Source of the DNA: an uncultured Opitutia bacterium
GTDB taxonomy: Bacteria; Verrucomicrobiota; Verrucomicrobiia; Opitutales; Opitutaceae
Length of the DNA stretch: 38,476 nucleotides
Assembly: GCA_903830425.1 (NCBI GenBank)
Contig: CAIKTR010000164.1
Coordinates: 1 to 38,476 of the forward strand
Direction: 5' to 3'
Positions 1-38,476 of this stretch are shown here, piece by piece. Numbering within the stretch: the stretch's first letter is position 1; each line of letters starts with the position of its first letter. The notes beneath the pieces were generated by a model. It was not told the origin of the DNA. It saw only the letters and a program-made list of their open reading frames with translations, and did not search any database. The position numbers were made by a program, and so were the translations under genes.

Positions 1-616
1 CCAGCGCCGCCTGGGTGATGGCGCCGGGCCGCAGCAGGCGCGGGGCCCGCGGGTCGCGCACATCCACGATGGTCGACTCGAGCCCGATGGCGCACGGCCC
101 GCCGTCCAGAATGTGCCGGATCCGCCGGCCGAGCCCGGCCTGCACGTGCGCGGCGGTGGTCGGGCTGACGTAGCCGAAGGGATTGGCGCTGGGCGCGGCC
201 AGCGGCACGCCGCTCAGCCGGAGCAGGCGGCGAAACAGCGGGTGGCTCGGCATGCGCACCGCGACGCTCGGCAGTCCGGCGGAGACGAGCGCGGGGACGC
301 CGGCCCGCCGCGGCAGGATCAGCGTGAGCGGGCCGGGCCAGAACTGCCGGGCGAGGCGGAGGGCGGCGGCGTTGGGTTCAGCCACCTCGGCCAGCTGGGC
401 GAGCGAGTGGATGTGGACGATGAGCGGGTCCCGGCGGGGGCGCCCCTTCGCCGTGTAGATCTTCCGGCAGGCGCGGGCGTCGAGCGCGTTGGCCGCGAGC
501 CCGTAGACGGTCTCGGTCGGGACGGCGACGAGTTCCCCGGCCCGGAGCCGCCGGGCGAGGCGGGCGAGGTTGTGCGGGGTGCCGCGGTAGCAGCGGGCGG
601 GGCGGGGAGCCGGCAT
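1..616 (-). CDS. L-threonylcarbamoyladenylate synthase (Sua5/YwlC/TsaC family), 3' end outside window
   Basis: This enzyme makes threonylcarbamoyl-AMP from threonine, bicarbonate and ATP, the first step of the t6A37 modification of ANN-decoding tRNAs in the cytoplasm. Reading the minus strand from the ATG at 616 gives the family hallmarks in order: PTETVYGL at about residues 33-40, a KGRPRRDPL segment at about 57-65, FWPGPLTLIL, and SANPFGYVSPTTA, then a late ESTIVDV segment. About 205 residues are visible and the frame is open to base 1, so the C-terminus is missing. Whether it is the short TsaC form or the longer Sua5 form with an extra domain cannot be told. It lies downstream of rpsR on the same strand, but a strong terminator separates them. 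Confidence 0.93.
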   Translation of the reverse strand, partial: MPAPRPARCYRGTPHNLARLARRLRAGELVAVPTETVYGLAANALDARACRKIYTAKGRPRRDPLIVHIHSLAQLAEVAEPNAAALRLARQFWPGPLTLILPRRAGVPALVSAGLPSVAVRMPSHPLFRRLLRLSGVPLAAPSANPFGYVSPTTAAHVQAGLGRRIRHILDGGPCAIGLESTIVDVRDPRAPRLLRPGAITQAAL

Positions 617-621
617 GGCAC

Positions 622-650
622 AAAAAAGGCCGGAGCCAAAGACTCCGGCC
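622..650 (-). terminator. Intrinsic terminator of rpsR
   Basis: On the minus strand an 8-bp perfect stem (GGCCGGAG pairing with CTCCGGCC, 628-635 with 643-650) with a 7-base loop is followed by six T residues (622-627). It sits 28 bases after the rpsR stop codon and just before the Sua5 start, so it should uncouple the two genes. Confidence 0.9.
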
Positions 651-677
651 GAAAGGGAAGTCAGGCGATCGTCGCCG

Positions 678-872
678 TTACTGCGCCAGCAGCATGTTGC
701 GCGAGTGCTTGATCGTCTTGGTGACGGCGCGCTGGTGCTTCGCGGTCAGGTGCGTGTGCTTCCGCGGGAGGATCTTGCCCGTGTCGGTGACGTAATTCTT
801 CATGACCTGGGGGGTCGTGAACGGGATTTCCGCGGGGGTGGGAGTCTGCTGCTGCTGTTCGGTGGTGCTCAT
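678..872 (-). CDS. rpsR: 30S ribosomal protein S18 (bS18)
   Basis: Small-subunit protein that binds the 16S rRNA platform with S6. The 64-residue product carries the family core: GKILPRKHTHLTAKHQ at about 32-47, then a basic helix and RNMLL near the C-terminus. The N-terminus is a Gln/Thr/Pro-rich extension of about 15 residues. Here rpsR is not next to rpsF, ssb or rplI within the window; it is followed by its own terminator. The ATG at 872 has no Shine-Dalgarno sequence upstream; the leader is pyrimidine-rich and resembles the 3' end of 16S rRNA (separate entry). Confidence 0.95.
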   Translation of the reverse strand: MSTTEQQQQTPTPAEIPFTTPQVMKNYVTDTGKILPRKHTHLTAKHQRAVTKTIKHSRNMLLAQ

Positions 873-896
873 GTCTGGAAAGGAGGGGTGAATGTG
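873..896 (-). promoter_or_regulatory. Pyrimidine-rich rpsR leader resembling the 16S anti-Shine-Dalgarno tail
   Basis: Just upstream of the rpsR ATG, the minus strand reads TCACCCCTCCTTTCC. The general bacterial 16S 3' tail is TCACCTCCTTTC, so this is the same sense with a two-base insertion. It cannot act as a ribosome-binding site, since it would repel rather than pair with the anti-SD. Whether it has a regulatory role or is chance is unknown. Confidence 0.3.
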
Positions 897-949
897 AATT
901 CGCGGCCGGGCTTGTCAACCTGTGATTTCAGCCCGCCGCCGCCGGCCCG

Positions 950-2608
950 CTAGGGCTTGGGCAGGTGGTATTTTTCGGCCAGCCGCTCCCGGAGCGGCAG
1001 GGGCAGGAACTGCGTCACCGCGAAGTAGGTCCGGGGGTGCTGCGCCCAGTCGAAGCCGTCGCGGTCCTCCCGGAAATGCAGGTAGCCGAGGACCCGCCAG
1101 TCCTGGCCGTCCTGCGCCGCGGCGAGATTCTCCTCGGTGCAGGTGATGTAGGGCCCGTAGAGGAGGTCCTGCATCTCCGCGGCGGAGCGCAGCGCCGGCA
1201 GGCCGCAGAGGGCGAGGGCGACGAGTCCCAGCCAGCGGTGCCGCAGCTCGGACGAGACCGCGGCCAGCACGATCAGCCCGGCGGTGCCGAAAATCGCCAG
1301 GGTCTTGGCCATGATCAGCTCGTCGCCCACCGTCTGGGCGAGCGCGCCGGCCGCCAGCCCGAGCAGGAGCGGGATCCGGATATCGCGGTTCGCCCGCCAG
1401 CGCGCCCACGAGACCAGGGTGAACAGGGCCGTCAGGACCCCCAGCGCGACGATCCCCGTCGGGTTGTGCAGCGGGTCCCGGACCCCCGCCTCCTCGGGGC
1501 CGTAGCCCAGCCAGCCGTAGGGGCTCTGGCCGCCGAAGATCCCCAGCAGATGCGCGGACGCCGCGACCGGCAGCTGGCGCGGCCCGATGTCCGGCCGCTG
1601 GTCCCGGCCCAGCACGAGCAGGGCCGCCGTCAGGAGCGCGATGGCGGCCAGCAGGCCCAGCATCCGGGGGCCCGGCCGGGCGCCGCGCCAGCGGTGCCAG
1701 TTCCGCGGGCGGCACCAGCTGGCGGCGGCGAGCAGCAGCGGGGCCCCGCCGAGGGCCAGGCCCACGTAGAGAAATTTCAGGGTGTAGAGCCCGCCACAGA
1801 ACACCATCATCAGCACCGCCAGCGCCAGGGTCTCGCCCCGGGAGCCCTCCTCGTCCGCGACGGCGGCACCGGCAAAGGCCAGCGCGGTGCACAGGGCGGC
1901 GATCGTGCCGCCGAAGAAGCCGGCGATCCAGGGCAGGACGATCAGCGGATGAAACGCGGTGGCCAGCGCGGGCAGCAGCGCGAGCCCCCAGGGCTTCAGC
2001 CGGAACAGCCCCGGTTCCCGGCTCAGGCCCATGGCGAGGCTGGCGAGCAGGGTGACGGGATACGCGAGGTAGGCCTTGGCCGGGGTCAGGCCCGTGGCGG
2101 CGGCGAGGCAGGCGAGCGACTGGTAGTTCAGCGGCCGGTCCCGCACGTCCAGCACGTGGTAGGTCCAGTTGAACCGCATCGGGGAGACGCCGATGTCCGG
2201 CAGCTGGCGGAAGGAGTGGTCCTGCAGCCAGTCCGCCGTGATGATGTAGCCCCACATGTCGGTGCCGTGCGCGCCGTAGGTCAGCAGGCCGGGGAAGCGG
2301 AGGAAGGGGAAGCCGAGGAGCCCGGCGACCACCGCGGTGCACACCGCGGCGGCCGCGAGCTCCGGCCACCGCCGGTCCCGGAGCGCGAGCCCGGCGCCGA
2401 CGAGGAAGAACAGCCAGAAGGCGGGCCGCACGGCGTGCGCGGACAGCCCGGCGATCCACGTCAGGGCGCACAGCAGCAGGAAAACGCACCACCCGCCGAG
2501 CAGGCGGACCAGCGGGCTCCGCGACGTCACCAGCCGGGCGCCGATGCTCCAGCAGCTGACGCTCAGCAGCAGGGCCACGCCCCAGACGGGTAGCACGGTG
2601 GAAAACAT
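950..2608 (-). CDS. Polytopic integral membrane protein, possibly GT-C-like
   Basis: About 552 residues from the ATG at 2608. That start was preferred over upstream in-frame starts because a hydrophobic segment (STVLPVWGVALLLSVSCW) follows at once, while the upstream extension is charged and low-complexity. The sequence shows roughly ten to twelve hydrophobic segments separated by short Arg-rich loops, and an acidic and aromatic segment GTDMWGY in an extramembrane loop near residue 128. The C-terminal 100 residues are soluble and contain several aromatic and acidic residues. The architecture resembles GT-C glycosyltransferases or other lipid-linked sugar membrane enzymes, but no diagnostic motif is clear, so the function is left open. 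It stands alone between rpsR and the tRNA gene. Confidence 0.75.
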   Translation of the reverse strand: MFSTVLPVWGVALLLSVSCWSIGARLVTSRSPLVRLLGGWCVFLLLCALTWIAGLSAHAVRPAFWLFFLVGAGLALRDRRWPELAAAAVCTAVVAGLLGFPFLRFPGLLTYGAHGTDMWGYIITADWLQDHSFRQLPDIGVSPMRFNWTYHVLDVRDRPLNYQSLACLAAATGLTPAKAYLAYPVTLLASLAMGLSREPGLFRLKPWGLALLPALATAFHPLIVLPWIAGFFGGTIAALCTALAFAGAAVADEEGSRGETLALAVLMMVFCGGLYTLKFLYVGLALGGAPLLLAAASWCRPRNWHRWRGARPGPRMLGLLAAIALLTAALLVLGRDQRPDIGPRQLPVAASAHLLGIFGGQSPYGWLGYGPEEAGVRDPLHNPTGIVALGVLTALFTLVSWARWRANRDIRIPLLLGLAAGALAQTVGDELIMAKTLAIFGTAGLIVLAAVSSELRHRWLGLVALALCGLPALRSAAEMQDLLYGPYITCTEENLAAAQDGQDWRVLGYLHFREDRDGFDWAQHPRTYFAVTQFLPLPLRERLAEKYHLPKP

Positions 2609-2776
2609 GCGGGCACTTTTTCGCGGAACCGCCCGGCGCACAAGCCCTATGGTCCGCGGGGCCGCCGCCGGGGTCCGCGCCCCCCGCCGGCCGAATTTTG
2701 AAAGGGACACCCCGCCGAAACTCTGTTTGGAGAAGAGCCGCGGACGGTGGTGGTCCCACGGGACCGGCGCCGGCCT

Positions 2777-2852
2777 GTCCCCGTAGCTCAAATGGATAGA
2801 GCGGTCGTTTCCTAAACGACATATTCCGGTTCAATTCCGGACGGGGGCACCA
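2777..2852 (+). tRNA. tRNA-Arg (anticodon CCT)
   Basis: The cloverleaf can be drawn fully. Acceptor GTCCCCG (2777-2783) pairs with CGGGGGC (2842-2848) with one G-U pair. The D stem is GCTC/GAGC, the anticodon stem GTCGT/ACGAC with loop TTCCTAA (anticodon CCT), and the T stem TCCGG/CCGGA with loop TTCAATT. The discriminator is A and CCA is encoded at 2850-2852. It decodes AGG. A strong terminator follows. Confidence 0.97.
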
Positions 2853-2878
2853 GCCTCCGGGCCGCCCCGCGGGCGGGA

Positions 2879-2901
2879 CGCCGGGAACCGGCGGTTTTTT
2901 T
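2879..2901 (+). terminator. Intrinsic terminator of tRNA-Arg
   Basis: CGCCGG-GAA-CCGGCG forms a perfect 6-bp stem with a 3-base loop (2879-2893), followed by seven T residues (2895-2901). It separates the tRNA from the pseudopilin operon 60 bases downstream. Confidence 0.9.
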
Positions 2902-2962
2902 GGCAACATTTCCCCGTCGCGGGCGTCTCGACATCGGTGGCCCGCGCGCCATTTTAACCATC

Positions 2963-3418
2963 ATGCGCTTCCCCCTCCGCTCCTCCTCCTTCGCCGGCGG
3001 GCCCTCCTCGCGGCGCCGCGGCTTCACCCTGCTCGAGATCATGATCGCCCTCGCGATCCTCAGCCTGCTGATCGGGCTGGCGGTCACGAACCTCGACAAC
3101 ATCTTCGGCGACGCCCAGGCCTCGACCGCCCGGCTGTTCGTGCGCGAGTCCATCAAGCTGCCGCTCACCAGCTACCGCATCAAGATGATGGACTACCCCT
3201 CGACGGCGGAGGGCCTGCAGGCGCTCATCACGGCCCCCAGCGGCAAGGCCGACCAGTGGACCGGCCCCTATTTTGCCGACAACAAGGTCCCGCTCGATCC
3301 CTGGGGCGAGCCCTACGGCTACCGCTACCCGGGGGTGAAGAACAAGACGGGCTACGACATCTTCTCCAAGGGCCCGGACAAGGCCGAGGGCACCGCGGAC
3401 GACATCGGCAACTGGTGA
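2963..3418 (+). CDS. gspG: Type II secretion major pseudopilin GspG
   Basis: Main subunit of the periplasmic pseudopilus that works like a piston in type II secretion. The 151-residue product has a short basic leader ending RRRG, then the prepilin peptidase site G20|F21 with Glu5 of the mature protein (FTLLE), and a hydrophobic N-terminal helix to about residue 42. The C-terminal half has the GspG signature: DPWGEPYGYRYPG, then a calcium-site-like tail with FSKGPD, GTADDIGNW. The ATG at 2963 was chosen because it gives a short basic prepilin leader; an in-frame start at 2900 would fall at the tRNA terminator. It is the first gene of a tightly spaced G-H-I-J-K-L-M operon. No Shine-Dalgarno sequence precedes it. 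Confidence 0.93.
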   Translation: MRFPLRSSSFAGGPSSRRRGFTLLEIMIALAILSLLIGLAVTNLDNIFGDAQASTARLFVRESIKLPLTSYRIKMMDYPSTAEGLQALITAPSGKADQWTGPYFADNKVPLDPWGEPYGYRYPGVKNKTGYDIFSKGPDKAEGTADDIGNW

Positions 3419-3422
3419 GGGC

Positions 3423-3968
3423 GTGCGGATGCGAGCCAGGTCCAGCGGACAGGGGCCGGGGCGCCGGGGGCCGGGGGCCGCGGCGCGCGGCTTCACGCTG
3501 CTGGAGATCCTGCTCGCGCTGGCGCTGATCGCCCTGCTCGCGGGGGTGCTGATCTCCGGGTCCGCGCAGCTGCTGGCGAACCGGCCGACCACGCCGGAGG
3601 AGGTGTTTTGGGCGGCCGTGCAGCAGGCGCGCGCGTCGGCGCTCAAGACGGAGCGCGAGGTGCGCCTGAGCTTTGACCCGAAGGACCAGAACTTCGTGCT
3701 CGACGACGGGGCCGGGCGGCAGGTCCTGGCCGTGCCGCCGACCCGGGACCTGACGGTGGACCTGCTGGCGGCGCAGGCCAGCCGCAGCTCGGTGCTGATT
3801 GGCGGCGACGTGGTGGACACCCAGACGATTCCGTACGCCACGTTTTACACCGACGGCACCTGCACGCCCTTCCGGGTGCAGTTCCGCACGGGCGGCGCCG
3901 CCCGCCTCCTCACCCTGGATCCGTGGACCTGTGCGCGCGTGCTGCCGCGCCCGGAGGGGGGTTCCTGA
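3423..3968 (+). CDS. gspH: Minor pseudopilin, GspH-like
   Basis: About 181 residues from a GTG at 3423 (an ATG two codons later is equally possible). An Arg/Gly/Pro-rich leader precedes the prepilin peptidase site ARG|FTLLEIL (G23|F24), with Glu5 and a hydrophobic helix LLALALIALLAGVLI. The remainder is a soluble domain with no motif I can name. Its position directly after gspG (4-base gap) and its length fit GspH, a minor pseudopilin in or near the tip complex. Sequence alone does not separate GspH from other minor pseudopilins, so the letter rests mainly on gene order. Confidence 0.8.
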   Translation: MRMRARSSGQGPGRRGPGAAARGFTLLEILLALALIALLAGVLISGSAQLLANRPTTPEEVFWAAVQQARASALKTEREVRLSFDPKDQNFVLDDGAGRQVLAVPPTRDLTVDLLAAQASRSSVLIGGDVVDTQTIPYATFYTDGTCTPFRVQFRTGGAARLLTLDPWTCARVLPRPEGGS

Positions 3969-3969
3969 C

Positions 3970-4416
3970 ATGCGCCGCGGTTTCACGCTGCTCGAGGTGC
4001 TGGTGGCGCTGGCGGTCTTTGCGCTCGGGGCCATCGTGCTCGGGGCGGCGTACGTGAACGTGCTCAACGCCTACGAGACCGCCCAGCGGAGCAACCCGGG
4101 CGACCAGGAGGTGCGCTTCGCGCGGTCGCTGCTGCTCGCGGAGCCGGATCGGGAAAAGGCGGAAAAGGGCGGGGACTACACCTCCCCGGATGGCCGCCGG
4201 GTGCAGTGGCACGCCACGATCGAGCCGACGATGACGGCGGACCTCTTCCAGGTGAGTTTTTCCTGTGAGATCTCGGGCACGCCGGAGAGGGCGCTGCCGG
4301 TCGTGACGGAGAGCTTCACCGTGCTGCGGCCGACCTGGGCGGATCCGGCCGTCAACGGGAAGCTGCGCCAGCTGGCGCGGGACCGGATCAAGGAACTGCA
4401 GGAGAAGAAGCCATGA
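3970..4416 (+). CDS. gspI: Minor pseudopilin, GspI-like
   Basis: 148 residues with a four-residue leader MRRG and cleavage site G4|F5 (FTLLEVLVAL), the very short leader being typical of GspI. The hydrophobic helix runs to about residue 28. The rest is a small soluble domain. GspI nucleates the tip complex with GspJ and GspK. The start lies 1 base after the gspH stop and is preceded by a purine-rich GGAGGGGG, one of the few good Shine-Dalgarno sequences here. The end overlaps gspJ by four bases (ATGA). Confidence 0.82.
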   Translation: MRRGFTLLEVLVALAVFALGAIVLGAAYVNVLNAYETAQRSNPGDQEVRFARSLLLAEPDREKAEKGGDYTSPDGRRVQWHATIEPTMTADLFQVSFSCEISGTPERALPVVTESFTVLRPTWADPAVNGKLRQLARDRIKELQEKKP

Positions 4417-5072
4417 GGCCCCGGGGCATCCGGCCGGCCGCGGGCTTCACGCTGCTGGAGATCCTGCTCGCGCTCGCGCTGACCTCGCTGGTCCTGGTCT
4501 CGCTCAACGTGTTCGTGTTTTCGATGGGCGAGCTGTGGGGCCGCAACACCGAGGTCCGCCTCTTCGACCGGCATGTCCGGGCGGTCACGCGCTTCCTCGA
4601 GCAGGAGCTGCGCGCCGCCTCGCTGCCGCCGGCGGCCGCGGCCGGGGCCCGCGCGATCGCGCCGCAGGAGATCCGCCCGCTCAGCGGCCGGACGGAGAAC
4701 CTGCTCACCTTCGAGCTGCTGGCGGGCAGCCGGATCCTGGTCTGGCCCGACCGGCCGCTGCCGGAGGTGGTCTGCGCCCTGCAGGTCCGCGACCGCGAGG
4801 GGCTCGTGCTGCTCTGGCACTCCCGGCTGGAACAGCGGTTCGAGGACGACGCGCCGCGCGAGACCCTGCTCACGCCGCTCGTCACCGCGCTGTCCTACGA
4901 CTACTACGACCCGGAGTTCAAGACGTGGAAGACGGAGACCACGATCCGGCAGGACAACAACCGCCAGCTGCTCGCCCCGCAGCGCCTGCGCCTGAAGTTC
5001 GCCTACGGCAAGCAGGTGCGCGAAAGCGTCATCGTGCTCGCCCCGCCCACCGCCGGGCTGCCCAATTTCTGA
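4413..5072 (+). CDS. gspJ: Minor pseudopilin, GspJ-like
   Basis: 219 residues. Prepilin leader with cleavage site AAG|FTLLEILLAL (G11|F12), mature Glu5 and a hydrophobic helix to about residue 36. The soluble domain is about 180 residues, which matches GspJ, the largest of the small tip pseudopilins. A QELRAASLP segment follows the helix, as is common in GspJ-type proteins. The start overlaps the gspI stop (ATGA), implying translational coupling, and gspK follows after 2 bases. Confidence 0.83.
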   Translation: MRPRGIRPAAGFTLLEILLALALTSLVLVSLNVFVFSMGELWGRNTEVRLFDRHVRAVTRFLEQELRAASLPPAAAAGARAIAPQEIRPLSGRTENLLTFELLAGSRILVWPDRPLPEVVCALQVRDREGLVLLWHSRLEQRFEDDAPRETLLTPLVTALSYDYYDPEFKTWKTETTIRQDNNRQLLAPQRLRLKFAYGKQVRESVIVLAPPTAGLPNF

Positions 5073-5074
5073 CC

Positions 5075-6220
5075 ATGCCAACCGTGCCCCAGTCCGTCCC
5101 GGAACCAGGCCGCCCCCCGCGGGGGTCCCGCCGCGGCCGGCTTCGGGGCTCGGTCCTGGTGATTGTCCTGGTCACGCTGCTGTTCACGGCGTTTGCGCTG
5201 GTGCTGCTGGTCGAGCAGGCGAGCACGGACCTGCTGGTGGAGGCGCGGGACCTGGCCGCGCGGCGCCTGCGCCGGGAGGCGTATTCCGCGCTCGACGCCA
5301 CGCTGGCGACGCTCGAGGACTTCCGCCTCGTCGTGGGCAACCTGCACAGTCCGGCGGAGGGGTGGGACGACCCGCTCGGGTTCTCGGGCTGGAGCCCGCG
5401 CGCGGGCTGCACGGCGGAGGTCGAGCTGGTGGATGAGAGCGGGAAAATCTCCCTCTCGCACGTCGACGGGGCCACGCTGGTCAATCTCTTCAAGTCCTGG
5501 GACCTGAAGCAGGCGGAGGCGGAGCGGCTGGCCGACGCCCTGCTGGGCTGGATGCGGCCCGATTATGTGCCGATGGGCTCGCGGTCGCCGGACTACGAGC
5601 AGGGCCTGCTGCCCTTCCTGCCGCCGGTGCGGCCCCTGCGCTCGTTCACCGAACTGGCGGCGATCGATTACGCCCGCGAGGTGTTTTACGACGAGGAGGG
5701 CCGCCCCAACGACCGGTGGCGCCGGTTCGCCGCGACGTTTTCCCTCTTCGATTACCCGACGCTCAACCTCAACGCCGCGCCCCCCGACGTGCTCACGGCC
5801 CTCGGGCTCTCGGACGTCTCCCAGCAGCAGCGCTTCCGGGAGTATCTCACCGGCACCGGGATCTACGCCCATGCGGGCCCGGCGTGGCTTAGCTCGGCGC
5901 CGCAGGCCGCCCAGGTGCTCGGCACCGCGGCCCTGCCGCCGGGCACGGGCACCCAGGTCCAGGCGCTCCGCATCAACGTGACGGTGCGCGAGGGGCGGAC
6001 CGAGTTCCGGCTGACGGCGGTGGTGGCGTCGGCGGGCGGAGCCAAAGTCGTGTCGACCACGGCCCTCTCCCCCCATCTGGTGGCCCCGAAAACCGCGGCC
6101 CCGGCCCCCCCCGCCCCGGCGGTCGCCCCGGCCGCGGAGCTCAACTATCCATTTACGCTCTTGGAAATTAGGGAAAATCCTGTGATGTCAGCCCCTCCGC
6201 CAGCCGCTCCCTCCGCATGA
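5075..6220 (+). CDS. gspK: Minor pseudopilin, GspK-like
   Basis: 381 residues, the size expected for GspK, which caps the pseudopilus. A basic leader of about 25 residues (RRGRLRG) is followed by the hydrophobic segment SVLVIVLVTLLFTAFALVLL, which lacks the Glu5 of other pseudopilins, as is normal for GspK. The middle has the GspK-type features VELVDESGKISL, an ALLGWMRPD segment and LNLNAAPPDVL, the region known in the family as a helix-hairpin-helix-like insert. The C-terminal 45 residues are Ala/Pro-rich and end with a small AT-rich patch that encodes a second FTLLEI by chance or otherwise. The stop overlaps the gspL start (ATGA). Confidence 0.85.
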   Translation: MPTVPQSVPEPGRPPRGSRRGRLRGSVLVIVLVTLLFTAFALVLLVEQASTDLLVEARDLAARRLRREAYSALDATLATLEDFRLVVGNLHSPAEGWDDPLGFSGWSPRAGCTAEVELVDESGKISLSHVDGATLVNLFKSWDLKQAEAERLADALLGWMRPDYVPMGSRSPDYEQGLLPFLPPVRPLRSFTELAAIDYAREVFYDEEGRPNDRWRRFAATFSLFDYPTLNLNAAPPDVLTALGLSDVSQQQRFREYLTGTGIYAHAGPAWLSSAPQAAQVLGTAALPPGTGTQVQALRINVTVREGRTEFRLTAVVASAGGAKVVSTTALSPHLVAPKTAAPAPPAPAVAPAAELNYPFTLLEIRENPVMSAPPPAAPSA

Positions 6221-7362
6221 CCCAACTGCCCCACCATCCGCCCAAGTCCGGGGCCGCCGCGCCCAAGGTGGTCGTCCTGCCGGATGCGTTGTTTTTTGCC
6301 CGGGCCATTCCCGTGACGGCCGGCGCGACGCCGGCCGAGGCGGCGGCGCAGGCGGAGCTGGCGCTGGAGGCGCTGGCGCCGTTTCCCCCGGCGCAGCTGT
6401 ACTATGGCTGCCACTGGGTCCCGGGGTCCGGGCAGGCGCTCGTCTTTGCGGCCTATCGCCGGCGCTTCACCCGCGAGCAGGTGGAGGCCTGGGCGACGGC
6501 GGAGCTGGTGCTGCCGGCCTTCGCCACGCTGCTGGGCGGGGAGGCGGCGCCGGACACGACGCTGCTGGTGCCCTCGGCCGAGGGGCTGACCGCGATTCAT
6601 TGGGACCGGGGCCCGGGGCCGGCGGCGGTGCAGTTTCGGCCGTTGCCGGCCGAGGCGACCGATGCGGACCGCGCTCAGGCGCGCGAGGAGCTGCGGTGCG
6701 GCGCCGCCGGCAGCCGGCGGGTGATCGAGCTTACCGAGTTTCCCGTGGCCGAGCCCGGGCTCCGCGGGGCGGCGGAATTTGTGTTTCGCTCCGGGGAACG
6801 GGTCTCGCGGCTGCCGGCGGCCCTGGCGGGGAGCCTGGACGTGCGGGACAAGACCGAGCTGGCCGCGCTGCGCCGCGCCCGGGCGCGCGACGGGGTGCTC
6901 TGGCAGGTGTTCCAAGGCTGCGCCGCGGCGGTGGCCCTGGTGGCGCTGGGCTGGGCGGGCCTGTACGGCGCCGGCTACTGGCAGCGCACCCGCGAGGCGC
7001 GGATCGCCGCCCAGCAGTCCGTCGTCGACGAGATCATGACCGCGCAGGGCCTGACCACGCGCATCAACGAGCTTTCCTCCAAGCGCCTGCTGCCCCTCGA
7101 GATGATCTCGCTCGTGAGCGGCGCGATCAAGCCGGCCTCGATCCAGTTCCTGCGCGCGTCCACCTCCGGGCTGCACACCCTGGAAGTCCAGGCGCAGACC
7201 CTGTCGCCGGGCGAGGTCTCCGCCTTCCGCTCCGCGCTCGCCGCCCTGCCGGCGTGCGCCCAGGTCGAGGTGCGCGAGCAGCGCACGCGCGACAACCTCA
7301 TGACGTTCACCCTCGTTATCACCTTCCGGCCGGGGGTGCTCAAGCCGGCCGCCGCCTCATGA
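6217..7362 (+). CDS. gspL: Type II secretion assembly platform protein, GspL/PilN-like
   Basis: 381 residues: about 225 cytoplasmic residues, one transmembrane segment at about 229-252 (VFQGCAAAVALVALGWAGLYG), then about 125 residues outside the membrane. This is the GspL layout, in which the cytoplasmic domain recruits the GspE ATPase and the outer part resembles PilN. Primary sequence similarity to classical GspL is not obvious by eye; the call rests on topology, size and position between gspK and a GspM-like gene. It overlaps both neighbours by four bases (ATGA), so the three should be translated together. Confidence 0.7.
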   Translation: MTQLPHHPPKSGAAAPKVVVLPDALFFARAIPVTAGATPAEAAAQAELALEALAPFPPAQLYYGCHWVPGSGQALVFAAYRRRFTREQVEAWATAELVLPAFATLLGGEAAPDTTLLVPSAEGLTAIHWDRGPGPAAVQFRPLPAEATDADRAQAREELRCGAAGSRRVIELTEFPVAEPGLRGAAEFVFRSGERVSRLPAALAGSLDVRDKTELAALRRARARDGVLWQVFQGCAAAVALVALGWAGLYGAGYWQRTREARIAAQQSVVDEIMTAQGLTTRINELSSKRLLPLEMISLVSGAIKPASIQFLRASTSGLHTLEVQAQTLSPGEVSAFRSALAALPACAQVEVREQRTRDNLMTFTLVITFRPGVLKPAAAS

Positions 7363-7889
7363 GCACACTCAAGGCCTTTTTTCTCAGCCGGCTCCTGCGG
7401 GAAAAGCTCCTGCTGGTGGCGATCGCGGCGCTGGTGGCCGTCACCGTGCTGTCGGCCTTCGCCCGGCGGGCGGGGGCGTTCTGGCGGACGCAGCGGGCGG
7501 CCACGGTCGCGCTGGCCGACCAGCAGCAGTGGCTGCAGAACCGCGCGACGATCGCGGCCGGGGCCCGGCAGGCGGCGACCAGCCTCGATCCCACGCGCAC
7601 GCTCGACGACACCCGGCTGGTCGGCGAGCTCAACGCCCTGGCGCGCAGCCAGGGCCTGCGGTTCACCAACGACACCCCCCAGACCGTGCGCAGCGGCCAG
7701 TTCGCCGTGCACACCGTGCAGTTCAACCTGCAGAAGGCGGACTGGGCGGCGCTGACGCGCTTCTACCTCGAGCTGACCAAGCGCTCGCCCTACGTCGGGA
7801 TCGAGCAGTTCACCCTGCAGGCGGACCGCGCGAGCCCGGCGCAGCTCAACGCGTCGCTGCGGGTCTCCTCGGTCGAGATCGTGCGGTGA
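7359..7889 (+). CDS. gspM: Type II secretion assembly platform protein, GspM-like
   Basis: 176 residues with a single N-terminal membrane segment at about 17-36 (LLLVAIAALVAVTVLSAFA) and a periplasmic domain with a ferredoxin-like alternation of strands and helices, as in GspM/PilO. Gene order (last after gspL) and topology support the call; sequence motifs are weak. The start overlaps gspL by four bases. No gspC, D, E or F follows; the next gene is 99 bases away and belongs to another module. Confidence 0.68.
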   Translation: MSTLKAFFLSRLLREKLLLVAIAALVAVTVLSAFARRAGAFWRTQRAATVALADQQQWLQNRATIAAGARQAATSLDPTRTLDDTRLVGELNALARSQGLRFTNDTPQTVRSGQFAVHTVQFNLQKADWAALTRFYLELTKRSPYVGIEQFTLQADRASPAQLNASLRVSSVEIVR

Positions 7890-7916
7890 GCGCGGCGCCG
7901 GCCGGCGCGCGCTTTC

Positions 7917-7932
7917 TAACCGTTCTGTTACG
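7917..7932. promoter_or_regulatory. TAAC-N6-GTTACG inverted repeat upstream of the DUF3570 gene
   Basis: TAAC (7917-7920), six bases, GTTA (7927-7930) then CG. The same arms and spacing occur in a perfect 18-base palindrome at 15165-15182. It lies 57 bases before the DUF3570 start, a plausible operator position. The inner six bases are not symmetric here, so the site may be degenerate or chance. Confidence 0.3.
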
Positions 7933-7988
7933 AATTCGCGCGCGCTTCCACTCGCCAGGCGCGGGGGGCGGGGTGGAGCCTCGGCCGC

Positions 7989-9143
7989 ATGAGCCTGAAG
8001 TTTTTTCCGGGACGCTGGGCGGTGGGAGCCGGCCTGCTGGCTGGGCTGGCCCTCCGGCCGGTGCGCGCCGAGGACTCGGTCAGCTGGAAGGGGCAGGACT
8101 ACCGGGAGGCCGGCGGCCGCATCGCGGTGCAGGCGCAGTATGCGCGGTGGGAGCAGGACCTGGGCCCGGACCTGCACCTCAAGTTTGAGGGGGTGGTCGA
8201 TGCGATCGCCGGGGCGACCCCGAACGGGCAGCCGCCGGCGACGCCCGACGGGCCGGTGCCGCTCGCCACGGTGAGCGAACGGCGCCGGGCGTGGAGCACG
8301 GAGCTGGCCCGCCAGTTTGCCCGCGTCGCCGTCGCGGCGGGCTACGCCCACAGCCGCGAGAGCGACTACGTCTCCCGGGGGTGGTCGGTCAACACGCTCA
8401 CCGACTGCAACCAGAAGAACACCACCCTGCTGCTCGGGGTCGCCGGCACGAAGGACGACGTGACCGTGCGCTACCTACGCACGGTCGAGCCGAAGCGCGG
8501 CCTCGACCTGATCGCCGGGGTCACGCAGCTGCTCGACCCGAACACCTCGGTCGCGTTCAATCTCGGCCGGGGCCGGAGCTCCGGCTACCTGGCCGATCCC
8601 TACCGGCTGGTGGAGCAGCGGACCGAGGTGTTTCCCGGCCTCTTCCTCCCGCGGGATTATGCGGAGAACCGTCCCGCCGCCCGCCGCCACTGGACGGCGG
8701 ACGGGTCGGCCCGCCGCGCGTTTCCCGCCCTCGGCGGGGCGCTGGAGGCGGACTACCGCTACTATCGCGACACGTTTGGGACGACGGCGCACACCCTGGA
8801 CCTGGCGTGGTTCCAGCAGGTCGGCGCCCACCTGCTGCTGCGCCCCGGGGTCCGCTTCCACACCCAGGGGGCTGCGGATTTCTACACCGTCTCCCTCACC
8901 GGCGCCGGCTACACCCCGTCCCTGCGGCCGAACCCGGCCGGGCCGTTCTACTCCGCCGACTACCGGCTGTCGGCCCTGCGCAGCTACCACTACGGCCTGA
9001 AGGCGATCTGGACGTTCTCGGCTGCGTGGCAGCTGGACGCCGCGCTCGAGCAATACGAGATGCGCGGGCGGGACGGCGTCACCTCGCCGAGCGCCTACCC
9101 GACCGCCACCCTCACGACCGTGGGGCTCAAGTTCACCTGGTAA
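7989..9143 (+). CDS. DUF3570 family outer-membrane beta-barrel-like protein
   Basis: 384 residues with a signal peptide of about 27 residues ending RPVRA before EDSVSW. The rest alternates short aromatic strands with Gly/Asp/Asn turns and ends in a strand TVGLKFTW with terminal Trp, as expected for an outer-membrane barrel. The SWKGQDYREAGGRIAVQ opening, DRGLDL-like strands and overall length match the DUF3570 family, whose members usually sit beside a DUF4266 lipoprotein, as here (10 bases downstream). The biochemical role of the family is not known to me. A GGAG lies ahead of the ATG. It heads a plus-strand cluster that runs to the barrel gene at 13810. Confidence 0.8.
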   Translation: MSLKFFPGRWAVGAGLLAGLALRPVRAEDSVSWKGQDYREAGGRIAVQAQYARWEQDLGPDLHLKFEGVVDAIAGATPNGQPPATPDGPVPLATVSERRRAWSTELARQFARVAVAAGYAHSRESDYVSRGWSVNTLTDCNQKNTTLLLGVAGTKDDVTVRYLRTVEPKRGLDLIAGVTQLLDPNTSVAFNLGRGRSSGYLADPYRLVEQRTEVFPGLFLPRDYAENRPAARRHWTADGSARRAFPALGGALEADYRYYRDTFGTTAHTLDLAWFQQVGAHLLLRPGVRFHTQGAADFYTVSLTGAGYTPSLRPNPAGPFYSADYRLSALRSYHYGLKAIWTFSAAWQLDAALEQYEMRGRDGVTSPSAYPTATLTTVGLKFTW

Positions 9144-9153
9144 CCCCCTCGCC

Positions 9154-9384
9154 ATGAAGCCCCCGCGCAATCCCGTCCTGCTGCTCCTCGTCCTCCTGAC
9201 CGCGCTGGCCTCCGGCTGCACCAGCGTGCGGGTCCAGCCGTGGGAGCGGGCGACGCTGGCCAGCTATGCCCTGCGGCCGGACCGGGACCCCCTGGCCGGC
9301 GCGATGGCCGAGCACCTCTTTTTTTCCCGCGAGGCGGCCCATGGCGGCCGGGGGGTCGGCGGCAGCGGTTGCGGTTGCAACTGA
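9154..9384 (+). CDS. DUF4266 family small lipoprotein
   Basis: 76 residues. A lipoprotein signal peptide ends in the lipobox ALASGC (Cys22 lipidated). The mature part of about 54 residues has the family pattern: VQPWERATLASYAL, then EHLFFSREA and a Gly-rich tail GRGVGGSGCGCN ending at the stop codon. The two C-terminal Cys (CGCN) are the most striking feature and could bind a metal or be modified. In other genomes this family is commonly found with DUF3570, and often with a thioredoxin-like gene and an ApbE-type flavin transferase; neither is in this window. Most likely anchored in the outer or inner membrane facing the periplasm. Confidence 0.85.
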   Translation: MKPPRNPVLLLLVLLTALASGCTSVRVQPWERATLASYALRPDRDPLAGAMAEHLFFSREAAHGGRGVGGSGCGCN

Positions 9385-9457
9385 GCGCCCGGGCGACCAC
9401 ATCAATGCCCGCGATCAGCCGAGCCCCGGGGTCGGCCGGTCGCCCCTTTCCTGTGTC

Positions 9458-10135
9458 ATGCGCATCCTTGTAATTGAAGATGAACTCCAGCTGGCCCGGC
9501 ACGTGGTGAGCGCGCTGACGCGCCGCGGGCACCTGGCGAGCGCGAGCCATGATGGCGCGGCGGCCCTGCAGCTGGCGCTGGCCGATCCCCCGGACCTGGT
9601 GGTGCTGGACCTGAACCTGCCGGGCCTCGACGGCCTGACGGTGCTGGCGCGGCTTCGCGCGGCCGGCTCGCCGGCGCGCGTGCTGATCCTGACCGCCCGC
9701 GGCGACGTGGAGCACCGGGTGAAGGGGCTGAACGCCGGGGCGGACGACTACCTGGCCAAGCCGTTTTCGCTCGACGAGCTGGTGGCCCGGGTGGAGGCGC
9801 TGGGCCGCCGCGGCGCGACCCCGACCGCCGCGGATTTTCTCAAGGTCGCCGACCTGCAGATGGACGTGCAGCACCGGCGGGTCACGCGCGCCGGCCAGGC
9901 CGTGGCGCTCTCGCCGCGCGAGTTCGACGTGCTGCAGGTGCTCATGCAGGAGCCCGGCCGGGTGTTTTCCCGGACCGAGCTCTGCGAGCGCGTCTGGCAG
10001 CGCGACCACGAGTACGACACGCGGACGGTCGAGATCTTCATCACGCGCCTGCGCAAAAAAGTGGACTCGGCGTTCGCCGTGCCTCTCATCCACACCCTCC
10101 GCTCCGTGGGCTACACGGTGCGGGCCGCCCCATGA
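9458..10135 (+). CDS. OmpR/PhoB-family response regulator
   Basis: 225 residues. Receiver domain with acidic pair ED (7-8), phospho-acceptor Asp51 in VVLDLNLPGLDG, Thr79 (LTA) and Lys101 (AKPF). The C-terminal winged helix spans about 130-225 and shows the family strings SPREFDVLQVLM, EYDTRTVEIFITRLRKKV and IHTLRSVGYTV. Partner of the histidine kinase at 10773-12563; the cupredoxin gene lies between them. The stop overlaps the cupredoxin start (ATGA). The ATG at 9458 is the natural start of the receiver fold. It probably controls this same cluster. Confidence 0.95.
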   Translation: MRILVIEDELQLARHVVSALTRRGHLASASHDGAAALQLALADPPDLVVLDLNLPGLDGLTVLARLRAAGSPARVLILTARGDVEHRVKGLNAGADDYLAKPFSLDELVARVEALGRRGATPTAADFLKVADLQMDVQHRRVTRAGQAVALSPREFDVLQVLMQEPGRVFSRTELCERVWQRDHEYDTRTVEIFITRLRKKVDSAFAVPLIHTLRSVGYTVRAAP

Positions 10136-10776
10136 GAATTTTTCGCCTCCTCCTGCTGCTCCTGCTGACCGGCGGGCTGCCCGCCCGGCTGCCCGCCCAG
10201 GCGGTGATCGAGGGCCGCGTGCCGCTGCCCCCGGCGCGCCCGGCGCCTGTCCTGAACCAGCGCTACGAGATCGTCAGCCAGGGCGGCGTGGTCGGCACGA
10301 ACCCCCCGCTGGCCGTGGTGTACCTCGAGGGCCGCTTCCCGGCGCCGACCGTGCCCGCGAAGGCGGTGATGACCCAGCAGAACCTCGCGTTCGTGCCCTC
10401 GCTGCTGCCGGTGGCGGTGGGCACCCGGGTGGAGTTCCCCAACCTCGACGCCACCTACCACGACGTCTTTTCCTACTCGGCCCCGAAGCGCTTCGACCTC
10501 GGGCGCTACCGGGCGGAGGAGCAGCCGGTGCCGTCCCAGGTGTTTGACGTCGCCGGGCTGGTGACGCTGCGCTGCGACATCCACGAGCACATGCGCGGGC
10601 TGATCCTGGTGCTGGCCACGCCGCATTTTGTGGTCACCGACGCCGCGGGGCGCTTCCGGCTGGGCGGGCTGCCGCCGGGGCGGTACGTCCTGAAGGCGTG
10701 GGTGGACAGCCGGACGACGCTGGAGCGCCCGGTGGAGCTGCAGGCGGACACCGTGCTGCGGGTGGACTTTCCGTGA
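10132..10776 (+). CDS. Periplasmic cupredoxin-like protein with C-terminal carboxypeptidase-regulatory-like fold
   Basis: 214 residues with a signal peptide of about 23 residues (LLLLLLTGGLPARLPAQA). Residues about 85-165 read as a plastocyanin/methylamine-utilisation-like cupredoxin: VAVGTRVEFPNLDATYHDVF gives a candidate ligand His110, and CDIHEHM gives Cys148, His151 and Met154, the type 1 copper set. The C-terminal 50 residues (TDAAGRFRLGGLPPGRYVLKAW) look like a small beta-sandwich of the carboxypeptidase regulatory type. It sits between a response regulator and its kinase with four-base overlaps on both sides (ATGA, GTGA), so it is made with them. It could be a copper electron carrier, copper chaperone or ligand-sensing accessory; the choice is inference. 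Confidence 0.82.
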   Translation: MRIFRLLLLLLLTGGLPARLPAQAVIEGRVPLPPARPAPVLNQRYEIVSQGGVVGTNPPLAVVYLEGRFPAPTVPAKAVMTQQNLAFVPSLLPVAVGTRVEFPNLDATYHDVFSYSAPKRFDLGRYRAEEQPVPSQVFDVAGLVTLRCDIHEHMRGLILVLATPHFVVTDAAGRFRLGGLPPGRYVLKAWVDSRTTLERPVELQADTVLRVDFP

Positions 10777-12563
10777 GCCCGCCCGCCGCCCCGCCCCCCC
10801 GCTCGGCCGCCGGCAGCTTTCGCACCCGGCTGCTGGTGGCGATGATGCTGGTGATCTCGGTGATCACCGGGCTGACGCTGTCGTTGGCGCAGCGCCAGCT
10901 GGCGGCGAGCGTGGAGCGGGATTTGCAGCGCGGGTTTCAGGACGAGCTGGCGGCGCGGCGCAACCTGCAGGCGCTGCGCCAGGCCGCGCTGGTGGAGCGG
11001 TGCCATGAGCTGGTGCGCAAGCCGCGGATTCATGCGGCGCTGGAGGACGGGGCGCCCGACCTGCTTTATCCCAGCGCCAAGGACGAGCTGCGCGACCTGA
11101 TGGCGCCGGACTCCGGCCGGTCGCCGGGCGAGGCCGGTTACGCGCTGCATGCCGAGTTCTACCGCTTCCTCGACCGCACTGGCGCGGTGATCCCGCCGCC
11201 GGAGGCCCCGGAGGTGGGGGCGCTGGCCCCGGCGGAGGAGGCCCAGCTGGCGCTGGCCGCGCTGCCGGACCGCCAGCAACTGGGCTACCTGAGCCGGACC
11301 AGCGGCACGGAGCCGGGCATGATGGCCGAGGTGATCGCGATGCCGATTTTCTCCAGCGAGACCGGGGAGGCGATCGCCGCCCTGGTGCTGGGCTTCAAGC
11401 CGGTCGAGCCGCCGTCCGGCGGCGCGGCCCCGGGGATCCGGCGCGGCGTGTGGCGGCCGGATCGCCTGCACCTGCCGGCGCTGGCGGCGGCGGAGCGGGT
11501 GGCGGTGGGGGCGGAGCTCAGCCGCCGGCGCGGCCGCGGCGTGGAGGCCGACAGCTTTGCCCAGACGTTCGGGGGCGTGCCCCACCTCCTCTTCTACGAG
11601 CGGCTCAACCCCGGCTCCCAGTTCCCCCCGGCCTACGAGGTCTCGGTTTACCCGCTGGGGGAGTTGGCCGCGCAGCAGCGGCAGCTGCGGTGGCAGGTGG
11701 TCGGCGCCGGCGGCCTGCTGCTGCTCATCGGGCTGGGCGCCAGCCAGGTCCTCGCCCGCCGCCTGGCGCGGCCGGTGGAGCAGCTCGCGGTGGATTCCGC
11801 CGTGCACCGCGCCGAGCGCGAACGCGCCGAGGCGGCCCTCGAGTCCACCAGCGAGGAGTTGCAGCGGGCCGCCCGGTTCTCCGCCGATGCCTCCCACCAG
11901 CTCAAGACCCCGGTCACCGTCCTCCGCGCCGGGCTCGAGGAGCTGCTCGCGCGCGAGCAACTCGCGCCGGACCAGTGCCGGGAGATCTCGGCGCTCGTCC
12001 ACCAGACCTACCGGCTCTCCAGCGTGATCGAGGACCTGCTGCTGCTGTCGCGGATGGATGCCGGCCGGCTCAAGATCGACTTTGTGCCGGTGAATCTCAG
12101 CCGGCTGATCGAGGGGTCGCTCGACGACCTCGGCGCGCTGCCGGACGGGCTGGAGCTGCGGGTGGAGACGGATTTTCCGGCGGACCTGCACATTGCCGGG
12201 GAGCGGCGCTACGCCGCGCTCATCCTCCAGAATCTGCTGGAGAACGCGCGCAAGTACAACTGCCGGGGCGGCTGCATCCGGCTGGCCGCCCGCGCCGAGG
12301 GCGAGTGGGTGCGCCTCACGATCGGCAACACCGGCCCGCCCATCGCGTCCGGCCAGCAGGCGCACATCTTCGAGCGCTTCCACCGCGGCGCCGTGGGCGA
12401 GAACGTCCCGGGCTACGGCCTCGGCCTGAACCTCGCGCGCCAGCTGGCGTGCCTCCACCAGGGCGACCTGCGGCTGGTCCGCTCGGACGAGGCCGGGACG
12501 GAGTTTGAGGTCCGCTTCCGCCTGGCCGCGGCGCCGGCGGAACCGGCCGGGGAGCCCGCATGA
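10773..12563 (+). CDS. Membrane sensor histidine kinase
   Basis: 596 residues from a GTG that overlaps the previous stop (GTGA). Transmembrane segment 1 at about 20-40, an extracytoplasmic sensor region of about 265 residues, and transmembrane segment 2 at about 308-328. The linker after it is short. The dimerisation/H box FSADASHQLKTPVTVLR has phospho-acceptor His375; the catalytic domain shows the N box LLENARKY (488-495), F box IFERFHRG and G box GYGLGLNLA (547-555). The sensor region has no recognisable motif; it is not Cys- or His-rich, so a direct metal-binding role is not evident. Cognate regulator is at 9458-10135. The stop overlaps the next gene (ATGA). Confidence 0.93.
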   Translation: MSPPAAPPPRSAAGSFRTRLLVAMMLVISVITGLTLSLAQRQLAASVERDLQRGFQDELAARRNLQALRQAALVERCHELVRKPRIHAALEDGAPDLLYPSAKDELRDLMAPDSGRSPGEAGYALHAEFYRFLDRTGAVIPPPEAPEVGALAPAEEAQLALAALPDRQQLGYLSRTSGTEPGMMAEVIAMPIFSSETGEAIAALVLGFKPVEPPSGGAAPGIRRGVWRPDRLHLPALAAAERVAVGAELSRRRGRGVEADSFAQTFGGVPHLLFYERLNPGSQFPPAYEVSVYPLGELAAQQRQLRWQVVGAGGLLLLIGLGASQVLARRLARPVEQLAVDSAVHRAERERAEAALESTSEELQRAARFSADASHQLKTPVTVLRAGLEELLAREQLAPDQCREISALVHQTYRLSSVIEDLLLLSRMDAGRLKIDFVPVNLSRLIEGSLDDLGALPDGLELRVETDFPADLHIAGERRYAALILQNLLENARKYNCRGGCIRLAARAEGEWVRLTIGNTGPPIASGQQAHIFERFHRGAVGENVPGYGLGLNLARQLACLHQGDLRLVRSDEAGTEFEVRFRLAAAPAEPAGEPA

Positions 12564-13810
12564 AGCGGCTGCTGCTCATGGCCTGGGGCCTGGCCGCGCT
12601 GGCCGCGGCGGGGCGGGCGGCGGAGGACGGCTTCGACCGGCTCGACGCGGCGCTGACCGGGAGCACCGCGGCGGGCGGGGTGCGGGCGCGGCTCAGCGGC
12701 ACCTTGGACCTGGAGGGCTACCACTTCTCCCAGCCGCCGCCGGGCCTGATCGTCGCGGCGGGCACGGGGCTTTTCAACCCGCGCCTGACGCTCTTCCTCG
12801 ACCTGCAGCTGGGCGGCCGGGTCTACGCCTTTGTCCAGGCGCGGGCCGACCGCGGCTTTGACCCGAGCAACGGTCCCGTGGAGGGGCGGCTCGACGAGTA
12901 TGCGCTGCGCGTGACCCCCTGGGCGGATGGGCGCGTCAGTTTCCAGGCGGGCAAGTTTGCGACGGTGGTGGGCAACTGGGTCCGCCGCCACGGCTCGTGG
13001 GAGGACCCGTTCGTCACCGCCCCGCTGCCCTACGAGAATCTCACCGGCATGTGGGACGTGGCGGCGGTGCGGTCGGCGGCCACGCTGCTGCGCTGGGCGC
13101 ACATCCGGCCCAAGTCATTTTCCGGCGAGCAGTTTTCGGACAACCATTACCGGCTGCCGCTGATCTGGGGGCCGGACTACGGGACGGGCTTCGCCGCGTC
13201 CGGCGAGCTCGGCCGGTTCAACTACGCCGCTGAGGTGAAGAACGGCGCGCTGTCGGCCCGGCCGGCGGCGTGGCCGGCAGACGAGGTCCGGTGGCGGCAC
13301 CCCACGCTGAGCGGCCGGCTGGGCTACCGGCCGGACGAGCGGTGGAGCCTGGGGTGGTCGGCCAGCGCCGGCTCGTACCTGCTGCCGGTGGCGGCGCCCA
13401 CGGTGGCGCCCGGCCGGGACCTCGACGACTACCGCGAGGTGGTGCTCGCGCAGGATGTCAGCTTTGCCTGGCACCACTGGCAGGTGTGGGCCGAGCTGTT
13501 TACCGCGCGCTTCCAGCTGCCCGTGGTGGGGGATGCCACGACGACGGCCTGGTACGTGGAGACCAAGTACAAGTTCACGCCGCAGTTGGCCGGCGCGGTG
13601 CGCTGGAACCAGCAGCTGTTCGGGACGGTGACGGACAGCCTGGGCGTGCCGGTGCCCTGGGGCTACGCGACCTGGCGGGTCGACGTCGCCCCGAGCTACC
13701 GCTTCACGCCGCACACGCAGCTCAAGCTGCAGTACAGTCTCCAGCCCGACGACCTCGGCGGGCGCGAGTTCAACCACACGCTGGCGGCGCAATTCACGGT
13801 GCGGTTCTGA
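12560..13810 (+). CDS. Outer-membrane beta-barrel (porin-like) protein
   Basis: 416 residues with a signal peptide of about 21 residues (…AAAGRAA before EDGFDRL). The mature protein is a run of amphipathic strands rich in Tyr, Trp, Gly and Asp (for example FVQARADRG, YVETKYKFTPQLAGAV, YRFTPHTQLKLQYSL) and ends in FTVRF with terminal Phe, the outer-membrane barrel signature. Segments such as RVSFQAGKF and GNWVRRHG resemble O/P-type or phosphate-selective porin families. It is translationally coupled to the histidine kinase, so the two-component pair is probably built with its own outer-membrane channel. The substrate is unknown. It converges on a UroD-fold gene. Confidence 0.78.
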   Translation: MKRLLLMAWGLAALAAAGRAAEDGFDRLDAALTGSTAAGGVRARLSGTLDLEGYHFSQPPPGLIVAAGTGLFNPRLTLFLDLQLGGRVYAFVQARADRGFDPSNGPVEGRLDEYALRVTPWADGRVSFQAGKFATVVGNWVRRHGSWEDPFVTAPLPYENLTGMWDVAAVRSAATLLRWAHIRPKSFSGEQFSDNHYRLPLIWGPDYGTGFAASGELGRFNYAAEVKNGALSARPAAWPADEVRWRHPTLSGRLGYRPDERWSLGWSASAGSYLLPVAAPTVAPGRDLDDYREVVLAQDVSFAWHHWQVWAELFTARFQLPVVGDATTTAWYVETKYKFTPQLAGAVRWNQQLFGTVTDSLGVPVPWGYATWRVDVAPSYRFTPHTQLKLQYSLQPDDLGGREFNHTLAAQFTVRF

Positions 13811-13838
13811 GCCGCCGGCGCCGGACTCAGCCGGCGGC
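13811..13838. terminator. GC-rich hairpin between convergent genes
   Basis: GCCGCCGGC (13811-13819) pairs with GCCGGCGGC (13830-13838). It begins directly after the barrel-protein stop and overlaps the last codons of the convergent UroD-fold gene. There is no T tract, so termination would depend on the stem alone or on Rho. Confidence 0.45.
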
Positions 13839-15050
13839 GGCCGCGGCGCGGTAGAGTGCGATGATTTTCTCGGGCGGGATCTCGGCGAGGAGGTTGTGGA
13901 TGTTGGCGAACACGTAGCCGCCGTCCGCGGCCAGGACGCGGACCGTGCGGGCGACCTCCTGCTCGATCTCGGCGATCGTGCCGAGCGGGAGGGTGTGCTG
14001 GGAATCGACCCCGCCGCCCCAGAGCGACATTTTCCGGCGGACCCGGTCCTTCCAGTCCTGGGGGGAGCAGCCGCCGGCCGGCCACTGCACGGGGTTGAGG
14101 ATGTCGGTGCCGGTCTGGATGATCGGGTCGAGCAGGGGGTGCAGGGCGCCGCAGGAATGGAGGAAGGTCTTCACCTGGGGCGCGAGACGATGGATCTCGG
14201 CGTTGTGGCGCTGGCGGTAGGGCTGGAACAGGTCGCGAAAGGTCGCGGGGGAGGCCATCAGCGACTTCTGGTTGCCCCAGTCGTCGGCATCGGTGCCGAT
14301 GATGTCCACGTAGTCCCGGATGGCGGGCAGCAGCGCGCGGATGTTCTGCAGGGCGTACTCGAGGTGGAGGGCGTGCAGTTCGTGGACGAAGTCCGGGTCC
14401 TCCAGGCAGAGCAGGGGAAAGACGGCCAGCCCGCCGTAGCCGTGGATGCAGAGGTTCAGGCTGAGCGGCCCCCAGAAAAAGACGGCCCGGTCGCTGCACT
14501 CGCGCACCCGCCGGCAGGTGTCGCGGAGGTCTGCGATCTGCCGGTCGGTCAGCAGCCCCGCGGTCAGGCTGCGGCGCACCTCCCGGAGGTCGGGCCGCGG
14601 CAGGTCGCCGTCCAGCACCAGGGGCTGGCCGGCGTGCTCGGTGTTGAAGACATAGGCCCCGGGCGGCATCTGGGCCTCGTGGCCGAGGTGGAGGGTGCCG
14701 TCGGGATCGGTGCGGTAGGCGCGGGGGTCGCGGACCTGGGCGCCGGGGATGCGTCCGTTGAAGTCGTACGGCTGCCAGCGGCCGGGCTCCTCGTAGGCGT
14801 TGGTCAGGCCGTCGCCCTCGACGAGCACGACGTCGCAGCCCAGGGCGTCCAGCACATCGAGGTGGGGGAGGGCCAGCATCTGGTGGGGATCCTGGATCCG
14901 CGTGGGCCGGGGCGGCAGGCCGAGGGCGTTCCGGAGCGCCTGGTAGGAGAAGGCGGAGAGGCCGGAGGACCGCATGCCGCCCAGATCCTTGGGCAGCCGG
15001 TCGACCGGCTGGAAATTCAGGGCGGCCAGAATGCGTTCGCGGGACGTCAT
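13827..15050 (-). CDS. Uroporphyrinogen-decarboxylase-fold protein (MtaA/UroD superfamily), copy 1
   Basis: 407 residues from the ATG at 15050 (an upstream start would add 14 residues rich in Pro). The N-terminus TSRERILAALNFQPVDRLP is the standard opening of the superfamily. A HSCGALHPLLDPI segment near residue 304 carries the His-x-Cys pair that binds zinc in corrinoid methyltransferases such as MtaA, and a GGYVFANIHNLLAEIP segment closes the barrel. True HemE lacks these and is shorter, so this is not heme synthesis. Family members in this context may move methyl groups, but no corrinoid protein is nearby, so the substrate is unknown. It is divergent from the Ig-repeat gene with a palindrome between them. 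Confidence 0.85.
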   Translation of the reverse strand: MTSRERILAALNFQPVDRLPKDLGGMRSSGLSAFSYQALRNALGLPPRPTRIQDPHQMLALPHLDVLDALGCDVVLVEGDGLTNAYEEPGRWQPYDFNGRIPGAQVRDPRAYRTDPDGTLHLGHEAQMPPGAYVFNTEHAGQPLVLDGDLPRPDLREVRRSLTAGLLTDRQIADLRDTCRRVRECSDRAVFFWGPLSLNLCIHGYGGLAVFPLLCLEDPDFVHELHALHLEYALQNIRALLPAIRDYVDIIGTDADDWGNQKSLMASPATFRDLFQPYRQRHNAEIHRLAPQVKTFLHSCGALHPLLDPIIQTGTDILNPVQWPAGGCSPQDWKDRVRRKMSLWGGGVDSQHTLPLGTIAEIEQEVARTVRVLAADGGYVFANIHNLLAEIPPEKIIALYRAAAAAG

Positions 15051-15164
15051 GGAATTTTTTTTCGGGACCAGAGGGGGTCCCTCAGGGAGCACCCGCCGGG
15101 CTGGAGGGTCAACGCCGCTTCGCCCCGACCGGCCTCGCGGCGGCGCCCGCCCGGCCCGGGCGAG

Positions 15165-15182
15165 CGTAACAACGTTGTTACG
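15165..15182. promoter_or_regulatory. Perfect 18-base palindrome, candidate operator
   Basis: CGTAACAACGTTGTTACG is identical to its reverse complement. It has an even length and a central CG (AACGTT), the form typical of LacI-family operators. It lies 82 bases before the Ig-repeat start and 114 bases before the divergent UroD-fold start, so it could control either or both. No LacI-type gene is in the window. A related site lies at 7917-7932. Confidence 0.5.
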
Positions 15183-15264
15183 GTCTCGGACTTTTCCCCG
15201 GGCCGTTCGCGCCGGATGGTGGCCCGGCCTCAGGTCCTCCTGTCTTTCCCCACCACTGCCTCAC

Positions 15265-17685
15265 ATGAAACTGTCGTCCTCCCTCCATCGCCGGCTGCAC
15301 TGGCTCAACCTGCCCACCGCCCTGCTCCTCACCTTGCTGCAACGCACGCCGGCCGTCCGCGTGGTCGCGGCGGTCGAGGAGCTGGTCGTCTCCTCGCCCC
15401 TCGGGGCGGTCCTGAAGTCCTTCGCCGCCACCGCGGCGTCGCTCGGCGCGATGCATTCGCTCGTCGGCGCCACGCCCCTGGTGCCGAGCAGCGGCACCGC
15501 CACGGACCTCACCGTCACGGTCGGCACCCCGGTGTCGGTCGCCTACGGGGTGACGGGCACGCAGACGCCGGCGATGTCCTGGACGGTGGCGGGCGCCTTT
15601 CCGCCCGGGCTGAATTTTTCCGGCCTGACGACAACGGGCACGGTGGACACCGGCACGCTGCTGATGACCGGCACCCCGACCACGGCGGGCGTCTACGCCC
15701 TCACTTTCACGGTCTGGGAGGCGGCCGGCGGCACGCAGATTTCCGCCAACGGCTCGCTGATCTATTCCTACACCATCACCGTCACGGGAGGGTCCGCCAC
15801 GGCGCCCGCCTTCTCGACGCAGCCGTCCAGCCAGTCGGTCACCGCCGGGGCCGGCGTCACCTTCACCGTGGCGGCCTCGGGCAGCCCCGCGCCCACGATC
15901 CAGTGGAAAAAAGACGGCACCAGCCTGCCGGGCGCGACCAGCCCGACGCTCACCCTGAGCAACGTCCAGGCGGCGGATGCCGGGACGTACACCGCGGTGG
16001 CGACCAATTCCGCCGGCACGGCCACGAGCAGCGGCGCGGTCCTGACGGTCGCCGCGGCGCCGGTGGCGCCGGTGTTCACGACGCAGCCGTCCAGCCAGGC
16101 GGTCACCGTCGGCGCCAGCGTCACGTTCACCGCCGTGGTTTCCGGCACGCCCGCCCCGACCGTCCAATGGCAGAAGGGCGCCACGCCCATCGCGGGCGCG
16201 ACCAGCCCGACGCTCAGCCTGACCAACGTCCAGGCGGCGGATGCCGCGACGTACACGGTGGTGGCGACCAATTCCGCCGGCACGGCCACGAGCAGCGGCG
16301 CGGTCCTCTCCGTCTCGGCCGCCGCCCTGGCGCCGGCCTTCGCGACGTCGCCGGCCAGCCAGGCGGTCACGGCCGGCGGCACGGCCACGTTCACTCTCGC
16401 GGTCACGGGCAGCCCCACGCCGACGATCCAGTGGCGGAAGGACGGCGTGAACCTCCCGGGGGAAACCGGGCTGACGCTCACGCTGACCAACGTCCAGGAC
16501 GCGGACGCCGCGACCTACACGGCGGTGGCCACCAATGTCGCGGGCACGGCGACCAGCACGGGCGCGGTCCTGACCGTGCCGGCCGCGGCGCCGGTCATCG
16601 AGACCGAGCCGCAGGGCCACACCGTGGCCGCGGGCAGCTCGGTCGTCCTGGGCGTCGCGGTATCGGGCGGGCACGTGTCGTACCAGTGGCGGAAGGACGG
16701 GGCGCCCCTGAGCGGCGCCACCTCCAGCCAGCTCCTGCTGTCCCAGGCCCAGGCCGGCGATGCCGGCAGCTACACGGTGACGGCGACCAACTCGGCCGGC
16801 ACGGTGACGAGCCGGGCGGCGGTGCTGGCGGTGGTCGCCACGGGCGACCCCGGCCGCCTGATCAACCTTTCGGTGCGGACCGGTGCGGGCACCGGCGACA
16901 GCACGCTGATCGTCGGCGTGGTGGTGGGCGGGGCGGGCACCAGCGGCGCCAAGCCGCTGCTCATCCGCGCGGTGGGACCGACGCTGGCCAGCTACGGGGT
17001 GGCGGGCACGCTGACGGACCCGAACCTCGACTTCATCCCGCAGGGTTCCGCGACCCCGGCGGCGACGGATGACAACTGGGACGGCGACGCGCAGATCAGC
17101 TCGGTGGCCAACGCCCTCGGCGCCTTTCCCATGGTCAGCCCCACCAGCAAGGACGCGGCGCTGAGCCTGACCCCGGCGAGCGGCGTGTATTCGGTGAAGG
17201 TCTCCGGCATCGGCGGCACCACCGGCATCACCCTGGCGGAAATTTACGACGCGTCCGGCCTGGCGTTCACGCCCAGCACCCCGCGGCTCATCAACGTCTC
17301 GGCCCGCGCCCAGGTGGGCACCGGCGACGGCGTGCTGATCGCGGGCTTTGTGATCGGCGGCACCACGTCGCGCACCGTGCTCATCCGGGCGGTCGGCCCG
17401 ACGCTGGGCAGCTATGGCGTGGGCGGCGCGCTGGCCGATCCCCGGATCGACCTGATCCAGACCGTCGGCGGCAACTCGGTGGAGGTCGCCCACAACGACA
17501 ACTGGGGCGGCAATGCGCAGGTCTCCATCGTCGGCGGCAACGTGGGGGCGTTCGCGCTGAGTGGCCCGGCCAGCCAGGACGCCGCGATCCTCGTGACGCT
17601 GCAGCCCGGGGTGTATTCCGCGAAGACCTCCGGCACCAGCGGCACCACGGGTGTCGCCCTGATCGAAGTCTACGAGATTCCCTGA
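15265..17685 (+). CDS. Secreted or surface Ig-repeat protein
   Basis: 806 residues. A hydrophobic N-terminal segment (about 14-25) follows a basic start. A putative Ig fold of the He_PIG type is at about 90-175 (PPGLNF … GTPTTAGVY). Four Ig-like domains follow at about 180-266, 268-354, 356-440 and 443-523, each with a QWxKDG-type strand C Trp and the DAGTYT-like tyrosine corner. The C-terminus holds two related repeats of about 135 residues (530-670 and 672-806) sharing LIRAVGPTL, a DNW motif and a GTTG near the end. Probably exported to the cell surface and adhesive, judged from architecture. No PEP-CTERM or LPXTG sorting tail is seen. Two Ig units share an exact 48-base DNA repeat. Confidence 0.85.
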   Translation: MKLSSSLHRRLHWLNLPTALLLTLLQRTPAVRVVAAVEELVVSSPLGAVLKSFAATAASLGAMHSLVGATPLVPSSGTATDLTVTVGTPVSVAYGVTGTQTPAMSWTVAGAFPPGLNFSGLTTTGTVDTGTLLMTGTPTTAGVYALTFTVWEAAGGTQISANGSLIYSYTITVTGGSATAPAFSTQPSSQSVTAGAGVTFTVAASGSPAPTIQWKKDGTSLPGATSPTLTLSNVQAADAGTYTAVATNSAGTATSSGAVLTVAAAPVAPVFTTQPSSQAVTVGASVTFTAVVSGTPAPTVQWQKGATPIAGATSPTLSLTNVQAADAATYTVVATNSAGTATSSGAVLSVSAAALAPAFATSPASQAVTAGGTATFTLAVTGSPTPTIQWRKDGVNLPGETGLTLTLTNVQDADAATYTAVATNVAGTATSTGAVLTVPAAAPVIETEPQGHTVAAGSSVVLGVAVSGGHVSYQWRKDGAPLSGATSSQLLLSQAQAGDAGSYTVTATNSAGTVTSRAAVLAVVATGDPGRLINLSVRTGAGTGDSTLIVGVVVGGAGTSGAKPLLIRAVGPTLASYGVAGTLTDPNLDFIPQGSATPAATDDNWDGDAQISSVANALGAFPMVSPTSKDAALSLTPASGVYSVKVSGIGGTTGITLAEIYDASGLAFTPSTPRLINVSARAQVGTGDGVLIAGFVIGGTTSRTVLIRAVGPTLGSYGVGGALADPRIDLIQTVGGNSVEVAHNDNWGGNAQVSIVGGNVGAFALSGPASQDAAILVTLQPGVYSAKTSGTSGTTGVALIEVYEIP
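15996..16307 (+). repeat. Exact 48-base direct repeat inside the Ig-coding region
   Basis: The segments 15996-16043 and 16260-16307 are identical over 48 bases and lie 264 bases (88 codons) apart, one Ig unit. They encode the strand that ends each domain (VATNSAGTATSSGAV). The rest of the two units differs, suggesting recent duplication or gene conversion. Confidence 0.9.
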
Positions 17686-17691
17686 TCCGGT

Positions 17692-17747
17692 GGGCGAGTC
17701 GGGCGCCAGGGGCGGGCCAACGCGCCCGCCTCTGGCGCCACTCGCCC
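17692..17747. terminator. Long GC-rich bidirectional hairpin
   Basis: GGGCGAGT (17692-17699) pairs with ACTCGCCC (17740-17747), and inside it GCGCCAG pairs with CTGGCGC and GGCGGGC with GCCCGCC. The compound stem spans 56 bases between two convergent genes. There is no T tract on either side, so it may stop transcription from both directions or protect 3' ends. Confidence 0.6.
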
Positions 17748-17784
17748 CGGCCCCGCGGCGGGCGCGGGTCGCCGGGCGTGCCGG

Positions 17785-18747
17785 TCAGCAGATCCGGCGC
17801 TGGGGCTTGAGGTAACCGTCGTCCCACGCGCTCAGCTGGAGCGGCAGCTGGCGCCAATAGTATTTCAGGTCGTCGTGCTGCCAGCCCGCGTAGATCTGCT
17901 CCCAGGTGAGGGGGCAGTGGGGCTGCAGGGAACGGCTCTCCACCGGCTCATCCGCCGCCTGGTAGCGCACATCCATCGAGAGGCGGACGCGGTCCTTGAA
18001 CTGGCAGCGCAGGGCCTTGTGGATGGTGTAGCTCGGGAACGTGAGCACATCGCCGGTGGCGTAGTCGCCCTCGATCCACTCGGTTTCGGCGGGGCAGAGC
18101 GGCACGGCGAAACCGCCGGCGCCCTTCGCGGGCTGGACGGGCAGGTAGCCCTGCCGGTGGGAGGCGCGCAGCACGGTGAGCCCGCCCAGCGACCGCGGGC
18201 AGTCGCCCACGGGAAACCAGGCCGTCCAGGTCTGGGTCGTGCCCTGGATGTAGGGGAAGTCCTGGTGGGGCGGCGTGGGCACCATGCAGGTGTGCGGCGT
18301 GACGAGGCGCGCGATGTGGCGGGGGTGCACGAGCACCTCGCGGCCGAAGAGGGTGCGGTAGATTTCCAGGAGCCGCGGATGGTGCGGCAGGCGGTGGAAC
18401 CGCTCGAGCCGCTGGACCTCGTGGTAGGCCTCGGCGGTGACGCCCACGTCGGTCCGGTGCATTTCCTCCTCGGTGAGCCGGTTGATGGCGTCGTAGTCGA
18501 TCAGGCCGCCGAGGGCGTCCTGGCCGGGTTGGCGCCAGCCGTGCCGGTCGACGATGGCGAGCATCTCGGCCCGCATGGCGAGCACCTCGTCGGCCGGCAG
18601 GCGCTGCCGGAAGAACAGGTAGCCGTCCTCGTCGGCGCGGGCCCGCAGGGCGGCGGGGTCGGCCAGCAGGGGGGTGGAATCGACGAACTCGGCCTTGCTG
18701 ATCGGCCGGGCCGGCGGCGGGGTGGGCGGCGGGGTGGGCGTGGGCAT
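17785..18747 (-). CDS. Phytanoyl-CoA dioxygenase (PhyH) family protein
   Basis: 320 residues, a predicted Fe(II)/2-oxoglutarate-dependent hydroxylase of the double-stranded beta-helix fold. Iron ligands can be placed: His161 and Asp163 in PPHQDFPY, and the distal His243 in SYTIHKALRC, with Arg255 (RLSMDVRYQ) as the likely 2-oxoglutarate partner. The first 14 residues are a Pro/Thr stretch that may not be translated, since no better start precedes ISKAEFVD. The substrate cannot be predicted; family members act on lipids, natural products and small organic acids. It is the only minus-strand gene between the Ig-repeat gene and the TerC gene and shows no operon partner. Confidence 0.87.
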   Translation of the reverse strand: MPTPTPPPTPPPARPISKAEFVDSTPLLADPAALRARADEDGYLFFRQRLPADEVLAMRAEMLAIVDRHGWRQPGQDALGGLIDYDAINRLTEEEMHRTDVGVTAEAYHEVQRLERFHRLPHHPRLLEIYRTLFGREVLVHPRHIARLVTPHTCMVPTPPHQDFPYIQGTTQTWTAWFPVGDCPRSLGGLTVLRASHRQGYLPVQPAKGAGGFAVPLCPAETEWIEGDYATGDVLTFPSYTIHKALRCQFKDRVRLSMDVRYQAADEPVESRSLQPHCPLTWEQIYAGWQHDDLKYYWRQLPLQLSAWDDGYLKPQRRIC

Positions 18748-18884
18748 GGGGTGGGCGCGAAACGTGGGGGAAGGGGCGGGCTTTGTAAATCGCTTCCTCC
18801 CGCCGGCCCGCTGGAAACTCCCCGCCCAATTCCACCGGGCCGGGCCTTGACCGGGTGGCGGCCGACCGGCTCACTCGCCGCCTC

Positions 18885-19628
18885 ATGGACCTTTTCTCCG
18901 ACCCGCAAATCTGGATTTCCCTGCTCACGCTCACCCTGCTCGAGATCGTGCTGGGGATCGACAACGTCATCTTCATCTCGATCCTGGCCGGCAAGCTGCC
19001 GCGGGAGCAGCAGGCCAAGGCCCGCCAGCTCGGCCTCTCGCTGGCCCTCGTCACGCGCCTTCTGCTCCTGGCCAGCATCTCCTGGCTGATGGGCCTGACC
19101 AAGGTCCTCTTTATCCTGCCGGTGCTCAACGTCGGCATCACGGGCAAGAGCCTCATCCTGCTCGTGGGCGGCCTGTTCCTGATGGGGAAGAGCGTGGTGG
19201 AGATTCACGAAAAACTGGAGGGCGCGGACGGCGCCGGGGCCGGGGGGCGTCCGCCCGCCTCGTTCCGCGGCGCCATCGTCCAGATCCTGCTGCTCGACAT
19301 CGTCTTCTCGCTCGACTCGGTCATCACCGCGGTGGGCATGGCCAGCCACCTGTGGGTCATGATTGTCGCCGTGATTCTGGCGCTGGGGGTGATGCTGGCG
19401 TTTGCCGGGATGATCGGGGATTTTGTGCACCAGCACCCGACGCTGAAGATGCTGGCGCTGAGTTTCCTGATCCTCATCGGCGTGACGCTGGTGGGCGAGG
19501 CGCTGGGCCAGCACATTCCGAAGGGGTACATCTACTTCTCCATGGCCTTCGCGTGCCTGGTCGAGTTTTTGAACCTGCGGCTGCGCGCCCGGAGCCACCC
19601 GGTGGAGCTGCATCAGCCGTACCGTTGA
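18885..19628 (+). CDS. TerC family integral membrane protein
   Basis: 247 residues with about seven hydrophobic segments. The two family signatures are present: LLEIVLGIDNVIFISIL (Glu20, Asp26) and LLDIVFSLDSVITAVGM (Asp138, Asp144), acidic residues within membrane helices thought to bind metal. The family includes manganese exporters and tellurite-resistance proteins. Between them is a cytoplasmic loop rich in Gly/Ala (about 112-127). The ATG at 18885 was chosen since the membrane protein begins there and the upstream extension is shadow-like. I looked for a manganese riboswitch in the 137-base leader and saw no convincing one. A strong 12-bp hairpin follows. Confidence 0.92.
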   Translation: MDLFSDPQIWISLLTLTLLEIVLGIDNVIFISILAGKLPREQQAKARQLGLSLALVTRLLLLASISWLMGLTKVLFILPVLNVGITGKSLILLVGGLFLMGKSVVEIHEKLEGADGAGAGGRPPASFRGAIVQILLLDIVFSLDSVITAVGMASHLWVMIVAVILALGVMLAFAGMIGDFVHQHPTLKMLALSFLILIGVTLVGEALGQHIPKGYIYFSMAFACLVEFLNLRLRARSHPVELHQPYR

Positions 19629-19636
19629 GCGGTCCG

Positions 19637-19667
19637 GGCCCGGAGCCCGGGGCGCGGGCTCCGGGCC
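19637..19667 (+). terminator. 12-bp GC hairpin after the TerC gene
   Basis: GGCCCGGAGCCC (19637-19648) pairs perfectly with GGGCTCCGGGCC (19656-19667) across a 7-base loop. It starts 8 bases after the stop codon. No T tract follows, so it is a terminator-like structure rather than a canonical intrinsic terminator. Confidence 0.6.
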
Positions 19668-19762
19668 GCCCTGAGGGAACCGACCGTCCGCTCCGGCTCG
19701 GCGGCGAAAAGCACCCCGGCCGGTGAATATTGGCGCCCGGCGACCGATCAGTAGCCAGCAAC

Positions 19763-21391
19763 GTGACTTCGCCGCTCGCCAAACAGACCCTCGCGCGCAT
19801 CCAGCAACCGCTGGAGGCCCGCGCGTCGGCGGGCTTGCCCGAGGTGATCCAGCTGATCGAGGAACTGTCCAGCCGCGCCTTCTCCATTTCCGTGCAGGAA
19901 CTGGGCGAGCTGATCAGTCGCGACACGATGGTCACCGCCAAGATCATGCAGTCGGCCAACACCTTTGGCTTCAACCCCTTTGGCGGAGTCGTCACCACGA
20001 TCTCGCAGGCGATCCAGATCATCGGGTTCACCAAGATCCGCAATCTGGCGCTCTCGATGCTCCTGCTCGAGAACACACTCCAGGGGTCGCATTCCGAGAC
20101 CCAGCGCGAGTCCGCGGCCCTCGCCCTGTGCAGCGGGTTGCTGGCCCAGAACCTGGCGAGTGCGCGCCCGCCGCAGGATCCGGAGCAGGCCTTCGTGTTC
20201 GCCTGCCTGCGCCAGTACGGCCGCCTGATTCTCACCTCCTTCATGCCGCAGGAATTCGAGCAGGTGCAGCGCCGCCCGCCCGAGGAGTCCGAGGTCGGCG
20301 CCTGCCGGCGGGTCTTTGGGCTTTCCCCCCTGGAGCTGACCCACGCCCTGTTCGAGGCCGCGGGCTTCCCGCGCGACATTCTGCGCTTCATGCAGGATCC
20401 GCCGTCCACCCAGCTCGCGGCCGCCGCCGCCGGACGGGACGACGAGCTGGCCGCCCTCACCCAGTTTGCCGGCGAGCTGGCCGAGCTCGTGGTGTCGCCC
20501 CGGGTCAATGCCGCGGCCTTTGCCCAGCGCGCCGAGCAGCTGCGGCAAACCTTCGGGACGAGGCTGCAGCTGCCGGAGGACGCGATTGCCGAGATCGTGC
20601 AGACGGTCGACACCGGGCTGCGGGCCTTCAGCCGCAGCTACGGGGGCCGGGCGATTTCCGGCGGGGTGCTGCAGCGCATCAACGAGCGGGTGGCCAAGGC
20701 CGACCCCGAGCCCGCCCTGCCGGGCGTGGGGCCGGCGGTTTCGCCGCCCCCGGCCGGGGAGGCGCCGCCGACTGGGCCGGTCGCCGCGGCTGAGCGGCCG
20801 GGAGCGGAAGCGGCGCCCGGGGGGGCGGCCCACGATCCGGCTTCGCCCGCGGCCGCCCCGCCGCCCCATGACGGCGTGGCGATTCTCACCGAGGCCCTGC
20901 TGCAGCTGACGGAGTTGATGTCGTCCGCGGTGGTCGAGCTTCACGCGATGGAGCAGGTGGCCCTGGCGGCGATCCAGTCGGGGCTGCGGCTGCGCGACTG
21001 CCTCTATTTCACCCGCGACGGCCCCGCGGGCGCCTACGCCGCCCACGCCGGACTCGGCGAGCTGCTGGGGCGAATCCGCGGGCGGCCGATCATGGAAGCG
21101 GGGCGGCGCGATGTCTTCGGCATCTGCCTGACCCGGCGCGAGGACGTGCTGATTCGCGACACCAGCGACCCCAAGCTGCGGGCGTTCCTGCCCGAGTGGC
21201 TGATGGGGGAAGGGACGGTCCGCAGTTTCATCCTGCTGCCGCTGGTGGGCGAGGCGGGGGTCTTTGCCTTGATCGTGGGCACCCGCAACGGCACCGAACC
21301 GATCCAGCTCAGCAGCCGGGAAGTGCAGCTGCTCAAGGCCCTCCGGCAGCATCTGACCGCGGCCCGCCGCCTCGCCGGCTTGAAGGCGTAG
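19763..21391 (+). CDS. HDOD-domain signalling protein with C-terminal GAF-like domain
   Basis: About 542 residues from a GTG at 19763; a TTG 33 bases upstream is also possible. Residues about 20-215 form an HDOD domain (SAFSISVQELGELISRD-type opening, AIQIIGFTKIRNLALSM), related to HD phosphohydrolases but without the catalytic His-Asp pair. A Pro/Ala/Gly-rich linker at about 318-370 joins it to a GAF-like domain (about 385-535; SFILLPLVGEAGVFALIVG). HDOD proteins often take part in c-di-GMP or stress signalling, here without a catalytic output domain. The protein is cytoplasmic. It stands alone and converges on a UroD-fold gene with 13 bases between stops. Confidence 0.85.
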   Translation: MTSPLAKQTLARIQQPLEARASAGLPEVIQLIEELSSRAFSISVQELGELISRDTMVTAKIMQSANTFGFNPFGGVVTTISQAIQIIGFTKIRNLALSMLLLENTLQGSHSETQRESAALALCSGLLAQNLASARPPQDPEQAFVFACLRQYGRLILTSFMPQEFEQVQRRPPEESEVGACRRVFGLSPLELTHALFEAAGFPRDILRFMQDPPSTQLAAAAAGRDDELAALTQFAGELAELVVSPRVNAAAFAQRAEQLRQTFGTRLQLPEDAIAEIVQTVDTGLRAFSRSYGGRAISGGVLQRINERVAKADPEPALPGVGPAVSPPPAGEAPPTGPVAAAERPGAEAAPGGAAHDPASPAAAPPPHDGVAILTEALLQLTELMSSAVVELHAMEQVALAAIQSGLRLRDCLYFTRDGPAGAYAAHAGLGELLGRIRGRPIMEAGRRDVFGICLTRREDVLIRDTSDPKLRAFLPEWLMGEGTVRSFILLPLVGEAGVFALIVGTRNGTEPIQLSSREVQLLKALRQHLTAARRLAGLKA

Positions 21392-21404
21392 CGCCGGCGG
21401 GTGC

Positions 21405-22397
21405 CTAGCGCGCCGCGCGCCCGCAGTATTCCCGGAACAGGCGGACGTAGGTCTGGAAGTTCTGCAGCGAGACCTCGGGCGGCGTCTGGTGGTCCACCGA
21501 CGGGATGAAGCCGCCCGTCCGCATCACCGGGAGCAGGCGCTCGAACTCCGCGCGCATCGGGGCCTCGCCCTGCGACATGGTCATTTTGTCGAAGCCGCCC
21601 ATCATGATGAGCCGGGGGTAAAGCGCGCGCAGCTTGGCCAGGTCGACCCCCGCCTGGCGCTCCAGCGGGTACACGCCGTCGATCCCCGCCCCCAGCAGCC
21701 AGGGGATCATCGAGGTCACGTCGCCGTCCGTGTCCACCAGCGCCTTGATCCCGAGGCCGTGGATGACGGGGACGGTGCGCTGGTAGTAGGGCAGGAGAAA
21801 CTCGTTGAAGAACCCGCGCGAGAGCATGGGGCCGTGGTTGTAGGACATGTCCTCGGCGAACCCGACCATCTCCGGGGTCAGCACGGTCGCGATGGCCCGG
21901 ATGGCGCGGATGTTGTAGTCGGACAGGTCGCGGTTCATGCGGTGCATGAGCTCCGGCTGGTCGTAGAAGGCCAGCATGTGCTGCTCGATGCCCATCAGCC
22001 CGCGGGGGAACCAGAAGTAGCCGTCGAGCCAGATGCGGATGGAAAACTCGCCGCGGTCGTGCCCCGGCTTCAGCCGCCGCGCGTGCTCCAGGACCCCCGC
22101 GAGGGCGGCGTCCGAGAACAGGTAGGGGCGGAGGGCGTCGTAGGACGCCTCGTCGGACACGAGGCGCGAGAGGGCGGCGGGGGTGTCGGCGGCCGGCCCG
22201 CCGCCCGCGCCGATGCAGACCAGCGGGTCGAGGTCGAAGTGGGCGAGGGAGGCCTCCCAGCTGAGGTCCGGGGGCAGGCCCTCGGTTTTCCAGCGTTCGA
22301 TGGTCAGGTCCCACCAGGCGGCCCACTCGACCATCGGGAGGCGGTCGTCGCATTTTTCGAAGTTCAGGGTCTGCAGGAAGCGTGTGCGGGCGTTCAT
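21405..22397 (-). CDS. Uroporphyrinogen-decarboxylase-fold protein, copy 2 (lacks the His-x-Cys site)
   Basis: 330 residues from the ATG at 22397. The opening NARTRFLQTLNFEKCDDRLP and an ending with a MMGGFDKMTM segment and HQTPPEVSLQNF place it in the UroD superfamily. The strand that holds HSCG in copies 1 and 3 reads KALVDTDGDVTSMIP here, with Asp in place of the zinc-binding His and Cys. So it is unlikely to be a zinc methyltransferase; it may decarboxylate, or act on a different substrate. The leader is C-rich with no Shine-Dalgarno sequence. It lies downstream of the nucleotidyltransferase pair on the same strand but about 100 bases away. Confidence 0.82.
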   Translation of the reverse strand: MNARTRFLQTLNFEKCDDRLPMVEWAAWWDLTIERWKTEGLPPDLSWEASLAHFDLDPLVCIGAGGGPAADTPAALSRLVSDEASYDALRPYLFSDAALAGVLEHARRLKPGHDRGEFSIRIWLDGYFWFPRGLMGIEQHMLAFYDQPELMHRMNRDLSDYNIRAIRAIATVLTPEMVGFAEDMSYNHGPMLSRGFFNEFLLPYYQRTVPVIHGLGIKALVDTDGDVTSMIPWLLGAGIDGVYPLERQAGVDLAKLRALYPRLIMMGGFDKMTMSQGEAPMRAEFERLLPVMRTGGFIPSVDHQTPPEVSLQNFQTYVRLFREYCGRAAR

Positions 22398-22496
22398 GGC
22401 ACCGGGTGGGAGGGAGGAGGGGAGAAAGGGAGAGCCGACCTTGGTTGGCGGGCGTAGCCAGCTCAAGCGTCGTTATCGCGGCGCGGTGGCGCCGGG

Positions 22497-23024
22497 TTAA
22501 CGGCCCGCCAGCAGGGCCTGCAGGCGCCGCCAATCGGCCCGCCGCCGGGCCCGAAACCGCCGCTGCCGTTCGGCGTTCACCCGCCGCTTCTCGGCGTCGT
22601 CCTTGGCCGGGCGCCCCGCCCGCAGCGCCAGCGGCAAATCAATCCCCGCCGTATAGAGGTTGCGGCGCTTGAACGGGCCGGGCGAATCCCGCAGGGCGGC
22701 CCAGCGGAGGGCCGGTTGCGGGCTCGTCGTCGCAAACCACGGCTCGGCCGACACCCGTCCCTGGCCGGCGGCCCAGGCGGGCGCGGGGCGCGCCAGGCGC
22801 CGGGAGATTTCCTCGGCGTAGGCCGCCAGCCACGCGTCGGCCACCCCGCCCCCGGCAAATTTGCCGGCGAGGAGCGGCGGCTCGTCGCGCACCGCCCGGG
22901 CGACCCGCGGCCGGGACGACCACTGGCGCAGCTCGTGCAGCCAGTCCCGGAAATGCCGGCCGAAATCCTCCAGGGAGTCCGACCGTTCGGCCACGTGGCA
23001 CAAGGTGGTGGGGCGCGGGCTCAT
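22497..23024 (-). CDS. Conserved-looking partner of the adjacent nucleotidyltransferase
   Basis: 175 residues, no family name known to me. The first half has several Trp and an acidic and aromatic pattern (LEDFGRHFRDWLHEL); the middle contains DAWLAAYAEEI and EPWFA, followed by SPGPFKRRNLYT; the end is strongly basic (RRRFRARRRADWRR). The start overlaps the stop of the nucleotidyltransferase gene (ATGA), so the two are translated together. From memory, proteins with a similar PWFA … SP-F-RNL arrangement occur beside DUF6036-type nucleotidyltransferases in other bacteria, which would make this the second half of a two-gene module. Toxin, antitoxin or defence function is a hypothesis. Confidence 0.65.
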   Translation of the reverse strand: MSPRPTTLCHVAERSDSLEDFGRHFRDWLHELRQWSSRPRVARAVRDEPPLLAGKFAGGGVADAWLAAYAEEISRRLARPAPAWAAGQGRVSAEPWFATTSPQPALRWAALRDSPGPFKRRNLYTAGIDLPLALRAGRPAKDDAEKRRVNAERQRRFRARRRADWRRLQALLAGR

Positions 23025-23569
23025 GGCTTCGACTCCTGCAGGACGGCCTTGACCACCGCCCGGGCGCGCTCGCCGAGCGTGTCGCCGGGGAAGAATTTTT
23101 CAAAGGACCGGATCACGGCCTGGACGGATTTCGGCCGAATCCGGCGCAGCAGGAAGCGGATGTCCTCCTCGTCCCCGGCGTAGCCCGGGAGCGGCGGCCG
23201 GCAGGCCCGCAGCTTGAGGGCGAGGAGATAGGCGGCGGTGGGCACCGCGAGCTTGAGCCCGGGACCAAAGTCACCGTCCCAGCCCCGCTTTTCCTCCACG
23301 GGCGAGAGAAACGGCTGCACGTGACTGTTCAGCCAGTCCGCGGGGAGCCCCTGCTCCCGCGCGACCACCGCCGCGAGTTGCCGGGCGGTCTCGGCCGGGT
23401 GCACCACCGCGTCCACATCCTTGGTCGCGTCCCGCGAGCCAAACACCAGCAGGAAAACCGCGCCGCCATACAGCGAAACCTCCAGCACCAGCTGCTGCGC
23501 GTGCGCCAGCTCCCCGAGGCGCCGGAGGGCGCGGGTGAGGCGAACCTTGGTCAGGGCTTCGTACGGCAT
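23021..23569 (-). CDS. Nucleotidyltransferase-fold protein (DUF6036/AbiEii-like)
   Basis: 182 residues. The N-terminal region has the polymerase-beta-superfamily signature: GGAVFLLVFGSRDATKDVD, with the Gly-Gly (35-36) and the metal-binding Asp51 and Asp53. A helix and an alpha/beta part follow (PTAAYLLALKLRACR, DEEDIRFLLRRI), the KLRACR piece being typical of the AbiEii and DUF6036 families. Such proteins act as toxins of abortive-infection or toxin-antitoxin pairs, or as antitoxins that nucleotidylate partners. The gene is coupled to the 175-residue gene by ATGA. The base composition just upstream (23570-23610) is AT-richer and may hold the promoter. Confidence 0.82.
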   Translation of the reverse strand: MPYEALTKVRLTRALRRLGELAHAQQLVLEVSLYGGAVFLLVFGSRDATKDVDAVVHPAETARQLAAVVAREQGLPADWLNSHVQPFLSPVEEKRGWDGDFGPGLKLAVPTAAYLLALKLRACRPPLPGYAGDEEDIRFLLRRIRPKSVQAVIRSFEKFFPGDTLGERARAVVKAVLQESKP

Positions 23570-23679
23570 GGATAAAGCGTTACGTCACGTTATATCGTTT
23601 TCAAGCCAGTTTAGCCGGGCCCGCGGCCAGAGTGGGCGGCGGTCGTCGCGCTGCTTCGCCCCGGGCGACCCGGGGCGTC

Positions 23680-24198
23680 TCAGCGGTTCCGGGCGGGCCG
23701 CGTCTGGGCGGCGCGATCGAGGCGCGCGAGCCGGTGGGGCAGCCCGAGGAGGAAAAGCCTGGCCGACGGGAAGTGCGGCGGCTCAAACGACGGGATCACC
23801 CAGACCTGCTCGGGCGGGATGCCCAGGGCCTCCATTTTATCCTGCGTGGATTCCGTGTGGGGCGGCCGGTTGTCGATCAGGGCGGCGCCGGGGCAGAGGC
23901 CGCGGCGGCAGTTCAGGATCATCGCGATGCTGAAGATGGTGCGCTCATCAAACCCCAGGGCGAAGGTCTGGGAGGCCGTCAGCGCAAAGCCGAAGAAGGC
24001 GCGGGTGAAGAGGAAGACCTGCCGGCCGCCGGCGCGACAGAGGCGGAGCAGTTCGGGGGCCTCGGGCCGGACGACGATCTCGTGACCGGCGGCGAACTGC
24101 GAATTCCGGAGCGGGGGCTCGGCTGGGGCGGTCGCCTCGCGGGCGTAGATCAGGGTCTCGTCGAGGTCGATGAACAGGGGCTGTTTTTTCGGCGGCAT
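23680..24198 (-). CDS. HAD-superfamily phosphatase, NIF/FCP1-like
   Basis: 172 residues. Motif I FIDLDETLIYA (Asp10, Asp12) close to the N-terminus is that of the FCP1/SCP (NLI-interacting factor) branch; the segment VRPEAPELLRLC and the VFLFTRAFFGFAL strand follow, and ALIDNRPPH supplies the acidic motif IV near residue 110. The size is close to the minimal NIF fold. It is cytoplasmic. The gene is on the minus strand between UroD copy 3 and the nucleotidyltransferase pair and appears monocistronic. The ATG at 24198 lies just 5 bases after a consensus TATAAT, so the transcript is probably leaderless. Confidence 0.82.
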   Translation of the reverse strand: MPPKKQPLFIDLDETLIYAREATAPAEPPLRNSQFAAGHEIVVRPEAPELLRLCRAGGRQVFLFTRAFFGFALTASQTFALGFDERTIFSIAMILNCRRGLCPGAALIDNRPPHTESTQDKMEALGIPPEQVWVIPSFEPPHFPSARLFLLGLPHRLARLDRAAQTRPARNR

Positions 24199-24209
24199 CG
24201 CCCATTATA
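24199..24209 (-). promoter_or_regulatory. -10 box giving a likely leaderless transcript of the HAD gene
   Basis: On the minus strand TATAAT (24209-24204) is followed by GGGCG and then the ATG at 24198. Initiation normally occurs six to eight bases after the -10 box, which here is the A of the ATG. No good -35 hexamer is seen at the normal distance. Confidence 0.6.
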
Positions 24210-24269
24210 TCAGCCGTGTAAACCCCTGCCGCGCTTATTCGCCTCTCCCGGAGGCGCGGGCCGGGCGCG

Positions 24270-25352
24270 TCACGCGCGGCCAGGGCCGGCGGCCGTCGGG
24301 CCCGGCCGGAGGCCCCGCTGGTTCTCGTCGTACAGGGCGAGGATGTTGTCGAGCGGGATGTCCTCGATGAACTCCTGGCTGCCGCAGAGGATGTAGCCGC
24401 CGTGGACCCGGGTGAGGGCGAGATACGCCTGGACTTCCGCCCGCACGTCCGCGGTCGAGCCGAAGGGCAGGGTGCGCTGCGTGTCCACGCCGCCGTGAAA
24501 GGTCAGGGCGCCGCCGAAATCCCGGACCAGCCCGGCCAGGTCCATGCCGTGGGCGGCGACCTGGATCGGGTCGAGAATGTCCACGCCGTCGGCCACCAGG
24601 CAGGGAATGATGTCCCGGATGGCGCCGCAGGAGTGGTTCATGACCTTGCAGCCGTGGTCGTGGGCGGCGTCGAAGAAGCGCTTCAGCGGCTGGCGGATGA
24701 AGTCGTTCCACATCCGGGGGGAAATATACATCCCGCGCTGTGTCCCGAAGTCGTTGCCGAAGTAGGCAATGTCGAGCCGGCCGCCCGCCGCCTGGAGGAA
24801 GCGCCGCGTCGCCTCGACCTCGTAGTCGACGACCCGGTCGATGATCGCGCGGATGACCTCGGGCTTGGTGTGCATCCACATCATGAACTCCTCCTGGCCG
24901 ATCAGCCACCCCACCTCGTGGAAAAACGGGCTCCAGGGCGCGCCGTAGGTGGCGTACTGGGCGTGATGCCGGCGGCAGTGCTCCGGCACCCCGGAGTAGT
25001 CGAGCCGCGCGGCGTCCGGCCAGGGGTGGGCCAGGACCTCGTCGAGGGTGGTGTCCTCGTTGAAGGGGGAGATGAAGTTGGGCCGGCCGTCGCCGGGATC
25101 GGTCGCACGGCGCCGGGCGCCCCACATGGTGCGCCCGTAGCCCTCGGCGTCGGGGCTGGTGTCGGGCTGGCTGTAATTGAAGACGATCCGCCGCATGTCC
25201 ACGCCCAGCGCGACCAGCAGCTCCTCGGCATCGGCCACGCCGAGCTTGCGGATCAGCGCGTCGGTCACGGCGGGGATGGCCCCGTAATCGGCCGGGGTCC
25301 GGTCCGTCGGGCGGTGGGCAATGGCTTGGAGGACGCGCTCGCGGGAGGTCAT
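24270..25352 (-). CDS. Uroporphyrinogen-decarboxylase-fold protein (MtaA/UroD superfamily), copy 3
   Basis: 360 residues from the ATG at 25352. It opens TSRERVLQAIAHRPTDRTP, almost the same as copy 1, and has HSCGAIRDIIPCLVADG, the zinc-type His-x-Cys site, then DILDPIQVAAHGMD and a closing GGYILCGSQEFIEDIP. It differs from HemE in size and in these motifs. It follows the AraC-type gene on the same strand (81 bases apart), so it may be co-transcribed with it or belong to the same regulon. Role inferred only from family: possibly a methyltransferase or demethylase in the use of methylated sugars or aromatic compounds. Confidence 0.86.
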   Translation of the reverse strand: MTSRERVLQAIAHRPTDRTPADYGAIPAVTDALIRKLGVADAEELLVALGVDMRRIVFNYSQPDTSPDAEGYGRTMWGARRRATDPGDGRPNFISPFNEDTTLDEVLAHPWPDAARLDYSGVPEHCRRHHAQYATYGAPWSPFFHEVGWLIGQEEFMMWMHTKPEVIRAIIDRVVDYEVEATRRFLQAAGGRLDIAYFGNDFGTQRGMYISPRMWNDFIRQPLKRFFDAAHDHGCKVMNHSCGAIRDIIPCLVADGVDILDPIQVAAHGMDLAGLVRDFGGALTFHGGVDTQRTLPFGSTADVRAEVQAYLALTRVHGGYILCGSQEFIEDIPLDNILALYDENQRGLRPGPTAAGPGRA

Positions 25353-25432
25353 GGGTGGTTGCCTGGCTACCGGCATTGGCGGGAACGGCCCGGGCTGCAA
25401 GGGCCATTCCCAGCGGCCGCCCCGGCGGCGGG

Positions 25433-26215
25433 CTAGGGCGGGCGGCGGGCGGCCCCGGCACCGTCGCGGTCGCGCGGCGCGCGCGTGCGCAGTTCGCGCG
25501 GCGAGAGGTGAAAGTGGCGCCGGAACAGCTTCGACAGCTGGTACTCGTCGTTCAGGCCCACCGCGGGCGCGATCGCCTTCACCGGCAGGCCGGACGCCAG
25601 CATCATCGCCCGGGCGCGGTGCACCCGCATCAGCTGCAGCTCCTGCATCGGCGTGCGCCCGCCGAGCCGCTTGAATTTCCGCACGAAGGCAAATTTGCTC
25701 ATGCGCACCCGCCGGGCCAGGTCGTCCAGATAGATCGCGCGCGCCAGGTTCTGCTCCATGTGCATCCGCATCTCCTCCAGCCACGGGTCGCGGGGCGAGT
25801 GGCCCAGCCGCCGCACCTCGCCGAGCACCGCCGCGAGCAGCGGGTGGAGGTGGTCGGTCGCGACGCCGGAGCGCTGGTCGCGCAGCAGCCACCCGACCAT
25901 CTGCCGGACACGCGCATCGGCATCGCGCGTACGCAGGGCAACATTTGCCACAAGCGGCGCGTCCGCCTTGAAGGCGAGGAAAACCGTGTTCACGGGATCG
26001 GCCGGGTCCGAGGTCTCCTCGTGCGCGACGCCGGCGCGGTAGAAGAGCAGGTCGCCCGCCTCCCCTTGCACGGTCTCCTCGGGGGTTTTCAGGGTCATGC
26101 GCCCGCTCAGCACCACGATGAGCTCGTGGATGCGGTGGCTGTGGCTCGGCATGTGCCAGTCGCGCTGCGGCTGCACTTCACCGGCGCTGAGAAATTCGCA
26201 GCTAGGGGCAGGCAT
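25433..26215 (-). CDS. AraC-family transcriptional regulator with N-terminal cupin domain
   Basis: 260 residues from the ATG at 26215; an in-frame start at 26251 would add 12 residues. Residues about 10-85 form a cupin sensor domain (HSHRIHELIVVLSG … GDLLFYRAGVAHE), as in sugar-responsive AraC proteins. The last 100 residues hold the paired helix-turn-helix (LDDLARRVRMSKFAFVRKF, then AIAPAVGLNDEYQLSKLF and SPRELR). The gene is divergent from the dehydrogenase operon with 74 bases between starts, the classic arrangement for control of that operon. The gap contains CCAGC … GCTGG, a possible half-site pair. Confidence 0.92.
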   Translation of the reverse strand: MPAPSCEFLSAGEVQPQRDWHMPSHSHRIHELIVVLSGRMTLKTPEETVQGEAGDLLFYRAGVAHEETSDPADPVNTVFLAFKADAPLVANVALRTRDADARVRQMVGWLLRDQRSGVATDHLHPLLAAVLGEVRRLGHSPRDPWLEEMRMHMEQNLARAIYLDDLARRVRMSKFAFVRKFKRLGGRTPMQELQLMRVHRARAMMLASGLPVKAIAPAVGLNDEYQLSKLFRRHFHLSPRELRTRAPRDRDGAGAARRPP

Positions 26216-26289
26216 GGGCAATATCCGACAAGTCTTGGCAACCCCCGCCATTCTCGCCAGCCCCGAATGCTGGTAGGCTGTGGGCTCTT

Positions 26290-27351
26290 ATGACCCCAAA
26301 GAAAATCCGCCTCGCTTTCGCCGGTGTCGGCGGGATGGGCCAGGCCGCCCATCTCCGCAACTACGCCACGCTGCGCGACGACTGCGAAGTCGTCGCCCTC
26401 GCCGAAATCCGCCCCCTGCAGGCGCAGGCGGTCGCCAAGAAATACAACGTGCCCAAGGTCTACCGCACCATCGCGGAGATGCTGGCGGCCGAAAAGGTCG
26501 ATGCTATCGTGGCCTCGCAGCCCTTCACCCGGCACGGGATCCTGGTCCCCGAGATTGCGCGCGCGGGCGTGCCGATCTTCACCGAGAAGCCCATCGCGGC
26601 GTCGGTCGCCGTGGGCGAGCGCATCGTCGCGTCGGTCGCGCAAAGCGGCACCTGGCACATGGTCGGCTACCACAAGCGCAGCGACCCGGCGACCGAGTAT
26701 GCCAAGCGGACGATTGACGGGCTCAAGGCCTCCGGCGAGCTGGGCAAGCTGACCTACGTGCGCATCTCCATGCCGCCGGGCGACTGGATCGCCGCGGGCT
26801 GGACCGACACGATTCACAGCGCGGATCCGGCCCCGGCGCTCGAGCTCGATCCCCCGCCGGCCGACATGGACGCGGCGACCACCAAGGAGTACGAGGCGTT
26901 CGTGAACTACTACATCCATCAGGTGAACCTCCTGCGCTTCCTCGTGGGCGAGCCGTACCAGGTTTCCTACGCCGATCCGGCCAAGGTGCTCCTCGTGGCG
27001 CACAGTGCGAGCGGCGTCCCCTGCACCATCGAGATGGCGGCTTACCAGACGACACTCGACTGGCAGGAGACCGCGCTCGTCGGCTTTGAGCGCGGCTACG
27101 TGAAGCTCTCCCTGCCCGCCCCGCTCGCGCACAACCGCGCCGGCACCGTCGAGATTCTCAAGGACCCGGGACAGGGCGCCGTCCCCGTCACGCTGCACCC
27201 GCAGATGCCGTGGATGCACGCCATGCGCAACCAGGCGCTCAACTTCATCAAGGCGGTCCGCGGCGAGGCGCCCGCCCCGTGCCTCGCCCCCGAGGCGCTC
27301 GAGGACATCAAGATCGCCCGCGAATACATCCGCCTGCTCAAAGGAGTCTGA
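26290..27351 (+). CDS. Gfo/Idh/MocA family oxidoreductase
   Basis: 353 residues, NAD(P)-dependent dehydrogenase of the glucose-fructose oxidoreductase, inositol dehydrogenase and rhizopine type. The Rossmann start FAGVGGMGQAAHL (about 10-22) and the EKPIA motif with the catalytic-site Lys100 are clear. The C-terminal domain (from about 125) carries the sheet that binds the sugar. Cytoplasmic. It heads a three-gene operon with a FG-GAP propeller protein (2-base gap) and a TIM-barrel epimerase. No Shine-Dalgarno sequence is present; a TAGGCT ten bases before the ATG may be the -10. Substrate is probably a sugar or sugar acid but cannot be named. Confidence 0.93.
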   Translation: MTPKKIRLAFAGVGGMGQAAHLRNYATLRDDCEVVALAEIRPLQAQAVAKKYNVPKVYRTIAEMLAAEKVDAIVASQPFTRHGILVPEIARAGVPIFTEKPIAASVAVGERIVASVAQSGTWHMVGYHKRSDPATEYAKRTIDGLKASGELGKLTYVRISMPPGDWIAAGWTDTIHSADPAPALELDPPPADMDAATTKEYEAFVNYYIHQVNLLRFLVGEPYQVSYADPAKVLLVAHSASGVPCTIEMAAYQTTLDWQETALVGFERGYVKLSLPAPLAHNRAGTVEILKDPGQGAVPVTLHPQMPWMHAMRNQALNFIKAVRGEAPAPCLAPEALEDIKIAREYIRLLKGV

Positions 27352-27353
27352 CC

Positions 27354-28457
27354 ATGGCCCTCTCCTTCCATAAACGCGTCCTCTCGGCCGAGCGCTACGA
27401 GTCGGCCGGCATCTTTGACGTCAACGGCGACGGCATCCCCGACATCGTCAGCGGCGGCTACTGGTACCAGGGCCCTGACTTCAAGCGGCAGCACAAGATC
27501 GGCGGCGTCACGGCGCACGACGAATACTACGACGATTTCTCCACCATCGCCATGGACATCAATGGCGACGGCCGGCTCGACTACCTCACGGGCGGCTGGT
27601 GGGGGCAGACCCTCCGCTGGCGCGAGAACACCGGCGACTACACGCGGGACTGGCCGGAGCACATCGTCGCGCAGACCGGCTCCATCGAGTCGACCCGCGC
27701 GTGGGATGTCGACGGCGACGGCGAGCTGGAAATCGTGCCCAACACGCCCGGCGCCCCGCTGGTCGTCTACAAGCTCATCCGCGACGCGCAGGGCAAAGGC
27801 ACCGGCCGGTTTGCCGCGCACAAGCTCAAGATGGCGGGCCGCGAAAACGACCATCAGGGCCACGGGCTGGGGTTTGGCGACCTCACCGGCAACGGCCGCG
27901 GCGACTTTGTGCTGGCCAACGGCTGGCTCGAGGCGCCGGCCGATCCCTACCAGGGCACCTGGACCTGGCACCCCGACTTCACCCTCGGCCGCGCGCCGAG
28001 CGTGCCGATCCTGGTCGTCGACCTCAACGGCGACGGCCAGAACGAACTCATCCTCGGCGAGGGCCACGGCTACGGCCTCAGCTGGTGGGACTACCGGCTC
28101 GACGCCGCCGGGAAGCGCACGTGGACGCGCCACGAGATCGACCCGCTCAGCAGCCAGTATCACGACCTCCAGTGGGTCGATATCGACGGCGACGGCCAAA
28201 ACGAGCTCATCACCGGCAAGCGCTTCCGCGCCCATCCGCAGGGCGATGGCGGCGACAAGGATCCCTACGGCTGGTATGTCTTCAAGTGGACCGGCGAGTC
28301 CTTCGCGAAACACGTCATCGACTTCGGCCCGCTCGGCACCGGCAAGGGCCTCGGCATTCACTTCGCCGTCGCCGACCTGGATGGCGACGGGCGGCTCGAC
28401 GTCGTGGCGCCGGGCAAGGACGGGCTCGCGATCTACTTCAACCAAGGCAACACATGA
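27354..28457 (+). CDS. FG-GAP/VCBS-repeat beta-propeller protein without signal peptide
   Basis: 367 residues. Seven Ca-binding-loop repeats of the form D-x-[ND]-G-[DN]-G-x-x-[DE] are visible: NGDGIPD, NGDGRLD, DGDGELE, TGNGRGD, NGDGQNE, DGDGQNE and DGDGRLD, spaced about 45-60 residues apart, which fits a seven-bladed propeller. The start (ALSFHKRVLSAERYES) has no signal peptide or hydrophobic helix, so a cytoplasmic protein is predicted, unlike the usual secreted members. The ATG is preceded by AAGGAG at 27341-27346. Its stop overlaps the next gene (ATGA). It may bind a sugar or an adjacent enzyme, an inference. Confidence 0.85.
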   Translation: MALSFHKRVLSAERYESAGIFDVNGDGIPDIVSGGYWYQGPDFKRQHKIGGVTAHDEYYDDFSTIAMDINGDGRLDYLTGGWWGQTLRWRENTGDYTRDWPEHIVAQTGSIESTRAWDVDGDGELEIVPNTPGAPLVVYKLIRDAQGKGTGRFAAHKLKMAGRENDHQGHGLGFGDLTGNGRGDFVLANGWLEAPADPYQGTWTWHPDFTLGRAPSVPILVVDLNGDGQNELILGEGHGYGLSWWDYRLDAAGKRTWTRHEIDPLSSQYHDLQWVDIDGDGQNELITGKRFRAHPQGDGGDKDPYGWYVFKWTGESFAKHVIDFGPLGTGKGLGIHFAVADLDGDGRLDVVAPGKDGLAIYFNQGNT

Positions 28458-29293
28458 AAATTGGCATGAACCTCCTGCTTTGGACCGCCAAGGTGACCGA
28501 AGCCCACGACCCGCTCCTCGCCGCGCTGCGGCAGACCGGCTTTGATGGCGTCGAGATACCCGTCTTCGAAGGCACCTCGGCGGAATACCAGGCGCTCGGC
28601 GGCAAGCTGCGCAACCTCGGCCTCGGCGCCACCGCCGTGACCGTGATGGCGCCGGAAGCCAGCCCGATCAGCCCCGATCCGAAGATCCGGCAGGCCGCCG
28701 TCGACCGCCTCAAGTGGGTGCTCGACCGTTGCGCCGACTTCAACGCCGAGGTGCTCTGCGGCCCGCTGCATTCGCCGCTCGGCGTGTTCAGCGGCGCTCC
28801 GCCCACGCGCGACGAGCGCCTGCGCGGGCGGGAGACGATGCAGCAGGTCGCCGCGCACGCCGCCGCCGTGAAGGTGACGCTCGCCGTCGAATACCTGAAC
28901 CGCTTTGAGAGCTACTTCCTCACCACGGCCGCGGACACCGCGAAATGGGTCGGTGAAATCAACCATCCCGCCTGTGGCATGCTGTGGGACACGTTCCACG
29001 CGCACATCGAGGAGAAGGACTCGGCCGCCGCGCTGGAGGCGGTGCGCCGGCACGTGGTGCACGTGCACCTGAGCGAAAACGACCGCGGCACGCCGGGCAC
29101 GGGCCAGGTGAAGTGGGCGGAGACGTTCGCGACGTTGAAAAAGATCCGCTACGACCGCTGGCTCGTCATCGAGGCGTTTGGCCGGGCGCTGCCCGACCTG
29201 GCCGCCGCCACCCGCGTCTGGCGCGACCTCTTTGCCGACCCCAAGGACGTTTACACCGACGGCCTGGCCTTCATCCGCCGCGGCATCCGCTGA
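28454..29293 (+). CDS. TIM-barrel sugar isomerase/epimerase (xylose-isomerase-like)
   Basis: 279 residues, AP endonuclease 2/xylose isomerase-like fold. Metal-site regions of the D-psicose/D-tagatose 3-epimerase branch are present: LAVEYLNRFE (Glu near residue 145), GMLWDTFHAHIEE, VHVHLSENDRG, and a late LVIEAF with Glu. Each of the four provides a metal or catalytic residue in the family. The start overlaps the FG-GAP stop (ATGA). It is the last gene of the operon and is followed by a terminator. With the dehydrogenase it could interconvert and oxidise a rare keto sugar or inositol-type compound. Confidence 0.9.
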   Translation: MKIGMNLLLWTAKVTEAHDPLLAALRQTGFDGVEIPVFEGTSAEYQALGGKLRNLGLGATAVTVMAPEASPISPDPKIRQAAVDRLKWVLDRCADFNAEVLCGPLHSPLGVFSGAPPTRDERLRGRETMQQVAAHAAAVKVTLAVEYLNRFESYFLTTAADTAKWVGEINHPACGMLWDTFHAHIEEKDSAAALEAVRRHVVHVHLSENDRGTPGTGQVKWAETFATLKKIRYDRWLVIEAFGRALPDLAAATRVWRDLFADPKDVYTDGLAFIRRGIR

Positions 29294-29298
29294 AAGGC

Positions 29299-29329
29299 GC
29301 CGCCGGCCTCGCCGCCGGCGGCCCATTTT
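29299..29329 (+). terminator. Terminator of the dehydrogenase-epimerase operon
   Basis: GCCGCCGGC (29299-29307) pairs with GCCGGCGGC (29314-29322) over a 6-base loop, followed by a short T run (29326-29329). It begins 6 bases after the epimerase stop. Confidence 0.72.
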
Positions 29330-29389
29330 CCATGCCGCGCCGCGCGTGCGGTCCGGCGGTTGCGTGCGCCCCGCCGTCCGCCCGTCGGC

Positions 29390-29974
29390 TTAACGACCCC
29401 CCGGCAGATCCGGCGCGGGACGGCCCAAAGCGAAGAACAGGTGGGGGCGCAGCGGATGATCGACCGGCAGCTTGGGATGAAGAAAGTCGCGGGTCTGGTC
29501 GCGTCGGAAGCCCAGACGGCCCATGACCCGCTGGGAGGCGAGGTTGGTGCTCGAGGTGAAGGTGACGATCTCCGGCACGTCGAGCCGCGCAAATCCGTCC
29601 TGGAGCACCGCCCGCATGGCCTCGGTGATGAGGCCCCGGCCCCGGGCAGCTGGATGCAACCGCCAGGTCGCCTCGACTCCGGGATGAAACGGCAGGTCAC
29701 TACGGACCGGCTGCAGGCCGGCGGCCCCCACCAGCTTGCCGGCCGGGTCCTGCACGACCCAGACGCCCCACTGATTTTCGAACAGGAACTTCCGATCACG
29801 CTCGAAGGCCTGGGCGGCAAGGTCGGGCGACAGGGCTCCGCCCAGCCAATAGGCGATGTCGGGATCGGCATGGAGGGCCTGGAATCTGGGTAGGTCATCA
29901 TCCTGCCAGGCGCGCAAAAAAGGATGGGGTGGCTTCACCGGTGCTTGGCTAGAATTCCCGTCACCGGGCGTCAA
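29390..29974 (-). CDS. GNAT-family N-acetyltransferase (RimJ/RimL-like)
   Basis: 194 residues. Typical RimJ/RimL features: LRAWQDDDLPRFQALHADPD near the start, then VWVVQDPAGKLVGAAGL, and the acetyl-CoA loop HPAARGRGLITEAMRAVL (motif A, near residue 105-122), ending with NLASQRVMGRLGF. Acetyl acceptor unknown. The start is uncertain: a TTG at 29974 gives a 20-residue extension and overlaps the stop of a small upstream frame (TTGA). It is convergent with the epimerase operon and marks the entry into lower-GC DNA. Confidence 0.82.
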   Translation of the reverse strand: MTPGDGNSSQAPVKPPHPFLRAWQDDDLPRFQALHADPDIAYWLGGALSPDLAAQAFERDRKFLFENQWGVWVVQDPAGKLVGAAGLQPVRSDLPFHPGVEATWRLHPAARGRGLITEAMRAVLQDGFARLDVPEIVTFTSSTNLASQRVMGRLGFRRDQTRDFLHPKLPVDHPLRPHLFFALGRPAPDLPGGR

Positions 29975-30138
29975 GCGGGTGGGCGTCCATTCACATCATG
30001 GATGAATCGGCCCCGCACGATAGCGGCGCACTCTTCCCGGCGATGTGCGTAGGACATTTCCCATTGATCATACCACCCATTCACGCGGCTAGGACCCACC
30101 CGCAAGTAGCGACAGAAATGCCAACGAATGCGCAGCAA
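29971..30138 (-). CDS. Possible small protein upstream of the acetyltransferase
   Basis: A 55-residue frame that begins at a TTG (30138) and ends with TGA overlapping the TTG of the acetyltransferase (TTGA, like the ATGA junctions elsewhere). The composition is protein-like: several Trp and Tyr (GWYDQWEMSYAHRREEC), no long runs of Arg/Pro. No family is recognised. The frame remains open to 30297, but the upstream part is opposite the membrane-protein gene and looks like antisense. The short reading is plausible but weak. Confidence 0.3.
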   Translation of the reverse strand: MLRIRWHFCRYLRVGPSRVNGWYDQWEMSYAHRREECAAIVRGRFIHDVNGRPPA

Positions 30139-30167
30139 GTAATTATTTGATCTGCCATCCTGTAAAC

Positions 30168-30608
30168 ATGGAGGATTTCTGGAAAGAAATTGCTCATCAT
30201 CGAGGGGTGGCGGCGCTCTTCGCTGGCTATTGGCTGGCAACAGTGATCGCGGTCCCCTTTGCCTGGCGGGGTGGCATCCCAGGTCCCGTCGTGGCACTGC
30301 TGCTGAGCAACTGCCTGATTTGGGGTGCGCTCATCAGTTGGTGGCGGGGACAATCGACGGAGCGCACTTATTCCGCAGGAAGCAGAATCAGAGGTGGCGC
30401 GCTTGCCGGAGTGCTCGTCGGCGAGATTACGTTGCTGGTGATAAAGGGAGGCGCCGTTGACGAATTGATCGGATGGATCAGGGGCAGGCCGCATTTCGGG
30501 CAGTGGGGCGAGGTGCTTGAATTCGCGATCGCCCTCGGACTGATCGGCGCACTGCTCGGTTCTGTTGGGGCAGCGGGCCCCGCATTATTGCGGCCGCGCT
30601 CCCAGTGA
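30168..30608 (+). CDS. Small four-helix membrane protein
   Basis: 146 residues from the ATG at 30168 (an earlier in-frame start at 30147 adds seven residues). Four hydrophobic segments are seen: about 14-32, 38-57, 76-94 and 115-140, with an Arg-rich loop (TERTYSAGSRIRGG) after the second. No family is recognised. Its codon use is less GC-rich than in the flanking genes. A GCGGAAC … GTTCCGC hairpin starts right at the stop codon (30609-30628). Confidence 0.6.
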   Translation: MEDFWKEIAHHRGVAALFAGYWLATVIAVPFAWRGGIPGPVVALLLSNCLIWGALISWWRGQSTERTYSAGSRIRGGALAGVLVGEITLLVIKGGAVDELIGWIRGRPHFGQWGEVLEFAIALGLIGALLGSVGAAGPALLRPRSQ

Positions 30609-31009
30609 GCGGAACTGTCCGGTTCCGCCCAGTTCATCACCGGTGAGGTTCGCCGACGCGCCAACCTCACGGCTGGATCGGCGGGGAGACCGATTCCATT
30701 TTGGCTGAATCGAAGACCCGGTCTGGCGGGACCGGGCCTCGAAAACAGAATTCTGTGCCGACCCCGTGCCGGCCGGTTGCTACGCAAATCAAGGAGCGCG
30801 ACCCCCAGCGGTCAGCGTTGAGGCGAGGACTGGATGAAGCAAAATAAGGCCCCGCGACGGGACCTAAGCCAGGTCCGGATCGACAACCTGCGGTCGCGTT
30901 ACATACCTGTCTCAGACACAAAACGAGCAAGGCCGCGGGCTGGTGCGCGGGGTGCCCAAAACAGTCCAAGGGATTTTGACCCTCAAGCCTTGATCGTTTC
31001 CCATAACCT
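30609..31009. other. Intergenic region of 401 bases with hairpins and a repeat copy
   Basis: No coding sequence can be supported. It holds a hairpin at 30609-30628, one copy of the 41-base stem-loop repeat (30712-30752) followed by the palindrome ACAGAATTCTGT (30745-30756), and at about 30833-30870 a related hairpin preceded by ATGAAGCAAAA, the same lead-in that precedes the second repeat copy at 34285. The last 100 bases contain no clear promoter for the xylanase gene. Confidence 0.7.
30712..30752 (+). repeat. Stem-loop repeat, copy 1 (ends CTCGAAAACAGAATT)
   Basis: 41-base element matching 34292-34332 at 34 of 41 positions without gaps. The stem AGACCCGGTC / GACCGGGCCT has nine of ten pairs. 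A T-A pair here corresponds to a C-G pair in copy 2, a compensatory change, so the fold itself seems conserved. Confidence 0.75.
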
Positions 31010-32080
31010 ATGCGCCTCGCATCCCTTCTCCTATTCGGCAGTTGCTCCGTGTTGTTCGGGGCGTCACCAGTCGTGCCCGCCCTCCGCCCGCTGGCCACGG
31101 CTGCAGGGCTCAACTTCGGAGTCGCCACGAGTGCGGGGGTCGTCCGCACCGATGCCGCTTACCGCGAAACTTTGCTCGCCTACGCCAATACGATCGTGGC
31201 GGAAAATGACCTGAAGTTCGGGCCGCTCTCCCCGCGGCCCGGATTTTACGATTTCAGCCGGGCGGACGCGCTGGTGGATTTTGCCGCCGAGCACGGGCTG
31301 AAGGTCCGCGGCCATGTGCTGGTCTGGCATCACCAGTTGCCGGATTGGCTCAAGGCCGCCCATTACACGGCAGAACAGGCCAGGGAGCTGATGCGGGTCC
31401 ACATCTTCACCGTCATGGGCCGCTATCGCGGGAAAATCTTCCAATGGGATGTCGTCAACGAAGCCGTCACCAACGCCTCGCGAGCACCGCTGCGCCAATC
31501 ATTTTGGCTCGAGACCATCGGTCCCGAATACATCGCGCTCGCTTTTCGCTACGCTCATGAGGCTGACCCGCAGGCAAAACTGTTCTACAATGACTACGGT
31601 GCGGAGGATCTCAGCCCGAAGTCAGACGCAGTCTATAAGCTCGTGCGCGACCTGAAACAGCAGGGCGTGCCAATCAATGGCGTGGGCCTGCAATGCCATT
31701 TTGATGTTGCGGCACCTCCGAATCTCGAAGCCGTGGCAGCCAACCTGCAGCGACTGGCGGACCTCGGACTCGAACTGGCCGTCACGGAATTCGATGCCCG
31801 GCTGCACTTGCCCGCCAGCGCTGCTAATCTGGAAAAACAGGCAACTCTCGAGCACGACTTGCTGGCGGTGGTTCTGCGACAGCCGGCCTGCAGGACATTT
31901 ATGGTCTGGGGTCTCACCGATGCCCGCTCATGGGTTCCGAACTTTTATCGGGGCTACGGAGCCGCCTTGCCGTTCGATGCGATGCTTGCGCCCAAGCCTG
32001 CTCTTTATGGGTTGGAACGGGCGCTGCGCCAGGCCCCACCAGTAGTCTCCGGGACCGGGAGTGCCCGGCCCACGCGATGA
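31010..32080 (+). CDS. Glycoside hydrolase family 10 endo-1,4-beta-xylanase
   Basis: 356 residues with a signal peptide of about 18 residues (LASLLLFGSCSVLFGAS). GH10 barrel with all landmarks: NDLKFGPLSPRPGFYDF, GHVLVWHHQLPDWL, the acid/base Glu151 in WDVVNEAV, FYNDYGAED, and the nucleophile Glu260 in LAVTEFDARL, then FMVWGLTDARSW. No carbohydrate-binding module is present, so it is a single-domain enzyme of typical size. Exported, cleaving xylan backbones. Codons are less GC-rich than in core genes here. No Shine-Dalgarno sequence. The gene stands alone between two repeat-rich intergenic regions, suggesting acquisition. Confidence 0.95.
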   Translation: MRLASLLLFGSCSVLFGASPVVPALRPLATAAGLNFGVATSAGVVRTDAAYRETLLAYANTIVAENDLKFGPLSPRPGFYDFSRADALVDFAAEHGLKVRGHVLVWHHQLPDWLKAAHYTAEQARELMRVHIFTVMGRYRGKIFQWDVVNEAVTNASRAPLRQSFWLETIGPEYIALAFRYAHEADPQAKLFYNDYGAEDLSPKSDAVYKLVRDLKQQGVPINGVGLQCHFDVAAPPNLEAVAANLQRLADLGLELAVTEFDARLHLPASAANLEKQATLEHDLLAVVLRQPACRTFMVWGLTDARSWVPNFYRGYGAALPFDAMLAPKPALYGLERALRQAPPVVSGTGSARPTR

Positions 32081-32172
32081 AGCGGTGACGGGGGCCCGGG
32101 ATGCTGACCGGTGCTGGTCAGCCCGCTCAGGTGGCTTCGTTCTGGCCGGTGCCGGATCTGCAAATAGAATCC

Positions 32173-32210
32173 AAAAAAAGCCCGCCGGGCCAAGTGGCGC
32201 GCAGCGGGCT
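32173..32210 (-). terminator. Possible minus-strand terminator
   Basis: AGCCCGC (32179-32185) pairs with GCGGGCT (32204-32210); reading the minus strand, the stem is followed by seven T residues (32179-32173). It would stop transcription coming from the transporter, though that gene ends about 340 bases away. The loop of 18 bases is long. Confidence 0.4.
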
Positions 32211-32224
32211 GGAGGGGATCTCGG

Positions 32225-32305
32225 TGACACGAAATTCGTGTCAGCGGCGCATTGAATTCATGTCAGCATCACGGAATACGTGTCACCAACACGGATTTAA
32301 TGTCA
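32225..32305 (+). repeat. Array of four degenerate TGTCA repeats
   Basis: Four units end in TGTCA at 32243, 32265, 32285 and 32305 (periods 22, 20, 20): GAAATTCGTGTCA, GAATTCATGTCA, GGAATACGTGTCA and GGATTTAATGTCA. The first unit is part of the near-palindrome TGACACGAAATTCGTGTCA. Direct repeats of about 20-22 bases with terminal TGTCA are how ends of transposons with Mu/Tn7/IS21-type transposases look; this is a likeness, not a match I could test. Confidence 0.65.
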
Positions 32306-32547
32306 CCATACAAAAACGCATGGTAGCTGGGGTTGATTCTGTTCTTCCGCGCTTCGCAACTCACGGATCGTCTGCCAAGTCTCCGCGAGGGCTCAGATTT
32401 AATTCTGTTTTCGGGGAGTCTCATTAAGGCAGGGGTGGCGGTTGCCGGCATCGCGTAGCCCGTTGACGAGCGGCGCGCACGCTCCGCACGTCAGGTCCCC
32501 TCGTTAGGGCGGCCGGCAGTCGGGAGCTCGGGCCGGCCAAGAGGCGG

Positions 32548-33438
32548 TCACTTGATTGTTCCCAGCACGATGGCCCCAGTGGTTGCGATGGCGCATCCTA
32601 GAATGGCGAGGTAGGCCGCACGGGTATTTGGTTTGGGATCCTTCAGCACGTAGATCCCGCAAAGGGCATTCACCACCAGCGCGAGTTGTGAGAAGGTGAA
32701 TCCTTTGCCCGCGCCGAGCGTGTCAACCATCAGCAGCATGCCGTAATTTCCCAGCGCCCAGAGCACGCCGCTGGACACGGCGCGCCCGTAGGCTTTCCCG
32801 TTGTCCAGTTTCAAGGTCTGCCGCGAAAAAAGCACAATCACGGCACACCCGACCAACATGCCGCAGGCCAGCGGAAATGCGGCGATCCACATGGAGACGT
32901 GTGAAAGCTTGATCGGGATGTAGTAGACCGCCCAAAGAATCCCGGCTGCCACCGCGCAGGCGAAGCCCGGCAACGATGCCTTAGGTAAATGGGCTCCCTT
33001 CGCGCCTGCTGGCGAAAATATGATCGTCAGCACGCCCACGACGATGAGAGCAACCGAGCCGAATAGGGTTATCCAGGCACGGCCCGACAGCGACACGAAC
33101 TCATGCAGCAGAATCGCTCCCAGCGCGACACTCACCACGATATTCAGTGGAGCCCAAATGCCGTAGGCCCGCACGGGCCCCAGTTTTTCCGTGGCGGAAA
33201 AAGCGGCCCAACCGCCCAAGGACCAAACCACTCCTCCCCAAAACGGCAGCCAGAATACCTCCGCCGTGACCTGGCCGAAACCCTGCGCTGCGGTGAACAG
33301 TGCTGCGATGAGAAGATTCGCGGCGGCGACATAGAAAGTTCGGACCTGCTGGCCGCTGAACTTTACGTTCTGAGAAGGAATCAGCCAGATGCCCCAAGCG
33401 AGGACCGTGAGCAGCGCGTAGAGGAAGGGCATGGACAT
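32548..33438 (-). CDS. GRP/DMT-type sugar transporter (glucose/rhamnose uptake-like)
   Basis: 296 residues with about ten hydrophobic helices and almost no large loops, the pattern of the drug/metabolite transporter superfamily, here most like the glucose-rhamnose uptake branch (opening FLYALLTVLAWGIWLIPSQ; GGWAAFSATEKLGPVRAYGIW; TFSQLALVVNALCGIYVLKD). Inner membrane, probably proton-linked sugar uptake; substrate not known. The start is 8 bases after the stop of the HAD gene, forming a two-gene operon. Its base composition is lower in GC than the core genes of this window. It lies inside the candidate element. Confidence 0.82.
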   Translation of the reverse strand: MSMPFLYALLTVLAWGIWLIPSQNVKFSGQQVRTFYVAAANLLIAALFTAAQGFGQVTAEVFWLPFWGGVVWSLGGWAAFSATEKLGPVRAYGIWAPLNIVVSVALGAILLHEFVSLSGRAWITLFGSVALIVVGVLTIIFSPAGAKGAHLPKASLPGFACAVAAGILWAVYYIPIKLSHVSMWIAAFPLACGMLVGCAVIVLFSRQTLKLDNGKAYGRAVSSGVLWALGNYGMLLMVDTLGAGKGFTFSQLALVVNALCGIYVLKDPKPNTRAAYLAILGCAIATTGAIVLGTIK

Positions 33439-33446
33439 TTATCCCA

Positions 33447-34100
33447 TTAGGGTCCGGCGGGAGAGAACGCAGCTCCGATCGTCTTCAATTCGTGCAGGTC
33501 TTTGATGCGGTGGGCCGCAGCGGAAGAGGCCGGCACGCCGGGACGCAGAATTTGAATCGTGGTCATCCCGAGTTGATTGCCGGCCGCGATCTCGGAATCG
33601 GGGTTGTCGCCGACCACCCAAACCTCAGCCGGCGAAAGGCGATACTTCGTCAATATCGCCTCGAACGCCGGGAGCTTCCCCTTGGGCTGAGCCTCATCGA
33701 TCGCATCGACGTGAATTTCGGCGAACAGCGGCGCAATTTTGAGCGCCCTGACTTTGCTCTCCTGCAAGCGTCGAAAGCCCGATGTGACCAAAAAGAGCAT
33801 GGCCGGAATTTCAACCAGCGCATTGAGGTCGCCATACCCGCGCATCGGCTGAAGGACTTCCACTTGGCCAAAAGCGTCAAATCCGGCCCGACGCATTTGG
33901 GCCGAAAATCCGTATTTTCCGGCGATGAAATCAAAGGGGAATCGCCAGCAGTCGGTAAAGGCGGCTTGGAGCTGGTCTTCGGCGACTTCGCCTCGGTTGG
34001 CGGAACGAATCGCCCGAAAGGCCGGAGCGAAGAGGTCGCTGCCCACTTCGTCAGCCGCGGCCAGACAACTATCCAGATCGAAAATCACCGCTTTGATCAT
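33447..34100 (-). CDS. HAD-superfamily hydrolase
   Basis: 217 residues from the ATG at 34100. Motif I is FDLDSCLAAADE (Asp8, Asp10), with Ser-Cys replacing the usual Gly-Thr; motif II FLVTSGF, motif III Lys in QPKGKLPAFE, and motif IV VWVVGDNPDSEI are all present. This is the phosphoglycolate-phosphatase type with a helical cap. It probably dephosphorylates a sugar phosphate, fitting with the downstream sugar transporter. An upstream frame of 64 codons is open, but runs over the HsdS relic in antisense, so the ATG at 34100 is preferred. Confidence 0.82.
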   Translation of the reverse strand: MIKAVIFDLDSCLAAADEVGSDLFAPAFRAIRSANRGEVAEDQLQAAFTDCWRFPFDFIAGKYGFSAQMRRAGFDAFGQVEVLQPMRGYGDLNALVEIPAMLFLVTSGFRRLQESKVRALKIAPLFAEIHVDAIDEAQPKGKLPAFEAILTKYRLSPAEVWVVGDNPDSEIAAGNQLGMTTIQILRPGVPASSAAAHRIKDLHELKTIGAAFSPAGP

Positions 34101-34179
34101 GCGCGCTATTTTCGTAACGGGACGGCCGACTGAATGGAATCTGGATATTTCTGAGCTGGCCGCTTGGTCGCATGGGCCC

Positions 34180-34272
34180 GTGTCGCTGGAGGCGGAGATC
34201 GAGCATTCTCGCACCCACGCTGCCCACCTCCTCCAGGCCGTGCTCAAGGAGGCCTTCGCCCCCGCCGCGTGA
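34180..34272 (+). pseudogene. C-terminal relic of a type I restriction specificity subunit (HsdS)
   Basis: A 30-codon tail in the plus frame reads LEAEIEHSRTHAAHLLQAV followed by LKEAF and a stop at 34270-34272. The coiled-coil and LLQAVLKEAF ending resembles the C-termini of HsdS proteins as I recall them. The upstream part of the frame is the antisense of the HAD gene, so the rest of the gene is gone. The match is short and untested. Confidence 0.4.
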
Positions 34273-34291
34273 CCGCAGGTGTTATGAAGCA

Positions 34292-34332
34292 AAAGACCCG
34301 GCCTTATGGGGCCGGGTCTCGAAAACAGAATT
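34292..34332 (+). repeat. Stem-loop repeat, copy 2
   Basis: 41-base element like 30712-30752 (34 of 41 identical). Here the stem is perfect: AGACCCGGCC / GGCCGGGTCT with a TTATGG loop, then CGAAAACAGAATT, which is also the first of the right-end repeats. It follows the HsdS relic and is preceded by TTATGAAGCAAA. Confidence 0.75.
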
Positions 34333-34378
34333 GAAGCCTCGGGAAACAGAATTAACCCCGAAAAACGGAATTAACCCC
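34318..34378 (+). repeat. Right-end array of three CAGAATT repeats
   Basis: CTCGAAAACAGAATTGAAGC, CTCGGGAAACAGAATTAACC and CGAAAAACGGAATTAACCCC follow each other with periods of 21 and 19 bases. They are the inverted counterparts of the copies at 32329-32347 and 32398-32416. The array ends 11 bases before the RNase E/G stop codon. Confidence 0.75.
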
Positions 34379-34389
34379 TCGAACCACCA

Positions 34390-36138
<1,749 letters not shown>

Positions 36139-36234
36139 GGTGGGTGTCGTGTTGGGTTATCACGGGGCCCCCGGGCGCGTTCGTTGCGGCGCAGGAAATT
36201 CCGGCAGAGCGGTCGTTAGCGCGAAGAAGCAATT

Positions 36235-37464
36235 TCATGTGAAATCCTTCCTGAAGCGATAGACGCTCTGGACCAGTCCTTGCAGCAAGCAGCAACTGAG
36301 CACAAAGGAGCCACCGTAGCTGATGAAGGGAAGTGGTATGCCCGTGATGGGCACGAGTCCGATGGTCATGGCAATGTTCACGAACACATGCACCGCGAAC
36401 AGCACCGTGACGCCGAGGGCGAGCAGGGTGCCGAACCGGTCCCGGGCGAGACCAGCGATGCGAATGCCGTTGCACAATACCAGACCAAACAGACCGAGAA
36501 CCGTGAGGCTTCCCAAAAATCCTTTTTCCTCGGCGATGACCGAGAAGATAAAATCGTTATGCGCGACCGAGCGGGGCAGGTAGCCGAGCTGGGCCTGCGT
36601 GCCCTCGGTCCAGCCCTTGCCGGTGAGACCGCCGGAGCCGACCGAGATGAGCGACTGCCGCTGGTTCCAGCCCACGCCCATCGGGTCGATCTGGTCGGGC
36701 CAGACGAAGGAGATGATGCGGTTGCGCTGGTAGTCGTGCAGGGGCACCCAGGTCTGGGCCTCGTAGCTGCCCTTGTTGCTCAGGTAGGAGTAGCCGCGCG
36801 ACTCCATAAAGTGCTTGTAGCTTAGGGTATCCGTCGCCACGACCGCCAGGATGAGCAGAAACGCCCCCAAAGCCGCCGCGAAAAACCGCGTGGAGAGCTT
36901 CGAGACATAGAGCATGGAAAAAACCATCGGGGGGAGCACGATTGCTGACTTCAGGTCGGGCTGTAGCAAGATCAAGAACATGGGTGCACCCACGGCAAGG
37001 GCCAATTTCCCCAGCACCTCAAGCGACTGCCGCACCGTGCCGACTTCCGAGCGGATGAGCAGGCTGGCGGTCATCAGCAGCACGGCGATCTTGGCCGTCT
37101 CCGAGGGCTGGTAGGAGAACAACCCCAGGTTCAGCCAGCGCTGCGAGCCGTAGACCTCGGTCCCGACCCCCGGCAGCAGCACCAGCACGAGCGGCAGTAG
37201 ACAAAGACCGTAAAACCAGTGTGTTACACTGAGCCAGAACCGGTAGTCGACCAGCGAGACGACCCCGTAAAGAACGGCCCCGGCGGTCAGCCAGACGAGC
37301 TGGGTCAGCCAGTTGCTGCCGTGCACCGAGTATTGCGCGCTGTAGATGAAGGCGACGCCGAACAGGCTCAGCCCGACGAGGGCCACGGGCGTGAGCCAGT
37401 CCCAGCGCCCGCGCGTCGTCGGCTTGAAGACGCGGATGTAGTCGGTGGGCGAGGGCAGGTTCAC
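36235..37464 (-). CDS. rodA: Rod-shape-determining peptidoglycan polymerase RodA (SEDS family)
   Basis: 409 residues from a GTG at 37464; an ATG 93 bases upstream would give an unlikely Arg/Pro extension. About ten transmembrane helices. SEDS hallmarks: YQPSETAKIAVLL, the periplasmic loop WPDQIDPMGVGWNQRQSL and GSGGLTGKGWTEGTQAQLGYLP then VAHNDFIFSVIAEEKGF, and the C-terminal GLVPITGIPLPFISYGGS. RodA polymerises glycan strands from lipid II during elongation, with a class B PBP; no PBP gene is beside it in the window. It is transcribed in the same direction as RNase E/G, 97 bases upstream of it, and diverges from the glycosyltransferase gene. Confidence 0.95.
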   Translation of the reverse strand: MNLPSPTDYIRVFKPTTRGRWDWLTPVALVGLSLFGVAFIYSAQYSVHGSNWLTQLVWLTAGAVLYGVVSLVDYRFWLSVTHWFYGLCLLPLVLVLLPGVGTEVYGSQRWLNLGLFSYQPSETAKIAVLLMTASLLIRSEVGTVRQSLEVLGKLALAVGAPMFLILLQPDLKSAIVLPPMVFSMLYVSKLSTRFFAAALGAFLLILAVVATDTLSYKHFMESRGYSYLSNKGSYEAQTWVPLHDYQRNRIISFVWPDQIDPMGVGWNQRQSLISVGSGGLTGKGWTEGTQAQLGYLPRSVAHNDFIFSVIAEEKGFLGSLTVLGLFGLVLCNGIRIAGLARDRFGTLLALGVTVLFAVHVFVNIAMTIGLVPITGIPLPFISYGGSFVLSCCLLQGLVQSVYRFRKDFT

Positions 37465-37568
37465 GGCGAAGGCGGGAAACAACAGGCCCCCCCCCGGCAA
37501 GGCAATCCCGGAACAGTCCGGCGACCGCGGCTTGCCAGCGCGGCGGCGGCCGGCCACGGTCCCGCGCG

Positions 37569-38476
37569 ATGCCTGTTGTCTCCGCGCTGATGGTCTTCCA
37601 CCGCGACACGCCGTACCTGCGCCCGGCGATCGCGAGCCTGCTGGGCCAGACGCTGCGCGACCTCGAGCTGGTGCTGGTGGACAATGGCACGGGCCTGGCG
37701 CCCGCGGCGCTGGGCGAGCTGGGCCGGGATCCGCGGCTGCGCTGGGTGCGGCTGCCGCACAACGCCGGGATCGCCGCCGGCCACAACGCGGGCGTGGCGG
37801 CGGCGAGCGGGGAGTTCATCGCGCTGCTGGACTACGACGACCTTGCGCTGCCCCGGCGGCTGGAGCGCCAGGTCGCCGCCCTCCGCGCCGCCCCGCGGCT
37901 GGGGCTCGTCTCCTCGCTGGCCGAGCGCATCGACGCGCAGGGCGTGGTCACCGGGCGCGAGTTCGCCCTCGTCGACCCCGCGGCGCAGCACGCCTACTCG
38001 CAGTATGCCGCCCCGGCGGTGATGCCCGGGTACACCGGCCGGCGCGCGGTGTTTGCGCAGCTGCCCTACCGGGCGGAGTTTCCGCTCACGGCGGACTTCG
38101 ACTTCCTCACGCGGGCGGCGGAGCACTGGGAGCTGGCCGCGGTGCCGGAGGTGCTGGTGCGCTACCGCTGGCATGCGGCGCAAACGACCCAGCAGCAGGC
38201 CGCCGCGATCGAGGACGGCCGCGGGGTGGTGCGGCTGCTGACGGCCCGCCGGCGCGCGGGCCGGCCGGAGGACCTGCCGTCGCTCCTGACGGGGGACGCC
38301 GCGGTCCGGACCGGGGCCGAGGCCTGCCGGCGGCACGCCCGCCGCTGCCTGGCCGAGGGTTTTGCCGTGCTCGCGGCCTACCATGCGCGCCGGAGCTTTG
38401 TGCTGGAACGCCGCGCGGCCTCGCTGGCGCGGGCGACCGCGCTGGCGGTCCGCGCGCTGGCGGCGGCCCCGGCGGG
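37569..38476 (+). CDS. Family 2 glycosyltransferase, 3' end outside window
   Basis: About 302 residues visible from the ATG at 37569; the frame is open at the right edge. GT-A fold: start VSALMVFHRDTPYLRPAI, LVLVDNGTG, the sugar-nucleotide region HNAGIAAGHNAGVAAASGEF, and the acidic DYDD (about residue 90), equivalent to the metal-binding DXD. A later ADFDFLTRAAEHWEL and a VLVRYRWH segment fit the acceptor side of GT2 enzymes. Cytoplasmic or membrane-associated, with an unknown acceptor, probably cell-surface polysaccharide. It diverges from rodA with 104 bases between starts. Confidence 0.9.
   Translation, partial: MPVVSALMVFHRDTPYLRPAIASLLGQTLRDLELVLVDNGTGLAPAALGELGRDPRLRWVRLPHNAGIAAGHNAGVAAASGEFIALLDYDDLALPRRLERQVAALRAAPRLGLVSSLAERIDAQGVVTGREFALVDPAAQHAYSQYAAPAVMPGYTGRRAVFAQLPYRAEFPLTADFDFLTRAAEHWELAAVPEVLVRYRWHAAQTTQQQAAAIEDGRGVVRLLTARRRAGRPEDLPSLLTGDAAVRTGAEACRRHARRCLAEGFAVLAAYHARRSFVLERRAASLARATALAVRALAAAPA

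Follow-up and report, generated by a model that had tools for sequence, protein, structure and literature searches.

A stand-alone FG-GAP/VCBS propeller encoded beside a Gfo/Idh/MocA dehydrogenase and related to aldos-2-ulose dehydratase is a candidate cytoplasmic keto-sugar dehydratase

The window analysed here, a stretch of 38,476 nucleotides from an uncultured Opitutia bacterium, carries at positions 27354–28457 of the forward strand a gene for a seven-bladed FG-GAP/VCBS propeller of 367 residues, which we predict to be a cytoplasmic, metal-dependent keto-sugar dehydratase or β-eliminase. Its reading frame runs from an ATG at 27354 to a TGA at 28455–28457, and the sequence AAAGGAG (27340–27346, forward strand), read directly 7 bases before the ATG, is its likely ribosome-binding site. 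Upstream on the same strand lies the gene of the partner enzyme, a Gfo/Idh/MocA dehydrogenase of 353 residues (26290–27351; Pfam E = 2.3e-19), whose stop codon ends at 27351 and leaves a gap of 2 bases to the propeller ATG. Downstream, the ATG of an epimerase-like gene at 28454 overlaps the propeller stop codon by 4 bases (ATGA). These coordinates bear out the placement between a dehydrogenase and an epimerase-like gene that a sequence-only reading of the window had described. The downstream gene (28454–29293, forward strand; 279 residues plus stop) encodes a xylose-isomerase-like TIM barrel (AP_endonuc_2, E = 6.1e-39) that is D-tagatose/D-allulose 3-epimerase-like, its nearest solved structures being D-tagatose and D-allulose 3-epimerases. 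A divergent gene at 25433–26251 (reverse strand) encodes an AraC-type regulator with a cupin sensor domain, which, judging from its position, likely regulates the propeller operon. Beside this regulator, on the other side of the operon, is a URO-D-like gene (24270–25331, reverse strand). A GH10 xylanase gene (31010–32080, forward strand; E = 3.4e-97) follows the operon some 1.7 kb further downstream. Genes of the URO-D-like type are found repeatedly close to the dehydrogenase-propeller pair: in the window, at L059:3873-5117 and upstream in L049, the last identified by clustering only. A scan for promoters and terminators found none.

The propeller contains seven DxxGxGxx[D/E] loops, which start at residues 22, 68, 118, 176, 223, 276 and 341. 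As 2000 shuffles of the protein gave on average 0.002 such loops and never more than 1, the seven calcium-binding-type loops reported from the sequence stand. The protein matches Pfam FG-GAP_3 (PF13517) with an E value of 5e-27 and 94.7 bits, against a curated cut-off of 26.9; an NCBIfam scan gave nothing useful and a PHROGs scan one weak match. We collected relatives from one scan of genome contigs (44 loci) and from genome searches, which together gave 95 different sequences, and divided them by identity to the window protein into 61 close relatives (at least 48%), 30 distant relatives (about 29–43%) and 4 weaker matches. The close relatives occur in Verrucomicrobiota, Planctomycetota, Armatimonadota, Chloroflexota, Bacteroidota, Bacillota, Lentisphaerota, Poribacteria and Hydrogenedentota, although individual phylum labels may be wrong because many of the genomes are metagenome bins. 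In a survey of phyla, 33 of 387 genomes had a match with an E value no higher than 1e-60. The genome of the window itself carries two copies, 59% identical, which are its sole FG-GAP_3 matches at the threshold used. A search of the open-licence literature found no published description of the family.

We assigned export signals by combining hydropathy and start-codon context with a comparison to relatives, rather than with a dedicated predictor. Within 250 bases upstream of the propeller ATG there are two alternative starts, both GTG, at −144 and −75, and the N-termini that they would add are arginine-rich and non-hydrophobic (maximum 11-residue hydropathy ≤0.51). The hydropathy scan of the starts found neither a signal peptide nor a membrane anchor in the window propeller, so the earlier statement that both are absent holds for the alternative starts as well, with AAAGGAG placed at the short start. 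Among the close relatives, in several phyla, 56 of 61 lack a signal-like N-terminus from any nearby start and three have one (L062, L065 and L066, all Cyclobacteriaceae), L050 and L097 being left unclassed. Among the distant relatives hydropathy gave a signal-like start in 25 of 30 and inspection by eye added L075, with L024, L030, L072 and L102 unclassed. On a midpoint-rooted tree of 87 of the 91 sequences (L024, L030, L063 and L075 omitted; L072 and L102 scored as exported without proof) the close relatives form one clade (support 100/99) and the location label needs two changes, one basal in the subfamily and the other within Cyclobacteriaceae. Therefore the rule that FG-GAP/VCBS proteins are extracellular, invoked in the sequence-only reading, fits the wider family, but the window subfamily departs from it. 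That reading had also named two findings that would speak against an intracellular protein; homologues that look secreted do exist, namely distant ones and the three close ones, but by hydropathy no export signal is seen from an alternative start. An exported surface protein or adhesin with an overlooked signal would agree with the signal-like N-termini of these relatives, yet we regard it as very improbable for the window protein, given the signal-free close relatives, a strong ribosome-binding site in front of the short start, and an upstream region with no hydrophobic stretch. The three Cyclobacteriaceae loci with a signal-like start lack a Gfo/Idh partner within 6 kb; they have their neighbourhood in common, which in L066 comprises SusD, ThuA, two TIM barrels and an alpha/beta hydrolase.

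The lasting linkage of the propeller is to the dehydrogenase. A Gfo/Idh/MocA gene of the window's type (40–100% identity) lies on the same strand beside 48 of the 61 close relatives, upstream in 46 and downstream in 2, and within 300 bases in 43; operon conservation had been proposed as a check. For the other 13 the flanking DNA examined held no partner; these include the three exported Cyclobacteriaceae proteins and several loci that are at contig ends or were viewed with 1.5 kb per side. In L047 and L054 no partner lies within 6 kb to either side. No partner dehydrogenase was found beside any of the 30 distant relatives, most of them viewed with 1.5 kb per side, L075 having a weak dehydrogenase match of 25% that falls under the cut-off. 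For the 43 of 48 pairs with at least 300 aligned dehydrogenase residues, the pairwise distances of propeller and dehydrogenase correlate with a Mantel r of 0.83 (maximum 0.36 in 2000 permutations) and with r = 0.63 among more distant comparisons, a correlation to which shared species history contributes. Propeller and dehydrogenase thus appear to be co-inherited across several phyla. The dehydrogenase of the window retains the EKP motif (E99-K100-P101) and the conserved His (H210), which we take to be the catalytic motifs of the Gfo/Idh/MocA family. The dehydrogenase model is similar both to several sugar oxidoreductases and to NAD-dependent glycosidases; sulfoquinovosidase, 1,5-anhydrofructose reductase and others are no more than about 2 Z units apart, and so the model does not settle the substrate.

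The companions of this pair differ from locus to locus. In Opitutaceae the third gene is ketose 3-epimerase-like (13 of 13; L032–L044), in L050 the companion is UxaE-like, and a GH4 enzyme of the alpha-galactosidase type neighbours the propeller in 6 of 39 loci. GH4 enzymes work by 3-oxidation and elimination. Because the companion gene differs from genome to genome, the data point to a core of dehydrogenase and propeller with sugar-specific additions. The second dehydrogenase-propeller pair of the window genome (L076:70-7864; contig C98 of G000) is flanked on one side by an AraC regulator with a GH106 alpha-L-rhamnosidase and on the other by an arabinose-isomerase-like gene.

Eleven residues do not vary among the 61 close relatives: E16, Y38, Y58, F62, E112, H170, H238, H270, K289, R290 and H294. 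In the 30 distant relatives E112 is kept in 29, H238, H270, R290 and H294 in 28 each and H170 in 26, and the four weak FG-GAP matches lack most of the conserved residues. The family motif is E...HGxG...HxY...QxH...GKRxxAH. On the forward strand, E16 is encoded at 27399–27401, the candidate catalytic base E112 at 27687–27689, the candidate metal ligands H170, H238 and H270 at 27861–27863, 28065–28067 and 28161–28163, and the GKRxxAH motif with K289, R290 and H294, candidate substrate-binding residues, at 28218–28235. E16 (in blade 1), E112, H170 and H270 occupy equivalent positions in their blades, each preceding the calcium loop by six residues. Since this position was His in 2 and Glu in 0 of 62 calcium loops from other FG-GAP proteins of related genomes, the conserved residues are not features of the repeat. 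In L094 and L095 the blade-1 calcium loop is degenerate and the active-site-like residue set is whole.

Two structure predictions were run, the first using 30 sequences and the second 19 of those available, and the AlphaFold2 model of the window propeller reached a pLDDT of 90.5 and a pTM of 0.91. When this model was compared with 983 chains by VIA-align 2, the top match was aldos-2-ulose dehydratase (AUDH), with Z = 27.7 and an rmsd of 3.6 over 330 residues at 17% identity. The next family followed at Z = 24.9, about 3 lower, and all 50 propellers listed score Z >22, as expected because the fold is shared. Foldseek likewise places AUDH first (E = 1.5e-10). At the sequence level AUDH was detected only with profiles: a profile of 34 relatives finds it at E = 1e-6 with residues 99–393 aligned in one stretch, and hhalign against a 318-residue AUDH fragment gave E = 3.4e-7 and a probability of 93. 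In the profile search CRTAC1 (9.5e-12) and a fungal lectin (1.1e-7) outscore AUDH, but theirs are shorter matches of calcium loops, in contrast to the single long stretch of AUDH, and to our knowledge neither is an enzyme. Single-sequence phmmer searches of the PDB did not find AUDH with the window protein, returning only TcdB1 (E = 0.018) and BBS2 (E = 0.36), and returned only a fungal lectin with L009 (E = 0.51). Both the Foldseek and the profile matches include YesW and YesX, rhamnogalacturonan lyases of family PL11, which are larger (chains of 591–620 residues), rank structurally below AUDH and have polysaccharide substrates. They are propeller enzymes that work by β-elimination.

AUDH, a fungal enzyme, dehydrates keto-sugars by elimination. 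Its propeller presumably holds zinc and is presumably followed by cupin and further domains, and we take H155 to be its proposed catalytic acid/base; we know of no link of AUDH to a Gfo/Idh/MocA gene. The enzyme of Phanerochaete chrysosporium (PDB 4a7k/4a7y/4a7z) has a seven-bladed VCBS/FG-GAP propeller, as does the window protein. H170, H238 and H270 align with AUDH H215, H295 and H337 in both the HMMER profile alignment and hhalign. E112 aligns with H155 in hhalign and in one profile (A1), whereas a second profile (A3) puts the Glu nearer H161, a residue with which it would likewise not match; ungapped reading from E112 to the strand at 126–130 supports H155 as the probable counterpart. Structure prediction and a search for catalytic residues, two further checks that had been proposed from the sequence, therefore yield an AUDH-like propeller with invariant candidate active-site residues, and the window protein probably works like the propeller of AUDH. 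It is not AUDH itself, because of the two defining features tested it has neither His155, its family carrying Glu at that position, nor the cupins, for which Pfam gave no match in the 367-residue protein. AUDH is a fungal protein of about 900 residues, whereas the window propeller stands alone and its family is bacterial. Since Glu replaces the His base and the GKRxxAH motif has no counterpart in AUDH, the reaction or the substrate may differ.

We therefore propose that this single-domain protein, a relative of the AUDH propeller, is a cytoplasmic enzyme that would act as a dehydratase or β-eliminase on the keto-sugar made by its partner, and we give this reading slightly better than an even chance. 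With NAD(P), the Gfo/Idh/MocA enzyme would turn a sugar or a glycoside into a ketone by oxidation. A divalent metal, predicted to sit on H170, H238 and H270 at one axial end of the propeller, would bind and polarise this ketone, and E112, at the place of AUDH H155, would abstract the proton adjacent to it, upon which water or an aglycone would be eliminated. K289, R290, H294, Y58 and Y240 may hold the substrate, and the companion isomerase or epimerase, which varies by genome, would pass the product to central metabolism. The computations show the reading frame, the missing export signal, the fold, the invariant residues with their alignment to AUDH, and the linkage to the dehydrogenase; the metal and its ligands, the direction of the reaction, the substrate and the leaving group (water or the glycosidic oxygen) are all parts that we infer.

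Among the remaining readings our concern is greatest for an isomerase, epimerase or hydratase of a keto-sugar or 3-keto-glycal, then for a lactonase and then for a scaffold. In the first of these the metal would again polarise a ketone and E112 would shift protons between carbons or add water, so that the enolisation chemistry of the active site would be identical. AUDH itself is named a bifunctional dehydratase/isomerase, and hydration comes after elimination in the A. tumefaciens route (PMC10628242). We nevertheless consider such an activity unlikely, as isomerisation already fits the adjoining TIM-barrel epimerase and, elsewhere, the UxaE or arabinose-isomerase-like proteins. A lactonase or other hydrolase would open a C1 lactone that the dehydrogenase makes from an aldose; SMP-30 (6-bladed) and a 7-bladed lactonase family open lactones in other sugar pathways. 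The order of a dehydrogenase and then a cytoplasmic propeller suits an aldonate pathway, the metal site could activate water, and the nearby isomerases and epimerases would act on free sugars. An adjoining aldose isomerase or ketose epimerase would be odd for an aldonate route, however, no SMP-30 or lactonase Pfam model is among the matches up to E = 1, and AUDH is the top structural match; we think this reading improbable. SMP-30 and lactonase folds do not appear among the 50 structural matches listed by Foldseek and VIA-align 2, an absence that leaves room for them lower in the ranking.

The sequence-only reading had left a choice between an intracellular enzyme and a scaffold for the pathway. 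Tight co-inheritance with the dehydrogenase would also be expected if the propeller were a scaffold without catalysis, or a sugar-binding subunit, that forms an inherited complex with that enzyme, and some VCBS relatives, such as PVL lectins, bind sugars. A listing of the superfamily is given in PMC8023676. Eleven positions that never vary in 61 sequences argue against this, as do the distant, mostly secreted relatives, which have no dehydrogenase of this type nearby and keep nearly all eleven. What all 61 close relatives conserve are polar residues of active-site-like character, and L094 and L095 keep them despite their degenerate loop. Only the enzyme half of the proposal is upheld, by invariant His, Glu, Lys and Arg outside the calcium loops, by AUDH as top structural match and by a partner conserved across phyla; a scaffold role seems quite improbable.

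The proposed dehydratase or β-eliminase can be set beside known routes of sugar breakdown. In O- and C-glycoside breakdown the substrate is oxidised to a ketone and then cleaved by metal-assisted elimination beside the ketone by TIM-barrel eliminases (PMC10628242). The A. tumefaciens OGE and gut CGE pathways described there and the window locus are alike in combining oxidoreductases with sugar isomerase/epimerase-like TIM barrels in an operon, but the OGE/CGE eliminase is a Mn TIM barrel and the eliminase proposed here a propeller of unrelated fold. The window operon does contain the Gfo/Idh/MocA-type oxidoreductase of an oxidation-elimination pathway (26290–27351); its only TIM barrel looks like a ketose 3-epimerase by comparison with solved structures. 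The 3-keto-disaccharide hydrolases of PF06439 (DUF1080) act on 3-keto-glycosides (PMC9007349). They are joined to the propeller in the distant relative L072 and are not found beside the window gene. FG-GAP/VCBS proteins are usually annotated just as repeat or adhesion-like; very likely, some are soluble sugar enzymes with a specific residue set. If the proposed function is right, a single fungal enzyme would be extended to a bacterial family in several phyla, one more enzyme would join non-hydrolytic sugar breakdown, and the family motif would re-annotate many genes now called 'VCBS repeat-containing protein'.

A broader possibility, which we offer tentatively and with more doubt than confidence, is that widespread stand-alone VCBS propellers perform metal-dependent β-elimination on 3-keto-glycosides. 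The Gfo/Idh/MocA enzyme and the propeller would then form a movable cleavage module used with sugar-specific isomerases, and a branch of secreted propellers, fused either to DUF7133, which is cytochrome-linked, or to keto-disaccharide hydrolase domains, would do likewise outside the cytoplasm. β-Elimination would in that case be carried out by a fold distinct from those of GH4 and the known TIM-barrel eliminases. Two fusions among the distant relatives again tie the propeller to sugar oxidation or keto-sugars. At L072:1453-3489 a 3-keto-disaccharide hydrolase domain (PF06439), whose fold differs from that of the propeller, is fused to it, and at L074:5878-10617, in Rhodopirellula, the propeller is joined to DUF7133, HEAT and cytochrome c. 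The long Rhodopirellula proteins are possibly an exported oxidise-then-eliminate enzyme in one chain. A similarly long Rhodopirellula propeller protein is encoded at L070:5809-10608, the domain scan having covered L074.
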